NCBI GenBank assembly: GCA_902774115.1 | Contig: CACYHH010000002.1 | Coordinates: 62,001-126,000, forward strand | Direction of reading: 5' to 3' | Length of the DNA stretch: 64,000 bases | Source of the DNA: an uncultured Spirochaetales bacterium | GTDB lineage: Bacteria > UBP6 > UBA1177 | Part shown: positions 1 to 64,000 of the stretch, piece by piece | How the letters are laid out: each line of letters begins with the position of its first letter | Numbering within the stretch: position 1 is the first letter of the stretch | The notes under the pieces: model-generated | Told to the model about the DNA's origin: nothing | Databases searched by the model: none | The model's input: the letters and a program-made list of their open reading frames with translations, nothing else | Made by a program: the position numbers and the translations under genes

Positions 1-590
1 TCAGAGACGAATCCCTGCCGATATTCATAATGGCGAGCGATGAGGATTTTGCCGACGGTGACTGGTGCGGCTGGGAGAGCGGTTCAAGAACGACAAGAGA
101 CATGGCTATCGCAAAAATGAACGCGATAAATGCAAAGTTCATCGGTCTCGATTCAGGTAATTCAACAAGTGATTTCAACTATATTTCAGACGGAACCGGT
201 TCCAACGACGGTGCAGGAACACGTTTCAATTTCAAAGTTAACGCTGACGGAACAGGATTTTCGAACGCTATAGTTGATGCCGTTATCGCTCTTACAAACA
301 ATATCCAGATCGATATCACAACGAAAGTAAAGCATGTCCCGAACGAATTCGGAATTGAAGATACTACAAAATTCGTAAAATCAATAAGTCCCGAAACTTT
401 CCAGAACGTCAAGCCGGGTCAGGAAGTTACTTTTGACGTAACGTTTGAAAATGATTTCTACAAAAACGAATCTTATGAGTCAAAGGTTTTCACCGCAACG
501 ATAAGCGTTCTGGGCGACGGTGCTTTCCTTGATATGAGAGATGTCGTCATCGTTGTTCCGGGGCGTGATTACACCGGTCAGAACGAATAA
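1..590 (+). CDS. C-terminal part of a vWA-like surface protein (5' end outside window)
   Basis: The frame is open from the left edge to a TAA at 588-590, so this is the last 195 residues of a longer protein; the ATG at 30 is internal. The N-terminal visible part (LPIFIMASDEDF, then KMNAINAKFIGLDSG and a later TGFSNAIVDAVIAL) resembles the second half of a von Willebrand A fold, where a helix-strand pair ends in IGLDSG. After it comes a roughly 90-residue beta-rich stretch (VKPGQEVTFDVTFEN and a closing VVIVVPG) like an Ig/CARDB-type domain. Such proteins are usually secreted or cell-surface adhesins. The vWA metal-binding DxSxS motif would lie outside the window, so the family is inferred from the tail only. 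No gene follows for about 230 bases. Confidence 0.6.
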   Translation, partial: RDESLPIFIMASDEDFADGDWCGWESGSRTTRDMAIAKMNAINAKFIGLDSGNSTSDFNYISDGTGSNDGAGTRFNFKVNADGTGFSNAIVDAVIALTNNIQIDITTKVKHVPNEFGIEDTTKFVKSISPETFQNVKPGQEVTFDVTFENDFYKNESYESKVFTATISVLGDGAFLDMRDVVIVVPGRDYTGQNE

Positions 591-818
591 GTTTTTTCTG
601 ATTTAAGATAAATTATCCTGGAAGTTTGTTTTTCTGCAAAATTTAAAATCCCGGCAATAACTGCATATTTGTGATAATTTTAATTTTTGATTTGAAAAAT
701 TATTGACTTTTATAAAAAATAAAATATCTGTTTGTTTATTGTTTTGCTTTTGTTTTTTAGAATTTGTAAATTGATTTTCGGAATAGAACTGATAAGACTT
801 TTTATTGGATTTAATATA

Positions 819-1157
819 ATGTTAGAAGCTGAAATGCATGTGACGAGAGAAGCAGGAACTTTCCACTACGGCTGGTTCTGTAATCTCGCCGTTGATTTCA
901 ACAAATCGAAGGAAAGTGTGAAAAATAGCGCTTTGTTTCTTCCGGAATTCAGCAGTTCAGTGCTTTCGGCAAGCGAGATAGGGGAAATAAGGAATCAGAT
1001 AAATTATATGCTTGAGGCGGAGGATGATGCCGATGAAGAGTTTTTTAACGATTTTACCGATCCTTTCGTGGTTGAAACGGGTGATCCGTTCGTCATCGAG
1101 AACGCCGATCCGTTTAAAGTCGATTACGGTGATCCTTTTGTCGTTTCTGACGAGTGA
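819..1157 (+). CDS. Hypothetical protein with four DPF octapeptide repeats at its C-terminus
   Basis: Family not recognised. The 112-residue product ends in four 8-residue repeats, DPFVVETG, DPFVIENA, DPFKVDYG and DPFVVSDE, encoded by four consecutive 24-base units at about 1060-1154. The units differ mainly at third codon positions (gat-cct-ttc, gat-ccg-ttc, gat-ccg-ttt), which shows this is the translated frame. An acidic stretch (EAEDDADEEFFNDF) precedes them. The start is uncertain: ATG 819 and ATG 834 are both possible and neither has a strong ribosome-binding site. The frame is also open upstream to a TTG at 732 through a hydrophobic stretch. The end overlaps the next gene by 29 bases if that gene starts at GTG 1129, so the two may be translationally coupled or joined by a frameshift. 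Confidence 0.5.
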   Translation: MLEAEMHVTREAGTFHYGWFCNLAVDFNKSKESVKNSALFLPEFSSSVLSASEIGEIRNQINYMLEAEDDADEEFFNDFTDPFVVETGDPFVIENADPFKVDYGDPFVVSDE

Positions 1158-1782
1158 GATTTTTTGTGCCGAAGCCTCTCCGGTCGAGGCTCTTGCCGCT
1201 TTTCTGAAAGGATACGGCGTGACGAGCGAATCTTTGGAGAATGATTACAGCTGCATCACTCTTGACGAAATGATCGAAAAGGCGTTGCGGAATGTTGCCG
1301 ATCTTGAAAAAGCGGTCGTTTCGGCGCGTAAAAACACCCGTGTCGCCGGACTTCTGCCTGAAATAAGTTTCTGGGGGAAGTATAAAAGTGATGAAAAACT
1401 CTACCTTTACCAGCGCAACAACATTGCCGTCGGTAAAGACTACATCACGGTCGGACCGGACGACAACAACACGACTTACGGCGATCTGAAATCTTACGAA
1501 GTCGGCGGAAAAATCAGTTTCGATCTGAAAAAACTGCTTTACAACCCTGATACGATAAGGTTCGGCGAGCAGGAGCACAAACTTTACATGATGCGGATAG
1601 AGATGGTCGATCGTCTGAGCAGTGTCTATTATTTTTCGGCGATGATGAATGCGGCCGAAAGTCTGGAGATCAAAATTCCTGAAGAACAGATGATAATTTT
1701 CAGGATAATTGATAAGAAAAACAACGGCTGGCTTAGATCCTATGCGGGTTTCGATATGTATTCATGCGGTAAAAAACAATGA
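1129..1782 (+). CDS. TolC-like outer-membrane family protein, short
   Basis: The 217-residue product from GTG 1129 begins with a hydrophobic signal-like segment (MILLSFLTSEIFCA) that lacks the usual positive residues. It then has a region typical of TolC-family helices: LDEMIEKALRN, ARKNTRVAGLLPEISFWGKY, then VGGKISFDLKKLLYNPDTIRFGEQEHKL and DRLSSVYYF. These match the pattern of short TolC-like proteins of deltaproteobacterial type, in which only one helical repeat is present. Canonical TolC is about twice as long, so export-channel function is doubtful. No ribosome-binding site is visible before 1129, and the upstream part of this frame is the shadow of the DPF repeats. The stop overlaps the next start by 4 bases (ATGA), so the three genes form one operon. 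Confidence 0.5.
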   Translation: MILLSFLTSEIFCAEASPVEALAAFLKGYGVTSESLENDYSCITLDEMIEKALRNVADLEKAVVSARKNTRVAGLLPEISFWGKYKSDEKLYLYQRNNIAVGKDYITVGPDDNNTTYGDLKSYEVGGKISFDLKKLLYNPDTIRFGEQEHKLYMMRIEMVDRLSSVYYFSAMMNAAESLEIKIPEEQMIIFRIIDKKNNGWLRSYAGFDMYSCGKKQ

Positions 1783-3152
1783 AAAAAATGCTTTTTCTGC
1801 TGATTTTTGCAATTTTTTGTATTTCGTGCGGCATAGATGCTCCCGAACCTAATGTCTATGCACCTTTCCGGTGTGTCGAAGAACCTGAAAACAGGGTTTA
1901 TTTTCCGGAAGAAAAGCTGGTTTTTAAATTCAATTCCGATGTCAATCCGAATTCTGTTGCAGCAGGTTTTTCGGTTTCATCGGAAAATCTGGGGAAGCTC
2001 GAATCGGTCGAGGTTTCAGGCGATACGCTGACGGTCCTTCCGCCGCTTCCTGCAGAAGACAATATTTTTATAACAATGACTTCAGCCCTGAAATCTTCCG
2101 ACAACAGACCTCTTATGACGGGAGCGCAGTTTACGGAAAACAAGGAAGTAAGGGAACTTTTCTATGAAACAGGTAAAAAACTGCCCGAAGTAGCCGAGAT
2201 CATTCCCGATGATTCGAAAAGCATGACGGTTGCAGTCCGCTTTGACAGTTCCGTCGAGATTAAATTTTCCGATGTCGAACCGAACCCTGAAGATATGATG
2301 AATTTGGGAGAATGGTATGTTTTTCTCTTTTCTCAAACTGTCGGCTCTTTTACTGTTAAAAAGGTAAGATCGGCGGAACGGGACTACGAACTTGAAAACG
2401 TGAAAGTCGGTCTTCCTTCAAACGAACCTGAAAAATCGGATGTTTCATTCGATTCGACCGTGACCGATACGACGTTTACCCTCTCGGTAAAAGGTGATTC
2501 CGTGATCGCTCTCGCCCTTGAAAACAAATATTTTATATGCCGCAAAGGCTGTACAGCCGCAATTGACGGGCTTGAGGCGGAGAAAAAATATGAAGTGCAG
2601 GCAGAAGTCTGGACTAAAACCGGCAAAGTCAGCCGGACTTTTGCAGTTGAAACCGATGAAGCCGCTCCGCACATAATGATTTCGGAAGTCATGCACACCC
2701 CTGTGCTGGAGCCGCAGAAAAGCTGGGAATTCGTAGAGATTTACAACTACAGCGCGATGGATTTCGACCTTTCGAACTGCTTTATCGACGACAAGAACGA
2801 CGGGAAAGGTGTCGATCCTCTGAGTGCAAAAAATGAAGGCACGAAACTAATTCTCCGGGCGGGAGCAGTCGCCGTGATAACCGGAAACGAAGCGGCTTTC
2901 GGCGATATTCTGCCTCCTTCTGCGCTTTGGCTGATCGTGGACGACACGACGATTGCCGATTCAGGTCTTACCGGCACCGAGTCCGTCCAGATCCTGTGCG
3001 ATATCGACGGCACGCGGATCACCGTCGCAGAGACCGATCCCGGCAGCTTCAAAACAGACAAAGGTTTTTCGTTTACTGCCGATACTCACGGCAGTAAATG
3101 TCAGTCGGCAGTCGAAAACGGCACGCCGGGAGTTTATGAAGAGTGCAGATGA
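1779..3152 (+). CDS. Lipoprotein with Ig-like (SbsA-type) and lamin-tail domains
   Basis: The 457-residue product has a lipoprotein signal (MKKMLFLLIFAIFCISCG, lipobox cysteine about residue 17). Residues 45-120 look like a bacterial Ig-like/SbsA domain (FKFNSDVNPNSV ... TLTVLPPLP ... MTSALKSSDNRPL). The middle holds a second beta-rich segment. Residues about 305-440 form a lamin-tail-type fold (HIMISEVMHTP ... SWEFVEIYN ... FDLSNCFIDD ... LRAGAVAVITG). Both domain types are common in extracellular or outer-membrane-anchored proteins; enzymatic activity is not expected. It starts on an ATGA overlap with the TolC-like gene and is the last gene of that operon, which supports a joint cell-envelope role. 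It converges with the minus-strand gene ending at 3172; no terminator was seen between them. Confidence 0.7.
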   Translation: MKKMLFLLIFAIFCISCGIDAPEPNVYAPFRCVEEPENRVYFPEEKLVFKFNSDVNPNSVAAGFSVSSENLGKLESVEVSGDTLTVLPPLPAEDNIFITMTSALKSSDNRPLMTGAQFTENKEVRELFYETGKKLPEVAEIIPDDSKSMTVAVRFDSSVEIKFSDVEPNPEDMMNLGEWYVFLFSQTVGSFTVKKVRSAERDYELENVKVGLPSNEPEKSDVSFDSTVTDTTFTLSVKGDSVIALALENKYFICRKGCTAAIDGLEAEKKYEVQAEVWTKTGKVSRTFAVETDEAAPHIMISEVMHTPVLEPQKSWEFVEIYNYSAMDFDLSNCFIDDKNDGKGVDPLSAKNEGTKLILRAGAVAVITGNEAAFGDILPPSALWLIVDDTTIADSGLTGTESVQILCDIDGTRITVAETDPGSFKTDKGFSFTADTHGSKCQSAVENGTPGVYEECR

Positions 3153-3171
3153 TGAATGAAAGAGATTGATT

Positions 3172-3576
3172 TCAGTGGTTGTATTCGAATCCTGAAGTTA
3201 TATCGTCTTTTGTGTCTTCCTGAGTATCCGGACCATAGCTTTTTACAATAAATCCTGCACCTGAAAGCCCCGGAACCTGATCTACTTCGCGTACTTCGTA
3301 TAATTTATCCCAATAATCTTTTGCCGGATCTCGGCCGGGAACATCAGCTTTCATGTTTGCGCGGATGTATTTTGCCCATTCTTCGTCGCTCTGGTCGGGA
3401 ATCCTGCCGTCAACTATAGTGAACCCGTAAATCTGATGCGCGATCGAGTTGACTTCGTGCTGTGTCAGCGTGATTTTTACTATGTTCATAAAGTACTGTA
3501 TCTGTTCTTCGCCTATTCCGGTGAATTTCCCGAGTATGAATATTGTGGCACAGATGCCTATCATTTTCGCGAACAT
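3172..3576 (-). CDS. Small membrane-anchored protein with GspG-like C-terminal motif
   Basis: The 134-residue product has one N-terminal hydrophobic segment (MIGICATIFILGKF) but no prepilin-peptidase site (no G-FTLIE). The C-terminal half follows the type II secretion pseudopilin GspG pattern: a helix, KDYWDKLYEV, GAGFIVKSYGPD, then an acidic TKDDIT loop. In GspG that loop binds calcium. It is therefore a GspG-like domain on an ordinary membrane anchor rather than a true pseudopilin. Its start lies inside the last codons of the upstream 701-residue gene (16-base overlap), with the GAGGAGG ribosome-binding site in that coding sequence, so the two are co-translated. Confidence 0.6.
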   Translation of the reverse strand: MFAKMIGICATIFILGKFTGIGEEQIQYFMNIVKITLTQHEVNSIAHQIYGFTIVDGRIPDQSDEEWAKYIRANMKADVPGRDPAKDYWDKLYEVREVDQVPGLSGAGFIVKSYGPDTQEDTKDDITSGFEYNH

Positions 3577-5666
3577 GATTTCATTACCTCCTCTCCAAGT
3601 TGTTCAGCTCTTTCGTTTATAAGCGAATCGAGTTCCCTGCCGCCGGAAAGTGTGCTTCCGATAACATTGCAGAAACTCTCCTTGTCCAGAGTGAAGAGCA
3701 GCGAATCGCTTACAGCTTCGGCTGTAGCAGTTCTCGGAATGTTTTTGACAAGCGCCATTTCGCCGAAGAAATTGCCCGGTTTCAGGATTATGTCGAGTGT
3801 TTTAAGTGAGTTGTCGAAGCGTTCGAGATGGATGTTTCCTTCCTGGATGAGATAGAATTTGTTTCCTTCGTCGCCCTGTTTGAAAACGATCGTTCCCGCC
3901 TTTATTTTTTCCGGTTTGAGATTTTTTATCAGATAGGAAATCTGTTTCTGGCTCATGAAAGAGAAGACGGAAGAGGCGAGAAGCATCTTTCCGAGACGTA
4001 TTTTGCCGGTGATTTTCTCTCTGTTTTCGGCATTCGAGGCCAAGAACTTTTCGAAACCTTCCCTGCTTATTTCGAAAACTGCCGTCTGCGAGAGCGTTAC
4101 GATGCTTGCCGTACGCTTGCCTTTTTCGATAAGTGCCGTTTCGCCGAAAGAATCTCCGGTTGAAAGCGTTCCAAGGATCTTTTCCGCTCCGTTGTTTCCC
4201 GAAACGACGATTTTCGCCTTGCCGGAAACTATTGTGTAGAAATTGTCTCCTGCGTCTCCCTGACGGACTATCGGCGAGTTTTTCATGAAGCGGCGGAGTT
4301 TTATGTGCTTGCAGAGCTCCGTAAGATCTTCTTCCTTAAGTTCCGCAAAAAGAGGGATCTCTTTTAAAAATCCGATTATTTCTTCTGTCGCAGGCACCGC
4401 TTTCGCCGTGATCGTCCCTGCGAGATCGCGCATTTTTACAAGCGGAGTCGCAACGACCGAGCCGATGTTGCCGCAAGCGATTGCAATAAAGCCGACGAGT
4501 GCCGCTATTGCCGGAGTTATCATGAGGATCAGCGTCAGTGCGATAAATATTTCCGAAACGATGTCTCCTCCGGTGTAGGAAGTATAAAAATCGGAAAAAA
4601 GGTAGCTCATCGTTGATCTTGCTACGCTCCAGAAGTAGCTGTAGACAAAATAAATCCAGACCAATCCGAAACTGGAGAGAATCATCATCCGTTCTGTTTC
4701 GGGTGAAACTTTGTTAAGTGCGAAAACGTCTTTGATGAAGTGTTTTCTCGCATAGTTGAATGATTTTCCGCTTCCCGGCATGAAAAAATCTACAATCATT
4801 GAAAGCGGAGAAGTGCTTATCGGCGACAGAGCGATAAGTCCGCATGCTGTCGAAATCACGTTCATGACAGCCATCACAGGACGTGCGATTCCTGCCTGCC
4901 ACAAAAGAGCGGTCAGACCCGATACGGCAAACGGAGTAAGGAGAATCATCGCATAATGTTTGAGTGCGTCTGTACGTCCTTTGCCTATTATCTGTGCGGA
5001 AGAGGCTTCGAGATAGAAAAATCCGCATTTGTTTTTGAGTATTAGCCGCGGCTTGATGCCGTGTGCTGCAAGATCTGCTGCGGAAAATATCGCCGGCAGA
5101 GAGAGGATCACGAACAGAAAAACAAGTATGAAAAAAAGTGCCATAAGGTATGCCGTGCCGAGTCCGGTCGCGCCCCGTGTGATCGAAGTAAGGATGTTTA
5201 CCCCTTTCAGCGAAGGTGCCAGAAACGAGACGAGCGAAAGAATCAGCATGACGGCGAGAACAGGAATAGAGGTGAGGATTTTTCCCGCCAAAGCAAGAAT
5301 GGATGAAGGCTTGAGCTCTTTTTGAGTCAGCGTTTTTTCGTAAAAAGCCTTTTTGTGTGCCGATTTTTTGAGCCCTGCGGCACATTCCGGATCAAGCAGA
5401 TCGTTGTCGTTCAGTTTTTCGATCAGCGTTATCAACTTGTCGAAAACCGACGTGTCGCCTTTTTCCAGCCTTGATGCCGTGATGTCTGCCAAAGTGTTTT
5501 TACCGTCAAATTCAGAGAGCAGTCTCTGTTCGAGAAAATCGAGTTTTACGAAATTTCCGTCTGCTTCGGCAAAAAATACCGAGTCCGAAAATCTTGTGAC
5601 AGATAGGTTTTTCACCGGTTTCAACACTGTGAGTTCGGCATCGTGTCCTACAAAAGAATTCTTCAT
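3561..5666 (-). CDS. PqqD-like / degenerate M50 membrane domain / two cyclic-nucleotide-binding domains
   Basis: The 701-residue product has an N-terminal PqqD-like wing (residues about 20-95; SVFFAEADGNFVKLD ... LLSEFDGKNTLADI). A multi-pass membrane region follows (about 120-420), then two Crp-type cyclic-nucleotide-binding domains at about 430-545 and 560-680. Both have the PxxxGDxxxxFY and GxxFGE(T/M)AL phosphate-cassette patterns: GDSFGETALIEKGKRTAS and GNFFGEMALVKNIPRTATA, each with the RTA arginine. The membrane part is laid out like an M50 site-2-protease module, but where HExxH is expected (about 195-203) it reads SAADLAAHG. The later NxxPxxxxDG region reads ALSPISTSPLS. It is therefore probably a catalytically dead sensor or scaffold. 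AGGAG precedes the ATG. The gene heads a two-gene unit with the GspG-like gene. Confidence 0.72.
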   Translation of the reverse strand: MKNSFVGHDAELTVLKPVKNLSVTRFSDSVFFAEADGNFVKLDFLEQRLLSEFDGKNTLADITASRLEKGDTSVFDKLITLIEKLNDNDLLDPECAAGLKKSAHKKAFYEKTLTQKELKPSSILALAGKILTSIPVLAVMLILSLVSFLAPSLKGVNILTSITRGATGLGTAYLMALFFILVFLFVILSLPAIFSAADLAAHGIKPRLILKNKCGFFYLEASSAQIIGKGRTDALKHYAMILLTPFAVSGLTALLWQAGIARPVMAVMNVISTACGLIALSPISTSPLSMIVDFFMPGSGKSFNYARKHFIKDVFALNKVSPETERMMILSSFGLVWIYFVYSYFWSVARSTMSYLFSDFYTSYTGGDIVSEIFIALTLILMITPAIAALVGFIAIACGNIGSVVATPLVKMRDLAGTITAKAVPATEEIIGFLKEIPLFAELKEEDLTELCKHIKLRRFMKNSPIVRQGDAGDNFYTIVSGKAKIVVSGNNGAEKILGTLSTGDSFGETALIEKGKRTASIVTLSQTAVFEISREGFEKFLASNAENREKITGKIRLGKMLLASSVFSFMSQKQISYLIKNLKPEKIKAGTIVFKQGDEGNKFYLIQEGNIHLERFDNSLKTLDIILKPGNFFGEMALVKNIPRTATAEAVSDSLLFTLDKESFCNVIGSTLSGGRELDSLINERAEQLGEEVMKSCSRK

Positions 5667-5767
5667 TGCAAACTCCTATTCAAAACAGAATGCCTTAAAT
5701 GATATTAGATTAACCTCAGATATGCCATTTTTTTTATAAAATATAATGAAAAAAATCATTTTTTTAG

Positions 5768-5795
5768 TTGAAATTTAATTTTTATAAGCTATTAT
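5768..5795 (+). promoter_or_regulatory. Sigma-70-like promoter facing the structured intergenic region
   Basis: TTGAAA at 5768-5773 and TATTAT at 5790-5795 are separated by 16 bases, the spacing seen at most other promoters in this window. Transcription would begin near 5802, directly before the structured segment. No plus-strand protein gene follows, which is why an RNA product is suspected. Confidence 0.5.
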
Positions 5796-5801
5796 TAAAT
5801 G

Positions 5802-5904
5802 TTCTATCACGTGGGGGGACCTCAATCGGATTTCCGATTTTGACCGTTAGGTGCATTTCGTTTTTTCCCCGACAGCGTTTTTAACGCTTCTTAGGTTCTT
5901 TTTT
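5802..5904 (+). ncRNA. Candidate structured small RNA
   Basis: In this gene-free stretch (5667-5996) a nested fold is visible. A G-run at 5813-5818 can pair with CCCC at 5867-5870. Inside it ACCT (5819-5822) pairs with AGGT (5849-5852). The core CAATCGG/CCGATTTTG (5823-5842) forms a hairpin with an ATTT loop. A separate hairpin AGCGTT/AACGCT (5874-5888) is followed, after a few bases, by a T-run to 5904 and could be a terminator. A promoter-like sequence lies just upstream. It matches no RNA family that I recognise. The same sequence on the minus strand would sit between nadA and the 701-residue gene and could instead be a leader or attenuator of that gene. Confidence 0.4.
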
Positions 5905-5996
5905 CAATATAAATATCTGAATTATATTTTTTGAAATGCGTCCCCTCAATCCTCTTTTGTTTTTTGTGATTTTAGAAAAATGTGCTTTTGTCTGAT

Positions 5997-6911
5997 TTAT
6001 CCGAGCTCGATCATTTTGTCGATGCAGCGGCGTGCTTTTTCGATGGTGTCGCTGTCGAGAATGATTTCTTCGCCGCCTTCACCAAGAACCGTGTGGTAAA
6101 GGTCAACAAGAGTTGTAGCCTTCATATTCTGGCAGATTAAATTCTGTGCAAGCGGATAGAAGCGTTTTTCGGGGCAGTCGTAAGACAAATGCTCTGCGAT
6201 GCTGATTTCCGTTCCGATTATGAATTCCTTGTGATCCGATTTTTTCGCGAAATCCATAATTCCGGAGGTCGAACCGATATAATCGGCAAGTTCGGTGACT
6301 TCAGGTTTGCATTCAGGGTGAACTAAAACAAGCGCTTCCGGATGAGCAGCTTTTGCCTGACGGACGCTTTCAGCCGATATTTTCGCATGAGTCGGGCAGC
6401 CGCCGTTAAGCAGTTTGAAATTCTTTTCGGGAAGCTGTTTTGCCACGAACGCACCGAGATTGCAGTCGGGAATGAAAAGAATATTTTTGTTTTCGAGCTT
6501 TTTCACGATCTTCACTGCCGAGGACGATGTTACGCAGACATCGCAGATAGTTTTGAGCGAAGTCGTCGTGTTGATGTAGGCTACGACAGTGTAGTCAGGA
6601 TAAGCCTTCTTCACTTCGGAAATGATATCCTTATCCATCTGTTCCGCCATAGGGCAGCCTGCGGTCGGATTTGCAAGATAAACCGTTTTTTCGGGTGAGA
6701 GCAGTTTGACAGTTTCGGCCATGAAGCGCACTCCGCACATTATTACGGTTTTCTGCGGCGCGTCTTTCGCTTTTACACTGAGTTGAAAGGAATCACCTGT
6801 AAAATCAGCAACTTCCGTTATTTCTCTTGCCTGGTAGCTGTGTGCCAGAACGCAGATGTCTTTTTCTTTTTTAAGGCGCAGGATCTCCTGCTGAAGTTCG
6901 CAGATATTCAT
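5997..6911 (-). CDS. nadA: Quinolinate synthase NadA
   Basis: NadA is the 4Fe-4S enzyme that condenses iminoaspartate with dihydroxyacetone phosphate to quinolinate in NAD synthesis. The 304-residue length is normal for the short NadA form. The three cluster cysteines are in place at about 86 (NPTAGCPMAE), 172 (LNGGCPTHAKI) and 260 (LICQNMKAT). Other signatures include LAHSYQ, CGVRFMAET and HPECKPEV. AGGAG precedes the ATG. The start overlaps the end of the hydE-like gene by 4 bases (ATGA), so both are in one operon. The partner enzyme NadB is in the same window at 55334-56932; nadC was not found here. Confidence 0.96.
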   Translation of the reverse strand: MNICELQQEILRLKKEKDICVLAHSYQAREITEVADFTGDSFQLSVKAKDAPQKTVIMCGVRFMAETVKLLSPEKTVYLANPTAGCPMAEQMDKDIISEVKKAYPDYTVVAYINTTTSLKTICDVCVTSSSAVKIVKKLENKNILFIPDCNLGAFVAKQLPEKNFKLLNGGCPTHAKISAESVRQAKAAHPEALVLVHPECKPEVTELADYIGSTSGIMDFAKKSDHKEFIIGTEISIAEHLSYDCPEKRFYPLAQNLICQNMKATTLVDLYHTVLGEGGEEIILDSDTIEKARRCIDKMIELG

Positions 6912-7966
6912 TTTTCACTCCTTTTTACGTTTCCGATATCCGTGACAATGTGATAACCGGCGTTCGTGACGCGCATTTCCAGGCATCCGCGGCACTGCGC
7001 CGATTCTTCGCCCGTGCATATTTTGTTTTCGTATAAATCGTAAAGTTTTCTCACCGAAACAGGCGAGAGGTTAGGCATGACGACGTTAGCACCCGCTTTG
7101 AGTCCCATTTCGCGCCCCTGCGGATGGATCGTTCCGAGTGCTGTTGTCGCAGGAAGCAGTGCGTGCGGGAACATCAGGCGCAGGATCGAGACCATTCTCA
7201 GCACAAGTTCGAGTTCACCCTGCTTTTTGTCGGCAAACGGAGTCTTTTCATGCGGAATAAAAGGGCCGATCCCGATCATGTCGGGGTCAAGCTGCTGCAG
7301 AAAACGGAGGTCAGCCACCAGATTTGCAGTTGTCTGGAAAGGGGAGCCTACCATAAAGCCGGAACCTACCTGATAGCCGATTTCCTTGAGGTCGAAAAGG
7401 CATCTTTTGCGGTTTTCAGGCGACAGTTCAGCAGGATGAATCTTGTGGTAATGATCGTTGTCGGCCGTTTCGTGGCGCAGAAGATAGCGGTTTGCCCCGG
7501 CGTCAAACAGTTTCTGATAACTTTCACGCGATTTTTCACCGAGAGAGAGGGTTATCGCGACATCGGGATAGGTTTTTCTGATGTCGGAAACGATTTTGCA
7601 CATCCTTTCGTCAGTGAAATAAAGGTCTTCGCCGCCTTGAAGGACGAAAGTTCTGAAACCGAGAGCGTAACCTTCCCGGCAGCACTCCATGATCTCCTCT
7701 TCGGTGAGCCTGTAGCGCACAGCATCGGTATTTCCGCGCCTTATTCCGCAGTAGTAGCAGTTGTTGCGGCAGTAATTTGTCATTTCGATAAGTCCGCGCA
7801 GATAAACGGCGTCACCGTAAACTCTTCTGCGAACTTTGTCGGCCGCAGTTCCGAGAGGTTCAGTCGCCTCTTCGCTTTCAATCAGAACGGAAAGTTCTTC
7901 GTCTGAAAGGTTTCTGTTTACCGCCAGTTTTTCAATAAGTTCCGTTATTTCAGGCTTAACTGTCAT
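6908..7966 (-). CDS. hydE: HydE-type radical SAM protein ([FeFe]-hydrogenase maturase family)
   Basis: The 352-residue protein has the radical SAM CxxxCxxC cluster motif in MTNYCRNNCYYCGIRR (about residues 66-73). HydE hallmarks follow: FRTFVLQGGED, ITLSLGE, RYLLRHETA, GYQVGSGFMVGSP and IGIGPFIPH. A distal cysteine set (CTGEESAQCRGC) matches the accessory-cluster position of HydE. HydE takes part in assembling the diiron subcluster of [FeFe]-hydrogenase, which points to an anaerobe. No hydF, hydG or hydrogenase gene is in the window, so a related role cannot be excluded. Start: ATG 7966 has GGAG 6 bases upstream; ATG 7978 is possible but lacks one. A clear promoter lies at 7997-8025. nadA follows with a 4-base overlap. 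Confidence 0.88.
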   Translation of the reverse strand: MTVKPEITELIEKLAVNRNLSDEELSVLIESEEATEPLGTAADKVRRRVYGDAVYLRGLIEMTNYCRNNCYYCGIRRGNTDAVRYRLTEEEIMECCREGYALGFRTFVLQGGEDLYFTDERMCKIVSDIRKTYPDVAITLSLGEKSRESYQKLFDAGANRYLLRHETADNDHYHKIHPAELSPENRKRCLFDLKEIGYQVGSGFMVGSPFQTTANLVADLRFLQQLDPDMIGIGPFIPHEKTPFADKKQGELELVLRMVSILRLMFPHALLPATTALGTIHPQGREMGLKAGANVVMPNLSPVSVRKLYDLYENKICTGEESAQCRGCLEMRVTNAGYHIVTDIGNVKRSEK

Positions 7967-7996
7967 CTGTTTCTCCATGAGCCTAAATCCGCGGTT

Positions 7997-8025
7997 TTTA
8001 TAGCACCCGGCTTGAAAATCGTCAA
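7997..8025 (-). promoter_or_regulatory. Promoter of the hydE-nadA operon
   Basis: Read on the minus strand, TTGACG (8025-8020) and TATAAA (8002-7997) are separated by 17 bases, and the hydE start follows about 30 bases further on. Confidence 0.65.
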
Positions 8026-8095
8026 ATTATAATTTCTTGCCTAAAGCCCTCATGTTTGCTAAAAAACTGCGGTTCGTCAGACTGTTTGGGAAGAG

Positions 8096-9451
8096 ATGGA
8101 ATCAGGTGCAGGTTTTTACAGACGCGTTTTAGGAATCGCCGTTCCGATAGCAATCCATAATTTAATGATTTCTGCGATAAATATGGCCGACGTTTTTATG
8201 GTCGGGCAGCTGGGAGAAGAGGCGATCGCGGCGCTCGGAATAAGTAACCAGCTGATGTTTCTCCTCATTCTTTTCCTTTTCGGGATGGGTAGCGGAGGTC
8301 AGATTTTCGTTTCGCAGTTCTACGGCAAGGGCGATCTTCTCAATCTGCGGCGTGTCATGGGGGTGATCCTGACTCTCGGGATTTTTGTTTCGCTTGCCGC
8401 ATTTGTCGGGGCACGATTTTTCCCCGAATTTATTGTCGGGCTCTTTTCTAAAGACGAAAAAGTCCTCACTCTTGCCTGCGAATACCTGAAAATCGTTTCG
8501 TGGAGCTACATTTTTACGGCGGTTTCCTTCATTTATCAGGTTGTTCTGAGAAGTACCGACAGTCCGCGTCTTCCGGTCTATTCGTGCGCTATGGCGCTTG
8601 TCATAAATATCTTTTTCAACTGGATCCTCATTTTCGGGCACTTCGGTTTTCCGGCGATGGGTATTCAGGGCGCGGCACTTGCGACACTTGTCGCGAGAGT
8701 TGCCGAAACCGCCTTCACGCTTGCTTACGCCTACATCAGAAAACTTGCCGCGGCGGCTAAATTCGATGAGCTTGTGAGCGCGAAAAAAGATCTTCTGAAG
8801 CAGCTTTTTGTCACGGCAACTCCAGTTTTCTTAAATGAGATCACTTGGGCTTTGGGCATTCTTGCGCTAAACTGGGTTTATGCGAAACTGGGGACTGAAT
8901 CGATTGCCGCGATCAATATTTCCGACAGCGTGACGAAACTTTTCTTCGCTGCTTTCATCGGGATCGGCAATTCCGGCGCTGTCGTTTTAGGGCATGACAT
9001 CGGAGCCGGGATCGAAACTGAAAAAGTGTGGAATACTTCAAAAAGACTCGTGAAACTTGCGATCTCGACAGGCGTTTTTCTCTCGCTCCTCGTCTTTCTT
9101 TTCACCGACCCGATACTTTCAGTCTACAACATTTCGGAAAGTGTCCGCGATCTGGCTTACAAAAGCACACTCGTCTGGATAATTTTCCTGCCGGTAGTCG
9201 CGTTCAATAACCTCAATATTGTCGGCATCTTACGCAGCGGCGGCGACACGAAGGCGGCCTTTCTCATCGATGTCGGCGCGCTCTGGCTCGTCTCAGTTCC
9301 CGTTTCTTTTGCCGGAGCAGTCGTGTTCCAGCTTCCGCTTTACTGGGTCCTCCTCCTCGGAAAAATCGAGGAAGCCATAAAATTCGGCTGGGGCTTCAAA
9401 CGCTACATCTCGAAAAAATGGATCAAAAATCTGGTCAAGGAACTGAACTGA
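8096..9451 (+). CDS. MATE family efflux transporter
   Basis: The 451-residue product is an inner-membrane protein with about 12 hydrophobic segments in two related halves, typical of the NorM/DinF-type MATE family, which exports drugs or metabolites using a cation gradient. The N-terminus (AVPIAIHNLMISAINMADVFMVGQLGEEAIAALGISNQ) is characteristic of MATE helix 1-2, and LRSTDSPRLPVYSCAMALVINIFFNWILIFG matches the conserved half-end motif. Length is normal. A GGAAGAG lies directly before the ATG. It stands alone between divergent hydE and the convergent toxin gene. The substrate cannot be told from sequence. Confidence 0.92.
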   Translation: MESGAGFYRRVLGIAVPIAIHNLMISAINMADVFMVGQLGEEAIAALGISNQLMFLLILFLFGMGSGGQIFVSQFYGKGDLLNLRRVMGVILTLGIFVSLAAFVGARFFPEFIVGLFSKDEKVLTLACEYLKIVSWSYIFTAVSFIYQVVLRSTDSPRLPVYSCAMALVINIFFNWILIFGHFGFPAMGIQGAALATLVARVAETAFTLAYAYIRKLAAAAKFDELVSAKKDLLKQLFVTATPVFLNEITWALGILALNWVYAKLGTESIAAINISDSVTKLFFAAFIGIGNSGAVVLGHDIGAGIETEKVWNTSKRLVKLAISTGVFLSLLVFLFTDPILSVYNISESVRDLAYKSTLVWIIFLPVVAFNNLNIVGILRSGGDTKAAFLIDVGALWLVSVPVSFAGAVVFQLPLYWVLLLGKIEEAIKFGWGFKRYISKKWIKNLVKELN

Positions 9452-9475
9452 GATGTTTGCTAATTGCAAGGGAAA

Positions 9476-9790
9476 TTACAAGTCTACCCTTGATAAATCT
9501 CTGCCGCCGTACATGATGCGGACGATATTTACGACTTTATGATCTTCATTCGGCTGATACCAGACCAGATAATTATCTATCGGAAAAAATCTTATTTTCT
9601 GGCTTTTCAGCGGTTCATCAGTGCAAAGCGGATGCATGAGCGGCATTTTGTCGAGTGATTTAACTGAATCCATTATCCGTTTGACCTGTTGTGATGCTGT
9701 GTTCGGCACACATAGTTCAAAAGCGATGTATTCGTATATCGCTCTTAAATCGTTGAAGGCTTTCTCTGAATAATTTATCGTCCAGTTCAT
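9476..9790 (-). CDS. RelE/ParE-superfamily toxin
   Basis: The 104-residue product has the RelE/ParE layout: N-terminal strand and helix (WTINYSEKAFNDLRAIYEYI), a helix pair, then the beta-sheet end with KIRFFPIDNYLVWYQ and VVNIVRIMYGGRDL, where the IxYGxRD ending is typical of ParE-like proteins. RelE-type members cleave mRNA on the ribosome and ParE-type members poison gyrase; the sequence does not decide which. It overlaps the antitoxin gene upstream by 4 bases (ATGA), the usual order for these pairs. Confidence 0.85.
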   Translation of the reverse strand: MNWTINYSEKAFNDLRAIYEYIAFELCVPNTASQQVKRIMDSVKSLDKMPLMHPLCTDEPLKSQKIRFFPIDNYLVWYQPNEDHKVVNIVRIMYGGRDLSRVDL

Positions 9791-10092
9791 AGGTTATAAA
9801 TCCGTTTCATTTCTTCAGAAACCTGTTCCTCGGAATAAACATTGCCGTTCTCGATGTCCGCAAGACCTTTCGCGATTTCGCGGTTGAGTTCCTCCTTGCT
9901 GAGATCTCCAGCAAAAAGCGGCTTCTCAGCCGCCAGCTTCAGTTCAAAAGGGATTCCGCGATGAATTACGACCTGCCTTAAAAACATGTCAACGGCATTC
10001 GACATCGGAATTCCAAGCTGGCTGAGCACCATTTCTGCCTGTTCTTTTATTCCGGGTTCGATTCTTGCAAAAACATTTGAAGTTCTTCCCAT
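9787..10092 (-). CDS. RelB/DinJ-family antitoxin
   Basis: The 101-residue product starts MGRTSNVFARIEPGIKEQAEMVL and continues with LGIPMSNAVDMFLRQVVIHRGIPFEL, the ribbon-helix-helix pattern of the RelB/DinJ family. The C-terminal half (SEEQVSEEMKRIYNL) would wrap the toxin. ATG 10092 is chosen because GGAGG stands 7 bases upstream; the frame is open 9 codons further but that start would lie upstream of the ribosome-binding site. The gene is first in the toxin-antitoxin operon and probably autorepresses through the repeats at 10121-10138. Confidence 0.87.
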   Translation of the reverse strand: MGRTSNVFARIEPGIKEQAEMVLSQLGIPMSNAVDMFLRQVVIHRGIPFELKLAAEKPLFAGDLSKEELNREIAKGLADIENGNVYSEEQVSEEMKRIYNL

Positions 10093-10120
10093 AGCATTAC
10101 CTCCGCAACCAAAACGCAAT

Positions 10121-10138
10121 CTATTAGTGTGCTATTAG
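10121..10138. promoter_or_regulatory. Probable toxin-antitoxin operator: two CTATTAG boxes
   Basis: CTATTAG occurs at 10121-10127 and again at 10132-10138, exactly 11 bases apart, so both face the same side of the helix. Read on the minus strand each is the palindromic heptamer CTAATAG. They lie about 30-45 bases upstream of the antitoxin start, next to a TTGACT (minus strand, 10152-10147) that could be the -35 element. This suits binding by a ribbon-helix-helix dimer pair. Confidence 0.5.
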
Positions 10139-10228
10139 CTTGCAAAAGTCAAGTTTTTGATGGATTGTAAGTGTATGTTACGCAAATATTCCCGATCACA
10201 AAAATCCTTCCGAAGAGTGATTTTTTCC

Positions 10229-10256
10229 TTGCCTTGAAAAAATTTTTCTCTATATA
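10229..10256 (+). promoter_or_regulatory. Promoter of the DUF1846 gene
   Basis: TTGCCT (10229-10234), 16-base spacer, TATATA (10251-10256); a shifted reading uses TATACT with 18 bases. It points to the gene starting at 10317. Confidence 0.5.
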
Positions 10257-10316
10257 CTGAATCCCGTTTTTGAGTGTTTTTTGAGTTGCAACGTTTCGGT
10301 CAAAAATGGGGGAAAA

Positions 10317-11834
10317 ATGGTCTTTAAAATCGGTTTCGACAACGAAAAGTATCTGGAAGAACAATCCAAAGCGATCCTTGAACGTGTAAAAATGTTCAAC
10401 AACAAGCTCTATCTCGAGTTCGGCGGCAAAATTATGTACGATTACCACGCTGCGCGTGTTCTGCCGGGCTTCGACCCGAATGTAAAGATGCGCCTCCTGC
10501 AGATGATCAAGGATGATGCAGAGGTCATCATGTGCATTTACGCAGGCGATATCGAGAAAAGAAAGATCCGCGCAGATTTCGGCGTTTCCTACGATGCCGA
10601 CACGATGCGGACGATCGATGATTTCACCGACCGCGGCGTTACGGTGAGAGCTGTTGTCATAACCCGTTTCAACGGCCAGCCGGCTGCCGAAGCCTTCAAA
10701 AACAAGCTCGAAAGGCGCGGCGTAAAAGTCTATACCCACAGCTTCACGAAAGGTTATCCGACCGATGTCGATACGATCGTAAGTCCTGAAGGTTACGGCA
10801 AAAACGCTTTCATCGAAACCGAAAAACCGATAGTCGTAGTCACTGGCCCAGGCCCGGGAAGCGGCAAATTCGCGACATGCCTGAGTCAGCTTTACCACGA
10901 AAACCAGCGCGGTGTGAACGCGGGTTATGCGAAATTCGAGACTTTCCCCATCTGGAATCTTCCGCTCAAACATCTTGTAAATGTGGCTTACGAATCGGCG
11001 ACCTGCGACCTCAAGGACGTCAACATGATGGACAACTTCCACTTCGAGGCTTACGGCGAAGTTGCTGTCAACTACAACCGTGACCTTGAGGCGTTCCCGC
11101 TTATCAAAAGGATAATCGAGAAAATCACCGGGCAGCCTTCGGTCTACAAATCTCCGACCGACATGGGAGTCAACCGCGCCGGTTTCGGAATTATCGACGA
11201 CGATGCGGTCCAGGAGGCTTCAAAGCAGGAAATCATCCGCAGATATTACCGCTATGCCTGCGAATACGCGATGGGTATCGCCAGTGAAGAAACAGCGCAG
11301 CGTGCTGAAATGATTATGAAAAATATCGGTGCAAAGCCGTCAGACAGAGAGGTTTCCGAGTATGCGAAAAAGGCGGCTTTCGATGCGAAAGTCAAAGGCA
11401 AAGGGAGTGACGGAACCTATTCCGGCGCGGCGATCGAACTTAAAAACGGCGAATTTGTGACTGGAAGCAATTCTCCGTTCCTGCACGCAGCTTCGGCAAT
11501 GATACTTAATGCTATAAAGAAACTCGCCGGAATTCCTAAAGAAATTCCGCTGATTCCAGACCACATCATGGAGATGGTCGCACACTTGAAACAGAATATT
11601 TTTATGCGCGGAAACGTCAGCTTGGACCTTGAAGAGACGTTGACTGCCATTGCTATAAGCGCGGCTTTTAACCCGTCTGCGGCATTTGCTATGGAAAAAC
11701 TGAAAGAACTGCGCGGCTGTGAAGTTCACCTGACCCACATTCCGACTCCGGGCGATGAAATGGGGCTCAGAAAGCTCGGCCTCAATGTAACGAGCGAGCC
11801 TGAATTTGCGACAACCCATCTTGTAAATGCGTGA
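10317..11834 (+). CDS. DUF1846 family protein
   Basis: The 505-residue product matches the conserved DUF1846 family over its full usual length of about 500 residues: KIGFDNEKYLEEQSKAILER, LYLEFGGKIMYDYHAARVLPGFDPN, VVTGPGPGSGKFATCLSQLYH, NFHFEAYGEVAVNYNRD and SPTDMGVNRAGF. Structures of the family show a nucleotide-binding N-terminal domain (here the GPGPGSGKFAT loop at about 177-187) and a cytoplasmic two-domain enzyme-like fold; the reaction is unknown to me. ATG 10317 is chosen because a GGGGG lies 4 bases upstream and the protein then begins as in the family. The next gene begins within or just after its stop, so the two are probably co-transcribed. Confidence 0.9.
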   Translation: MVFKIGFDNEKYLEEQSKAILERVKMFNNKLYLEFGGKIMYDYHAARVLPGFDPNVKMRLLQMIKDDAEVIMCIYAGDIEKRKIRADFGVSYDADTMRTIDDFTDRGVTVRAVVITRFNGQPAAEAFKNKLERRGVKVYTHSFTKGYPTDVDTIVSPEGYGKNAFIETEKPIVVVTGPGPGSGKFATCLSQLYHENQRGVNAGYAKFETFPIWNLPLKHLVNVAYESATCDLKDVNMMDNFHFEAYGEVAVNYNRDLEAFPLIKRIIEKITGQPSVYKSPTDMGVNRAGFGIIDDDAVQEASKQEIIRRYYRYACEYAMGIASEETAQRAEMIMKNIGAKPSDREVSEYAKKAAFDAKVKGKGSDGTYSGAAIELKNGEFVTGSNSPFLHAASAMILNAIKKLAGIPKEIPLIPDHIMEMVAHLKQNIFMRGNVSLDLEETLTAIAISAAFNPSAAFAMEKLKELRGCEVHLTHIPTPGDEMGLRKLGLNVTSEPEFATTHLVNA

Positions 11835-11841
11835 AACAACA

Positions 11842-12948
11842 ATGGAAGTTAAATTTTTAGACCTGAAAAAGCAGTATTCTCTGCTTAAAAATGAAATCGA
11901 TTCGGCTGTTCAGGCGGTTTTTGCCGACGCTTCTTTTATTAAAGGTGCGGAAGTTGAAAGATTTGAGGAGAATTTTGCAAGTTATTGCGGCACAAGTCAT
12001 TGTATTTCCTGCGGAAACGGAACTGACGCGCTGACGGCTCTTTTGAAAGTTTATGATTTACCGAAAGAGAGCGAAGTGATCCTTCCGGCTAACACTTTCA
12101 TCGCGACTGCAGAAGCAGTTGTTTCCAACGGCCTGAAACCTGTTTTTGCAGACATAAAAGAAGACTTCACTATTTCTCCTGAAAGTGTGGAATCTTTAAT
12201 AAATCCGAATACTTCGGCAATCATCGCAGTCCATCTTTACGGACATCCGGCAGAGATGGAGCCGCTTAAAAAAATCGCGGAAAAGCACGATCTGAAACTT
12301 TTTGAGGATGCAGCACAAGCTCACGGCGCTACTTACCGCGGAAAAAAAGCCGGAAGTCTCGCCGACGGAGCTGCTTTCAGCTTTTATCCCGGAAAAGTTC
12401 TAGGCGCTGCGGGGGATGCCGGAGCGGTTCTTTTAAATGATGATGAGCTTGCTAAAAAAGCTAAAATGTTCTGCAACCACGGAAGATCGTTGAAATATTT
12501 TCACGAATTTGCCGGAATAAATTCAAGAATGGATACCATTCAGGCGGCTGTTCTCAATGTCAAACTTGAACATCTGGACGAGTGGGTCGAAGCGAGAAAC
12601 CGTGTCGCAAAAAGTTATATCGGGCAGCTTTCCGGTGTTGAAGAAATCGTTCTTCCGAAATTTTATCCTGAAACTCTTGATGCGTGGCATCTTTTTGTCG
12701 TCAAAACTGAAAAACGTGATAACTTGCGGGAATATTTAAAAAATTGCGGCATCGAGACCGGAATCCACTATCCTCATTCTCTGCCTGAACAGCCTGCTTT
12801 CGCAAATCACATGAGTTATTGCCGTGATTACCGCGCAGTCAAAGAATCAAAAACTCTTATTTCGCTTCCGATAGGCGAGCATTTAAATGCTGAAGAAGTC
12901 GCTTTTGTTTCTGAAAAAATAAAGGAATTCTTTGCAAAAAATATCTGA
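11842..12948 (+). CDS. DegT/DnrJ/EryC1-family sugar aminotransferase
   Basis: The 368-residue product is a PLP-dependent aminotransferase of the nucleotide-sugar type. Visible signatures are the N-terminus VKFLDLKKQY, CISCGNGTDAL, PANTFIATAEAV, VHLYGHPAEMEPL, FEDAAQAHGATY and the PLP lysine in SFYPGKVLGAAGDAGAVL. These enzymes move an amino group to a keto-sugar nucleotide for surface glycans; the closest named subtypes are FdtB/QdtB-like enzymes, but the substrate is not fixed by sequence. ATG 11842 gives the family N-terminus. ATG 11827, five codons earlier and overlapping the DUF1846 stop, is equally open, and neither has a strong ribosome-binding site. No other sugar-pathway gene is adjacent. 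Confidence 0.88.
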   Translation: MEVKFLDLKKQYSLLKNEIDSAVQAVFADASFIKGAEVERFEENFASYCGTSHCISCGNGTDALTALLKVYDLPKESEVILPANTFIATAEAVVSNGLKPVFADIKEDFTISPESVESLINPNTSAIIAVHLYGHPAEMEPLKKIAEKHDLKLFEDAAQAHGATYRGKKAGSLADGAAFSFYPGKVLGAAGDAGAVLLNDDELAKKAKMFCNHGRSLKYFHEFAGINSRMDTIQAAVLNVKLEHLDEWVEARNRVAKSYIGQLSGVEEIVLPKFYPETLDAWHLFVVKTEKRDNLREYLKNCGIETGIHYPHSLPEQPAFANHMSYCRDYRAVKESKTLISLPIGEHLNAEEVAFVSEKIKEFFAKNI

Positions 12949-13006
12949 AAAAAGTACGGCTGTATAGATTCGTACCATGTTTGTTTAATAAAATCAGCTG
13001 TGTAGC

Positions 13007-16000
13007 CTATTTTGTTCTCAAATACTCCAGAGTTTCTTTGTAGAGTATTTTCGGAGCTGTTTCGTAAAGGGAGCTGATTACTTTGATTGCTTTGTCTCGG
13101 TATTGTTCTTCATGAGTCAGATTGAATAGACCTACGTTGACAGCAGCAAGGCTTTCGCCTTCAAGATCATCTGTCATCATATCTTTAATCATTTTTACAG
13201 CTTTCTCCGGATCTTTTAAAGATGTCAGTTTGCACTGGAAAAGCCTGTTCTTGAACTGCAGATCATTGCGGTCGACTTCTTCAATGATTTTTCCTGCTTC
13301 CAAGCTAAGTTCGAATGCCTTGTCGTATTTTTTTGTGCGGAAAAGAAGGTCGGCGTATTCAAACATGAATTCACACAGGATGTTGTTTGCGTTGAGCTCT
13401 TTCGCAATGGATATCGCCTGAAGGTAATGCTCCTCTGATTTATCAAAATTTCCTTCTTTTTTCGCGATGTTACCCAGAATAAGGTGAGCCAGTGCGACGT
13501 GTCTGCGGATTCCGAGTTCTGTTGCGATTTCAAGCTGGTCTCCGATAAGCGATTTTGCCTCGTCATATTCGCCGAGCCAGTACTTAAGTTCTCCGAGGTT
13601 GTTCGACGTGTAGCAGATATACTGTCTGATTCCGACTTTTTTGTATGTTTCGAGTGCCCTGCGGTAGAATTTTGCTGCGTTTTTGAAATCGTTGATGTAT
13701 GAATATACAAGACCGATGTTGTTCTCGGCGACTGCGACATCAAGCAGATTCTCGTTTTCTTTGGAGATTTTCAGCTGATTCTTGTAGTGCTGAAGCGCTT
13801 TCTGGTAGTCGCCGCGGTAGTATGCGACACCGCCCATGTATCTGTAGGAAAGGGCTTTTGCCGATTTGTCGTCGATGATTTCTGCGAGACGGAGTTTTTC
13901 GGTGAAGTGCTCGACCGCGTCATCAAGTTCGCCTTTGTAATAATGTATAAGTCCGCGGAAACCTTCGACATCGCATTTACCTTTGATGTCGTTGAGTTCG
14001 TTATAAAATTTTTCGGCTTCATCAAGGAGCGGATTAGCCTCGTCGTAACGTCCTTTCTGAAGCATCATGTTGGCAAGTTCCTTCATACTCGTTGCAATGA
14101 GGAGCTTGTTTCCGATATTCTGTGAACGTTCAAGACTCTCTTTGAATAATTTTTCTGTAAGATCCCATTTTCCTTCAATTCGGTAGACGGTAGCCAGACT
14201 GTGGTCAACTTTGATGATTTCAACGTCGTCCTTGAGAAGACCGAGCAGCTTTTCGTACATTTTTTCAGCTTCTTCGTTGTGATACTGGGATTTTGCGTAG
14301 TCAGCCGCTTTTTTAAGATAGACGATTTCTTTTTCGGTATCTTCGGCCTTTTCGTAGTGGAATGCGAGAGTCGAGAAGAATTTTTCTTCGTCTTTGTAGT
14401 TTTTCTCGATAGCGTGAGCGACTTTTTTGTGGATCTCTTTAAGGCGTGCCTTGAGCTGCATCGAGTATGCCGCATCGCGCAGAAGAGCGTGCCTGAACGA
14501 ATAGAGCAGCGACGAAGCTTCGTTCCATACGAGTTCGTCAACGCCTTCCTGAAGAAGGTCGGGAATATTTTTCTTGTCCTGTTCCTGTGCGATGTCGTTG
14601 AGAACCAGAAGGTCTATGTTATTGCCGAGAACCGAAGCGCGGAAAACAAGATCCTTCAAGTGCTGCGAAAGTCTGTCGAGACGGCTTACAAGAAGTGAGT
14701 TGACACCGCTCGGAACCTCGGTTTTGTTGCTTGTGAGAGTGTAGTACCTGCCGGTTTTCTGGATGTATTTCTTGTCTTTCATGAAGAGGACAAGCTGTTC
14801 GATGAAGAACGGGTTGCCGTCGGTACGTGAAAATACGAAGTCGTTGAGTTCACGGTTTCCCTTTTCTCCGAGGATATTTTTAACCATCATCGGAATGTCG
14901 CTTTTCTGCATTTTGTCGATGACGATTTCGTGGAAGCGGTCGTCGCTTATGGTGAGAATTTCCGGTTTTGTACCGTCGTCGTTGAGTCTCGACATGATGT
15001 AAAGTGCAACCGGATACTCGTCAAGAGCTTTTACCAGAGCTCTGACTATTGCGAGTGAATCACTGTCCGCCGCGTGCATATCGTCAAGAACGAGCATAAG
15101 CGGTCTGGTTTCAGCTATTGCTGCGAAGAAGTCGCAGACTGCATAAATCGTGTTTTCATATCTTGTCTTTGCATCGAGCAGGTCATACTGTGAACCTTCC
15201 CAGAAAATGCCTGCAAGTGCGGCAATGTATGCTTTGGAAGCCTCAAAAGCTTCTTTTTTATTGATGATTTCGGCTGATAATGCAGCCCATGCCTTTTCGA
15301 AAGCAGCGTGGTTTTCATCGACCGAAGCGTTTTCATTCTGGTTGAAAAGTGTGTGGAAGAAGCTCGTGAACATGTTCAGGGACTGACGGAGTATAGTATC
15401 TGTTTTTAAAGTCAATACCCTGAAATCATTGGTTGAATTCTTCCTGACCTCGTAAATCAGACGTGATTTTCCGATACCTGCCTCTCCGTAGATCGTCGAG
15501 CAGTAGAGCCTGTTGTTTTCGCGGCATTTGTCGCGGGTGTCGAAAAGCAGTTTAAGTTCTTTGGTTCTGCCTGTGAAAGCAGTCGAAAATGAAGCTTCCT
15601 CTTCAACTTTGAGGTGTCCTTTTATTTCAAAAACTTCTACGGGAACATCGATTCCTTTGAAGGCAAAATCACCTTTGCTTTCGAGTTCAAAGACGCTTTT
15701 TGCCTTTTCAGCCGCTTTTCCGGCGATCCAGTCGGCACCGTACGGAGCCTTCATCATGACTCTGGCGGAAAGGTTTACGTTGTCGCCGAGAGCGGTGTAT
15801 GCCGATCGTTTCGGGCTGCCGACGAATCCTGCGTAGACAACACCCTGCGTGATGCCGCTCCTTAGCTCGGTGTCACAGTTCTTCCTGATTTCGGCAACGC
15901 AGTCGATAGCACGCTCCAGATTGTCTTCGTAGCTTACAGGTGCACCGAAAAGGGCGAGCAGTGTCGCACCTTTGTCGCCGAAATCGAAACCGCTGATGTA

Positions 16001-16804
16001 TCCGCCGTATTTCTGGACGTAACTGGCTAAATATTCAAGCATATTTTCGATTTTTTCCGTGTCGTTGGCGATTATGTAGGAAATGAAAAGAGATACGACT
16101 TCGCGGAACTCTCCGGGGATTTCCTGCTCGATAACTGTGTGCGGAATGAATATTTCAAGGTCTTCGATTTTTGGCTCGACCTGCTCTGGAACGCTTTGTG
16201 CCGGAACTTTCAGATCGTCGATAAAACATGCATCTTCTTTTATGTGAGTGACACAGTCGTTTTTAAGGATCTCGAAAACTTTGTCGTTTATGCAGATGTC
16301 GTTTGCAGTGCAGTGGTGTTCCGCTCCTGCGGCTTCGTCGACAACGTTGCCGAAAAAGAGGAAATGTCTCAGATTTTCTTCGCCTTTTGCCGCGATCCAG
16401 TTGAATTTTCCTATTGAAATTCCGGCCTTGGCAGAAATTTTGAAAGCCTGACCTCGGTGATAGAGTGCCGGATTCTCGGTGAAAAACTTGCGGATGTCAA
16501 GTGCCGCAGTTATTGCGCGCCTGCCGTTATCACCTTTGAAAACAGCTGTAAAAGCGTCTCCTGCAAAGTTGAGGATGAATCCGTTCTGGTTGTATACCGC
16601 TTCGATAAGCGGATTGAATATCGTGTTCATGAAGACCGAAAGTGTTTCTGCACCGTCGCTTCCCTGCGACATGAGCTGTCTTGTCATATTTGTGAAACCC
16701 GATATATCGACGAACATAACCGACGCGTCCACCGATCCTGATTTTTTACTGGAATTGATGTCAAAATAACCAAGCTGTTTAAGATCAGGAATTAAATTTC
16801 TCAT
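13007..16804 (-). CDS. Soluble-adenylyl-cyclase-like protein: two class III cyclase domains, AAA-type ATPase, TPRs
   Basis: The 1265-residue protein has two class III cyclase domains (about 25-190 and 230-395), a GxxGxGKS ATPase (Walker A EAGIGKS at about 441-447; Walker B-like MLVLDDMHAAD) and a long TPR array (about 830-1230). Catalytic parts are split. Domain 1 keeps both metal aspartates (FVDISGFT, about D33; FAGDAFTAVF, about D83) but has NVVDEAAGAEHH where the Asn/Arg pair belongs. Domain 2 lacks the first aspartate (VVSLFISYI) but has GDNVNLSARV with both Asn and Arg. That is the arrangement of soluble adenylyl cyclases, where the two domains build one active site, so cAMP synthesis is likely. 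ATG 16804 has an AGGT upstream; the promoter is at 16837-16864. The TPRs probably bind regulators. Confidence 0.85.
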   Translation of the reverse strand: MRNLIPDLKQLGYFDINSSKKSGSVDASVMFVDISGFTNMTRQLMSQGSDGAETLSVFMNTIFNPLIEAVYNQNGFILNFAGDAFTAVFKGDNGRRAITAALDIRKFFTENPALYHRGQAFKISAKAGISIGKFNWIAAKGEENLRHFLFFGNVVDEAAGAEHHCTANDICINDKVFEILKNDCVTHIKEDACFIDDLKVPAQSVPEQVEPKIEDLEIFIPHTVIEQEIPGEFREVVSLFISYIIANDTEKIENMLEYLASYVQKYGGYISGFDFGDKGATLLALFGAPVSYEDNLERAIDCVAEIRKNCDTELRSGITQGVVYAGFVGSPKRSAYTALGDNVNLSARVMMKAPYGADWIAGKAAEKAKSVFELESKGDFAFKGIDVPVEVFEIKGHLKVEEEASFSTAFTGRTKELKLLFDTRDKCRENNRLYCSTIYGEAGIGKSRLIYEVRKNSTNDFRVLTLKTDTILRQSLNMFTSFFHTLFNQNENASVDENHAAFEKAWAALSAEIINKKEAFEASKAYIAALAGIFWEGSQYDLLDAKTRYENTIYAVCDFFAAIAETRPLMLVLDDMHAADSDSLAIVRALVKALDEYPVALYIMSRLNDDGTKPEILTISDDRFHEIVIDKMQKSDIPMMVKNILGEKGNRELNDFVFSRTDGNPFFIEQLVLFMKDKKYIQKTGRYYTLTSNKTEVPSGVNSLLVSRLDRLSQHLKDLVFRASVLGNNIDLLVLNDIAQEQDKKNIPDLLQEGVDELVWNEASSLLYSFRHALLRDAAYSMQLKARLKEIHKKVAHAIEKNYKDEEKFFSTLAFHYEKAEDTEKEIVYLKKAADYAKSQYHNEEAEKMYEKLLGLLKDDVEIIKVDHSLATVYRIEGKWDLTEKLFKESLERSQNIGNKLLIATSMKELANMMLQKGRYDEANPLLDEAEKFYNELNDIKGKCDVEGFRGLIHYYKGELDDAVEHFTEKLRLAEIIDDKSAKALSYRYMGGVAYYRGDYQKALQHYKNQLKISKENENLLDVAVAENNIGLVYSYINDFKNAAKFYRRALETYKKVGIRQYICYTSNNLGELKYWLGEYDEAKSLIGDQLEIATELGIRRHVALAHLILGNIAKKEGNFDKSEEHYLQAISIAKELNANNILCEFMFEYADLLFRTKKYDKAFELSLEAGKIIEEVDRNDLQFKNRLFQCKLTSLKDPEKAVKMIKDMMTDDLEGESLAAVNVGLFNLTHEEQYRDKAIKVISSLYETAPKILYKETLEYLRTK

Positions 16805-16836
16805 ATTTACCTGCCAATTCAAAAATTAACCGGGCA

Positions 16837-16864
16837 ATTATAGGAATATGCGGGAAGAAAACAA
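16837..16864 (-). promoter_or_regulatory. Promoter of the cyclase gene
   Basis: On the minus strand TTGTTT (16864-16859), 16 bases, then a consensus TATAAT (16842-16837), with the ATG about 33 bases downstream. Confidence 0.6.
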
Positions 16865-16880
16865 GTTTAAGCGGTGATAA

Positions 16881-18710
16881 TTATAAGAGGTTGATTTTTA
16901 TAGTGTTTACTGCGGAACCGGAGCTGTCGAGCGCGCTGGTGCCTCCGGTGATGACGAGTATCTGTCTGTCTCCGATTTTTCCTGCCGGAACAATTGATGC
17001 TTTCGGCATGATTCTTTTATCGCTCATTTTATGGCTCGGAGAATTCCTGTAATCTTCGAGATCAGTCGGGTTGATTACCTGATAGAAGTTTTCCGCGTCA
17101 GTTCCGCCGATTAAGATGATCTGGTTCTTGTCAGCATTGTAAAGCGTTTCCGCAAATGCTACGTTCTTGTCGTTCGAGCTGAGAAGATTCCCGTTCGCAG
17201 GAGTTTGGAACGAACCGTCGTTAAGATCCCATTTTCTTATAACACCGTTCTGGTCTGAATTTATGAGGGTTCCCGACTGGTTGGGCATTCCGCCTAAAGT
17301 ATAGAGAGCGTTGTTTACTGCGATGCTGTTTGCAAAAAATATGTTGTTGCTCATGTCGGCTTTGATATCCTTGCTTTCGCTTTCAGAGATAATAGATGCG
17401 ACAACGCCAGTTTTTCCCGATACTTCCGTTGTTTCGTCGCCGGTTTCATCGCCTGTTTCGTCATCGGTCGTTTCTTCGTCAGTCGTTTCATCTTCAGGAT
17501 CTCTTGTTGCAGCTGCCGGACCTGCCGGTCTTCCTCCGACTGCGAGAATCGAACCGTTGTTGTAAGCGACAGCGGGAAGAAGCATCGGAGAGGAAGTTTC
17601 TGCAAATTCCGTAACATCACTGACGGAAACGGTGCCGTTTTCACTTGTCGAGTCAGTGATCGTAAATTTGTATGTTTTGTTTGAAGGCTGGTTGTTTTCG
17701 TCAACTCCGCCGACAAGGAAAACCTCTATCGGTGCAGCATTTTCACCTTCATTGTTCAAAGTCTGTTTTACGAAAATGCTCTGGAATGCCATGAAAGGAA
17801 TGTTTCCCGAAACCGGAACTGTTTCGGTTTTGTTCTCTGCCATTATTCCGGAATTTTCTCTCATGTTGTATTTCGGATATGAAGGCATATATTTTTCGAT
17901 CGTCGTGACAGGGATCAGCTGGGAGTAGGGAAGCGCAGGGTAGTTTTTAAACGCTTCTTCGCCGGTCTGCTGCACGGAAGTGAATCCCTGGACTCCGCCG
18001 ATAAAGAGAATGCTTCCGTCATTGAGTGTTACCGCCTTGTGCATTGCACGTTTTCCGGTCATATTTGCGAGCATTTCAACTTTTCCCGACTCCATATCTA
18101 TTATTTCAACAGTTTCGGTTGCCACACATTTGCCGTTGCTGCCGCATGAAGGAAATCCGCCTGCGACAAGGATCCTTCCGTCTGGAAGAACGGTCGCGCT
18201 GTGACCGAATCTGGCAGTAATGAGTTTTTCGGGCATTTCAATCTCGTCCTTTTTCGGAGCCGTCGGGTAAAGAAGAACGGTTGCTTTTGTAGTTTTCCCG
18301 TTTTCAAAATTCAGACTGGTTACTTTTCCCTGCCATTCCACGGTGTTTGTATCGTTTCCGAGAAAAACCGAAACGATCAGAGTCGCATTTTCGGCCTTTT
18401 TTATTCCAGTAAGTCCTTTTTTTATCAGGTTGGACAGTCCGTTTCTGTCAACTGATTTTTTGAAAATAATTTCACCTTTGCTGTTTTTGATAAGGAAAGA
18501 CATCGCCACGAGGTTAGGCGTAATGCAGTCAAATGCCATTTCCGGGTAGCATTTGTCTCCGCTGTCGCGCAGCATCCTGAGAGAAACGGAAGCGCCGTTG
18601 CCGTCGGAATCCGATCCGTTCTCCTGCGAAGAATCTCCTTCGTTTCCGCCGCATGAAACGAGGACAAAAATTGAAAAAATCACGAAAAATAACCGGAAAA
18701 GTTTTTTCAT
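16881..18710 (-). CDS. Kelch-type beta-propeller lipoprotein
   Basis: The 609-residue product has a lipoprotein signal (MKKLFRLFFVIFSIFVLVSCGG, cysteine about residue 20) and an acidic Ser/Asp/Gly linker. A short beta domain follows, then kelch-like repeats from about residue 155: ARFGHSATVLPDGRILVAGGF, AMHKAVTLNDGSILFIGGVQG, LPAVAYNNGSILAVGGRP, FANSIAVNNALYTLGGMP, NQIILIGGTDAENF and RQILVITGGTSAL. This pattern predicts a six- or seven-bladed propeller anchored in the envelope, probably for binding. An acidic Thr/Asp/Glu insert (EDETTDEETTDDETGDE) lies between blades. The start follows the phosphoesterase stop by 2 bases and uses a GGAG inside that gene, so they are coupled. Confidence 0.8.
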   Translation of the reverse strand: MKKLFRLFFVIFSIFVLVSCGGNEGDSSQENGSDSDGNGASVSLRMLRDSGDKCYPEMAFDCITPNLVAMSFLIKNSKGEIIFKKSVDRNGLSNLIKKGLTGIKKAENATLIVSVFLGNDTNTVEWQGKVTSLNFENGKTTKATVLLYPTAPKKDEIEMPEKLITARFGHSATVLPDGRILVAGGFPSCGSNGKCVATETVEIIDMESGKVEMLANMTGKRAMHKAVTLNDGSILFIGGVQGFTSVQQTGEEAFKNYPALPYSQLIPVTTIEKYMPSYPKYNMRENSGIMAENKTETVPVSGNIPFMAFQSIFVKQTLNNEGENAAPIEVFLVGGVDENNQPSNKTYKFTITDSTSENGTVSVSDVTEFAETSSPMLLPAVAYNNGSILAVGGRPAGPAAATRDPEDETTDEETTDDETGDETGDETTEVSGKTGVVASIISESESKDIKADMSNNIFFANSIAVNNALYTLGGMPNQSGTLINSDQNGVIRKWDLNDGSFQTPANGNLLSSNDKNVAFAETLYNADKNQIILIGGTDAENFYQVINPTDLEDYRNSPSHKMSDKRIMPKASIVPAGKIGDRQILVITGGTSALDSSGSAVNTIKINLL

Positions 18711-18712
18711 TT

Positions 18713-19252
18713 TCAGATCTCCTTAAATAAACCATTGAATTTATTAAATTTCTTTGAAACAACAACCTCTTTTGAATCAATATCCGAAATTTGAATTTTT
18801 ACCGCGCCGGAAGAATCGGTTTCAATAACTGCCAACGATCTGTGACCGGTGAGTCCGACTTTTCCCATAGAGCCGGGATTGATGAAGATCCTGCCGTCAC
18901 GTGCTTCGGCAAGCGGCGTGTGAGTGTGTCCGAAAACTACGATTTCAGCTTTTGCGGCATTCATCGCGCTTTCGTTCGCGGGAAGGATCCTGTGCGGAGC
19001 CGTAAGATTGTGGACGATGAAAAATTTCAAGTCTCCGATATTTGCAGAAACGCTTTCGGGAAGATAGCCGGAGAGTACAAAATCGGTGTTTCCGAAAACA
19101 GCATAAAGATTTTTTTCTCCGACTGCCGCGTCAAGAGCACCGAAAAATGCGGCGTCTCCTATATCGCCTGCATGGATAACAGCATCAAAATCCATGTTTT
19201 TTATGTCCACCGGCATTTCGCCGTGAGTGTCGGAAACAACAAGTATTTTCAT
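18713..19252 (-). CDS. YfcE/MJ0936-type metallophosphoesterase
   Basis: The 179-residue cytoplasmic protein shows the calcineurin-like motif set in order: MKILVVSDTHGE (DxH), VIHAGDIGD (GDxxD-like), VFGNTDF (GNxD), VVFGHTHTP (GHTH) and FINPGSMG. Members of this subfamily hydrolyse phosphodiesters or phosphomonoesters with two metal ions; the physiological substrate is usually unknown. ATG 19252 fits the family N-terminus and is preceded by a GGGGGTGCAGGT stretch; upstream in-frame codons look non-coding. The kelch lipoprotein gene follows after 2 bases. Confidence 0.88.
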   Translation of the reverse strand: MKILVVSDTHGEMPVDIKNMDFDAVIHAGDIGDAAFFGALDAAVGEKNLYAVFGNTDFVLSGYLPESVSANIGDLKFFIVHNLTAPHRILPANESAMNAAKAEIVVFGHTHTPLAEARDGRIFINPGSMGKVGLTGHRSLAVIETDSSGAVKIQISDIDSKEVVVSKKFNKFNGLFKEI

Positions 19253-19352
19253 AACCTGCACCCCCAAAACCGTTCTTTTTAGCACGATATCGTTTTTATG
19301 TCAAAATAGTGAATATTTTGGCAAACAGTTTTTTGCCGTAGTTTTTTTGTGC

Positions 19353-19380
19353 TTGTCTTAATCTGTTTTTCCGGTAAAAT
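19353..19380 (+). promoter_or_regulatory. Promoter at the head of the accessory island
   Basis: TTGTCT (19353-19358), 16 bases, TAAAAT (19375-19380), followed by GGAGGG and the ATG at 19415. It would transcribe the truncated signal-peptide gene and the genes behind it. Confidence 0.5.
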
Positions 19381-19414
19381 ACCGTGTTTTGTTAATTTTA
19401 GACGGAGGGTCGTC

Positions 19415-19489
19415 ATGCAGAAATTTTTATCATTTTTGGCGGTGTTTTTTTCTTTCTTGTCCATTTCCGCAGGCTGGGTAAACCCATGA
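19415..19489 (+). pseudogene. Truncated signal-peptide gene (remnant 5' end of a secreted protein)
   Basis: GGAGGG and ATG 19415 start a 24-codon reading frame, MQKFLSFLAVFFSFLSISAGWVNP, ending at TGA 19489. The sequence is a complete Sec signal peptide with a likely cleavage after SISA, but only a few residues of mature protein follow. With its promoter, ribosome-binding site and export signal intact, it looks like the 5' end of a larger secreted protein whose body has been lost. The stop overlaps the ATG of the first NPFV module by 4 bases (ATGA). Loss by deletion or a frameshift would explain this. Alternatively the two frames are made as a coupled or frameshifted secreted peptide. Confidence 0.5.
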
Positions 19490-19602
19490 TTTACAGGAAT
19501 CCGTTTGTTCCGGGGGCAGAATACGGATACAACTCAACAACATACGAAAAATTTCAACAATCTGGCTTCCCGCAGACGAATGTGGATCCATACTGGTATT
19601 AG
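19486..19602 (+). CDS. NPFV-DPYW module, copy 1
   Basis: A 38-residue frame starting MIYRNPFVPGAEYGYN, then TTYEKFQQSGFPQTNV and ending DPYWY. It is one of four copies in this island and has no family that I recognise. The stop codon TAG is part of the ribosome-binding site TAGGAGG of the next gene, so translation is coupled. Between copies 1 and 3 I count 13 synonymous against 3 amino-acid-changing codons over the 30 codons from VPG to PYW, which means the protein sequence has been under selection. It is probably the tail of a larger secreted protein rather than a free peptide. Confidence 0.55.
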   Translation: MIYRNPFVPGAEYGYNSTTYEKFQQSGFPQTNVDPYWY

Positions 19603-19611
19603 GAGGAAACA

Positions 19612-20919
19612 ATGAGATTTATATTTTTTGCATCATTGATTTTGTTCTCGTGTTTTACGGTTTTTGCCAACGGCGCAGCAATTGACGGTTCAAGCCTTAC
19701 AAGAACCGGTAATATAGTCTATCTGCAAAAAGAAAATATCAAAATAGAGAAAGAAAGTATCTCCATTGTGTTTGTGAATGATGTTTTCAAGTTTAACGTC
19801 CAATACAAGCTGAAAAACAGTTCTGATAAAGCAGAAAAAATTGATTATGCTTTCCCCGTTTTATTTGAAGATCTCCTCGAGAGTGGTTATGTGAGTGAGG
19901 ATCCGTATTTCAAAAAAGACAAAATCCGTAATTTTTCTGTAAAAATCAACGGTGTCGCACAAAAAATGAAAGAACAGAAAATTCCAAGAGGTGAACCTAA
20001 TAATGTTTATTTTGTTTATTCATTCGATTTTCCTGCAAAACAGAGCATTGAAATCGAAGTAAATTATGAAGTTGATCCGTGGGGAGACATCACTGAATAT
20101 GGACCGTATACTCTATACTGGTTCAGGCCTCGAAAAACAAAATATTCTATGTCCAACGCAAAATATTTCGGTTCAGGATCGGCAGACGAACTTGAAATAA
20201 ACATTGATATGAGTGATTTGTTCCGTAACGGCGGAAAACTGCTGACGCTTGAGCCGAGAATTTTCTCATTTGACAAGGCTGGAACATTCAAATTCAAAGG
20301 AAAAAATTTCGATTTTTCCAAAAACAGTGAAATTGAAATAGAGTACGATAATTCCTTAAGAAATTTATGGGATCAGATTGTCGGGAGTCGTCTCACGACA
20401 AAAAACAAGATAAAAAGCGTGAAAGTTTCTTCTGCGGCAGCGGAAACAAAGGCTGCCAATCTGTTTGACGGAGACCCGGCGACTGCATGGTGCGCAACCG
20501 GCAAAAACAACTGGATAGAGGTCAAAACCGAGAAGAGCAACATAAGATTTATCGCTGTTTTGAACGGCAACATGAAAAATGAAAAAACGCTGTCCGAAAA
20601 CGGCAAGGTAAAATCTATGGAAATCGAGTATAAAAATTGTTCAGCTATATTAGCATGTGTCAACAAACCAGAAAATCCTATTGACTTTTTGAGAACAGAA
20701 AAACAAAAGGGTGAGGAATATCCGGAAGAAGCGGAGATCAGGCAAAGATACGAGATTATTCACGAAAAACCTATTTATTTTGATTATGACATCGTTTATC
20801 TAGGTGAACGCGACATGCCTCATTATGAAAACTGCACTCTCCGCTTCAAAGTGAAAGAGATACTTCCGGGCAGTAAATTCAAGAACGTGTGCATATCTGA
20901 AATTTTTATTCTGGAATAA
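19612..20919 (+). CDS. Secreted protein: DUF4424-like N-terminus, NADase-type glycan-binding-like C-terminus
   Basis: The 435-residue product has a Sec signal (MRFIFFASLILFSCFTVFANG). Residues about 40-240 resemble DUF4424-type beta domains (ISIVFVNDVFKFNVQYKLKN, KIDYAFPVLFEDL, PYTLYWFRPRKT). Residues about 275-430 resemble the discoidin-like NADase-type glycan-binding domain: ANLFDGDPATAWCATG, NNWIEVKTE, RFIAVLNGNMKNEKT and a closing VCISEIFIL strand. In NAD-hydrolase toxins that domain directs the toxin; here it stands without an enzyme. TAGGAGG of module copy 1 is its ribosome-binding site. Its position behind the module makes it a candidate partner or immunity-type protein, but no such activity is shown. 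Confidence 0.6.
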   Translation: MRFIFFASLILFSCFTVFANGAAIDGSSLTRTGNIVYLQKENIKIEKESISIVFVNDVFKFNVQYKLKNSSDKAEKIDYAFPVLFEDLLESGYVSEDPYFKKDKIRNFSVKINGVAQKMKEQKIPRGEPNNVYFVYSFDFPAKQSIEIEVNYEVDPWGDITEYGPYTLYWFRPRKTKYSMSNAKYFGSGSADELEINIDMSDLFRNGGKLLTLEPRIFSFDKAGTFKFKGKNFDFSKNSEIEIEYDNSLRNLWDQIVGSRLTTKNKIKSVKVSSAAAETKAANLFDGDPATAWCATGKNNWIEVKTEKSNIRFIAVLNGNMKNEKTLSENGKVKSMEIEYKNCSAILACVNKPENPIDFLRTEKQKGEEYPEEAEIRQRYEIIHEKPIYFDYDIVYLGERDMPHYENCTLRFKVKEILPGSKFKNVCISEIFILE

Positions 20920-20932
20920 AAGGTGCCAGATA

Positions 20933-21052
20933 ATGATTTATCGCAATCCGTTTGTTCCAACAAATGCAGAATATGGCTATGATTTAACTACTTATGAGAA
21001 GTGGCAACAGTCTGGGTTTGTTCAACCGGAGGTGGATCCATGGCTAAGATAA
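20933..21052 (+). CDS. NPFV-DPYW module, copy 2
   Basis: A 39-residue frame beginning MIYRNPFVPTNAEYGYD and ending EVDPWLR, the most diverged of the four copies (VQPEVDPW in place of PQTNVDPY). The GGAGGT inside its codons for PEV serves as ribosome-binding site for the next gene, whose ATG at 21040 lies within the module, a 13-base overlap. It begins 13 bases after the previous gene's stop. Confidence 0.55.
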   Translation: MIYRNPFVPTNAEYGYDLTTYEKWQQSGFVQPEVDPWLR

Positions 21053-21363
21053 TTGAGAAAATCAAAAGTCGACCTCTATTTTTCATATATATTTTTCTGA
21101 CAGAAATCAGCTATATGATTATTTTGATGGATTTTTGGTTTTCATTTAGTATTGACTTTTACAAGACAGCAATACAACAATTTATGATATCGTTGGGCAA
21201 AAATATTGGACTTCCTGTCTTTTTTCTTACCACACCAATATTTTTTGTACTCAGTTTTTTCAGACCCGAAATAAAGCAGATAAGAATTAAAATGCTTCTT
21301 TTCTTTTTGCTGCACTTCTGTTTGTTGATTGCAGCTTTTTGTCTTTGGTTTAACGGTAGATAG
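21040..21363 (+). CDS. Small membrane protein, candidate immunity-type protein
   Basis: The 107-residue product is not a recognised family. It has three strong hydrophobic segments: LFFIYIFLTEISYMIILMDF, IGLPVFFLTTPIFFVLSFF and MLLFFLLHFCLLIAAFCLWF. ATG 21040 is chosen because GGAGGT precedes it; the frame is open to 21001 but has no ribosome-binding site there. The layout (charged start, LFFIY-TEI, a KxxLLFF end helix) matches the next gene, so they are probably diverged duplicates. Small multi-pass proteins behind toxin tips are often immunity proteins; that is inference from position only. The sequence is strikingly A+T-rich. Confidence 0.6.
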   Translation: MAKIIEKIKSRPLFFIYIFLTEISYMIILMDFWFSFSIDFYKTAIQQFMISLGKNIGLPVFFLTTPIFFVLSFFRPEIKQIRIKMLLFFLLHFCLLIAAFCLWFNGR

Positions 21364-21372
21364 GGAGCAAAA

Positions 21373-21630
21373 ATGAGAAAGAATCTTTTCTGGATATATG
21401 TGTTACTTAGTGAAATTGACATTCTTGTTTTTGGAGTTTTGCTATTTAATTCCGTATGGTGGTATGCAACATCGATTACGTTAATTACATTGATACTGTT
21501 TTTGATTTTTGAATTTTTTCTGACAGTAAGTTTTTTTATTGATGAACTTACTCAAAAAAGAAAAGTAATGCTATGGGTATTTCTTTTCAACTTGTTTTTT
21601 ATGATAGCTTGTCGTTTGTTGTGTTCGTGA
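21373..21630 (+). CDS. Small membrane protein, probable paralogue of the preceding gene
   Basis: The 85-residue product starts MRKNLFWIYVLLSEIDILVFG and has three hydrophobic segments, ending RKVMLWVFLFNLFFMIACRLL. Topology and spacing of charged residues follow the 107-residue protein before it, 9 bases upstream, which suggests an old tandem duplication. GGGAGC precedes the ATG. No family recognised; strongly A+T-rich. Confidence 0.55.
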   Translation: MRKNLFWIYVLLSEIDILVFGVLLFNSVWWYATSITLITLILFLIFEFFLTVSFFIDELTQKRKVMLWVFLFNLFFMIACRLLCS

Positions 21631-21654
21631 AAAATTATTGAAACATTGGATGAT

Positions 21655-21927
21655 ATGATTAATTTCTTTGAAATGATGGATGAAGTTGGACCTGTCATCA
21701 AATATGACGATGACAACGGCAGAAAAGTTTTTATGTTTAACCCTTATTACAGAGGCAAAGATCCTTTGAAAGAAATTATCTGGAATACACGAAACGCAGA
21801 CGGAACCAGAGGATTCGTTAGAAACCCATTTGTCCCAGGTGCAGAATACGGTTATGACTCTAGTACATATGAAAAATTTCAACAAGCTGGGTTTCCTCAG
21901 ACTAATGTTGATCCATATTGGCAATAG
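21655..21927 (+). CDS. NPFV-DPYW module, copy 3, with a longer N-terminal part
   Basis: A 90-residue frame. The last 37 residues are the module (FVRNPFVPGAEYGYD ... TNVDPYWQ). Before it lie about 53 residues not seen with the other copies: MINFFEMMDEVGPVIKYDDD, then KVFMFNPYYRGKDPLKEIIW and NTRNADGTRG. The frame is open back to the stop of the preceding gene, and no good ribosome-binding site precedes ATG 21655. It therefore looks like the surviving C-terminal end of a larger protein rather than a complete gene. The internal FNPYYRGKD may be a weak second NP-type element. TAGGAG at the stop serves the next gene. Confidence 0.5.
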   Translation: MINFFEMMDEVGPVIKYDDDNGRKVFMFNPYYRGKDPLKEIIWNTRNADGTRGFVRNPFVPGAEYGYDSSTYEKFQQAGFPQTNVDPYWQ

Positions 21928-21936
21928 GAGATTGTA

Positions 21937-23307
21937 ATGAAATATTTGATTCTGCTTTTATTTCTGCCATTTTTTCTTTGTGCTGAAACAACATCAGAAC
22001 CCGTGTCCATGATGACAAAAGCTGAAATTGAAAAGTGTTCAAAAAACAAAGAAAAAACCAGTTTACGTTTTTTGATAAGAGAAAACGGCAAAACCGGTTT
22101 TATTGACGGCTGCGGAAATGTTGTCATTAAACCGATTTACGATTCTGCACTTGAATTCAGCGAAGGTCTTGCCCGCGTCGAAAAAGACGGAAAATACGGT
22201 TATATCGATAAGTCAGGCAAGGTTGCGATTGATTTTTATCTCGATTATGCCGGATTTTTTTATAACGGTTTGGCAGCTGCGGAAATTCATGGCGACAACG
22301 CAGAAAAATTCTATATCGATAAAGACAATAATCGATATTCCGAAAGAAATTCAGAAAATTCTCTGGAAAAAACTGTAATGTTCAGGCGTGTTTACGATAA
22401 TCTTGTTCTAAAAGAATCCCGCTCCTGGAATGATCATAATGCGTTTGTTCTCGGCAAAGGCCTGGTAACGATCAAGGCTAGAAAAGGATTTTCATTTTAT
22501 ACCGATTATTCCAGTCAGAAAGTAAGCTCAAACAGTGTTTCCAACGATGAGCTTGTGGAAAGCTGCAACGATGTCAGACTATTTGAAAATGACGGAAATA
22601 TTATTTTTGTTAAAAACGGCAAACAGGTAAAAACATTGAATAATTCCAGTGTTTATATGCTTCCGGTATGCAGAGAGGGTGTAACAAATATTGTTTGGGT
22701 AAAAGGAAACAGGGAAGAGGTCTGTAATGATTTTTTCGGTTTAGATAAGACTTTTTTCATTTACAATTTGGACGGAATTGAAATTGCCGGATTTGAAGAT
22801 GAAGATGTTATAAAACATATGGCTTATCTCGACAAGAACATCATTGGGATCGCTTCTTTTGACGATAGAGAGTCTGGAATTTTCGATCTCGATGGTAAGA
22901 CCTTCGTTTTTAACGAAGATTTGAAGAAACATTTTGTCTTTTCTAAAAATTTTTGCTTCGGCGAACCTTGCAAAGAGGAGAGGAGAGATAAAAAAATGAG
23001 CTTTGATTTTAATCAGAGGATTTTTAAAAATCCTTGTCCGGAAATTCAGTTGAAATCCAACGAAAAAAGGGTCAACGAAAAATATGTCCGTGAATATTAT
23101 GACAAAAGATCCGGTAAATTGATATCGCGAGGCGGTTGGACTAAAACATATAGAAGTTTGAATCAAGGATGTTTTGTTGTTGTTAGAGTGGAAGATAAGA
23201 TGTATTATCTCAATGATGATTACAAAGTTTTCTGGAGCGGTGAGATCGAAAGGCACAAGGAAGAAGAAATCGAGTATATAAAGGACGGAATCAAGTCAAA
23301 GCTTTAA
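21937..23307 (+). CDS. Secreted WG-repeat protein A
   Basis: The 456-residue product has a Sec signal (MKYLILLLFLPFFLCAETT) and WG-type beta repeats after it: RENGKTGFIDGCGNVVIKPIYDS, EFSEGLARVEKDGKYGYIDKSG and further diverged units. WG repeats form beta-propeller-like or solenoid binding surfaces. The C-terminus has SGKLISRGGWTKTYRS and a YYLNDDYKVFW strand. It sits directly behind module copy 3 and overlaps the next WG-repeat gene by one base (TAATG). WG-repeat proteins are known in polymorphic-toxin neighbourhoods, so a partner or immunity role is possible but not shown. Confidence 0.72.
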   Translation: MKYLILLLFLPFFLCAETTSEPVSMMTKAEIEKCSKNKEKTSLRFLIRENGKTGFIDGCGNVVIKPIYDSALEFSEGLARVEKDGKYGYIDKSGKVAIDFYLDYAGFFYNGLAAAEIHGDNAEKFYIDKDNNRYSERNSENSLEKTVMFRRVYDNLVLKESRSWNDHNAFVLGKGLVTIKARKGFSFYTDYSSQKVSSNSVSNDELVESCNDVRLFENDGNIIFVKNGKQVKTLNNSSVYMLPVCREGVTNIVWVKGNREEVCNDFFGLDKTFFIYNLDGIEIAGFEDEDVIKHMAYLDKNIIGIASFDDRESGIFDLDGKTFVFNEDLKKHFVFSKNFCFGEPCKEERRDKKMSFDFNQRIFKNPCPEIQLKSNEKRVNEKYVREYYDKRSGKLISRGGWTKTYRSLNQGCFVVVRVEDKMYYLNDDYKVFWSGEIERHKEEEIEYIKDGIKSKL

Positions 23308-24755
23308 TGGAAACTGTGAGATTTTATAAAATGAGAAACCTGATAATTTTAGCAGCTTTATCGTTTATAGCTCTTTTATGCGTTTACATGGATGAGGCAT
23401 CACGGGCAAACAAAAAAGTATTGTATGTCCTCAGCCACGACAATGGAAAAGAGTCTCTTTTATTTGATGATTTCAGCGAAGCTCTTCCCCCGGTATTCGA
23501 CGAAGTTTTCACTATGCAGGACGGATTGATGCGAGCTTTGAAAAACGGGTATTCGGTGATAGTCACTGAAAAGGGAAAGATTCTTCCTGGCGAATATCTG
23601 CGCATAAAAGAGTTTAAAGAAGATCTTTCATCTGTTAAATCAAAAGACAAGAAGTGGGGATTTATCGACAGAAGCGGAAAAATCGTCATCACCTTTGAGT
23701 ATGAAGACGCCGGAAACTTTTCCGAAGGCTTAGCCCCAGTCAAAAAAGATGGGAAATGGGGCTATATTTCCAGAACCGGTGAAGTAAAAATACCTTTTGA
23801 ATTTGATGAAGCCTCTGATTTTTCAGAAGAATACGCGGTCGTTTCCAAAAACGGGGAAGCAGGATTTATCGATAAAAACGGTGTTTCGCCGACAGGTTTT
23901 GTTTTTGATTCAGGAGAACCTTTCCGATTTGGAGTCGCCGTCGTGAAAAATGGTGATGAAAATCATCTCATAAATAAAAAGTGGGAAACAATTTATGTTT
24001 CAAAAAGCTCTATCTCACCGTTTCCTGTCGGTGAAAATGTCTTGTCTTTAAGAGCTATTGTTTTGCCTCCGCTTGTGAATAACGATAAAGTGATATTACG
24101 CGAAAGCGATGCCGACAGAGTTTATCCGAAATTCGAGAACTCCTTGCTTGTGTTCGAAAAGAACAGAAAATTCGGTGCGGTAAACACAAACGGAAATATT
24201 GTTGCTCCGGCAAACTTTGACAGTGTCATTATTTTAAAACACGGATATTTGTTAGTCAGAGAAGGTTCTAAAAAGGGACTGATGAATAAAAGCGGCGAGT
24301 ATATTCTGGAAATAAAACCGGAATATTATGATATCCGAGTGCTTGACAGCGGGAAAATTGTTGCATTGGAAGGAGATACACTAAAAATAATAAGCGATGA
24401 TCTCAAAACAGAGACCGTTGTTTCCGATATCAATATGATTCTTGGAGTCCGTGACGGCAAAATAATTGTTCAAAAGGCGGGGAAAAAAGTTGTTTTGGAT
24501 GAAAATGGCGCGATTTCTGTAGAAGCACCTGTTGGTAAAGATCCTGTCGAAGAAGAAAAAGACAACCCTTCGAAAATTTCTGTTTACGGCAGAACATGCG
24601 GTTTCGTTGACGGTTTGGCACGTGTCGAACAAAGCGGAAATATTTTATACATTGACAAGTCTGGTAATATTGTTCTTCGCGGAAAATGGCTTAGAAGAGT
24701 TGACTGGAAAGATGTCTATGCCTGTGGAAGAAGAGGAGACTTCGGATATTGGTGA
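23307..24755 (+). CDS. WG-repeat protein B, membrane-anchored
   Basis: The 482-residue product has an N-terminal membrane segment (MRNLIILAALSFIALLCVYM) and clear WG repeats: KKWGFIDRSGKIVITFEYED, FSEGLAPVKKDGKWGYISRTG, EEYAVVSKNGEAGFIDKNG, RKFGAVNTNGNIVAPANFD and a last unit GFVDGLARVEQSGNILYIDKSG. Its C-terminal GKWLRRVDWKDVYACGR parallels the GGWTKTYRS end of protein A, so the two are paralogues. Translation begins on a TAATG overlap at 23307; ATG 23331, which starts directly at the signal anchor, is the alternative. The stop TGA overlaps the GTG of module copy 4, where part of that module (the NP) is missing. Confidence 0.72.
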   Translation: METVRFYKMRNLIILAALSFIALLCVYMDEASRANKKVLYVLSHDNGKESLLFDDFSEALPPVFDEVFTMQDGLMRALKNGYSVIVTEKGKILPGEYLRIKEFKEDLSSVKSKDKKWGFIDRSGKIVITFEYEDAGNFSEGLAPVKKDGKWGYISRTGEVKIPFEFDEASDFSEEYAVVSKNGEAGFIDKNGVSPTGFVFDSGEPFRFGVAVVKNGDENHLINKKWETIYVSKSSISPFPVGENVLSLRAIVLPPLVNNDKVILRESDADRVYPKFENSLLVFEKNRKFGAVNTNGNIVAPANFDSVIILKHGYLLVREGSKKGLMNKSGEYILEIKPEYYDIRVLDSGKIVALEGDTLKIISDDLKTETVVSDINMILGVRDGKIIVQKAGKKVVLDENGAISVEAPVGKDPVEEEKDNPSKISVYGRTCGFVDGLARVEQSGNILYIDKSGNIVLRGKWLRRVDWKDVYACGRRGDFGYW

Positions 24756-24859
24756 GAAAATTTGTTCCTGGTGCAGAATATGGCTATGACTCAACAACAT
24801 ACGAAAAATTTCAGCAATCTGGATTTCCACAAACGAATGTAGATCCGTACTTTGAGTAG
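24752..24859 (+). CDS. NPFV-DPYW module, copy 4 (5'-truncated)
   Basis: A 35-residue frame read from GTG 24752, overlapping the stop of WG-repeat gene B (GTGA). It reads VRKFVPGAEYGYDS, then TTYEKFQQSGFPQTNV and DPYFE. Compared with the other copies the residues before FVPG (RNP) are replaced, so the junction between the WG gene and the module falls there. TAGGAGG at its stop is the ribosome-binding site of the next gene. Confidence 0.5.
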   Translation: MRKFVPGAEYGYDSTTYEKFQQSGFPQTNVDPYFE

Positions 24860-24868
24860 GAGGTATTT

Positions 24869-26446
24869 ATGCTAAGAATAATTAAAGATTTACTTCTTCG
24901 AACAGGACTTGTTTTTACTGCGGATTTAGTTCTTGGATTTGTTTTGTCTGTTGTCCTTTTGCTATTTAATATGGGAGACGAAGTAATCGTTAATAAAGTG
25001 ATTTTTCATTCACTGATATGGCTCTATTTTTTTCTCGGCTTTTTCATGATTCCGAAAAATAACCAGCTATCAGGAATAAAAAGATATGTTTTTGCCGGAA
25101 GCTGCTTGTTTTTTGGGAAATTTTTCAGCCTTGTTTTGCTTTCTGGAATAAATATATCCAATATTCTGCCTTCAATTTTCTATACTTTCCTTGGTATGTT
25201 CGGCGTTTTTGCTGAGAAAAAGCATCCTGTGACAAAAAAGCGTTTGATCGGCTTTATAATATTTTTCTGCATATCTGTAGGATTCAGGGCATTTTCTCTG
25301 ATTCATCAGCCTGCGGACAATCTCATAGAATACATAAAAAACGACGAAACAGAAAAGGCAAAAGCCTTGATAGAAAAAGGGGCTGATGTAAACCAAACCG
25401 ACGAAAACGGCGCGACCCCGGCAATGTGGGCAGCCGCTGGAGGGAATTTCGACATTCTCAAACTTCTGATTGCAAAGGGTGCCGATATAAATAAAAAAGG
25501 ATTGATTTTTTTAAATGTTGAGCCGATCTTGTTCTATACGACAGTTTTGAATGCCGCAATCGGTCAAGGCCACCTTGAAATAGTGAAATTCCTTGTCGAA
25601 GAATGCGGAGTGGATGTGAATGAAATATCTCCCAAAATAAACAGGATCACTTATTACCCGCAGGATATTCCTGATCCGCATAAAGTTGTGGAATATGTGA
25701 AAAACAGAAATGATTTCAGCAGTAACGTTGTTAAAGACTATACCAAAGAATTTCCGGAATCCACCTTACCGCTGATGATATCCGGAGCCTTAAATAAAAT
25801 TCTTACAACACGTCTTAGCAGAAAATCTGAAGGAGGAAACCTATTCAAAAAGGCATTGGGTGAAAGAAAAAAACTTGATGAGGAATTCCCAGGATTGGTC
25901 AGAAACAGAAAACATTATGAAATTTTTGATGAAACAGACGGTATTTGGGTCCCGAACATAACTTATGCAGCAGGTCCTAATTTCATCGAAATAACGAAAT
26001 ATTTGATTGAAAAAGGAATCAATATCAACCAAAGAGATCAGGACAATATTTCCGCGCTCTTTTTTACAGCAAAGGATACGGCTCTTCTGCTCCTTGAAAA
26101 CGGTATAGAAGTAAATGTTCGGGAAAATTTAATGAATAGTTCTCCGCTTGGCTTCAGAGCCAGATTTGTGGAAAAGGATATGACAGATGAAGAGATAAAT
26201 CTTTGGAAAAAAATAGTGGAAACTTTTATCCAAAAAGGCGCAGATATAAATTCTCAGGATAACTTGGGAGATACTTTGCTGCACAATATGTGCCTTAATA
26301 AAAATTCATCCGCAGACCTAGTAGCTTTTGTTGTAAAATTAGGCGCAGATCCTGAAATTAAAGATAACTGGGGCAAAACAGCTAAAAAAATATGTGCTGA
26401 GCACGGTGTCGAGATAAAGGACGAGTGGTTAAAAAAGAAAGAATAA
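24869..26446 (+). CDS. Membrane-ankyrin repeat protein
   Basis: The 525-residue product has about five N-terminal membrane segments (residues 10-150; for example VFTADLVLGFVLSVVLLLF and HSLIWLYFFLGFFMI) and then a cytoplasmic or periplasmic ankyrin-repeat region. Clear repeats are ETEKAKALIEKGADVNQTDE, NGATPAMWAAAGGNFDILKL, KGADINKKG, VLNAAIGQGHLEIVKFLVEE, ITKYLIEKGININQRDQD and FIQKGADINSQDN. TAGGAGG from module copy 4 precedes the ATG. As with the other genes behind modules, it binds protein rather than catalyses, and it ends the array. The codon choice is A+T-rich, as in the rest of the island. Confidence 0.75.
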   Translation: MLRIIKDLLLRTGLVFTADLVLGFVLSVVLLLFNMGDEVIVNKVIFHSLIWLYFFLGFFMIPKNNQLSGIKRYVFAGSCLFFGKFFSLVLLSGINISNILPSIFYTFLGMFGVFAEKKHPVTKKRLIGFIIFFCISVGFRAFSLIHQPADNLIEYIKNDETEKAKALIEKGADVNQTDENGATPAMWAAAGGNFDILKLLIAKGADINKKGLIFLNVEPILFYTTVLNAAIGQGHLEIVKFLVEECGVDVNEISPKINRITYYPQDIPDPHKVVEYVKNRNDFSSNVVKDYTKEFPESTLPLMISGALNKILTTRLSRKSEGGNLFKKALGERKKLDEEFPGLVRNRKHYEIFDETDGIWVPNITYAAGPNFIEITKYLIEKGININQRDQDNISALFFTAKDTALLLLENGIEVNVRENLMNSSPLGFRARFVEKDMTDEEINLWKKIVETFIQKGADINSQDNLGDTLLHNMCLNKNSSADLVAFVVKLGADPEIKDNWGKTAKKICAEHGVEIKDEWLKKKE

Positions 26447-26577
26447 TGCTTGAAATCAACGAAATGAAGAAAAACATCATTTACGACAAGACGGGCAGAA
26501 AGATTGCGGAAAGAAATTCAGCCGGAGTATCGACTGTTTATGTGGTATTATTCCCAAAAAGGTGGACACAAAGATGA
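26446..26577 (+). pseudogene. Short remnant with one YD-repeat-like unit
   Basis: A 43-residue frame starts on the TAATG overlap with the ankyrin gene. It reads MLEINEMKKNIIYDKTGR, then KIAERNSAGVSTVYVV before losing any pattern. The YDKTGRKIAE-x-NSAGVSTVY stretch resembles one unit of the YD repeats of Rhs/wall-associated toxins. In another frame a short tail (MWYYSQKGGHKDEHGDNGN) ends at 26620. The stretch from here to 26718 contains no other gene. I read it as debris of a toxin-like gene; one repeat unit is weak evidence. Confidence 0.3.
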
Positions 26578-26656
26578 GCATGGAGATAATGGAAATTAAA
26601 TCCGTAAAGAAAAATTATCACAAAAGTGGCGTTCGGCGCAGCACGGCACAAGAAAA

Positions 26657-26684
26657 TTGGAAAAAATTTTTTTATATCTAAAAT
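26657..26684 (+). promoter_or_regulatory. Promoter of the AI-2E transporter gene
   Basis: TTGGAA (26657-26662), 16 bases, TAAAAT (26679-26684); the ATG follows at 26719. Confidence 0.5.
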
Positions 26685-26718
26685 CTTTCGATTTTTTTCG
26701 GTTTTTTTGAGGAGCGTT

Positions 26719-27852
26719 ATGATTACGAAAGAAAGATTGCAAAGGTTTTTGTTCGAGAAAAAAGGGTGGATCCCACTTCTTTTTGTTTTACTTCTGGTTC
26801 TTGCGTTCATTCTGACGCCGCGTATGGCAGCGATCCTTATCGCCGCGTTCGTTGCCGCCGATGCGATAGAGCCGATAGTTGATTTTTTCTCGAAAAAACT
26901 CAAAATTCCGCGTACTTTCACGACGATTCTTTCGATAATCATGATAGTTTTAGTTATCGGAGTACTTCTACTTGCGATCATTCCTGAAATCATCAGCCAG
27001 CTTGGAAACGCTGCGGATAAAATGGGTCCGGCAATGCTTTCTCTCTGGGATCTGGCGAATACTTATGCCGGAAAAATGAACATCAACCTGCGTGAACTCG
27101 TGAGCCGCGATGAATTCGTTTCGGGGCTCGGAAGTCACGCCGAATCTCTTTCCAAGCTCATTTCAAGTACGACCAGCGTTGTTCTGAAACAGACTTTCTC
27201 TGTTGTTTCGTTCATGCTTGACCTGCTGATTTTCGTAGTCATCACTTTTTTTGCGAGTTCGCGCTTCAAAAAGATAAAAGAATCGATTTTTTCGCTTGTT
27301 CCGCCGCATATGCAGGATACAGCCGGAGAATGGCTTTTGAAATTTGACAAAATTTTCTCCGGTTTTATCCGCGGTCAGCTTACGGTCTGCATTGTTCTGG
27401 GTTCGCTTTACGCCGTTCTCTTCACGATTGCCGGTATTCAGGGCGGCGGTAACCTCGGAATAATGATCGGCGCGCTCTGTTTTGTTCCGTATGTCGGTCT
27501 TTTCACAGGAATTTCGATATCTCTGATTCTGGCGCTCATAAGCGGCGGTTTCTGGGGTTTGTTCAAAGTTCTCGTTATTTTCGTTGTAATTCAGGTGTGC
27601 GACACGATTTTTATAACGCCCAACATCGTCGGAAAGAAGGTGAATGTAAGCCCCGTTTTTGTCATTATCGCCCTTTTTGCCGGTGCTGAAATCGGCGGTT
27701 TTCTGGGTGTTCTCACGGCGGTTCCGCTTTTTGCAATGATTAAAGTCGTGATAGACGAAGTAGTTGCGCGTTACAAAGATTCAGATTTTTACAACGACAG
27801 AACTCTCGGAGTGACGGTGGAAAATCCTTCCGACACGTCAAAAGAGGAGTGA
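26719..27852 (+). CDS. AI-2E family transporter
   Basis: The 377-residue inner-membrane protein has the AI-2E/PerM pattern: paired N-terminal helices (PLLFVLLLVLAFILTPRMAA), a long amphipathic middle, GQLTVCIVLGSLYAVLFTIAGI, and the ending FVPYVGLFTGISISLILAL ... DTIFITPNIVGKKVNVSP ... LGVLTAVPLFAMIKVV. Members include autoinducer-2 exporters and Na+/H+ antiporters, so the substrate is unknown. ATG 26719 is chosen because GAGGAG precedes it; the open frame extends upstream into the accessory island remnant. Its stop overlaps the next gene by one base. Confidence 0.9.
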   Translation: MITKERLQRFLFEKKGWIPLLFVLLLVLAFILTPRMAAILIAAFVAADAIEPIVDFFSKKLKIPRTFTTILSIIMIVLVIGVLLLAIIPEIISQLGNAADKMGPAMLSLWDLANTYAGKMNINLRELVSRDEFVSGLGSHAESLSKLISSTTSVVLKQTFSVVSFMLDLLIFVVITFFASSRFKKIKESIFSLVPPHMQDTAGEWLLKFDKIFSGFIRGQLTVCIVLGSLYAVLFTIAGIQGGGNLGIMIGALCFVPYVGLFTGISISLILALISGGFWGLFKVLVIFVVIQVCDTIFITPNIVGKKVNVSPVFVIIALFAGAEIGGFLGVLTAVPLFAMIKVVIDEVVARYKDSDFYNDRTLGVTVENPSDTSKEE

Positions 27853-28928
27853 TGTTCGCTTTTTTAGAGCCTTACTATTCAGGCAGCCACAAATATTTCG
27901 CAGACGGCTTTGTTAAGGTTTTTCCCGGTCAAATGCGTTTGTTTGCCCTTCAGGGCAGGCATTGGAAATGGCGTATGCACGGCTCTGCCGTCACTTTTGC
28001 CGACATGCTTGAAAAAAGCGGAGAAAAATTCGGTACGATCATAGTTTCATCGCTTGCTGACACCGCACTTTTGAAGTCGCTTGTTCTGCCGAAAATGCCT
28101 GAAACGTGCTTTGCCACTTACTTTCACGAAAACCAGCTTGCCTATCCGTGGTCTGAAGATGACAAAGAACCTTCAAAAACCGATATGCACTATGCTTTCA
28201 TAAACTTCACTTCGGCTCTCGTTTCCGATATTGCGCTTTTCAATTCCGAATTCAACAGAGAGAGTTTTTTTGCCGCTTTGGAGGGCTTTCTGCGCTCGTT
28301 TCCCGACAACAGGCTTACCGGTAAAATCGATGCCGTCTACAAAAAATCGAAAGTGCTTTATCCCGGTGTAAATATGATCCCGAAATCATCGGATAAAAAT
28401 CGCAAGATATTGAAAATATTGTGGAATCACCGCTGGGAATATGACAAAGATCCCGTCGCTTTTTTCGAGACGATGTTCAGGCTCAAAGAAGCCGGAATAA
28501 ATTTTCAGCTTGTCGTTCTCGGTGAAGAAAAATCGACAATGCCGGAAATTTTCAGAACGGCACGCGAAAAACTGAAAGACGAGATAATTTCATTCGGTTA
28601 TGCAGAAAGTTACGATGAATACAGAAAACTTGTCGCTTCCTGCGATATTCTTCCGGTCACGTCAAAGCACGAATTTTTCGGAATAAGCGTCCTTGAAGCG
28701 GCTTCCGCCGGAGTCATTCCGATTCTTCCGAAAAGACTGAGCTATCCCGAAATTTTTCCGCCCGAAAAGTTCGGCGACATATTCTATGAAGATGGAAAAC
28801 TGTTCGAATTTATTAAGTATTTTTCAGAAAAACCCGATTTCTCTCTTCGTGATGAAATTTCTGAAAGAGCCTCGTTTTTTGACTGGGCTCACTTCAGACC
28901 GAACGCTGAAAAACTGCTGTTTTCTTAG
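27852..28928 (+). CDS. tRNA-queuosine alpha-mannosyltransferase-like glycosyltransferase (DUF3524)
   Basis: The 358-residue product begins FAFLEPYYSGSHKYFADGF and continues with LQGRHWKWRMHGSA, CFATYFHENQLAYPW, INFTSALVSDIALFNSEFN and the GT-B end SKHEFFGISVLEAASAGVIPILP. The N-terminal part matches the DUF3524 domain of the QTMAN/GTDC1 family, whose animal member mannosylates queuosine in tRNA-Asp using GDP-mannose. Bacterial members are less studied, so the substrate is inference. AAAGAGGAG precedes ATG 27852, which overlaps the transporter stop by one base. A GDP-mannose-forming pair is 15 kb away at 42985-44798. It converges on the next gene with 2 bases between stops. Confidence 0.8.
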   Translation: MFAFLEPYYSGSHKYFADGFVKVFPGQMRLFALQGRHWKWRMHGSAVTFADMLEKSGEKFGTIIVSSLADTALLKSLVLPKMPETCFATYFHENQLAYPWSEDDKEPSKTDMHYAFINFTSALVSDIALFNSEFNRESFFAALEGFLRSFPDNRLTGKIDAVYKKSKVLYPGVNMIPKSSDKNRKILKILWNHRWEYDKDPVAFFETMFRLKEAGINFQLVVLGEEKSTMPEIFRTAREKLKDEIISFGYAESYDEYRKLVASCDILPVTSKHEFFGISVLEAASAGVIPILPKRLSYPEIFPPEKFGDIFYEDGKLFEFIKYFSEKPDFSLRDEISERASFFDWAHFRPNAEKLLFS

Positions 28929-28930
28929 AG

Positions 28931-29989
28931 TTAAAGCGGCAGAAGCTCGATTCTCTGTTCTTCCAGATGACTTCTTGTTTTTACGAAAAAGATGAGCGGT
29001 TTCCCGTCGGTCGTTTCCGAAAACAGAAATTCACCGTTTTCTTTTTCAATCGGTTCTTCGGGGAGTTCGTAACCTTCGTTCAGGTCTGTGATCCGAAGTA
29101 CCGCCGTATCCTTTTCGGAAGCCTGCGCTGCGGTATAGACGCTATTCTCTCTTTTCGAGTAATAGTTGAAAATGACGTTGTCGTAGGCTATAAGCGCGGT
29201 ATCTGTTATGTTTGCCTCATCTTTTTGAGGATTGAGATTGATCTTGCTCATGATCCAGTTAGGTTGGGAGCTGTATAATAAAGAAATCTCGTTCGCGTGG
29301 TTTTTTTCGGAAAAAAGGTAGATATCTTTGCCGCTGCACTGAAGATATCGCGGCTCTTCCCAAAAATAATCGCCGACCTCTCCTTCTGACGGTTCATCGT
29401 TCGGAAAAAGATATTTTTTCGGTTTTTTTGTGCCTCCTTTTTCGTAGAGATACAAAGAAACGCTGATTGTCGCAGATTCTTCCGAGTAGTGCCGCGGGTC
29501 GCTTATTATTCTGCTGCTGTCGGAAAGCAGATTTTCATATTGGACAAGTAGCGCTATCGTGCCGTCATTCTGAACGCAGCTGCTTAACAGTTTCGGAAAA
29601 GCATAGAAGGTTTTTCCCTTTTCATTGAGTGATTTCTCAGGTTTCAGCGGGATTTCTGAAGAGAGTTCCTTTCCGTTTTCCGTGTCAACCGTAAAAATAT
29701 CAATCGAGGAATCTGTCGCTTCCTTGATGACTGCCGCTCCGGTTTCGGGATTGTAGGCAATAGGTTCCCCCTCTTTGATTTCAGCTTTTTTGAGTCCTTT
29801 GGGAGTCAGGATATAATGAATTCTGCTGCTTCCTTTCGTAACAGTGATGATTCCCGGGATTTTGTGCTGATAGTCACAGTCGTATTCAGAATTTTTGCAT
29901 ATCACGAAACGGTCTTCTGAACCGCATGAAATCAAGAGTGTCAAAAGAAAAATAAAGATTGAAAAAGTGAGAAAATGTTTAGTATTCAA
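28931..29989 (-). CDS. Hypothetical lipoprotein
   Basis: The 352-residue product from TTG 29989 has a lipoprotein signal (KHFLTFSIFIFLLTLLISCGS, cysteine about residue 22). The mature part carries a short Cys cluster (FVICKNSEYDCDY) and beta-rich, propeller-like segments (ITVTKGSSRIHYILTPKG, TFYAFPKLLSSCVQNDGTIALLVQY, KDIYLFSEKNHANEISLLY). No family recognised. It overlaps the end of the upstream charged-helix gene by 11 bases, so the two are co-translated. Confidence 0.65.
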   Translation of the reverse strand: MNTKHFLTFSIFIFLLTLLISCGSEDRFVICKNSEYDCDYQHKIPGIITVTKGSSRIHYILTPKGLKKAEIKEGEPIAYNPETGAAVIKEATDSSIDIFTVDTENGKELSSEIPLKPEKSLNEKGKTFYAFPKLLSSCVQNDGTIALLVQYENLLSDSSRIISDPRHYSEESATISVSLYLYEKGGTKKPKKYLFPNDEPSEGEVGDYFWEEPRYLQCSGKDIYLFSEKNHANEISLLYSSQPNWIMSKINLNPQKDEANITDTALIAYDNVIFNYYSKRENSVYTAAQASEKDTAVLRITDLNEGYELPEEPIEKENGEFLFSETTDGKPLIFFVKTRSHLEEQRIELLPL

Positions 29990-31295
29990 GCTGCTGGAGA
30001 TCTTGTTCAGCTTTTTTGTAATGTTCGTTTTCTGCGGTTACGATTTTGAGGATCGCGCGGAGAAGTTCTTTCGCCTTTGTCGGGTTGAAGTTCTTCATTA
30101 CGCTTGCCTTGTCGTAGATTGCTTTTACGATTTTGTCTTTCGAGTTGAGCCAGTCGCTGCACTCGGTTTTTTCAGGATCGATTTCAACACACTTTTCAAA
30201 AGCTTCGTTGGCTTCGACATAGTTGTTTGCCTTTTCCATTTCTTTTCCGCGTGCTAGCCAGCCTGTAGCTGCATATTTGTCAACTTTCTGCGAGAATTCG
30301 GTTCCGCCTTCAACTATTGATTCGTCAAGAGCTTTTGCCGCTTCGATGTTGTCAAGAATGAGGGACGAGTTCTTTACTTCAACACCTTTGAGAATCTGCT
30401 CACGGACTTTGTTGAAGTTGAGAAGCTGGGTTTTGAGTGCGAGAACTTTTGCATCTTCTTCGCATTCGCATTTGATTTCGCCGACTTTGACGATCGCTTT
30501 GATTGCTGCGTTGTATTTTCCCTGAGCGCACATTTCGAGAACGAGTTCTCTTGCCCTTTCGAGTTTTTCAGCGTTGTCTTTGAGAGATTTTTTCTTGCTT
30601 GCCTGTTCTTTTTTCTTTTCGGTTTCTCTTCTTGCTCTCTCTTTTTCGAGACGCGCCAGCTCTGCTTCTTCCTCTCTTCTCTGTCTCTCTTCTTCCATGC
30701 GCTCTCTTTTCTTGCGCTCTTTTTCGAGACGCTCTTCTTTTTCACGCTGTTTCTCGAGGTCGCGCTCTCTTTTCTTACGTTCTTCTTCGAGTTTTTTAGT
30801 ACGTTTGTCGGCTTCGCTGTCTTTTTTAGATTTTTTGCCGCCTTTTATTTCGCTGAAAGCCGACAATTTTCTGATCTGGGCGAAAATCGCTTTTTCGTTT
30901 GCATCATCTGCGTAGTCGTAAGTTTTGGATTCATCGTCGACGACTTCCTCGTCTTCAATGTTGATGAGAACGAGTCTGAGGGTGACTTCTTCATCTTCGT
31001 TCATGCTGATGAGCGAAAGAAGAACAAACTGGAAATCCTCGCCCGAAGCGTTTTCTGACCAGCACTCAGGTTTCATTCCGCATTTACCGAATTTTTTGAG
31101 TTTAGCCTTGGAAACATCGTTGTAGCTTACCGAATTGAGCTTCGATTTAACGTTAGCCTCAAGATTTTTTATGATCTTGTTTGCATCCGATTTTTCGATT
31201 TCTTTCGTGACAGGTTTCATGAATAAAACTGTGTCGGCATAAGCCGGAAGTATAAAAGAAATCATCAAAGCGAGCATAAAAATTTTCTTTTTCAA
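29979..31295 (-). CDS. Exported protein with a long charged helix and TPR-like tail
   Basis: The 438-residue product has a Sec signal (MKKKIFMLALMISFILPAYA). The N-terminal domain resembles CsgG/TolB-N-like periplasmic domains (VLFMKPVTKEIEKSDANKII, LISMNEDEEVTLRLVLINIE). Residues about 155-250 are almost only Glu, Lys and Arg and predict a single long charged alpha-helix. Residues about 270-430 form TPR-like helices (CAQGKYNAAIKAIVKVG, GKEMEKANNYVEANEAFEKCVEIDPEK, NPTKAKELLRAI). TTG 31295 is chosen because GGAGG lies 5 bases upstream and the signal peptide then starts with MKKK; the frame begins 4 codons earlier inside the ribosome-binding site. Probably a periplasmic scaffold. Confidence 0.7.
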   Translation of the reverse strand: MKKKIFMLALMISFILPAYADTVLFMKPVTKEIEKSDANKIIKNLEANVKSKLNSVSYNDVSKAKLKKFGKCGMKPECWSENASGEDFQFVLLSLISMNEDEEVTLRLVLINIEDEEVVDDESKTYDYADDANEKAIFAQIRKLSAFSEIKGGKKSKKDSEADKRTKKLEEERKKRERDLEKQREKEERLEKERKKRERMEEERQRREEEAELARLEKERARRETEKKKEQASKKKSLKDNAEKLERARELVLEMCAQGKYNAAIKAIVKVGEIKCECEEDAKVLALKTQLLNFNKVREQILKGVEVKNSSLILDNIEAAKALDESIVEGGTEFSQKVDKYAATGWLARGKEMEKANNYVEANEAFEKCVEIDPEKTECSDWLNSKDKIVKAIYDKASVMKNFNPTKAKELLRAILKIVTAENEHYKKAEQDLQQLEY

Positions 31296-31418
31296 TCTCT
31301 CCTCCAATAATCACTCTGAAAAAAAACTGCGGGTATTAAACCGACTTTTGTTTTTTTTTCAAGTTTTATCCTTAAAATTACCGATGAATTTAAAATTCGT
31401 CCGTTTATTTTTTTTAAA

Positions 31419-31446
31419 TTGACCGCAAAAAGAGAGCGATTATAAT
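31419..31446 (+). promoter_or_regulatory. Strong promoter of glnS
   Basis: TTGACC (31419-31424), 16 bases, perfect TATAAT (31441-31446); transcription would start near 31453, about 50 bases before the ATG. Confidence 0.75.
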
Positions 31447-31501
31447 CCTCGCCTGAAATTTTTTTTCGTCGTTAGGGAAAAGTTCTTTTTTGAGGTAAAA
31501 A

Positions 31502-33196
31502 ATGAGTGAAGAAATCAATGAAATCAAGAATCAGGAAGAAAAATCTTCGGTAAACTTTATCCGCGCCATCATTGATGCCGACCTGGAAAGCGGCAAACAC
31601 AAGGAAATACAGACCCGTTTCCCGCCTGAACCGAACGGATATCTGCACATCGGACACGCAAAGTCGATATGCCTCAATTTCGGTCTGGCAAAGCAGTACG
31701 GCGGCAAATGCAACCTCCGTTTCGACGACACTAACCCCGAAAAAGAGGATGTCGAGTATGTCGATTCGATTCAGGATGATATCCGCTGGCTCGGTTTTAA
31801 ACCCGATAAAGTGCTTTATGCTTCAAGTTACTTTGACCAGCTCTACGAATGGGCGGTCGAACTTATAAAAAAAGGAAAGGCTTTTGTCTGCCAGCAGACT
31901 CTTGAAGAAATGCGCCGCGACCGCGGAACTGCAACAGGTGCCGGCAAGGAAAGCCCGTGGAGGAACCGCTCCGTTGAAGAAAATCTCGAACTTTTCGAAA
32001 GGATGAAAAACGGAGAATTCAACGAAGGCGAATACATGCTCCGCGCAAAAATCGACATGGCTCACCCGAACGTTCTGCTGCGCGACCCGGTCATGTACAG
32101 AATCAGAAAGGTCAATCATCACAGGACCGGCGACAAGTGGTGCATCTATCCGACTTACGACTTCACCCACGGCCAGAGCGACGCAATCGAAGGGATCACC
32201 CACTCGATATGCACGCTTGAATTCGAGGCGCACAGGCCGCTTTACGAGTGGTTCCTGGAGGCGATCGGCATCGAAAAGAAACCCCAGCAGATCGAATTCG
32301 CCCGCCTCAACCTCACGAACACCGTAATGAGCAAGAGATTCCTCAAAAAACTCGTTGACGAGAAGTATGTTTCGGGCTGGGACGATCCGAGAATGCCGAC
32401 GATCGCAGGCATCAGACGACGCGGATATACGCCGGAAGCAGTCCGTGATTTTGCAGAAAGAGTAGGAGTAGCCAAGAGAAACAGCACAGTTTCGCTTGCC
32501 CTGCTCGAGCACTGCGTAAGAGAAGACCTCAACAAAAAAGCAGAAAGATTCATGGGTGTTCTTGACCCGCTCAAAGTCGTTATAACGAACTATCCCGAAG
32601 GTCAGACCGAGCAGTTCGAAGCAGTAAACAACCCCGAGGACGAAAATTCGGCAACAAGACTTGTTCCGTTTTCGAGAGAGCTTTATATCGAGCGCAAGGA
32701 CTTCATGGAAGAGCCGCCGGCGAAATTTCACAGGCTCGCTCCCGGAAAAGAAGTCAGACTCCGCTCGGCTTATTACATCACCTGCACCGAAGTCATCAAA
32801 AACGAGGACGGTTCGATAAAGGAACTTCACTGCACCTACGATCCCGCGACGAAAGGCGGCTGGTCGAGCGACGGCAGGAAAGTCAAGGGAACGATCCACT
32901 GGGTCGACGCGAACAACTGCCTTAAGATCGAGGCAAGAATATACGAAAACCTTTTCGAAATGGAAGATCCGTTCGAAGTCGAGGAAGGTCACGACTTCAT
33001 CGAAAATATGAACAAAAATTCGCTCCAGATCGTTGATGCTTACGCCGAGATCAACCTCAAAAACCTTGAGATCGGCAAGCAGTTCCAGTTCGAAAGAGTC
33101 GGATACTTCTGCATCGACAAAGATACGACACCAGAAAAAATCGTCGTCAACAGAATTGTCACGCTGAAAGACAGTTTCGAAAAAACTCTCAAATAG
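31502..33196 (+). CDS. glnS: Glutaminyl-tRNA synthetase
   Basis: The 564-residue class I synthetase charges tRNA-Gln with glutamine. HIGH is present as [15 protein letters not shown] (about residue 50), the KMSKS loop as [11 protein letters not shown] (about 273), and the typical GlnRS stretches [41 protein letters not shown] and [11 protein letters not shown] are all seen, followed by the two C-terminal anticodon-binding beta barrels. Length is normal. TTTTTGAGG precedes the ATG. Having GlnRS means this organism need not depend on the GatCAB amidation route for Gln-tRNA. The DsbA-like lipoprotein gene follows after 12 bases. Confidence 0.97.
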
Positions 33197-33208
33197 TTGG
33201 AGGATTTC

Positions 33209-35143
33209 ATGAAAAAATCTCTTTTTGTTCTTTTTTTGATTCTGGTTTCACTGTTTTCAGCCTGCAGTAGAAAGGATGATGCGGTCGAGCAGAATGCAAA
33301 AGCTCAGGAAGATCAGGATTCCAAAAAGGAGGAAATTTACAATGTCGATTTAGGAACGGCGATTTTCCGCGGTCCGCAGGATGCGCCTGTCACTGTCGTC
33401 AATTTTTCCGACTTCCAGTGTCCGTTTTCAAAGCGCAGCGTTGACTTGATGGAAACGCTTCTCAAACGTTACAACGGCAAAGTGAGATATGTTTTCAAAC
33501 ATTTTCCGCTTAGTTTCCACAAGTGGGCAAAACCCGCTTCTTATGCGGCTGTTGCGGCACAGAACCAGGGGAAATTCTGGGAGTATTACGCAAAACTTTA
33601 CACCGATGTGAAAAACATAAACGAGGAGACGATCGTCAACTACGCGAAAGAGCTTAAACTCGATATGGACAAGTTCAATGCCGACAGGACTTCGGCTGAA
33701 ACCGCGGCAAAAGTTCAGGCCGATATCACGCAGGGTTCGCTTTTCGGAGTACGCGGAACGCCGACCCTTTTCGTAAACGGTATCAGAATCGTCGGCGCGA
33801 ACAATGCAAAGATCGAAGAGGTTATGGCCAAACAGCTCGTCGTTGGAGAGCAGCTCAAGGCGAAAGGGGTGAAAGACCCGTATTCCGAAATAGTTAAGAA
33901 CGGAAAGACTAAATTCATCCCGCCGAAAAGAGAGGCTCCGGCAGTTTCTCAGGATGTCTACAAAGTCGAAATCCCGGCTCACGCTCCGGTCTGGGGTGCT
34001 GAGGACGCGCTTGTCACGATGGTTCTTTTCGACGACTTCGAATGTCCTTTCTGCTCGCGTCTTTACGGCACTTACGAGCAGCTCAAAAAAGATTACGAAG
34101 GCAAAATCAGGATCGCTTTCATAAACCTTCCGCTCGGTTTCCACAAAAAAGCGAAAGATGCCGCTTGTCTTGCTGCTGCAGCCGGTAAGCAGGGAAAATT
34201 CTGGGAAGTTTACAGTTTCCTTTTCACGAAGCAGAAAGAGTGGAACCGTGTTCCAGACTTCAAAGAGTGGCTTGAAACCAACAAAGCCGACATTCCGGCC
34301 GATTGGGAAGCTCTCAAAAAGGATATGGAAAGCAAGGAAATCGAAAAAATTGTCGAAGAAGACATGAAAGCTGCATCGGCTCTCGGTCTCCGAGGAACTC
34401 CGGCTTCTTTCGTAAACGGCAGGTTCATAAGCGGCGCGCTCCCGATAGATTCTTTCAAAAAGGTCATCGACGAAGAGCACAAAAAGGCTGAAGGCAAAGG
34501 TCTGAAAGGCGATGCTCTTTACCGCGAAATCATCAAGGACGGCAAACCGGCGGTTGCAAAAACCAACGGCAACAAAGCTGAAAAAGAAGACCCGAACAAG
34601 ATTTATCAGATCAAACTTAGCGGAAAAGAGGCTTCCAAAGGTGCTAAAGATCCGAAAGTCACGATAATCGAGTTCTCCGATTTCCAGTGTCCTTTCTGCA
34701 GCAAGGCGTTTGCGACCCTTGAAAGTGTTGCCGGAAAGTACAAAAACGACGTCAAAGTGGTTTACAAAAATTTCCCGCTTGATTTTCACAAAGAGGCTAA
34801 ACCGGCAGCTCTTTTCGCTCATGCAGTGAAAAGACTCTACGGCGACGAAAAGTTCTTCCAGTTGGCTTCGATCCTCTATGCGAAGCAGAACGAGTGGAAA
34901 AGCAGCACCGAAGAAAAATTCGAGGCTTACGCAAAAGAAATCGGTGCCGACTGGGCTAAGGTGAAAGCTGAAATCGCAAAACCTGAAACCGCCGAGGCTG
35001 TTTCAGAAGATATCCGCGAAGCCGGGAATCACAATCTCCGCGGCGTTCCTGCATTTTTCGTAAACGGCAGAAAAATCGGCGGCGCAAAACCTGCTGAATT
35101 TTTCGAGTCGATGATAGAATCCATAATCAAAGAAAAAAAATAG
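33209..35143 (+). CDS. Lipoprotein with three tandem DsbA-like thioredoxin domains
   Basis: The 644-residue product has a lipobox (LFSACS, cysteine 19) and three related DsbA/thioredoxin-4 domains, about residues 50-225, 255-445 and 465-644. Each starts with a VxDxxDxQCPF-type motif: FSDFQCPFSKRS (C71 ... S74), FDDFECPFCSRL and FSDFQCPFCSKA. Each also has a FPLxFHKxAKPA-like helix and a cis-Pro loop (RGTPTLFVNG, RGTPASFVNG, RGVPAFFVNG). Domains 2 and 3 carry CPFC; domain 1 has CPFS and lacks the resolving cysteine. Such domains make, break or shuffle disulfides outside the cytoplasm. GGAGG lies 7 bases before ATG 33209. It fits a secretome rich in Cys-containing lipoproteins, such as the one at 42118. 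Confidence 0.85.
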   Translation: MKKSLFVLFLILVSLFSACSRKDDAVEQNAKAQEDQDSKKEEIYNVDLGTAIFRGPQDAPVTVVNFSDFQCPFSKRSVDLMETLLKRYNGKVRYVFKHFPLSFHKWAKPASYAAVAAQNQGKFWEYYAKLYTDVKNINEETIVNYAKELKLDMDKFNADRTSAETAAKVQADITQGSLFGVRGTPTLFVNGIRIVGANNAKIEEVMAKQLVVGEQLKAKGVKDPYSEIVKNGKTKFIPPKREAPAVSQDVYKVEIPAHAPVWGAEDALVTMVLFDDFECPFCSRLYGTYEQLKKDYEGKIRIAFINLPLGFHKKAKDAACLAAAAGKQGKFWEVYSFLFTKQKEWNRVPDFKEWLETNKADIPADWEALKKDMESKEIEKIVEEDMKAASALGLRGTPASFVNGRFISGALPIDSFKKVIDEEHKKAEGKGLKGDALYREIIKDGKPAVAKTNGNKAEKEDPNKIYQIKLSGKEASKGAKDPKVTIIEFSDFQCPFCSKAFATLESVAGKYKNDVKVVYKNFPLDFHKEAKPAALFAHAVKRLYGDEKFFQLASILYAKQNEWKSSTEEKFEAYAKEIGADWAKVKAEIAKPETAEAVSEDIREAGNHNLRGVPAFFVNGRKIGGAKPAEFFESMIESIIKEKK

Positions 35144-35193
35144 AATTTCCGAATCTTTCCAGAAAAGTTCCTGACATAAAAAAACCGCTTCGT

Positions 35194-35221
35194 TTGACAA
35201 AGTGTTTTCAACAAATAAAAT
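35194..35221 (+). promoter_or_regulatory. Promoter of the receiver-protein operon
   Basis: Consensus TTGACA (35194-35199), 16 bases, TAAAAT (35216-35221), about 30 bases upstream of the start. Confidence 0.7.
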
Positions 35222-35250
35222 AATGCGAATTTTTGGTTCGGAGGGCTTTC

Positions 35251-36519
35251 TTGAAAAGGATTCTGGTTGTTGATTCGGATGAACAGGTCGCTTCAATTCT
35301 GAGTATTAAGCTGAAACAGGCCGGTTTTGAAGCTGCGACTGCCGGAAATTCCGCTGATGCTCTCAGAATACTTCCGGAGTTCAGACCTGACATTATCGTT
35401 TCCGAGATGATTCTTCCGAAAATGAGCGGTATCGACTTCATGAAAAGGGTGAAAATGAATCCTGAAACGATGCACATTCCCTTTGTTTTCCTCTCGTCGT
35501 CGCGCGATGTCGAAAACAAGATCCTTGCTCTTGATATGGGAGCTGCCGCTGTTTTGGCAAAACCTCTTTTTATCAGCGATCTGCTGGAAAAACTCAAAGA
35601 AATTCTTGGAGAATACGAGCTTAAAAACAGTTCCGCTTCTGAAGAAAATACTCCGGAAGGCGATATTTCCGATATTTCCGTGCTTAATATTTTGAGCATT
35701 CTGCTTGAAAACAACTCTTCGGGCGAAGTCGAATTTTCCGCTTCATCAGACAAACACGGCGTGATTTTCTGCGACTGCGGAAATGTAGTACGAGCCGAGA
35801 CGAATGACGGCGAAAACAAGGACGGAATGGAGGATCTTTACAAAATCCTTTCATGGTCTGACGGAACTTTTTCGGTTAACTACGGCGATATCGATGTCGA
35901 ACGGAATATCTTTATTCCGCAGAAGAAAATAATCGAAAAATCGGTCGAATGGTTCAGGGAGTACTCGTCGATCCTCCGCTCGCTTCCGCCGGTCGACACG
36001 ATGCTTTTTCTCGATTTTGCGAAATTTGTCGAAAATTTGAACAAGCTGCCGGACGACATTGATCCTGTCATAAAAAATATCGGCGAATCGGGAACAAAAA
36101 TAAGCGACATAATCGATTCGTGCGGCGGTGACAGACTGCGTACTGCGGCTTATCTGAAGCAGCTGTTCGAGCTTTCCGTAATTTCGGCTGAAAATGTGAA
36201 CAGTTTTTATAAAGCGGAATCTCCGCAATGGCTTGTTTCATGCGGAAAAGCGGCGGAAGTTGAAGAAAATCTGCCGGAAGAAAAAACTGAAATTGTTGAA
36301 AATACTGAAAAACCTGAAGAGCCTGGAGAGTCTGGAGAGTCTGGGTCGGTTGCCGCGCCTGTTGAGGAATCTGCCGGAGAGCCTAAAAAATCGGCTTGGG
36401 ATGAACTTGCCGAACAGTCGTCGCGTCGCGGTAAATCGGGCAAAATCGCACTTTTCGTACTGCTTCTGGCGATAGCTGCCGCAATTATAATATTCATTTA
36501 CTATCGGGGTTTGATATGA
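35251..36519 (+). CDS. Variant receiver domain / PATAN (DUF4388)-like / C-terminal membrane anchor
   Basis: The 422-residue product starts at TTG 35251 with GGAGG 6 bases upstream, giving MKRILVVDSDEQ, a receiver N-terminus. The receiver (1-125) keeps the acidic pair, FLSSS and the lysine in LAKPL, but the phosphoacceptor position is Glu52 (PDIIVSEMILP) instead of Asp. A DUF4388/PATAN-like domain follows (about 140-220; ISDISVLNILSILLENNSSGEVEF ... ILSWSDGTFSVNYGD). Next come a helical segment, an acidic linker, and one C-terminal membrane helix (ALFVLLLAIAAAIIIFIYY). It is therefore a membrane-tethered, probably non-phosphorylated signalling protein. hpt follows with a 4-base overlap. Confidence 0.75.
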   Translation: MKRILVVDSDEQVASILSIKLKQAGFEAATAGNSADALRILPEFRPDIIVSEMILPKMSGIDFMKRVKMNPETMHIPFVFLSSSRDVENKILALDMGAAAVLAKPLFISDLLEKLKEILGEYELKNSSASEENTPEGDISDISVLNILSILLENNSSGEVEFSASSDKHGVIFCDCGNVVRAETNDGENKDGMEDLYKILSWSDGTFSVNYGDIDVERNIFIPQKKIIEKSVEWFREYSSILRSLPPVDTMLFLDFAKFVENLNKLPDDIDPVIKNIGESGTKISDIIDSCGGDRLRTAAYLKQLFELSVISAENVNSFYKAESPQWLVSCGKAAEVEENLPEEKTEIVENTEKPEEPGESGESGSVAAPVEESAGEPKKSAWDELAEQSSRRGKSGKIALFVLLLAIAAAIIIFIYYRGLI

Positions 36520-37031
36520 GAACGCTTATCAGTGCCGAAGAACTCAAAAAAAGAGTTCAGGAACTCGGAAAACAGATCACGGAAGATTATAAAGGAAAGG
36601 ACTTCACATTCCTCATCATTCTGAAAGGAAGCACTCTTTTCGGCGCCGATCTTTTCAGAGAGATAAAGTCGCACCGCGTTGAGCTCGACTGCATCAGGCT
36701 CTCGAGTTATCACGGAACGAAAAGCACCGGCAGCGTTTCGATGGATCAGGGCGAGCTCAAACGTTTTGAAGGCAGGAATCTGCTTATCGTCGAAGACATC
36801 GTCGATACAGGAACGACTCTTTCGTTTTTCCTCAAGGAACTTGAAAAAGTTCATCCGGAATCGGTGAAAATCTGCTCACTTTTCGAGAAAAAGGAGGTGA
36901 ACCGCGGCAGAGTCAAAGTCGATTACCTCGGTTTTGACATAAAAAACGAATTCATCGTCGGTTACGGACTCGATCTCGATCAGAAGTACAGAAACCTTCC
37001 CGACATCGAAATCTACGAAGAGAGCAATTAA
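36516..37031 (+). CDS. hpt: Hypoxanthine (purine) phosphoribosyltransferase
   Basis: The 171-residue product transfers ribose phosphate from PRPP to hypoxanthine or guanine in purine salvage. The PRPP loop is clear in LLIVEDIVDTGTTLSFFL. Other conserved parts are FLIILKGSTLFGADLFREI, the flexible-loop region RLSSYHGTKSTGSV and the C-terminal purine-site stretch KNEFIVGYGLDLDQKYRNLP. Length is normal. It starts on an ATGA overlap with the receiver gene, and the next gene begins directly after its stop. Confidence 0.95.
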   Translation: MRTLISAEELKKRVQELGKQITEDYKGKDFTFLIILKGSTLFGADLFREIKSHRVELDCIRLSSYHGTKSTGSVSMDQGELKRFEGRNLLIVEDIVDTGTTLSFFLKELEKVHPESVKICSLFEKKEVNRGRVKVDYLGFDIKNEFIVGYGLDLDQKYRNLPDIEIYEESN

Positions 37032-37628
37032 ATGATTAGCTCCGAAATAGAGATCCCGCTTGAGAAGTTTGCATTCCAACCGTTTGATTTTAAAGAACTT
37101 TTCGGTAAAGAGCATATTGAAGCCGAAATCGGTTTTTGCAGCGGCCATTTTTTAAGCGAATACGCAAATTCAAAGCCCGATACCGGCTTTCTTGGAATTG
37201 AATACAGCCGCAAATTCTTTCTGCGCGGCGAAAAAAATCTGAAAAGAAGACTCAATCAGGATAACGTCCGCATCGTCTGCTTTGAAGCGGTTGCCGTGAT
37301 GCGCGAACTTGTTCCGTTTGCATCTCTTGACGCGATCCACATCTACTTTCCCGATCCGTGGCCCAAGAAAAAACACCACAAATTCAGGACTGTCCGCTTC
37401 GAAAACCTCATCATGCTCCGTAACCGCCTCAAAAAAGGGGGAAAACTCTTCATTGCGACCGACCATCCCGAATATGCCGAATTTATGGAAAAGGAAATCG
37501 CCCTCACCGGCGCATTTTTCAAGCCTCTTCCCTACGGCGGCGATGACAGACCCATAAAAACCAAGTGGGAAAAGAAACAGATCGCGGACTGCTGGGAAAT
37601 CCACTACTTCCTGCTTGAAGCGATATAA
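37032..37628 (+). CDS. trmB: tRNA (guanine-N7-)-methyltransferase
   Basis: The 198-residue SAM-dependent enzyme makes m7G46 in the tRNA variable loop. Signatures are EIGFCSGHFLSEYA (SAM-binding), FLGIEYSRKF, IHIYFPDPWPKKKHHKFR with the family DPWPKKxHxKRR-type stretch, FIATDHPEYAEFM and the closing TKWEKK. It abuts hpt with no gap and is the last gene of the unit. The N-terminus is shorter than in E. coli TrmB, as is common. Confidence 0.94.
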   Translation: MISSEIEIPLEKFAFQPFDFKELFGKEHIEAEIGFCSGHFLSEYANSKPDTGFLGIEYSRKFFLRGEKNLKRRLNQDNVRIVCFEAVAVMRELVPFASLDAIHIYFPDPWPKKKHHKFRTVRFENLIMLRNRLKKGGKLFIATDHPEYAEFMEKEIALTGAFFKPLPYGGDDRPIKTKWEKKQIADCWEIHYFLLEAI

Positions 37629-37811
37629 ACCGAAGCACTTGCAAAAGTTATACGAGAAATGTTGTAGTTGTTGCGAAAGTGGTATGACTTTTGTAAAACG
37701 GCACCGCAAAATGGTTGCAAAAAACTATAAAAACGCTGTTATATATGCCGGAAGCCCCGACTTTTGATTGTTTGGGAAAAAATAATAAAAATAACATGTT
37801 ACAGCGTACTT

Positions 37812-37902
37812 TGCGGAAAATCGCAAAATTTTTTTGATCAAATCTGCGGAAAATCGCAAAATTTTTTCAGCCAAAAATGCGGAAATCCGCAAAATTTGCG
37901 TT
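37812..37902 (+). repeat. Three copies of a short TGCGGAAAATCGCA repeat
   Basis: In the gene-free stretch 37629-37992 a unit beginning TGCGGAAAATCGCAAAATTT occurs at 37812 and 37844 and, with two changes making it a perfect palindrome (TGCGGA-AA-TCCGCA), at 37878; the periods are 32 and 34 bases. The third copy runs into CGCAAAATTTGCG, itself a palindrome. They lie 90-180 bases upstream of the peptidase gene. A single related CCGCAAAATGG is at about 37705. Function unknown: possible protein-binding sites. Confidence 0.6.
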
Positions 37903-37992
37903 GGCGCGTCTCAAAAAATCCGTTTCCTTGCCATTTCAGCCGAAATCCCTACAATAGTTTTTTTGCGCTTTTTAAGTTTTGTGTTTGCTGAT

Positions 37993-40797
37993 ATGAAAAA
38001 AGTAATATTTTCAATAATTTTTCTTTTTTTCTCCTTCACTCTTTTAGCCGAAGAAGCTGTCACTTTTTCGAAATACGAGACAGAGCATCAGATCCTCTAT
38101 TTTTCGTCGAACCTTGATCCTTCGGTGATCGACCGCCTCATTGCCGATGCGGAGAGGTCGGAGGAGTTCATAAAAGCGCTTTACGGCTGGGTTCCGAAGA
38201 AAAAGATCGCCGTGGTTTACGACAGGGAGACCGACACTGCCAACGGCTGGTCGAATGCGTTTATGAAAAACTCAATATTTCTCTATATTTATCCGCCTGA
38301 CAGATATTCGACTCTTTCAAGTTACAAAAACTGGGAATTCGGTCTGCACGTTCACGAATACACCCATTCGACGCAGATCGGTCAGGCGCGCGGATTTCCG
38401 AGAGTGATGAACCTCATTTTCGGTGATTTTTACTTCATCGGCGGAACGGTGCCGACCTGGATGATCGAGGGTGCTGCGGTTTACAGCGAAAGTGTTTCGG
38501 AAGGGAAGGGGCGCCTCAACAGTCCGCTTTACAAAAGCTATCTCGACTCATTTTTCAAGGCGGGAACAGAGCTGAAATTAGGCGAACTTTCGGGTGTCAC
38601 AGACCACTGGCTTGGCGGCAATCTCCCTTATCTTTACGGCACTTTTTTCTATGCATATCTCATCGAGCATGTCGGTGCAGACGGTATGAAACGCTTTTTC
38701 GAGGAACTTAGCGACGACTTTTTCCCGTTCCTTATGACACGCGCCGGAAAAATGGCTTTTCATAAATCGATCTACGGGCTTTACAAGGATTTTATCCGTG
38801 AAAACCGCGAACGGGTCCTGAATGAATCGAAAAAAGCCGCGAAACCCTGGACGGAAGAGCGTTTCTCGAGAGTTTACGCCGATATCGATTCGCCTGATTA
38901 CCGCTTTTTTGCGGCGAACCAGTCGGAGAGAGGGATTTACGATTTCGACGGAAGAAAAATCTCAAAACTCAACACGATGAGTTCCGTAACATCGTTTGCC
39001 GAAAAAGACGGAAAAATGCTTTTTACCCAAACTGTGACAGATGGCGGCAGAACGAGCAGAGACGAGCTTTTTTTGAAAGAAAAAAATTCCGCAATCAGGC
39101 AGCTCACCGAAAACGGAAGTGTTCTTGAAGCCTTTTTCGGGAGAAATGACGACATATTTTTCACCTCTTTCCGCGACGGAATAAACCGCATCACGCGGAT
39201 CGATTATAGCGGCAAAGTCCTGAAAGAATGGGAGTTCCCGGCGATAGATTCTATTTACAGCCTCACTTTTTCGCAAAACGGAAAAATCATGGCCTTCACC
39301 GGCAACCGCTTCAAAAGCGAAAAAAACATATTCCTGTTTGATAGTGAAAGCGGCGAACTTCGCGAAATAGAGATCGAAGGCGAGCAGTACAGCGTCTACT
39401 TTGAAAACGACGGAACCCTTGTTTTTTCAAGCGGAAACGATGAAAACATCTCTCCGATGCGCCTTGATCCTGACACAAACGAAGTCGTGCAGCTCTGCGA
39501 ACCGGCTTATCCCGCGCTTTTTCCGAAAGTTCAGGATAAAAAAGTCTACTATCTCACTTTTGACAACGACGGTTTTTACCCAGATTCGTGTGAAATCAAG
39601 GCGGACAGCGGAAAACTTCCTAATGCAGTCGTAAAAGTGACCGGAAAAGGAAAAAAGGCTGAACTTCAGCACGAACTTAAAAAAGCGCATGGATATGAAG
39701 GAATGCTCCCTTCTCTCTGGTATCCGCAGTTTGCAACCAATTTCGACATCTGGCTTGTCGGTGCTACGGTGATGGGAAAATCGAACGACCAGATGCGCTC
39801 CTACGACATAACTTACACCAAAACTTTCGGCGGAAGCGGCAGGCACTATGTCCTTTTGGATTACTACGACGATGCTGTTTTGCCTTCGTTCCGCACGTTT
39901 TTCACCTATTCGCACCAGACTGAAAACATTGATGAAGAGGATGTTTCCCGCATTGTGACAGACAGGCTTATGCTCGGAGCTTCATCAACCGGTGTTTTTA
40001 CTCATCCGGCGGCAGGAGCAGGGCAGGATGTCGTTTCGGTCGGTCATTCTTTGGGCTGGAGTGCGGGGCTTGGCGGAGTCATCATGGATGTGAAAGAGCC
40101 GAAAGAGCCGCATCAGGAGAAGGCGAACGACGAAGATGACGTCATTTTGAGTTTCGGTCTGAATTATACTTTCAACCTCAATTTCAATTCGTCAAGCCGC
40201 TTTCTTAGCGAGCCGATGAACAATTTTTCGTTTTCTGCTCCCGTTGTTTTTTCAAAACTTTTTCTCACAAAGCAGGAAGAACTGGTTTTTGCGCCGCAGA
40301 TAACTTTGAGTTTTCTTCTTTCGGAAACCGGAAAGATCGGGTTCGTGACGAAAAATTCGTTTTATATGGATTTCTTTTCGGATGACGACATTACTGTGAC
40401 GGGTGCGGAAGAAGACTACAAAATAACAAATTTCAGTAATTTTATCGGCCGGAATTCGTATTCTCTTCTTCTCCGCGGTTTCAACGATGCAACTGCCGAT
40501 GGAAATCACGCATTTTTGTCAAAAAACGAACTTGTTTTTCACATCGTTTCGCTTGAAAGCAATCTCGGCGCGTTTCCGCTCATGTTCCGTAACATTCAGG
40601 GAGCTGTTTTCTTCGATGCCGGAACGGTTTCGGACGATCCGAACATGTTTGACAACAAGTTTTCTTTAGGAACGGGATTTGAAATCAGACTTCTGACTTA
40701 CATTGTCTACCGCGCGCCTCTGATGTGGATTTTCGGAACGGGTTACGGTCTGACAGACAAGCACGACATCAGTTTCTACTTCAATCTGGGAATGTAA
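37993..40797 (+). CDS. Exported zinc-metalloprotease / beta-propeller / C-terminal outer-membrane barrel protein
   Basis: The 934-residue product starts at ATG 37993 with a Sec signal (MKKVIFSIIFLFFSFTLLAEE). Residues about 25-270 form a gluzincin-type peptidase domain with the HExxH zinc site HVHEYTHSTQ (H121, E122, H125) and a downstream glutamate in WMIEGAAVYSE (about E159). Residues about 290-580 look like a TolB/WD-type propeller. Residues about 610-934 contain alternating beta-strands ending in FYFNLGM, the aromatic-terminal signature of an outer-membrane barrel. The order peptidase-propeller-barrel is known in uncharacterised deltaproteobacterial and Bacteroidota proteins. The frame is open upstream through the repeats, but the signal peptide decides the start. 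Confidence 0.78.
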   Translation: MKKVIFSIIFLFFSFTLLAEEAVTFSKYETEHQILYFSSNLDPSVIDRLIADAERSEEFIKALYGWVPKKKIAVVYDRETDTANGWSNAFMKNSIFLYIYPPDRYSTLSSYKNWEFGLHVHEYTHSTQIGQARGFPRVMNLIFGDFYFIGGTVPTWMIEGAAVYSESVSEGKGRLNSPLYKSYLDSFFKAGTELKLGELSGVTDHWLGGNLPYLYGTFFYAYLIEHVGADGMKRFFEELSDDFFPFLMTRAGKMAFHKSIYGLYKDFIRENRERVLNESKKAAKPWTEERFSRVYADIDSPDYRFFAANQSERGIYDFDGRKISKLNTMSSVTSFAEKDGKMLFTQTVTDGGRTSRDELFLKEKNSAIRQLTENGSVLEAFFGRNDDIFFTSFRDGINRITRIDYSGKVLKEWEFPAIDSIYSLTFSQNGKIMAFTGNRFKSEKNIFLFDSESGELREIEIEGEQYSVYFENDGTLVFSSGNDENISPMRLDPDTNEVVQLCEPAYPALFPKVQDKKVYYLTFDNDGFYPDSCEIKADSGKLPNAVVKVTGKGKKAELQHELKKAHGYEGMLPSLWYPQFATNFDIWLVGATVMGKSNDQMRSYDITYTKTFGGSGRHYVLLDYYDDAVLPSFRTFFTYSHQTENIDEEDVSRIVTDRLMLGASSTGVFTHPAAGAGQDVVSVGHSLGWSAGLGGVIMDVKEPKEPHQEKANDEDDVILSFGLNYTFNLNFNSSSRFLSEPMNNFSFSAPVVFSKLFLTKQEELVFAPQITLSFLLSETGKIGFVTKNSFYMDFFSDDDITVTGAEEDYKITNFSNFIGRNSYSLLLRGFNDATADGNHAFLSKNELVFHIVSLESNLGAFPLMFRNIQGAVFFDAGTVSDDPNMFDNKFSLGTGFEIRLLTYIVYRAPLMWIFGTGYGLTDKHDISFYFNLGM

Positions 40798-40873
40798 AAC
40801 CGCCCCCTTACCTGTCTCGGTTGCGGCAATGGGATTCTTGTATTCATTTTCTATGATTTTTTTTTAAATCTGC

Positions 40874-40879
40874 TATAAT
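40874..40879 (+). promoter_or_regulatory. Perfect -10 box before the CAP-domain lipoprotein gene
   Basis: TATAAT at 40874-40879 stands about 25 bases upstream of ATG 40905. No convincing -35 element is seen at 16-18 bases, so it may need an activator or be chance. Confidence 0.4.
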
Positions 40880-40904
40880 AATGCGTTTTTTTGCGGAGGA
40901 GTGC

Positions 40905-42116
40905 ATGAAAAAAGTATTTTTCGCAACTTTTTTTGTTTTAGTTTTCTTTGCAGCATGCAGCAACAACGGCGGTAAAGATGATATTTACGGCGGTTTCGAA
41001 GATGTTGACGAAGAACCTTCTGAAACAACGGATAAAGATCATGAGGCGGTAGAACGTCCTGACGATGCTCCAAGACCTGGCGGCGGCGGGAACGAAAGCG
41101 GAAATCCGAGCGGTTCAACCGGCTCGCAAGACGATGAGGATGCCGTAAGCGATGAAGATTCAGAACTTGAAAACGATGCGGAAAATAACGATGCCGATGA
41201 AAACGGAAATGACGGTGACACTAATGAAAAACCTGATGAAAACCATGAAGGCGATGACGGAATCTATGCTTTGGAGCCGGATGTCGGATCGTGTACTTCC
41301 GGAATTCCCTCGGACAGTGAAAAGCTGAAAGTCCTGAACAGGCTCAATTATATCCGTTCGATCCACAAGCTGAAACCAGTTCAATACAATGATGCTTATG
41401 ATGAAATGACGGGGGAATGCGCTCTCGTAATTGCTGCGAACAAAAAACTTGACCACGAGCCCGACAGTTCTTGGAAATGCTATTCCAACGTGGCTTATGA
41501 CGGCTGCTATTCAAGCAATATCAGTTTGGCTATGACGACAAATTATGACACATGTCAGATAGACAGTGCTACAATCATTGACGGTTTTCTGACAGAAGAA
41601 AATGAAGTTCCGCCGACAACGCTCGGGCACAGACGCTGGTTTATCGATCCGTGGCTTAAAAGCATAGCATTCGGACGCGCCGACTACTCCGACGGTGCAG
41701 GACATTTCGTTCTCGGTTCTGCGGTAAGAGTGATCAACAGGGACGATGCTGATGATCAGCAGGATATTTCCGATAGCAGCATCAAATTTGTCGCCTATCC
41801 TTTTGAAAACTATCCGGCAGAGCTTTACAACGACAATGTCATGATGTCGTTTACCGTGATTTTTGACAAATTCGCTAAATTCAACAACGGAACAGGCATA
41901 AATTTCGCTTCGGCGACTATTGCAATAATTGATTCCGAAAATAAAACCATGAAGGTAAAAAATATCGAGTTCGATACCGACGGTTACGGTGTCCCGAACA
42001 ATCTGCGCTGGTACGCCGAAGGGATAAAGCCGAACGTGAAATACAACGTCACAGTTTCAAACATTATGATCAACAATAATCCGGAATTTTATCAATATTG
42101 GTTTGAGTTGAAGTAA
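40905..42116 (+). CDS. Lipoprotein with CAP/SCP-like domain
   Basis: The 403-residue product has a lipoprotein signal (MKKVFFATFFVLVFFAACSN, cysteine about 18), then a linker of about 100 residues rich in Asp, Glu, Asn and Gly. The C-terminal domain is CAP/SCP-like (about 140-400): LNRLNYIRSIHKLKPVQYND, ECALVIAANKKLDHEP, TTLGHRRWFIDPWLKSIAFGRA and VAYPFENYPAEL. The two histidines (HEP, GHRR) occupy the places of the CAP cavity histidines. CAP proteins of bacteria are extracellular and have varied binding functions. GGAGG lies before ATG 40905. The Cys-rich lipoprotein gene follows one base after the stop. Confidence 0.75.
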   Translation: MKKVFFATFFVLVFFAACSNNGGKDDIYGGFEDVDEEPSETTDKDHEAVERPDDAPRPGGGGNESGNPSGSTGSQDDEDAVSDEDSELENDAENNDADENGNDGDTNEKPDENHEGDDGIYALEPDVGSCTSGIPSDSEKLKVLNRLNYIRSIHKLKPVQYNDAYDEMTGECALVIAANKKLDHEPDSSWKCYSNVAYDGCYSSNISLAMTTNYDTCQIDSATIIDGFLTEENEVPPTTLGHRRWFIDPWLKSIAFGRADYSDGAGHFVLGSAVRVINRDDADDQQDISDSSIKFVAYPFENYPAELYNDNVMMSFTVIFDKFAKFNNGTGINFASATIAIIDSENKTMKVKNIEFDTDGYGVPNNLRWYAEGIKPNVKYNVTVSNIMINNNPEFYQYWFELK

Positions 42117-42117
42117 A

Positions 42118-42969
42118 ATGAAAAAATTATTGTTTTTATTGAGCTTAATGCTCGTTTTTGTCGTTTCGTGCGGAGACGGCGGGAAAAGTGATGAACCTGA
42201 AAATCAGGAAAAACCTGCTGATCTGACTGATTCAGCCGACACTTCGGAAAATCAGGATCAGGCTGATACGGGAGACACAACAGAGCCGGCTGAACTTTCC
42301 GGGGATACCGAACCGACGGAGCCAACGAATCCGACGGAGCCTTCTGAAACACCAGACGAGGATGAAAGTCAGGAAGAACCTCAGGAACCTGAAGAACCTG
42401 CGGCCGAAAAGTTCTGCCAGTATGCCTGCACAAAAGCTTCCGACTGTGTTACGGTAGCCTCGAATGCAGTATACGATGAGGACAACTTCAAGTGCGAAAA
42501 CGGCAGATGTATCTATCTCGGCTGTCTGAGCGATGCCGAATGTGACGAAGTATACGGTGCTGTTACGCAGGCAACCGGCAGAGTTTACCGCTGCAACAAA
42601 AACGGTGCCTACGGTTATCCGGAATGCACGCCGACGTGCTCGAATGCTGCTGACTGCAATCTTTACGGTGAAGGCTCGACGCAGTATGCCTACGATTTAG
42701 ACAACAACAAATGTGAAAACGGATATTGCGTATTTACAGGATGCTTGAGCGATGCGGAATGCGAAGCTACGACTTACTCGGACCTTTACAAGTGCCTGCC
42801 GCAGGAATATTCCGGAAAAACCTTGAAAATATGCACAGTTGCATGCCAGAGTGACGGTGATTGCTCGGATTCAGGTTTATACGAGTGCAAAAATTCGCAG
42901 TGTGTTGCCAAAAGCTGCGAAAGCGACGAATGGTGCAGAAAATATGATGAAGACTATTCATGTTTGTGA
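42118..42969 (+). CDS. Cys-rich repeat lipoprotein
   Basis: The 283-residue product has a lipoprotein signal (LFLLSLMLVFVVSCGDGG, cysteine about 18) and an 80-residue Asp/Glu/Pro/Thr linker. After it come tandem Cys-rich modules: CQYACTKASDC ... KCENGRCIYLGCLSDAEC, then CTPTCSNAADC ... KCENGYCVFTGCLSDAEC, then CTVACQSDGDC ... ECKNSQCVAKSCESDEWC. The repeated KCENGxC and GCLSDAEC motifs show two or three duplications. The even spacing implies disulfide-bonded knots on the cell surface. The start is one base after the preceding stop, so it is probably in one operon with the CAP lipoprotein. Confidence 0.75.
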   Translation: MKKLLFLLSLMLVFVVSCGDGGKSDEPENQEKPADLTDSADTSENQDQADTGDTTEPAELSGDTEPTEPTNPTEPSETPDEDESQEEPQEPEEPAAEKFCQYACTKASDCVTVASNAVYDEDNFKCENGRCIYLGCLSDAECDEVYGAVTQATGRVYRCNKNGAYGYPECTPTCSNAADCNLYGEGSTQYAYDLDNNKCENGYCVFTGCLSDAECEATTYSDLYKCLPQEYSGKTLKICTVACQSDGDCSDSGLYECKNSQCVAKSCESDEWCRKYDEDYSCL

Positions 42970-42984
42970 TTTTGCGGAGGATAG

Positions 42985-43743
42985 ATGAAGATTCTCTTGA
43001 TTACCCAAGCTGCGAACGAACTTACTGAAGATTCGAAATTCACATTGGATTTTGCTCGGAAATTTGTTTCGGAAATAAATTCGAGAGAAGGTTTTTATGC
43101 TGAAATGCTCGATATTTCGACATTGGATATTAAAAATCTTTCGATCCGCGACATTGAAAAACTCTGTGCTTCGACACAAACGGATATAAACAGTTTCGAT
43201 GCGCTGCACACGTTTTCATTCCTGCCGTTTGTCAACAGGGCATTTTTCCGCCAGTTCGTGTTTTATTCGTTTGATTTCGATGTGAAAGGAGAGTACGCCG
43301 GATTGATTGAGAATATCAACGGCCTTAATTGCTCTGAATGCGATATCTTGAATTTCAAGGTCAGTGAACTTTGCGATTTTTACACACACAGAGTTATCAA
43401 CACTAAATCGTTCGACAGCCGTCCGTGGGGATGGTGGAAAACGCTTGTAAGTGCTGATGATTACAAGATAAAACGCATTTTTGTCGCGCCTCGCCAGAAA
43501 CTCAGTCTGCAAACGCACGAATTCAGAAGCGAAACATGGATGATTGCTGAGGGAAGCGGCTTCGTAGTAATCGGAGAACGCAGGTTCAAAGCTGAAAAAG
43601 GGCTCGTCTTCACGATTCAGAAACATGAAAAACACCGCGCCGAAACGGAAGATTCATCTATGACGATTATTGAACTTCAGCTCGGAAGTTATCTCGGCGA
43701 AGATGATGTCAGGAGAATCGAAGATATTTACGGGAGAGTGTAG
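42985..43743 (+). CDS. Protein with C-terminal mannose-6-phosphate isomerase-type cupin
   Basis: The 252-residue product has two parts. Residues about 150-250 are the type II phosphomannose isomerase cupin as found at the C-terminus of ManC/AlgA: RPWGWWKTL, YKIKRIFVAPRQKLSLQTHEFRSETW, GSGFVVIGERRF, HEKHRAE and IIELQLGSYLGEDDVRRIEDIYGR. Residues 1-145 are a separate alpha/beta domain not recognised. GCGGAGG precedes the ATG. The guanylyltransferase follows after 2 bases, so the usual bifunctional ManC has here been split and reordered, cupin first. Together they would make GDP-mannose. Confidence 0.8.
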   Translation: MKILLITQAANELTEDSKFTLDFARKFVSEINSREGFYAEMLDISTLDIKNLSIRDIEKLCASTQTDINSFDALHTFSFLPFVNRAFFRQFVFYSFDFDVKGEYAGLIENINGLNCSECDILNFKVSELCDFYTHRVINTKSFDSRPWGWWKTLVSADDYKIKRIFVAPRQKLSLQTHEFRSETWMIAEGSGFVVIGERRFKAEKGLVFTIQKHEKHRAETEDSSMTIIELQLGSYLGEDDVRRIEDIYGRV

Positions 43744-43745
43744 CC

Positions 43746-44798
43746 GTGAAACTTTCAGTTGTAATAATGGCGGGCGGCAGCGGAAAAAGGTTCTGGCCGC
43801 TTTCAAGAGAATCAAAGGCAAAACAGAGTCTCGCTCTTTTTTCGGAAAAGACGCTTCTTGCCGAAACGATTGAGAGAATAAATCCTTTAGCCGAGGAAAT
43901 CACAATAGTTTCTTCGCTGAAACAACGCACGGAAATCGGGCGCGACGCTGAAAAATATGAAAAAGTTAAAGTTATTTACGAACCTTGCGGAAAGAATACA
44001 GCTCCGTGCATCCTGCTTTCGCTTTTGGCAATAAAATCAAAATGCCGCGAAGACAGAGCGGTGCTTGTCCTTCCTTCTGATCACTATGTCTCGGAACCTG
44101 AAAAATTCAGGAAAACTGTCGAAAAAGGGCTGGAATTTCTTGATAAAAATAAAAGTTATATCGGAACGATAGGAATCGAGCCGGCTTATCCCGAAACGGG
44201 TTTCGGCTATATAAAAAAAGGGAAAATTGTTGAAAACGGAATCTTCGGAGTCGAATCTTTTGAAGAAAAACCGTGTATCGAAAAGGCTGAAAAATTTGTC
44301 GAAAGCGGAAATTACCTTTGGAACGGCGGAATTTTCATTTTTTCGCTTGATTCGATGCTTGAAGAGTTCAAAAAACTGACCCCCGATATTTACGAAACAG
44401 TAAATTTTTTGAAATTCTTCGATATGCCTGATCTTGGAATTTACGAGTCGCTGCGATCGGTATCTTTCGATTACGCAGTGATGGAAAAAACTGAAAAACC
44501 GCTGTTTACGATTCCCGGGAATTTCGGCTGGAACGATGTCGGAAGCTGGAAAGCTTATTTTGATCTGTTGCCGAAAGACGAAAACGGAAACGCTAAAGTC
44601 GGGAATGCGAATTTTATAAACTGCGGAAATTCGTTTGCCGTAAACCTGACTGAAAAAGAGATAGTCATGTTCAACAAAGAGCACGAACTGCTTGTCGCAA
44701 CGGATGATGCGATATTTTCGGCTTCATTGGATGATCACGCTAAAATGCGTGAAATCACGGAATTTCTCGATAAAAACGATCTTAAAAAATTACTTTGA
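43746..44798 (+). CDS. manC: Mannose-1-phosphate guanylyltransferase
   Basis: The 350-residue product, starting at GTG 43746, is the nucleotidyltransferase part of the ManC/AlgA type and makes GDP-mannose from mannose 1-phosphate and GTP. The pyrophosphorylase signature is VVIMAGGSGKRFWPLSRESKAKQ. Further motifs are EPCGKNTAPCILLSLLAI, VLPSDHYVS, TGFGYIKKG, FEEKP and YLWNGGIFIFS, as well as FGWNDVGSWKA. The C-terminal cupin of long ManC is missing here and is encoded by the gene directly upstream. GDP-mannose could feed surface glycans or the queuosine mannosyltransferase-like protein at 27852-28928. Confidence 0.92.
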   Translation: MKLSVVIMAGGSGKRFWPLSRESKAKQSLALFSEKTLLAETIERINPLAEEITIVSSLKQRTEIGRDAEKYEKVKVIYEPCGKNTAPCILLSLLAIKSKCREDRAVLVLPSDHYVSEPEKFRKTVEKGLEFLDKNKSYIGTIGIEPAYPETGFGYIKKGKIVENGIFGVESFEEKPCIEKAEKFVESGNYLWNGGIFIFSLDSMLEEFKKLTPDIYETVNFLKFFDMPDLGIYESLRSVSFDYAVMEKTEKPLFTIPGNFGWNDVGSWKAYFDLLPKDENGNAKVGNANFINCGNSFAVNLTEKEIVMFNKEHELLVATDDAIFSASLDDHAKMREITEFLDKNDLKKLL

Positions 44799-44810
44799 AA
44801 ATTTCAGGAT

Positions 44811-44853
44811 AAAAAAAACCCTGCTTTAAAAACCGAAGTTTTCAAAACAGGGT
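44811..44853 (-). terminator. Strong intrinsic terminator for the Ala/Glu lipoprotein gene
   Basis: Read on the minus strand, CCCTGTTTTGAAAAC, a TTCG tetraloop and GTTTTTAAAGCAGGG form a 15-pair stem with two G-T pairs, followed by a T-run (44818-44811). It lies about 30 bases after the stop of the minus-strand gene at 44881. On the plus strand the downstream tract is A-rich, so it serves mainly the minus strand. Confidence 0.85.
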
Positions 44854-44880
44854 GAAAAGAAAAAATTTCCTGTTGGCAGC

Positions 44881-45108
44881 TTATTCAGCAGCTTCTTCAG
44901 CCGGAGCTTCTTCAGCAGCCGGAGCTTCTTCAGCAGGAGCCTGTTCTTCAGCAGCGGGAGCCGGAGCAGCTTCTTCAGCAGCCGGAGCTTCTTCTGCAGC
45001 AGCAGCCGGAGCTTCAGCCTGAGCCGGAGCTTCTTCAGCTTTCTTTTCTGCGGAACCGCATGAAACAGCGAAGAAAAGAGCGAAAAGAGCGATAGCGAGA
45101 AATCTCAT
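44881..45108 (-). CDS. Small Ala/Glu/Pro-rich lipoprotein
   Basis: The 75-residue product has a lipoprotein signal (MRFLAIALFALFFAVSCGS, cysteine about 17). The mature part is almost only Ala, Glu and Pro in repeats of EEAPA and AEEA. No family recognised; the composition suggests an extended or helical acidic surface chain, perhaps an abundant Lpp-like envelope protein. GGAGG precedes the ATG, a promoter lies at 45185-45212 and a strong terminator follows the gene, so it is a single-gene transcript built for high expression. Confidence 0.75.
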   Translation of the reverse strand: MRFLAIALFALFFAVSCGSAEKKAEEAPAQAEAPAAAAEEAPAAEEAAPAPAAEEQAPAEEAPAAEEAPAEEAAE

Positions 45109-45184
45109 TTTTTTCCTCCAATTCTTGGTTAAAAAAACAAATCTTTCTAAACGCCGCAGAAATTATCCGCAGCAAAAACGGGAG

Positions 45185-45212
45185 AATATAGCACTTTTTT
45201 TTGAAAAGTCCA
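45185..45212 (-). promoter_or_regulatory. Promoter of the Ala/Glu lipoprotein gene
   Basis: On the minus strand TGGACT (45212-45207), 16 bases, TATATT (45190-45185). The same TGGACT-16-TATATT pair stands before the PilZ gene at 57409-57436. The leader to the ATG would be about 70 bases. Confidence 0.55.
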
Positions 45213-45342
45213 GTAAAGTTAAAAAATTGTCTGCAAAAAGTGAAAAAATTGTTTGCATAAAATCAAAAGCTGAAATTTGAGGCATGAAAAACTTCATCTG
45301 ATAACTCGTTTCAGTCTGCGAAAATAAAACTTTCGCAAAAGG

Positions 45343-45370
45343 TCGAAATTTCTAAAAAAAGTAGTATAAT
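45343..45370 (+). promoter_or_regulatory. Promoter of the glgC operon
   Basis: TCGAAA (45343-45348), 16 bases, perfect TATAAT (45365-45370); the glgC start is about 50 bases downstream, after a GGAGGGG. The rest of the gene-free stretch 45109-45423 shows only A/T-rich sequence and the divergent promoter. Confidence 0.6.
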
Positions 45371-45423
45371 ACCACGTTTTTTGGGCGTTTTACTGATTTT
45401 AACCAGATAAATCGGAGGGGAAA

Positions 45424-46674
45424 ATGTCAAAGGCACTTGTAATGATTCTTGCCGGAGGTCAGGGCAAAAGGCTTGCTCCGCTTACTTCAGACAGGGCGAA
45501 ACCGGCTGTTCCGTTCGGCGGTTCCTACCGTATCATCGACTTCGTTCTGAGCAACTTCGTCAATTCGGGTTTTATGCAGATCAAGGTTCTGACGCAGTTC
45601 ATGAGCGACTCTTTGATTCAGCATATTTCGCGGAACTGGAGCCTTTCACCGCGCTTCAATCAGTACGTTGATTCGGTTCCGGCGCAGATGCGTACCGGTG
45701 AAAACTGGTATCTCGGCAGTGCCGACGCGATTTTCCAGAATCTGAATCTTATCCGCGATGAGTCTCCGAAGAATGTTTTTGTTTTCAGCGGCGACCATAT
45801 CTACAAAATGGATATTTCGCAGATGTACACATATCACAACATCAAAAACGCAGATATGACGATTGCGGCTCTCCCCGTTCCGATCAAAGAGGCGAGCGCT
45901 TTCGGTGTTATCGAGATCGACGAGGATTACCGTATGATAGGTTTTGAAGAGAAGCCGAAAAATCCGAAGCCGATTCCCGGGAAACCCGATTATGCCCTTG
46001 TCAGCATGGGAAATTACCTTTTTTCGAGAGATGTTCTCGTCAGTGCTGTGACAAACGACGCGAGAGATCCGTTAAGCGAGCACGATTTCGGCAAAAACGT
46101 CATTCCTGCGCTTTATCCCTACAAACGTGTTTACGTTTACGATTTCCTCAAAAATACGATCTATATGCCCGATGAAAACGAGTATGAAAAACCTTACTGG
46201 CGCGATGTCGGAACGATAAAAAGCTACTTCGAGGCTCACATGGATCTTGTTTCGGTCTCTCCGGCGATCAATCTGTACAACCGCCACTGGCCGATTTTCG
46301 GTTTTCCCGAAGTCAATATGCCGCCTGCGAAATTCGTTTTTGCCGACAAAGAGCATAAAAGGCTCGGGATCGCGACAGATTCGCTTGTTTCGGAAGGGTG
46401 CATCGTCAGCGGCGGCAGCGTTAACCGCTCCGTTCTTTCACCCGGTGTCAGAGTCAACAGCTACAGCAGACTTGATCAGTGCGTAATCCTCAACAACGTC
46501 AAAATCGGGCGTTACTGCGAGCTTAAAAACGTCATCGTCGATAAGAACGTCGTCATTCCGCCCGACACGAAGATCGGTTTTGACCTCAAGAAGGATGCGG
46601 AGCGCGGATTTACCGTTACTGAAGACGGAATAGTTGTTGTTCCCAAAGGTTACAATTTTCAGGAGGACAGATAG
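45424..46674 (+). CDS. glgC: Glucose-1-phosphate adenylyltransferase
   Basis: The 416-residue enzyme makes ADP-glucose for glycogen. Visible are VMILAGGQGKRLAPLTSDRAKPAVPFGG (nucleotide loop), FVLSNFVNSG, WYLGSADAIFQN, FVFSGDHIYKMD, FGVIEID and FEEKPKNPKP, followed by the YWRDVGTIKSYFEAHMDL region. The C-terminal left-handed beta-helix repeats include VSGGSVNRSVLSPGVRVNSYS and LNNVKIGRYCELKNVIVDKNVVIP. Length is normal. The GH57 gene follows after 3 bases, so storage and turnover of alpha-glucan are encoded together. Confidence 0.97.
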   Translation: MSKALVMILAGGQGKRLAPLTSDRAKPAVPFGGSYRIIDFVLSNFVNSGFMQIKVLTQFMSDSLIQHISRNWSLSPRFNQYVDSVPAQMRTGENWYLGSADAIFQNLNLIRDESPKNVFVFSGDHIYKMDISQMYTYHNIKNADMTIAALPVPIKEASAFGVIEIDEDYRMIGFEEKPKNPKPIPGKPDYALVSMGNYLFSRDVLVSAVTNDARDPLSEHDFGKNVIPALYPYKRVYVYDFLKNTIYMPDENEYEKPYWRDVGTIKSYFEAHMDLVSVSPAINLYNRHWPIFGFPEVNMPPAKFVFADKEHKRLGIATDSLVSEGCIVSGGSVNRSVLSPGVRVNSYSRLDQCVILNNVKIGRYCELKNVIVDKNVVIPPDTKIGFDLKKDAERGFTVTEDGIVVVPKGYNFQEDR

Positions 46675-46677
46675 TCC

Positions 46678-48852
46678 ATGACCGAACTCGTTTTTTTGTG
46701 GCACATGCACCAGCCTTACTACAAAGACTGCATCAGAAACACTTACCTCATGCCATGGGTCCGTCTTCATGCGCTGAAAGGCTACTACGACATTCCTTCT
46801 GCAATGAAAAAATATGGTGTCAAAGGTGTCGTTAACGTCGTTCCGTCGCTTATCGAGCAGCTTAAAGACTACGCCGAAAACAATGTGACCGACGCATGGC
46901 TCGAACATACGATCACCGATCCGTCAGAGATGAAGGAAGAGCAGAAGGCATTTGTGATAAAGAATTTTTTCATGCTCAACTGGGATAGACTGGTGCGGAC
47001 TTCGCCGCGTTACAACGAGCTTTTGAACAAGCGCCTGCGTTACGAAAAAAAACTCGGATGGAACGAGACGGCACGCCTTTTTTCCGATGACGAGATCCTT
47101 GATTTACAGGTTCTTTTCAACCTCAAATGGTTCGGTTTTACTGCAAAATCTGAGTTTGAGCGTCTTGCCGAGCTCGAACGCAAGGACTGCGGCTTTACAA
47201 AAAGGGACAAGGAAGATCTTCTTGAAATCCAGCGCAAAGTTCTGCGCAGCATAATCCCGCTTTACAGACGTCTTGCCGGTGAAGGCGTTATCGAAATTTC
47301 GTTTACACCCTTCTATCACCCGATTTTTCCGCTTGTTTACGATACCGATATCGCAAAAAGGTGCATGAATGCGCCGCTTCCGGCGAAATTTTCCTATCCG
47401 GAAGACGCAAAATGGCACCTGGAAGAGGGAAAGCGTTACAGCGAAGAGGTCTGGGGGCGTACTCTGAACGGAATGTGGCCGGCTGAGGGCTCGGTTGCGC
47501 CGGAAATAATTGATGCCGCTGCTAATTCTTCGGTAAAATGGATGACGACTGATGAAACTATTCTTCTGAAATCCCTCGGCCGCAGCGACAAATCTCAGGT
47601 GCTTTACACTCCGTATGTTTTGAAAAGTGATAAAAATCAGGATGTTGCGATATTTTTCAGAGATAAATATTTGTCTGATCTTCTCGGATTTTCTTTTTCT
47701 CAGATGAAACCGGAGCAGGCTGCCGATATTTTTGTGAACTATGTGAAAAATGCGGCGGCAAACTTCCCGTCAAACGGCTCTGAACCGGTCGTTTCGGTCA
47801 TTATGGACGGCGAAAACGCGTGGGAATCATATCCCGACAACGGCGAGCACTTTTTGAAAGAACTTTTCACGCGTCTTAGCAGTGATTCGAACATAACAAC
47901 TACAGTCTATTCCGACATAATCGCTCGCGGAACCGGCAGATATCCGGTCATCAGCGACTTGTGGTCGGGCTCATGGATAAACGGGAATTACGAAATCTGG
48001 ATCGGGAACGACGAAGACAACGCCGCGTGGGGCTACCTCAAGCGGGTCCGCGATTTTTACGCGAAATACAGCCAGAATCACATTGTCGAGCCGCAGATCC
48101 ATTCCGAAATCATGCGCTGCCTTTACAGAGCTGAAGGAAGCGACTGGTTCTGGTGGTACGGTCCGCAGTTCTCGACTGAAAACGACTGGCTTTTCGACCG
48201 TCTTTTCAGACGTCACCTGCGCCGTGTCTACAACCTGCTCGGCATGAACTATCCGACATTTCTCGATATTCCGATTTCGTCAGAGCTGAGCAGCAGTCTC
48301 ATCGTCGAACCGACAGGAGAAATCAATCCGGTAATTTCGGGCCGTAGCAACGGCTACTACGAATGGGCGGGGGCGGGACGCTTCGAAAATGCGCAGAAGG
48401 CCGGCGGCGCGATGTACAATTCAATCAAACTCGTTGACAAAATCCTTTACGGCTTCAACCGCGATATGCTCTTTTTCAGGATCGAACTGACAAACCCGAT
48501 GCATTTCTACGAGCATAAAAAATACTTCATCAAAGGATTTATGATGGATCACAAAAGCATAGATTTCGCCCTTCCGATGGTGAGGATCGAAAAAACGCCG
48601 TTCCTGATCCACAGCAGCAACGAAACCGGCAGAGTTTCCGACATCGCGGGTGCCGGAGAAGCCGCTTTCGACGAAGTTATGGAGTTTACGCTTTATGCAA
48701 AGAAAATCGGTCTTAAACCGGGTGAAAAAGTGAGAATCTACTTCAAAATCCTCTCTTTTGAAGGGATCGAACTCGAAAGGATCCCCGGAAACGGCTCGAT
48801 CGAAGTGACGGTTCCCGACGAAGCAGCTCTTTTCAAATTGTGGGATGTGTAG
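46678..48852 (+). CDS. Glycoside hydrolase family 57 protein (alpha-amylase/glucanotransferase type)
   Basis: The 724-residue product starts TELVFLWHMHQPYYKD, the GH57 motif 1. The catalytic nucleophile is in NGMWPAEGSVAPEII (about E270) and the acid/base in VVSVIMDGENAWESYPDNG (about D377). The later WSGSWINGNYEIWIG, AWGYLKRVRDFY and DWFWWYGPQ motifs complete the barrel and helical part. A C-terminal beta domain of about 200 residues follows. GH57 enzymes act on alpha-1,4 or alpha-1,6 glucans. Next to glgC it most likely works on glycogen in the cytoplasm; no signal peptide is present. The exact activity is not set by the motifs. Confidence 0.92.
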   Translation: MTELVFLWHMHQPYYKDCIRNTYLMPWVRLHALKGYYDIPSAMKKYGVKGVVNVVPSLIEQLKDYAENNVTDAWLEHTITDPSEMKEEQKAFVIKNFFMLNWDRLVRTSPRYNELLNKRLRYEKKLGWNETARLFSDDEILDLQVLFNLKWFGFTAKSEFERLAELERKDCGFTKRDKEDLLEIQRKVLRSIIPLYRRLAGEGVIEISFTPFYHPIFPLVYDTDIAKRCMNAPLPAKFSYPEDAKWHLEEGKRYSEEVWGRTLNGMWPAEGSVAPEIIDAAANSSVKWMTTDETILLKSLGRSDKSQVLYTPYVLKSDKNQDVAIFFRDKYLSDLLGFSFSQMKPEQAADIFVNYVKNAAANFPSNGSEPVVSVIMDGENAWESYPDNGEHFLKELFTRLSSDSNITTTVYSDIIARGTGRYPVISDLWSGSWINGNYEIWIGNDEDNAAWGYLKRVRDFYAKYSQNHIVEPQIHSEIMRCLYRAEGSDWFWWYGPQFSTENDWLFDRLFRRHLRRVYNLLGMNYPTFLDIPISSELSSSLIVEPTGEINPVISGRSNGYYEWAGAGRFENAQKAGGAMYNSIKLVDKILYGFNRDMLFFRIELTNPMHFYEHKKYFIKGFMMDHKSIDFALPMVRIEKTPFLIHSSNETGRVSDIAGAGEAAFDEVMEFTLYAKKIGLKPGEKVRIYFKILSFEGIELERIPGNGSIEVTVPDEAALFKLWDV

Positions 48853-48860
48853 GAGATGAA

Positions 48861-50033
48861 ATGGAACTTAAAAACAAACTCGAAAAAAATTTCCTGAAAT
48901 TCCCTTTTGAGCTTTTTGATGCGATTTTTTCGCAGAAAAGTTTCATAGATATCGAAAGGCTCAACGTCCATGACAGGGAATCGGGGCTTACTTTCATTAA
49001 AAATTACGGCTACGACATAACCGATCCTGAAATTGCAGAGACGGTTTCTTCGATTCTGAGCGAGGCGAAAACCTTCATCCAGAGCTATCTTCTCGAAGAT
49101 CCGGAAGGAAAAAGCGAAACTTTGGTGATCCCGCCCGACATTCTCTGCAACGACGATATAGTGAGCCTTCTGATCATGGCTTCGGAAAAGGAGAAAACGC
49201 TTGAGCAGGCATGGGCTTGCGCGATCCTGAGAGTGGCGCATACGATCACTCATGTTGAAAACGACCTTGCGAAAAGTTTTATGCCGGGCATCAGAAACCA
49301 GATCTACAAAAGGTTCAGTGCACACTTGAACGGCAATTCGGCTGGCGGATACTTTCTGGGAACGGGCGACGACGCGATCAGACTCAAACTTTTCGAGATA
49401 AAAAACGACAAGTCGCGCGACAGCCTGATACTCAAACTTCTCCACAAAAAGGAAAATGTCACTGCCGACATTTTCGACCGCGTGGGAGTGCGGATCGTGA
49501 CCTACACAAAGCTCGATATTATCCTTGTGCTCAGGTATTTCGCGACGAATCACGTTATTTCGTTCGCCAACATCAAGCCGAGCAGGACGAAAAACAACGT
49601 CGTCAACATTCCGCGTTTCATCGAAGGCGTCGAAGAACTGAAATCATACGATCTTTCCTCATGGTCGCAGGAAGACGTTGCAGATTTCCTTGAAAAATAT
49701 CTCGAAATTCCGCCGGAGGAAAAGGAGGAGATCACCAAAAGAAACATCGAGGAGACGAACCTTTATTCTTCGACTTCATACTCTTCGATCCAGCTTACGA
49801 GCCGGCTTCTGATAACTATGGAAGACCCTATAAATCCGGCGAAACCGACTTACCGCTTTTTCTTCCCTTTTGAAGTGCAGATCTTAGACGAGGAGAGCTT
49901 CATCGAAAGCCGCTCAGGGCGCGCGAACCACGAAGAATATAAGAAAAATCAGACGATTGCGGCAAGAAAACGTGTCCTTACGAATGTTATCAGGTATATG
50001 AGACAGCATCCTTGGGAAACTGAAATAAAATAA
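48861..50033 (+). CDS. RelA/SpoT-like fold protein (TIGR04552-type)
   Basis: The 390-residue product has a middle and C-terminal part with the layout of a RelA/SpoT nucleotidyltransferase: DIFDRVGVRIVTYTKLDIILVLRYF (compare DxxGxRI), then STSYSSIQLTSRLLI (compare the YxSxH strand) and FFPFEVQILDEESF followed by HEEYKKNQ (compare FEIQIR and the H-x-YK helix). It resembles the deltaproteobacterial family I know as TIGR04552; its role is not known to me. No obvious (p)ppGpp hydrolase domain is present. ATG 48861 is chosen for GGAG 5 bases upstream. It follows the GH57 gene by 8 bases, in the glgC unit. Confidence 0.55.
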   Translation: MELKNKLEKNFLKFPFELFDAIFSQKSFIDIERLNVHDRESGLTFIKNYGYDITDPEIAETVSSILSEAKTFIQSYLLEDPEGKSETLVIPPDILCNDDIVSLLIMASEKEKTLEQAWACAILRVAHTITHVENDLAKSFMPGIRNQIYKRFSAHLNGNSAGGYFLGTGDDAIRLKLFEIKNDKSRDSLILKLLHKKENVTADIFDRVGVRIVTYTKLDIILVLRYFATNHVISFANIKPSRTKNNVVNIPRFIEGVEELKSYDLSSWSQEDVADFLEKYLEIPPEEKEEITKRNIEETNLYSSTSYSSIQLTSRLLITMEDPINPAKPTYRFFFPFEVQILDEESFIESRSGRANHEEYKKNQTIAARKRVLTNVIRYMRQHPWETEIK

Positions 50034-50047
50034 TTTTGGAGGTTGTT

Positions 50048-50581
50048 ATGAAGAAATTTTTCATGTTTTTTGCAGTTTTGTTTGTTTCGTCGCTTCTGTT
50101 TGCCGAAAATGTGACGATCACGCTGAAAAACGGCAAGACGGTTTCGGGTAAAATCGTAAAGATCGAGGCTGCGCAGATCGGCAGCAAGTCTTTGACTGAA
50201 ACTACGACGATTTCTGCGGCTCAGGGCGTCAACGAGCTTATGCTCAAATTCTCCGACATCAAAGAGATCGATTTCAAAAGCAGCGACGATGTTTCGTGCT
50301 TTGAGGACGGCAGATTCGTTCCCGTCAGAAAGTTCTGTTCGATGAAGGCTCTCTACCATATCGTGCCGAAAGTAAAAGGCGAGAGCAAAGAGCCGGTCGA
50401 AATCGAAGACAACAGAGTTTTCTTCATTCACATCGAGGGCGAAAAATCGCCGGTTACAGCATTTTTCTACAAAATTCAGGTCAGCAACGAAGGAAACGAG
50501 AGCAAAAAAGACTATCCCGATCTTGAAAGGGAAGTCCTTGAACTGAGCAAAAACAACATCAAGAAAATAGTTTTCAAATAG
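50048..50581 (+). CDS. Hypothetical exported protein
   Basis: The 177-residue product has a Sec signal (MKKFFMFFAVLFVSSLLFAEN) and an N-terminal small beta-barrel-like stretch VTITLKNGKTVSGKIVKIE, similar to SH3/Sm-like segments in exported proteins. The two cysteines (DVSCFEDGRFVPVRKFC) may form a disulfide. No family recognised. ATG 50048 has GGAGGT before it. Thioredoxin follows after 9 bases. Confidence 0.65.
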   Translation: MKKFFMFFAVLFVSSLLFAENVTITLKNGKTVSGKIVKIEAAQIGSKSLTETTTISAAQGVNELMLKFSDIKEIDFKSSDDVSCFEDGRFVPVRKFCSMKALYHIVPKVKGESKEPVEIEDNRVFFIHIEGEKSPVTAFFYKIQVSNEGNESKKDYPDLEREVLELSKNNIKKIVFK

Positions 50582-50590
50582 GAGGAAACA

Positions 50591-50914
50591 ATGCTTATTC
50601 ACGCAAACGAAGAGACTTTTCAGGCAGAAGTCATTGATTTCAAAGGTGTCGCGATCGTCGATTTCTGGGCTCAGTGGTGCGGACCTTGCAAAATGCTGGG
50701 ACCGATTTTTGAAGAGCTTTCAAACGACTACGCAGACAATGCAAATGTCAAATTCGTAAAGGTCGATACCGACGAAAACATGGAACTTTCGTTCAAGTAC
50801 AAAATCCGCGGGATCCCGTGCATCAAAGTTTTCAAAAACGGTCAGGAAGTTGAAACTTCAGTCGGTCTTGTTCCGAAAGAGGAACTCGAAGATTTGGTCA
50901 AAAGAAATCTGTAG
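50591..50914 (+). CDS. trxA: Thioredoxin
   Basis: The 107-residue product is a normal-length cytoplasmic thioredoxin: VAIVDFWAQWCGPCKML with the WCGPC active site (C30, C33), VKVDTDEN and the cis-Pro loop RGIPCIKVFKNGQEV. The residue after the cis-proline is Cys rather than the usual Thr, giving a third cysteine near the active site. TAGGAGG precedes the ATG. It is the last gene of the glgC-GH57 unit and converges on the minus-strand gene ending at 50919. Confidence 0.95.
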   Translation: MLIHANEETFQAEVIDFKGVAIVDFWAQWCGPCKMLGPIFEELSNDYADNANVKFVKVDTDENMELSFKYKIRGIPCIKVFKNGQEVETSVGLVPKEELEDLVKRNL

Positions 50915-50918
50915 TTCT

Positions 50919-51584
50919 TCAGGAATCTTCCGTAAAATCTATAAAATTATCTTCTCCGAGCATTGCTTTGATTTCTTTGCGGGCTTTGCTCTTGCAGAAT
51001 GCCTCAAAAAAACCGAAAGCTATTAACATCGGGTTATAAAAAGCACCTCTGCGACCAGGATCGGTAATAAGAATAAGTCCCCACGGGATAATGAACATGA
51101 ACCAGCTTCTTATAAAAAAGTTCTTTGTGTAGTGTTTCAATTCCACTTTGGTTGCGTCGTAATAAGGATGTTCCAGAAGATTTTTCGCTTTTTCCGCAGC
51201 AAGCGCTCTTTTCTTCATTCTCCATCTTCGGAAAGGCTCGTTGATTAGGATCAAAGCCAATGCAGCGATGATGTAAATCTTGGGATCACCGTGAAATACG
51301 CGGAACGAATAAGCCGGAAGAATGAGAAGAAACCAGTTTCTGTCGAAAAAAGATTCGCGGTAAAAAGTGTAGAGATAGTTTTGTGTATGCTCATAAAAGG
51401 CAAAATCCATAAGAATTGCAACTAACAAATAGATAATAGCGACATGAAAAATATCTTCAGTCGTTGTCCTCACCTGTAGTTCAGCTAATTTGTAACCGAG
51501 AATATATTTTTCTCCCACCAGCTCGACTAAAGAGAACATCAGTGTCGGAACTATGAACCAGCCGAATTTGTTGAGAACATTCAT
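50919..51584 (-). CDS. Hypothetical multi-pass membrane protein
   Basis: The 221-residue product has about six hydrophobic segments (FGWFIVPTLMFSLVELV, DIFHVAIIYLLVAILMDFAF, IYIIAALALILINEPF and others). The segments WFLLILPAYSFRVFHGDPKIYII and WFMFIIPWGLILITDPGRRG repeat the same pattern, so it may contain an internal duplication. A charged loop (RWRMKKRALAAEKAKN) separates the halves. No family recognised. Confidence 0.6.
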   Translation of the reverse strand: MNVLNKFGWFIVPTLMFSLVELVGEKYILGYKLAELQVRTTTEDIFHVAIIYLLVAILMDFAFYEHTQNYLYTFYRESFFDRNWFLLILPAYSFRVFHGDPKIYIIAALALILINEPFRRWRMKKRALAAEKAKNLLEHPYYDATKVELKHYTKNFFIRSWFMFIIPWGLILITDPGRRGAFYNPMLIAFGFFEAFCKSKARKEIKAMLGEDNFIDFTEDS

Positions 51585-51603
51585 TGGAAAGCCTTGTTTA
51601 ATT

Positions 51604-51660
51604 GCGCGCCCTCGACGTCACGTCGTCACGTTGTTTCGCCGTTACTACGACACGGCGCGC
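51604..51660. repeat. G+C-rich nested inverted repeat between two genes
   Basis: GCGCGCC (51604-51610) and GGCGCGC (51654-51660) are perfect inverted arms. Inside lie CGACGT-C-ACGTCG (51613-51625) and a weaker GTCGT/ACGAC pair. The element is far richer in G and C than the surrounding intergenic DNA and directly follows the stop of the serine-hydrolase gene on the minus strand. There is no T-run, so it is not a standard terminator; it resembles REP/BIME-like mobile palindromes. Confidence 0.55.
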
Positions 51661-53517
51661 TTATTCATCCGGAGTTTCGTTGTCCGTGATTTCATCATCG
51701 TCGCCGGATTCTTCCGGTTTTTCGGTTTCTTCTTTCGGCGGATATTCGTCATCTTCGGTGCATTCACGCTCCGCTCCTACAGCTCCGTTTTGTCCCTTTT
51801 TATGACAATGGCAGCCGACAAGTTTTTTGCTTGCATCCATTTTTGCTTTGCCCCAAAGGTGATAAAATTCAGTTTTTGAGGGGTTGGTATCTTTTGAAAT
51901 CACCATATATTTGTCAGGATCGTTGTCTTCAAGGTAGTAGCAGAATTTGTAGACGTATTCTTTCTCAAGGTTGTAGAAGTAATCATATTTCGTGACATAA
52001 AAATTCTGTGTCGGCTTTCCAGTGGCGAGAGCCTTTTCAAAGTCACGCTCATACATATCGATGTCGGTACGCTGAACTTTAAAAGGTCCGACATAATATT
52101 CCTTCGGCTCGATACACTCGGAAGCGATTTTTACGATTGTTCCGCTGCTGTCGGGATATCTGAACATATACTGTGAGCAGTAGTAGTTGATATAAGTGTC
52201 TTCCGGATATGAGAAATAGCCGATGCCGTAATCAAGATTGTAGGTCGGCCAGTCTTCCATTATCGAATAAAGTGCAAAAATCTGCGTGTTTTTGTCTGCA
52301 TCGATAATATTGTTCCAGTCGGGGAAATCGGTTTTCTTTTCCGCAGCCCTGTTGTTCATCAGAACGTATTCCATCTCGTCGTTCAGAACATATATATCCT
52401 TGCTGTCGCTGAAATTGTTGAGGATTATGTGTATCTCTCCTGTTTTCGGGTAATAGTAAAGCATTGAATGAGAATCGAAAACATCTCCGGCGTGACCGTA
52501 GAATTCGCTGTGAGAGCCTTTTCCGTACTGCGTTCCGAGACCGTATATCGGAGTTCCAAGAAGGTCAACGATATCAAGCATCTGATCCATGCTGTCTTCC
52601 GAAAGAATTTCTCCGTGGAAAAGAGCATAACCGTATTTGAAAAGGTCTTCAACATTTGAAACAAGCGATCCTGCAGTCCATGCCTTGTGTTCATATTCAT
52701 AAGGAACGATGCTTCCGTGAGCGTCATAGGTGTGTCCGCTGACTTTATCAGCTCCGGAATGTTCTTCAAAACCTTTCATGAAAGTGTTTTTGAGTCCGAG
52801 CGGTTCGATGATTTTTTCGCGGATAACCTCATGTGCCGGTTTCCCTGCAACTTCGCTCATAATAAGCCCTGCCAGAACAAAGTTGGCATTGATATAAGCC
52901 CATGAAGTGCCGGGTTCGAAGTTGAAGCGGCCGTTGACGTTTTCGACAATCTCTTCCGGATCGAGAATCTCTGTCATTTCCTGAATGCCGGAAGTGTGGT
53001 TGAGAAGCATTCTGACGGTGATTTTGTCGCCTTTTTCAAAGTCCGGGAACCACTTGTCTATTGTCTGGTCGAGGTCGATTTTTCCCTCTTCCTGCAGAAG
53101 AAGCATTGTTACGGCTGTGAAATTTTTCGTTATGCTGCCGACGGCAAAAAGGTCGTCAGGCTGAAGTTTTTCTTTCGTTTCGCTGTTGCGGACGCCTAAA
53201 GCGAAAGATGTAAGTTTGTCATATCCGTATCCGACAACAACGCCTGTTCCGTGGGCGAAATTTACATATTCTTCAGCAAGATTTTTGATGCTTTCGAGTA
53301 TTTCTTCTTCGGTTAGTTCCTGTTTCTCCGGTTCGTCTTCGTCAGGTTCTTCGTTGTTTACGTCGTTGTCTTCCTCAGTGTCTTCCTCTTCGGTATCGGC
53401 ATCCGGTCCCGAACTGTCGGTATCCGGAGTTTCTTCTTTGCTTTTTGAAGAACTTCCGCAGGCCGCTCCGAAAAAGAGCATTGAAAGAAGAATCATTGCA
53501 ATGAGAATTTTTTTCAT
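51661..53517 (-). CDS. Serine-hydrolase (beta-lactamase/penicillin-binding-type) lipoprotein, copy 1
   Basis: The 618-residue product has a lipoprotein signal (LLSMLFFGAACGSS, cysteine 20) and an acidic Asp/Glu linker to about residue 70. A class C beta-lactamase-like domain follows. The catalytic SxxK is S128-I-T-K131 (VGSITKNFTAV), the Tyr motif is Y208-I-N210 (SWAYINANF) and the third motif is H342-A-G344. Such proteins act as D-alanyl esterases, carboxypeptidases or other hydrolases. A C-terminal region of about 200 residues with cysteines (FCYYLEDNDPDKYMV, GCHCHKKG) is shared with the next gene but not recognised. AAGGAGAG precedes the ATG. It follows copy 2 by 21 bases. Confidence 0.85.
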   Translation of the reverse strand: MKKILIAMILLSMLFFGAACGSSSKSKEETPDTDSSGPDADTEEEDTEEDNDVNNEEPDEDEPEKQELTEEEILESIKNLAEEYVNFAHGTGVVVGYGYDKLTSFALGVRNSETKEKLQPDDLFAVGSITKNFTAVTMLLLQEEGKIDLDQTIDKWFPDFEKGDKITVRMLLNHTSGIQEMTEILDPEEIVENVNGRFNFEPGTSWAYINANFVLAGLIMSEVAGKPAHEVIREKIIEPLGLKNTFMKGFEEHSGADKVSGHTYDAHGSIVPYEYEHKAWTAGSLVSNVEDLFKYGYALFHGEILSEDSMDQMLDIVDLLGTPIYGLGTQYGKGSHSEFYGHAGDVFDSHSMLYYYPKTGEIHIILNNFSDSKDIYVLNDEMEYVLMNNRAAEKKTDFPDWNNIIDADKNTQIFALYSIMEDWPTYNLDYGIGYFSYPEDTYINYYCSQYMFRYPDSSGTIVKIASECIEPKEYYVGPFKVQRTDIDMYERDFEKALATGKPTQNFYVTKYDYFYNLEKEYVYKFCYYLEDNDPDKYMVISKDTNPSKTEFYHLWGKAKMDASKKLVGCHCHKKGQNGAVGAERECTEDDEYPPKEETEKPEESGDDDEITDNETPDE

Positions 53518-53538
53518 GTTACTCTCCTTTAAATTATT

Positions 53539-55314
53539 TTATAACAGGGTTGGTACATTCGGAAGTATGCTTTTATTTTCCGTGGTTTCATCTTCAGTGC
53601 ATTCGCGTTCCGTTTCATCTTCGTTGTAGCACTCGCACCCTGTTGCTCTTGTGCTTTCAGCCATTTTTGATTTGCCCCATAGGCGGTAATATTCTGAGCC
53701 CGAAGGATTCTGTCCGATTGAAATCATCATATATTTGTCAGGATCGCTCTCTTCAAGGTGATAGCATATTTTGGAGAGAAAATCGGTCTCGACATCATAG
53801 TAGTAATCGTATTTCGTGATGTAAAAATCCTGCGTCGGATCGCCTGATTCCGCAGCCGCTTCGAATTCGCTGAGATACATATCAATATCGGTTCTTTCGA
53901 CTTTTATTGTTCCTTCGTAATATCTTTCAGGTTCGATGCACTGCTGCATGATTTTCACAAAACCCTGGGATTTGAACATATAGTGGCTGCAGTAAAAATC
54001 GGGGATGTATTCTCCGGGATAGACGAAGTATCCTATCGATTCGTTCAGTTCTTCAGCCGGATAGTCAGGAAGCGGCGCATAAAGTGAGAAAACCTGGGTT
54101 TCGTCATCTTTGCTGATGAGCTCTTCCCAATCAGGAAAACTCTCTCCTTTTTCAGCGGTTTCGCTGTCCGTAAGAACATATTCTATCCAGTCATTCAGAA
54201 TATACAGCGTGCTGGAACTACCTCCGCCGTTGTTGAAAAGCACGTGTATTTCGCCGGTTTCAGGGTAGTATGCAAGCATTGCTGCCGTGACGATGACGTC
54301 TCCGCCGTGGTAATAGAATTTACCGTGTGAACCTTTGCCGTACATTATGGCGAGTCCGTAAACAGGGGTTCCCGAGACTTTGACCATGTCGAGCATTTGA
54401 TCGAGGCTTTCTTTTGAAATGAGTTTTCCGTTGAAAAGCGCGTGAGCATATTTGAACATGTCTTCAACGTTTGAAATGATTCCTCCGGCAGTCCAGAAAC
54501 GTTCGTTGAGTTCGTACGGAACGATGTTCCCATATTCGTCGAACGTATGTCCGTGGGCTTTTTCTTCAATCGGATATTCTTCGAACTCTTTCATGAAAGT
54601 GTGCTTCATTTCAAGCGGATCTAGGATTTTTTCGCGGATAACTTCTACCGCGTCTTTTCCTGTAACTTTGTTGATGATAAGCCCTGCGATAACAAAGTTG
54701 GTGTTGCTGTAGGACCAGTTTGTTCCCGGCTCGAAGTTGAATTTTCCGTTGACCTTTTCGACCATACCTTCAAGATCGTCGAATTCATTCCACTCCAGAA
54801 TGCCTGAAGTGTGGTTGAGCAGCATCCTGACAGTAATAATATCGCCTTTTTCAAAGTCGGGGAACCACTTGTCTATCGTCTGGTCGAGATCGACTTTGCC
54901 TTCTTCCTGCAAGAGAAGCATTGTCACCGCGGTGAAATTTTTCGTTATACTTCCGATATCGAAAAGGTCTTCGGTCGAAAGCGGCTCCTGAGTAGTGTTG
55001 TGGCGCACGCCGTAAGCTATAGATGCCGGTTCGTCAGTGCCGTAACCTATGACAACACCTGTGCCGTGGGATAATCTGACATAGTCTTCGGCAAGATTTC
55101 TGATGCTTTCAGATTTTGCTTCGTCTTCCGGTGAATGTTCCTGAGCTGTTCCGTCTTCATCGGAATCTTCTTGTTCAGTGTCGTCAGTTTCATCGGTATC
55201 CGTTCCGGTTTCATCGGTGTCAGGAATTTTTTCTTCGTTTTTCGATGAGCTGCCGCAGCTTGCACCGAAGAAAATCATCGAAAAAACGATTGCGGCGAAT
55301 AGAATTTTTTTCAT
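53539..55314 (-). CDS. Serine-hydrolase lipoprotein, copy 2
   Basis: The 591-residue product is a tandem paralogue of the gene downstream. It has a lipobox cysteine at 20 (IFFGASCGSS), a Thr/Asp/Glu linker, SxxK as S122-I-T-K125, Y202-S-N204 (NWSYSNTNF) and an HGG third motif (KFYYHGGDVI). Long stretches are identical to copy 1 (NFTAVTMLLLQEEGK, LDQTIDKWFPDFEKGD, VRMLLNHTSGI), while linker and tail differ, so duplication was followed by divergence outside the core. The shared C-terminal segment includes DPTQDFYITKYDYYYDVE and ICYHLEESDPDKYMM. AGGTT precedes the ATG. Possible targets are muropeptides or ester substrates; not determined. Confidence 0.85.
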   Translation of the reverse strand: MKKILFAAIVFSMIFFGASCGSSSKNEEKIPDTDETGTDTDETDDTEQEDSDEDGTAQEHSPEDEAKSESIRNLAEDYVRLSHGTGVVIGYGTDEPASIAYGVRHNTTQEPLSTEDLFDIGSITKNFTAVTMLLLQEEGKVDLDQTIDKWFPDFEKGDIITVRMLLNHTSGILEWNEFDDLEGMVEKVNGKFNFEPGTNWSYSNTNFVIAGLIINKVTGKDAVEVIREKILDPLEMKHTFMKEFEEYPIEEKAHGHTFDEYGNIVPYELNERFWTAGGIISNVEDMFKYAHALFNGKLISKESLDQMLDMVKVSGTPVYGLAIMYGKGSHGKFYYHGGDVIVTAAMLAYYPETGEIHVLFNNGGGSSSTLYILNDWIEYVLTDSETAEKGESFPDWEELISKDDETQVFSLYAPLPDYPAEELNESIGYFVYPGEYIPDFYCSHYMFKSQGFVKIMQQCIEPERYYEGTIKVERTDIDMYLSEFEAAAESGDPTQDFYITKYDYYYDVETDFLSKICYHLEESDPDKYMMISIGQNPSGSEYYRLWGKSKMAESTRATGCECYNEDETERECTEDETTENKSILPNVPTLL

Positions 55315-55333
55315 AACGCAACCTGCTGATTTG

Positions 55334-56932
55334 TTAAAATATTTCCGACGGCATTAAAACCGTGTCTTTAGCCTCGTCAAGCAGTTTCGGATAATCGATG
55401 TTGAAGTGCAGACCGCGGCTTTCCTTGCGCTTCATCGCGCTTTTTATAATGAGTTCAGCCGTGAGAGTTATGTTCCTGAGTTCAAGAAGGTCACGAGAAA
55501 CTTTGAAATTCCAGTAGTATTCGTTGATTTCGTGTTTCATCAGTTCAAGTCTTGCCAAAGCGCGTTCAAGACGTTTGTTGCTGCGGACGATGCCGACATA
55601 GTTCCACATTATGCGGCGGACTTCATCCCAGTTCTGCTTGATGATGATTTTTTCGTCTTCGTCTTCCGCGTCTCCCGGGTTCCATTCAGGCGGCTCCGGA
55701 CATTCGCCGGTGTAATCCGCAACATAGGCGATGATTTCTTTTGCAACGTATTTCGCCATGACGGCAGCTTCAAGAAGCGAGTTGGAAGCAAGTCTGTTTG
55801 CGCCGTGAAGCCCTGTGTGGGCGACTTCGCCGCTTACGAAAAGACCGGGGATCAGAGTTTTTCCTGTCGGTTCGCTCTGCAGACCTCCGCATGAATAGTG
55901 CGCCGCAGGAACGACCGGTATCGGCATGGTTCTCATATCGATTCCGGCATCCATGCAGATTCTGAAAATGTTCGGGAACCTCTGCTGCAGGAAATGTCCG
56001 TCGAGCTTGGTCATATCGAGGAAAACGCAGTCGTCGCCGCTCATCTTCATCTCGTGGTCGATAGCGCGGGCAACGATGTCGCGCGGAGCAAGCGATTTGA
56101 GCGGATGATACTTTTCCATGAAAGTTTCGCCCTTTTTGTTGATGAGAACGCCGCCTTCACCGCGAAGAGCTTCGGAAATAAGCATTGACTTGATTTTTTC
56201 ATGGTAAAGAATCGTCGGATGGAACTGGATCATCTCCATATTGACTACCGGAACGCCTGCACGGAAGCCGATCGCAACGCCGTCGCCGGTCGTAACATCC
56301 GGATTCGACGTGTAAAGGTAGACTCTTCCGCAGCCGCCTGTCGCCAGAAGAACCGTTTTTGCCGTGATCGTCAGGATTTCACCGTTTCTGCCGAGAACAT
56401 AGGCGCCGATGATTTTGTTGCTTTCGCTGCACATGAATTTCGATTCGGTTATGACGTCTATTGCAGTGTGGTTTTCCAGAACGGTGATGTTCGAGTGGAG
56501 CAGGACAGCCTTTTTAACGACTTTTATCAGCTCAAAACCTGTGATGTCGCCTGCGTGGACGACTCTGCGCTCCGAATGTCCTCCTTCGCGTCCGAGATCG
56601 AGTTTGCCGTCTTCGTTTTCGGTGAAGTGGCATCCGAGTTTTTCAAAATATTTGATCGCATCGGGACCGTTTTCCACAAAAAAGCGGACAGCCTTTTCAT
56701 TGTTGAGTCCTGCTCCCGCCGTTATGGTGTCTTTTATGTGCTTTTCGAACGAATCTACGTCGAAATCGGTTACGGTAGCGATTCCGCCCTGAGCGTTCGC
56801 GCTGTTCGAAACATCAATCGCCTCTTTCGTGACGACGACCGTTTTAAGTCCTTTTTCGGCAAGGCTCAGAGCGGTCGAAAGCCCTGAAAGTCCGCTTCCT
56901 ATGATGAGTGCGTCTGCATAAATGCGTTTCAT
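55334..56932 (-). CDS. nadB: L-aspartate oxidase NadB
   Basis: The 532-residue flavoprotein oxidises L-aspartate to iminoaspartate for quinolinate synthesis by NadA. The FAD motif is ALIIGSGLSGLSTALSLAE near the N-terminus. Next are NSANAQGGIATV, the active-site region REGGHSERRVVHAGDITG, TGGCGRVYLYTSNPDVTTGDGVA, EMIQFHPT, PAAHYSCGG and GEVAHTGLHGANRLASNSLLEA. Length is normal. nadA is 48 kb away at 5997, so the pathway genes are not in one operon here. In anaerobes fumarate usually serves as electron acceptor. Confidence 0.96.
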   Translation of the reverse strand: MKRIYADALIIGSGLSGLSTALSLAEKGLKTVVVTKEAIDVSNSANAQGGIATVTDFDVDSFEKHIKDTITAGAGLNNEKAVRFFVENGPDAIKYFEKLGCHFTENEDGKLDLGREGGHSERRVVHAGDITGFELIKVVKKAVLLHSNITVLENHTAIDVITESKFMCSESNKIIGAYVLGRNGEILTITAKTVLLATGGCGRVYLYTSNPDVTTGDGVAIGFRAGVPVVNMEMIQFHPTILYHEKIKSMLISEALRGEGGVLINKKGETFMEKYHPLKSLAPRDIVARAIDHEMKMSGDDCVFLDMTKLDGHFLQQRFPNIFRICMDAGIDMRTMPIPVVPAAHYSCGGLQSEPTGKTLIPGLFVSGEVAHTGLHGANRLASNSLLEAAVMAKYVAKEIIAYVADYTGECPEPPEWNPGDAEDEDEKIIIKQNWDEVRRIMWNYVGIVRSNKRLERALARLELMKHEINEYYWNFKVSRDLLELRNITLTAELIIKSAMKRKESRGLHFNIDYPKLLDEAKDTVLMPSEIF

Positions 56933-56941
56933 ATCTCTGAC

Positions 56942-57370
56942 CTATTCATTTACATACCAAAATTCGCTTATGAGTTCATCCATAGCTTTTTCAATGACTT
57001 TTTTGTCGGTATCTGACATATCCACGAATTTTACGCTGATTCCGATAACCTGATCCTCTTCTGTACAGCGAAGAACTTCCGCTCCGCATCGGATGATATA
57101 ATCGGTGCCCGGAACCTGAAACTCTATGTTGATGATTGTTCCGGCCTCGTATGGATTCGGAGAAAGGATATACATACCGTTTGTGCTCAAATTAGCTGTC
57201 TGCTGGAAATAGTCGGCATTTCCATCCATATTTCTCACCCACATTTTGACTGGAATACGCTCTTTAGTGCGTCTTTCCTTCTGCCTTCTGTCCTTCTTGC
57301 CTCTTGCATCGTTGGGAAGTTTGAATTGCAGATCGTCTCTGCGGTCTTTGTTTTGTCGTCTATCGTCCAT
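56942..57370 (-). CDS. PilZ-domain protein
   Basis: The 142-residue product begins with a very basic, Arg/Asp-rich tail (DDRRQNKDRRDD ... KKDRRQKERR) and then a PilZ domain. The first motif lies in RRTKERIPVKMWV and the second is NLSTNGMYI (NxSxxG); together they form the usual cyclic-di-GMP site. The first motif is only approximately RxxxR, so binding is likely but not certain. ATG 57370 has GGAGAG upstream; a promoter is at 57409-57436. nadB follows after 9 bases. Confidence 0.8.
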   Translation of the reverse strand: MDDRRQNKDRRDDLQFKLPNDARGKKDRRQKERRTKERIPVKMWVRNMDGNADYFQQTANLSTNGMYILSPNPYEAGTIINIEFQVPGTDYIIRCGAEVLRCTEEDQVIGISVKFVDMSDTDKKVIEKAMDELISEFWYVNE

Positions 57371-57408
57371 TTGTCTCTCCTTGAAAAAAATACACAAGCA
57401 AACAACGG

Positions 57409-57436
57409 AATATAATTCAATATAATTTAAAGTCCA
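57409..57436 (-). promoter_or_regulatory. Promoter of the PilZ-nadB unit
   Basis: On the minus strand TGGACT (57436-57431), 16 bases, TATATT (57414-57409), the same hexamer pair as before the Ala/Glu lipoprotein gene. Confidence 0.55.
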
Positions 57437-57475
57437 TTTAAACCTTAATATATGCGGATGATTTTTGTCCTGTAA

Positions 57476-59674
57476 TCAATCCAGTTCTGTCGGAACGAAA
57501 TCGAAGTAATCTATCATGAAATAGTTGTGTTTGCTGACCAGCTCGCGCGGAACTATTCTGAAATCGTGCATTCCTTTGTCAAGGCGGGTATGGATATAAA
57601 CGGTGTTCATCTTTTTCTCGTCGAAATGGAAATCAAGTTCCGCCGCTTTTTTGCCGTCGATAAGAAGGTCGAAATTGCCCATTTCCTTTCCCTGCAGACC
57701 GTAGACCCTTATCTCGTAATCGCCGCCCTTGTTTATTTTCTGCTTGAAATCGTAATATTGTTCAGTATCCACGAATCTGCAAAACAGCAGAAACTGGTAT
57801 TTTACAAGGTATTGGTAAGGGGGTTCCATGTCCAGATATGCATCAAGATAGGACATTTCGGGAAATGTCTGGCAGAAATCGGGGTTTCCTTTCAGGGGAA
57901 AGGATTTGTTCTCAAGATCGACATGGATCTCTCCGGTGTCTTTCGGTACAAAAATCTCTTTAATTTCAGGTGGTTCAGTGTTGTTGATCATTTCCTTGAA
58001 GCGTGCCCAGTAATATTTTTTTCCGGGATATTCAAACATTATCCGCCGGTTCTGTTTTTCTCCCAAATCACGGACATATATGATTTTGTTGTTTTCAGGA
58101 TGAGCATGGTCCATCAGCGCATAACCTGATCCGTACATCGTAAAAGGAGCCACAAAGACGACTCCTTCCTTTATGCCGGCATCATCCAGAGCTTTTTTAA
58201 GATCGGCGCTGACATTCCAGAAACCTTTGTCGTAGCTGTTTTTCAGAGCTGGAAGAGCAAAGAATGTCTGGTATGAAACAGCTGCGGAAAGTAAAGAAAA
58301 TGTCAATATTCTGGCAACTTTATTTAATTTCAGCCTTTTGGACAGCCCGTCTGTTACCCGGCAGAAAGCATAGGCCAGAATCACAATGAGGAAGAACGAA
58401 GTTTCATACAGATAGCGCGGTCCGAAAGCATTTCCATGGTAATAAAAGAAGAAATATCCTGCTAAATTTACGAAAAAAATGGAGAACAGAAAGAAGAGCT
58501 TTTTGAAATCTTTCCGGTTACCGGCAAAAACAAAAGCAAGAGGCAAAAGGATAAGCAGCATCGGATGCATAAAAAGATTCATTATCAGTGATGAAAGTCT
58601 GTGATTCGAGACAAGAAAGGCATGTGAAAGAGTAAGTCCTTCCGGCGGCAGTTCTATGCCGTTGGAATACGAGCAGCCCGTTCCCAGACCGAATCTGTGG
58701 CAGAATTTGCGCGGCTCGCTGTAGTTGAAAAAGACATCCTGCTTGAAAAGCAGCGGATCTCCTGTGTAGATCGAGTTGTAGTAAAGGAGAAAAACGAGAA
58801 ACGGCGCGAAAGAAAGGAGTGCGAAAGAACCTTTTTTTATCGCTTCGGCAAAAAACTTTGCATCGCGCTTTTCAAAAATAGTGCAAAAGTAGTGCAGGAT
58901 CAGCGGAATTCCGACAAAAAGAGTATTCTGCGGGCGGGTCAAAGCAAGCCATCCTAATGAAATTCCCAATATCGTCGGATATTTTAACGATTTCTGATCA
59001 ACCATGTGAATGTATGCCCGGACTGCTGCAAGAGTCATAGTCATGCAGAAGGGGTGGGCCATCCATGTTCCGCCCATAACAATGAAAAATGTCGAAAAAA
59101 GCATGAAAAACATTGAGATTACGGCAATTTTTCTGCCGAACAGGTCTTCTGCTATTTTACCGGTCAGAAAAACGTTCAGCGCAGTGAGAATCGGATTTGC
59201 AAGAACCGGGATTCCCAAAATAACGAAAGGGACCAGAAAAAACGAAAATCCCGGCAGAAAGAGCGAATAGAGCTTTTCGCCGTCAGGAATCATGTAGGCA
59301 TACTGAAAAAATTCGTAGTGCTCCGGCATTCTGCTGTGAAGCCTTCCCACTGCGAAATTCTCAGCCATGACGAGATAGTTTATGCTGTCCTGAACATGCG
59401 GCATCCCTTGAAAAAACAGGAACGCCACAATAAGAGAAAGTACGAAAGCCGCAGCCGGAAGAATGAAAAACGGCGATCTGCCGAAATCAAGATTTATGTT
59501 CTTAAAGTCGTATTTTACGGAAAGGACGTAGAAAAGCATCAGAAAAAAGAAGAGAAGAAGGTGGAATGTCGGGAATGAGAGAGTGAGCGGCAGAAACAAG
59601 TTCCCGAATGTTGCCCAACAGAAGAATATCAGAAAAACAGCCAGCGAAATCAGTGACTTGATGATTATATTCAT
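57476..59674 (-). CDS. GT-C membrane glycosyltransferase, copy A
   Basis: The 732-residue product has about 12 membrane helices in residues 1-480 and a C-terminal extracytoplasmic domain of about 230 residues. The first loop carries MPHVQDSINYLVMAENFA, where GT39/ArnT-type enzymes have their catalytic acidic motif (here D-S rather than D-E). Other shared parts are FLPGFSFFLVPFVILGIPVLANPILTALNVFLTGKIAEDLFG and LGWLALTRPQNTLFVGIPL. Such enzymes move a sugar from a polyprenyl-phosphate donor to lipid or protein outside the inner membrane. The start overlaps the stop of copy B by one base (TAATG). Donor and acceptor are unknown. Confidence 0.78.
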   Translation of the reverse strand: MNIIIKSLISLAVFLIFFCWATFGNLFLPLTLSFPTFHLLLFFFLMLFYVLSVKYDFKNINLDFGRSPFFILPAAAFVLSLIVAFLFFQGMPHVQDSINYLVMAENFAVGRLHSRMPEHYEFFQYAYMIPDGEKLYSLFLPGFSFFLVPFVILGIPVLANPILTALNVFLTGKIAEDLFGRKIAVISMFFMLFSTFFIVMGGTWMAHPFCMTMTLAAVRAYIHMVDQKSLKYPTILGISLGWLALTRPQNTLFVGIPLILHYFCTIFEKRDAKFFAEAIKKGSFALLSFAPFLVFLLYYNSIYTGDPLLFKQDVFFNYSEPRKFCHRFGLGTGCSYSNGIELPPEGLTLSHAFLVSNHRLSSLIMNLFMHPMLLILLPLAFVFAGNRKDFKKLFFLFSIFFVNLAGYFFFYYHGNAFGPRYLYETSFFLIVILAYAFCRVTDGLSKRLKLNKVARILTFSLLSAAVSYQTFFALPALKNSYDKGFWNVSADLKKALDDAGIKEGVVFVAPFTMYGSGYALMDHAHPENNKIIYVRDLGEKQNRRIMFEYPGKKYYWARFKEMINNTEPPEIKEIFVPKDTGEIHVDLENKSFPLKGNPDFCQTFPEMSYLDAYLDMEPPYQYLVKYQFLLFCRFVDTEQYYDFKQKINKGGDYEIRVYGLQGKEMGNFDLLIDGKKAAELDFHFDEKKMNTVYIHTRLDKGMHDFRIVPRELVSKHNYFMIDYFDFVPTELD

Positions 59675-61854
59675 TACAGTGCCTCAGTTTTCACGGAAGG
59701 AAAAAATTCAAATTTGTCAATTATGAAATAGTGCGGTTTAGCGTTCAAATCTGGAGAAAGTTTTATAAAATTCATCCCTTTTTTGAAGGAAACATCAAAT
59801 TCTACGCTGTCAAGATGCCTGTTCTGTGAGTAGAAATCTATTTTTTTACTGAAATTTCCGCTTTCAAAGTAAAATTTTCCGCTTTCGGGAGTCGCTGCGA
59901 AAGTTATTCGGACTTTGTAATTTCCCTCTTTTTCAAAATTCTGCCCGAAAGTGTAGAACTGTGATTTTTCCGTAAAGCGGCAGAAAAAGAAAACACGCTC
60001 GGAAACCACATCTTCAGGCAGCGTAAAACCTGCATATTTATTAACAAAATCTGGATATTGCGGGAACTTGTTGCAGTAGTCCGGAGCGCCGTTGACAGGA
60101 TTGTTCTTGTATTCGGCTTCGGCAGTCACCCATGAAACCGAAGGATCGCGGTGTATTTCAAAAATTTCAGGTTTTTTATCCCCGCCGTTCCTGAACAAAG
60201 CGGTGTAGAACTTCCTTCCTTTGTAGTAATCCATAAGATTCTGGTTTGACATATAGTCCAGAGCGTGAGCGAAAATCAGCTTGTTTCCATCGATCTTGTG
60301 CAGATTCATACGCACTGCGCCGTCGGCGTAAAAAGTGTCAGGGGAAATAAAAACGACACCTTCATCTATGTTTTTTTCCTTCAGCGCTTCGGAAAGAAGT
60401 TTGTCACCTATCCAGAAACTTTTTGAATAGTAAAAATTTTTCGCCGGTAACATCCAGAAAGTCTGAAAAATCAGTGCGGAAGCAATGAATGCCGGAACAA
60501 AAACGGCTTTCTTGAAAAAAGGTGTCACGAATATTTTTTCCGATTTTCTGACTGCAGCCGTGATTCCTTTCGCGATCAGCGGAAAAAGAAAAAACGAACA
60601 TTCGTAGTAGTATCTTGCACCATACCCGTAATCTATGTAGTAATAGAAAAAATAAACAACAAAAAATATGATGTAACCTGATAGAAGTATCGAGCTTTTC
60701 TTAAGCTCAAACTTGCTTTCCGCAAAAAGGAAGGCGAGTATGAGAAAAAGCAGCATAAAGGGTGTGAAAATAAAATCCGAGACAAAATAATAAAGTCTTT
60801 CGGCCGTAATCCTGAAGGCGAGGGGAACAGTCAGCCCGTTTTCAGGCATTTCGTAGGGAGTTCCGAATTTGCACCCTTTCCCGAGTCCGAGTCCCATGCA
60901 GTTGTCGACAGGTTCGGAAATATTCCAGTATTCTGCATACTTGAATTCTGTGATTTTTCCGCTTACCGCATAGTTCGAGTAAACAAAAAGCAGGAAAAAG
61001 ACGAAAATCACGCCACCCATAACGGAAATGATTTTAAAAAAAGACTTTTTATCAATAAAAACAAAAAGATAAAGCATAATAAACATAAGTGCGAAAAGGG
61101 CGTTCTGCGGTCGGATGAACATCAGAAACGAGATAAAAAGAGCCGAAACCGCGGCGGAGACTATTCTTTTCGCTCCGCAGTTTTTGACAGCAAGCAGGGC
61201 AAGGTAAAAAGCTCCGATAGTGCAGACCGCGCAGAAGGAATGTGCCATCAGAGTTCCGCCCATAAGAGCGGTGTAAAGCGAGAGCGATGCAAGCGCCATA
61301 GTTATGAGAGCGGCGGTTTTACCGTAAAACTCCTCTGCAATTTTTCCGATCAAAAATACCGATACGGCATTTAGCAGCGGATTGCACAAAAACGGCACTT
61401 TAAAAAAAACAAACGGTGCTAAAAAAATCGAAAAACCAATCTGGTAGATAGAATAAGTCCCTGAAATTGCAGGATTTGCATATAAAAAGTGAAAAAACTC
61501 GTAGTGCGGATGGAGCGGTGTCGTGATTTTGCCGTCAAGGATCGCCTCTGCCAGATATTTGTAGTTCATTTCGTCGGGTACATGCGGCAGACCTCGAAAA
61601 ATAAAGATGGAGACCGCAAGCGAAAAAAGAAATGCCAAAGCGGGGAAAATATAGAATTGGTAAGGCTCGGTTTTATCTGCCGCAGCTCTGAGTTTTTCTG
61701 CCGGAACGAACGCGAAAACAGCGGATGAAACAAGAAAAAGCACAAACATCGAAGGAAGATGAAAAAGAAAAAGTGCGCTGAAATTACCGGCAAAAGCCCA
61801 GACGAAAAAAATCAGAAAAAGAACTGTTGCAATCAAAAATCTGACTTTTTTCAA
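59674..61854 (-). CDS. GT-C membrane glycosyltransferase, copy B
   Basis: The 726-residue product is a paralogue of the gene after it: GLPHVPDEMNYKYLAEAIL in loop 1 (with the full D-E motif), FLAPFVFFKVPFLCNPLLNAVSVFLIGKIAEEFYG, LMFIRPQNALFALMFIM and the same helix count. The C-terminal domain ends YFIIDKFEFFPSV, parallel to YFMIDYFDFVPT in copy A, so both carry the same binding domain. TTG 61854 is chosen: it gives MKKVRFLIATVLFLIF, is preceded by CAGGTGCAG, and lies 13 bases after the regulator stop. The frame is open 41 codons upstream but there overlaps the regulator gene. Confidence 0.78.
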   Translation of the reverse strand: MKKVRFLIATVLFLIFFVWAFAGNFSALFLFHLPSMFVLFLVSSAVFAFVPAEKLRAAADKTEPYQFYIFPALAFLFSLAVSIFIFRGLPHVPDEMNYKYLAEAILDGKITTPLHPHYEFFHFLYANPAISGTYSIYQIGFSIFLAPFVFFKVPFLCNPLLNAVSVFLIGKIAEEFYGKTAALITMALASLSLYTALMGGTLMAHSFCAVCTIGAFYLALLAVKNCGAKRIVSAAVSALFISFLMFIRPQNALFALMFIMLYLFVFIDKKSFFKIISVMGGVIFVFFLLFVYSNYAVSGKITEFKYAEYWNISEPVDNCMGLGLGKGCKFGTPYEMPENGLTVPLAFRITAERLYYFVSDFIFTPFMLLFLILAFLFAESKFELKKSSILLSGYIIFFVVYFFYYYIDYGYGARYYYECSFFLFPLIAKGITAAVRKSEKIFVTPFFKKAVFVPAFIASALIFQTFWMLPAKNFYYSKSFWIGDKLLSEALKEKNIDEGVVFISPDTFYADGAVRMNLHKIDGNKLIFAHALDYMSNQNLMDYYKGRKFYTALFRNGGDKKPEIFEIHRDPSVSWVTAEAEYKNNPVNGAPDYCNKFPQYPDFVNKYAGFTLPEDVVSERVFFFCRFTEKSQFYTFGQNFEKEGNYKVRITFAATPESGKFYFESGNFSKKIDFYSQNRHLDSVEFDVSFKKGMNFIKLSPDLNAKPHYFIIDKFEFFPSVKTEAL

Positions 61855-61867
61855 ACTGCACCTGAAG

Positions 61868-63229
61868 TTAAAATTCGTCGTCTTTCGAAAGTCTGCGGTA
61901 GAGCGTCCGCTCGGAACAGCCGAGAAGTTTTGCGGCGGAATGTTTGTCTCCGTTTGTGAATTTGAGCGTTGCTTCAAGCACCTCTTTTTCGATTTCTTCG
62001 AGGGTCTTGTCGCCGACCCGGAACGAAAGGATCTCTGCGCTGCCGTTATCGGATTTTGCCGAAGCCTGCTCGTTTTCGCCTGACGGAAGCCCGGAACCTG
62101 TCAGAACAAGGCGGCTTACGAAACTTTTGAGTTCTCTGACGTTGCCTTTCCAGTCCCGTTTGACAAGTTCCTTTATAGTCTCGTGATCGGGGTATACTAC
62201 CTCTTTCGCAAATTCCAGAGATGCTTTTTCTACAAAATGCTGAACGAGCGGAGGAATATCCTCTCTGCGCTCTCTCAAAGGCGGGATGTGAAGGATAAAC
62301 GTGTTCAGTCTGTAGTAGAGATCTTTCCTGAAATTTCCTTTTTCAGCCTCTTTTTCAAGATTTTTGTTCGTCGCGGCGATAATTCTGACATTCGCATGTA
62401 ACGGAGTCGAACTGCCGACCGGAAGATATTCCCTCGATTCGAGGAAACGGAGCAGTTTCGTCTGAAGACTCGGCGGCATATCGCCGATTTCGTCTATGAA
62501 AAGTGTTCCTCCTTCTGCCGCGCCCACTAAACCGGGCGAATTTTTGTCGGCACCCGTGAAAGCTCCTTTTTTGTAGCCGAAAAGCTCCGATTCCATCAGG
62601 GATTCTGTTACCGCAGCGGCATTGAAAGGAAGAAACGGTGCTCCGGCGCGTCTGCTTTCTCGCAGAACGAAGCGTGCAACGAGCTCTTTTCCGGTTCCGC
62701 TTTCGCCGGTTATGAGAACGGTTTCATCGGTTTTTGCTATTTCCGCTGCGTTTTTGAGAAGTTTTTCCATCGTCTCGCTCTGGAAGATTATGCGGTATTT
62801 ATCCGCCGAAATATCGAGGTTTTCCTTTTTCAGACGAACGTTTTCTTTCATAAGATTTCCGACTTCGATCGCTTTGTTCATCTGTTCCAGAAGAACTTTT
62901 ATATCGACCGGTTTCGTAAGAAAGGTGAATGCGCCGTTCTGCATAGCCCGAACGGCATTTTCGACATTGCCGTAAGCTGTTATCATGATGATAGGGATCT
63001 GCGTTCCCAAATCCTTTACCGCCTCGATTATGTCAAAACCGTCAAAGCCGCCGGGAAGAAAAAGGTCGGTAACGATGACTGAAAGTTCATGCTCGAGTTC
63101 CTTAATGATTTTAAGACCTTCTGTGGCTGAAGCCGCAGTCATTACCGTGTAGCCCGAGTTGCCGAGCAGGAATTTGAGCGAAGTGAGTATCGATTCTTCG
63201 TCGTCTATGACAAGAACAATTCTATTCAT
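61868..63229 (-). CDS. NtrC-family sigma-54-dependent response regulator
   Basis: The 453-residue product has a receiver domain (acidic VIDDEESI; phosphoacceptor in VIVTDLFLPGG; TAYGN; lysine in LTKPVD). An AAA+ sigma-54 activator domain follows (Walker A ITGESGTGKELVARF, sigma-54 contact ELFGYKKGAFTGADKNS, Walker B GGTLFIDEIGDMP, RFLESREYLPVGS). At the C-terminus is a Fis-type helix-turn-helix (TNGDKHSAAKLLGCSERTLYRRL). All key residues are present, so it should be a phosphorylation-controlled enhancer-binding activator. No histidine kinase gene is in the window. It follows the MFS gene by 6 bases and precedes the two glycosyltransferases, which may be in its regulon. Confidence 0.94.
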   Translation of the reverse strand: MNRIVLVIDDEESILTSLKFLLGNSGYTVMTAASATEGLKIIKELEHELSVIVTDLFLPGGFDGFDIIEAVKDLGTQIPIIMITAYGNVENAVRAMQNGAFTFLTKPVDIKVLLEQMNKAIEVGNLMKENVRLKKENLDISADKYRIIFQSETMEKLLKNAAEIAKTDETVLITGESGTGKELVARFVLRESRRAGAPFLPFNAAAVTESLMESELFGYKKGAFTGADKNSPGLVGAAEGGTLFIDEIGDMPPSLQTKLLRFLESREYLPVGSSTPLHANVRIIAATNKNLEKEAEKGNFRKDLYYRLNTFILHIPPLRERREDIPPLVQHFVEKASLEFAKEVVYPDHETIKELVKRDWKGNVRELKSFVSRLVLTGSGLPSGENEQASAKSDNGSAEILSFRVGDKTLEEIEKEVLEATLKFTNGDKHSAAKLLGCSERTLYRRLSKDDEF

Positions 63230-63235
63230 CCGGAT

Positions 63236-64000
63236 TTATGCTTCTTTTATGTGTTTTTTGAAGAAAGGTCTCAAAACAAGAAGACCGATCGGAGTGATAA
63301 GCGCCATACCGCCGATTATTACCCATACCATGTGGTGGTTCGGATAACTCGAAGCGATTTTTCCTGCTTCGTCAAGCGGAACGTAAGAGCTTACGAGCCA
63401 GCCTGAAAGCGGAGCAACGAAGAATTTCGCGAAGAAGAAAGGAAGGACCGAAAGAGAAATGTAGGTTCCTTCTTTTCCTTTCGGAGCGATTTCAGCTGTG
63501 AACTGCATAAGTCTCGGGGACCAGATCGATTCGCCGATAGTGAAGATGATGAAGAAGAAAATCAGCGACCAGTACTGCATCGAAAGCGGATTAGCAGCGA
63601 AGAACTCCTGAAGTCCGTTCATATCCTTTGCAATTCCGAGCCATTTGATAAAGATGATCTCGCTCAGAACCGAGTCGTTGAGGAATGAGAACATCGTGCC
63701 CGGAAGGACTGCGATAAAGCAGCTGGCAGCCGAAACGAGCGAGCCGATGACGAGCATTTTGTAAGATTTCGTCTTTCTTGTGAAAGCAGCTACGAGCGGA
63801 GTGAGGTAAATAATGAGGACAGGGTTTAAAACGCCGTAGATCGAGCCGATTTTCGCACCTTCGCCGAGAACTCTGATTCCGTATTTCGGGAAAGTGTAGT
63901 GAAGGTGGAAGAAAACGAAACGGACGAAAAGCGTGATCGTGAGGATACCGATGAATATCCAGAAGTAATTCTCTTTTACGGCACCGCCTATTTTTTTGCC
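63236..64000 (-). CDS. MFS transporter, C-terminal part (5' end outside window)
   Basis: The frame is open from the right edge to a TAA at 63236-63238, giving 254 visible residues; the ATG at 63757 is internal. Six or seven membrane helices are seen (NYFWIFIGILTITLFVRFVFF, GSIYGVLNPVLIIYLTPLVAAF, YKMLVIGSLVSAASCFIAVLP and others). The segments FTIGESIWSPRLMQFTAEIAPKGKEGTYISLSVLP and MVWVIIGGMALITPIGLLVLRPF are typical of MFS/POT-like transporters. The peptide-transporter family is a possibility. Substrate unknown. Confidence 0.75.
   Translation of the reverse strand, partial: GKKIGGAVKENYFWIFIGILTITLFVRFVFFHLHYTFPKYGIRVLGEGAKIGSIYGVLNPVLIIYLTPLVAAFTRKTKSYKMLVIGSLVSAASCFIAVLPGTMFSFLNDSVLSEIIFIKWLGIAKDMNGLQEFFAANPLSMQYWSLIFFFIIFTIGESIWSPRLMQFTAEIAPKGKEGTYISLSVLPFFFAKFFVAPLSGWLVSSYVPLDEAGKIASSYPNHHMVWVIIGGMALITPIGLLVLRPFFKKHIKEA

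Follow-up and report, generated by a model that had tools for sequence, protein, structure and literature searches.

How should one read a membrane protein that joins cyclic-nucleotide-binding (CNB) domains to a site-2-protease (S2P, family M50) module without its catalytic motif: as a decaying gene, as an enzyme with a new active site, or as a protease that has become a regulator? The protein is encoded in a stretch of 64,000 nucleotides (hereafter the window) that covers contig positions 62001–126000 of a 2.5-Mb genome of the candidate phylum UBP6 (Candidatus Asafiota is another name of this lineage; PMC11382960). The genome is that of a rumen bacterium, and rumen and gut MAGs are among its close relatives. 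The open reading frame that a sequence-only reading had placed at 3561–5666 is present there: it encodes 701 amino acids from an ATG start, and its strand is the minus strand. The features of this gene and of the gene that overlaps it are as follows (window coordinates).

3561–5666, minus strand: coding sequence of the putative pseudoprotease (701 aa), comprising a PqqD-like domain, a dead M50 membrane core, CNB and CNB
5391–5609, minus strand: PqqD-like (RiPP-recognition-like winged helix) domain, residues ∼20–92, from alignment to the relative L081 and Foldseek
4632–5306, minus strand: M50 (site-2-protease)-derived membrane core, residues ∼121–345, from profile comparisons, MAFFT and AF2
5082–5096, minus strand: position of the lost HExxH, now PAIFS, residues 191–195, from hhalign and MAFFT
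4797–4826, minus strand: position of the lost NPLLxLDGYY, now SPISTSPLSM, residues 281–290, from hhalign and MAFFT
4032–4295, minus strand: first CNB domain, phosphate cassette at 4107–4148
3660–3911, minus strand: second CNB domain, phosphate cassette at 3726–3767
3172–3576, minus strand: GspG (T2SSG)-like partner gene with a hydrophobic N-terminus, 134 aa, overlapping the 3′-end of the coding sequence by 16 bp

Pfam returned both of the CNB domains that had been claimed (cNMP_binding, E 1.7e-44) and no other match to the 701-residue protein; M50 (PF02163) went undetected. The assignment of the N-terminus to PqqD is indirect: the PqqD profile leaves the window protein unmatched, and the case draws on alignment to L081, which scores 24.5 bits against the Pfam cut-off of 23.4, together with Foldseek matches to the RiPP-recognition folds of TruD and TigE (probability 0.85–0.91). 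The PqqD-M50-CNB arrangement proposed for the protein has true counterparts, in that intact PqqD-M50-CNB-CNB proteins exist (L074, L075, L124, L168–L170).

Descent of the membrane part from M50 was examined by profile comparison. A profile built from 15 members over their N-terminal 430 residues (A2) was aligned by hhalign with one built from nine intact PqqD-M50 proteins (A3), which gave a probability of 98% and an E value of 5e-14 over 321 columns, and likewise in the reverse direction. To rule out the PqqD-like part or hydrophobicity as the driver of this match, the membrane part was compared alone: it scored 40.6 against 34 intact proteins that lack CNB domains and 58.1 against three intact CNB proteins, while the maximum among 120 shuffles (60 column, 60 block) was 23.3 and the reversed profile reached 15.1. 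Chance hydrophobic similarity is ruled out by these controls, and the comparison supports the M50 ancestry that the sequence-only reading had put forward. The AF2 model places a helix at 169–201, a hairpin at 207–221 and helices at 231–257, 262–279 and 287–295 (pLDDT 74–77); helix, hairpin, helix, helix is the order expected of an M50 core, and the model agrees with it. A Foldseek search of the PDB with the predicted N-terminal half, run without an intact-M50 control, gave no M50 protein among the 50 matches listed, these being low-confidence CorA-type and RiPP-recognition folds only; on the question of an M50 core the predicted structure is neutral. Sequence searches of the PDB with the N-terminal half or the partner returned nothing useful.

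Where, then, did the metal motifs lie? Alignment by hhalign and, independently, by MAFFT with 53 proteins sets HExxH against PAIFS (191–195) and NPLLxLDGYY against SPISTSPLSM (281–290). The loss of HExxH had been recognized from the letters alone, but its position had been set four residues off, at SAADLAAHG (195–203): both alignments replace SAADL by PAIFS. The second motif is lost, as had also been claimed. HExxH is absent from the window protein and from 15 of 15 close members, and from every full-length homologue found in UBP6 and beyond it, that is, in a Planctomycetota MAG (L037, 32% identity) and a genome from a further, third phylum (L017, 23%). At the second motif (NPxxxxDG) the Asp is left, among close members, only in L016 and L037; L017 has Glu. 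With conservation in 85% or more of the members as the threshold, the polar, charged or aromatic residues retained in the membrane part are limited to Ser, Thr, Asn, Tyr, Trp and one Arg; none is a His, Asp, Glu or Cys. This argues against a replacement metal site elsewhere in the membrane part, which the earlier reading had named as a ground for refutation. Judged by its sequence, the window protein is a putative pseudoprotease that has probably given up intramembrane proteolysis.

The gene is nonetheless maintained. Of the 14 other UBP6 genomes searched in the same genus, 11 carry a full-length homologue, as do three from other genera within the family and one from a different family within the order; identities through UBP6 are 42–94%. 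Within the genus dN/dS is ∼0.05–0.15 in most comparisons, with a few up to 0.24, across the PqqD-like, membrane and CNB parts; the low values in the membrane part indicate that purifying selection acts there too. A recent pseudogene is ruled out by these values together with the intact reading frames, and since dead relatives are known across several further groups of bacteria, the loss appears to be an ancient shift of function, not decay.

How these dead forms relate to intact proteases was followed with a profile (A5) run on 392 genomes of the phylum of L037 and 386 relatives of the window's genome. HExxH has been lost in 14 of the 22 CNB lineages examined and kept in eight (UBP6 counted once), whereas 35 of 35 examined relatives without CNB domains keep it. 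One further PqqD-M50 protein without CNB domains (L174, 1525–2742), outside these 35, has HQxxH in place of HExxH and keeps MDGYH. L121 keeps HELAR and LD, and L123 keeps NPLQATDG; from their sequences the two look like stages of motif loss. UBP6 groups with L037 and L017/L163 in a single clade (support 100/93). On the best tree the dead forms require three changes, although there may have been only one. Long branches leave the deeper order uncertain. No intact PqqD-M50 protein was found in UBP6 genomes. Among the dead relatives, one PqqD-M50-CNB protein of 1579 aa (L122, 4225–8961, minus strand) carries a long N-terminal extension that is TPR-like in appearance. An active site that is often lost with CNB domains and kept without them allows a direct test of how a ligand-sensing domain may turn a protease into a regulator.

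The sensor itself appears intact. Both phosphate cassettes, FGETALIEKGKRTA (residues 507–520) and FGEMALVKNIPRTA (634–647), have been kept, as the sequence-only reading held, and the FGE...RTA pattern with its conserved Glu and Arg occurs in both and is retained in 15 of 15 close members. The best Foldseek matches of the CNB region are PKA regulatory subunits. Searched by protein family, the genome encodes four CNB proteins and has matches to class III cyclases in a 710-aa protein (L080) and in a 1271-aa protein in the window (13007–16822, minus strand) that combines two domains of class III cyclase type with an AAA ATPase domain and TPRs. The ligand of the tandem CNB domains would probably be cAMP. 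The layout of the 1271-aa protein resembles soluble adenylate cyclase, and its gene lies ∼10 kb from the pseudoprotease, here and in several related genomes.

The GspG-like partner gene is a new point that the earlier reading did not contain. Each of the 15 close members examined, L037 and L017 among them, has a homologue that overlaps in the same way, and this constancy makes it a concrete first candidate for binding. The partner has an acidic GPD...DDI loop resembling that of GspG; its own PF08334 (T2SSG) score is 13.1 bits, under the cut-off of 21, and the partners in L037, L176 and L129 exceed the Pfam cut-off. Among lineages whose flanks are visible, a GspG-like neighbor was seen in seven of 13 dead ones against none of seven intact ones (Fisher 0.044, with kinship ignored and sampling drawn from a profile that included dead members), a suggestive association with the dead forms. 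The dead relatives L122, L123, L125 and L128 have no such gene beside them, and so not every dead form needs the partner. Directly downstream of two dead relatives are genes for look-alike proteins with Cys-rich, zinc-ribbon-like motifs (L128, 86–1474, minus strand; L129, 4220–5776, plus strand), possibly another type of partner. Elsewhere in the window (9476–10119, minus strand) two adjacent small ORFs form, by their sequence, a candidate RelE/DinJ-type toxin-antitoxin pair.

The sequence shows a gene of M50 descent that has lost the two metal motifs, keeps both CNB cassettes, is under purifying selection and is overlapped by a GspG-like gene. On this basis we give about even odds (a probability of roughly 0.5) to our main reading, that the protein is an S2P pseudoenzyme, derived from a PqqD-M50-CNB-CNB protease and retained for a task other than proteolysis, which would be gated by nucleotide and hold its partner uncut. 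A cyclic nucleotide, probably cAMP, would bind the cytoplasmic CNB pair; binding would shift the conformation of the pseudo-S2P helices; these may hold the GspG-like partner, itself anchored in the membrane, uncut in what used to be the substrate groove; and the nucleotide could in this way control retention, placement or release of the partner at the cell envelope. The groove-holding step is suggested by gene adjacency and the precedent of other pseudoenzymes. More tentatively, the pair may constitute an as yet undescribed bacterial signaling cassette found in several phyla, a gated S2P pseudoprotease with a translationally coupled GspG-like partner, in which the groove serves as a ligand-controlled clamp; we would put this a little short of an even chance.

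The same parts can be assembled differently. The dead S2P could be a cAMP-gated membrane dock that switches a type II secretion (T2SS) or type IV pilus (T4P) machine, with a partner akin to a minor pseudopilin. The GspG-like domain of the partner fits such a dock, as do five matches over cut-off to the T2SS/T4P ATPase family in the genome, but no prepilin (N-methyl) leader could be recognized in the partner sequences, and the window's first 12 kb showed no recognizable T2SS or pilus gene beside the pair; we regard a dock as unlikely. It is improbable that the protein acts in the manner of iRhoms, competing with an active S2P for its substrates under cyclic-nucleotide control: iRhoms (PMC3149277) and plant EGY3 (PMC10978774) are precedents, but the UBP6 genomes yielded no intact PqqD-M50 protein, and the constant companion is a GspG-like gene and no protease.

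Two further readings concern the membrane part itself. Ser133 and Ser189 never vary and Ser195 hardly does, and Ser189 and Ser195 flank the place where HExxH was lost, as might suit an enzyme whose inherited fold now houses another active site; against this, with no His, Asp, Glu or Cys conserved, neither a catalytic dyad nor a metal site is evident, and we hold a new enzyme to be very improbable. That the membrane part is not derived from M50 at all, its match reflecting generic hydrophobic helices, would accord with the silence of Pfam on M50 and with the fold-search matches listed, but is contradicted by the shuffled and reversed controls, by the colinear motifs and by the intermediates L121 (HELAR and LD kept) and L123 (NPLQATDG kept), and is scarcely credible.

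To our knowledge, inactive relatives of intramembrane proteases are known mainly from eukaryotes, iRhoms and EGY3 being the examples. iRhoms belong to the rhomboid (serine) family, are eukaryotic and are without cyclic-nucleotide domains, unlike the window protein. They have been kept for regulation (PMC3149277). EGY3, a chloroplast S2P-family pseudoprotease of plants, has no HExxH and retains a cellular role, but the available part of its description mentions no CNB domain, PqqD domain or GspG-like partner (PMC10978774). For bacteria, the text of a review of S2Ps covers groups that carry PDZ or CBS domains and contains neither ‘cyclic’ nor PqqD (PMC10202637), and we found no description of a bacterial S2P pseudoprotease with CNB domains in the open-access literature, subscription papers being mostly outside the search.

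The tandem CNB domains with intact phosphate cassettes are those of PKA regulatory subunits and CRP-type proteins (PF00027); here, in contrast, the pair is fused to a membrane pseudoprotease, without a kinase or DNA-binding domain. Closest in layout are proteins of PqqD-M50-HlyD type (e.g., L052) and of PqqD-M50-CNB type (L074, L075, L168–L170): both share a PqqD-like domain followed by the M50 core, and the latter also carry a C-terminal tandem of CNB domains, as does the window protein. Both keep HExxH and NPxxxxDGY, whereas the window protein has lost the two motifs; and the intact CNB members with visible flanks have no adjoining GspG-like gene, whereas the window protein has one.
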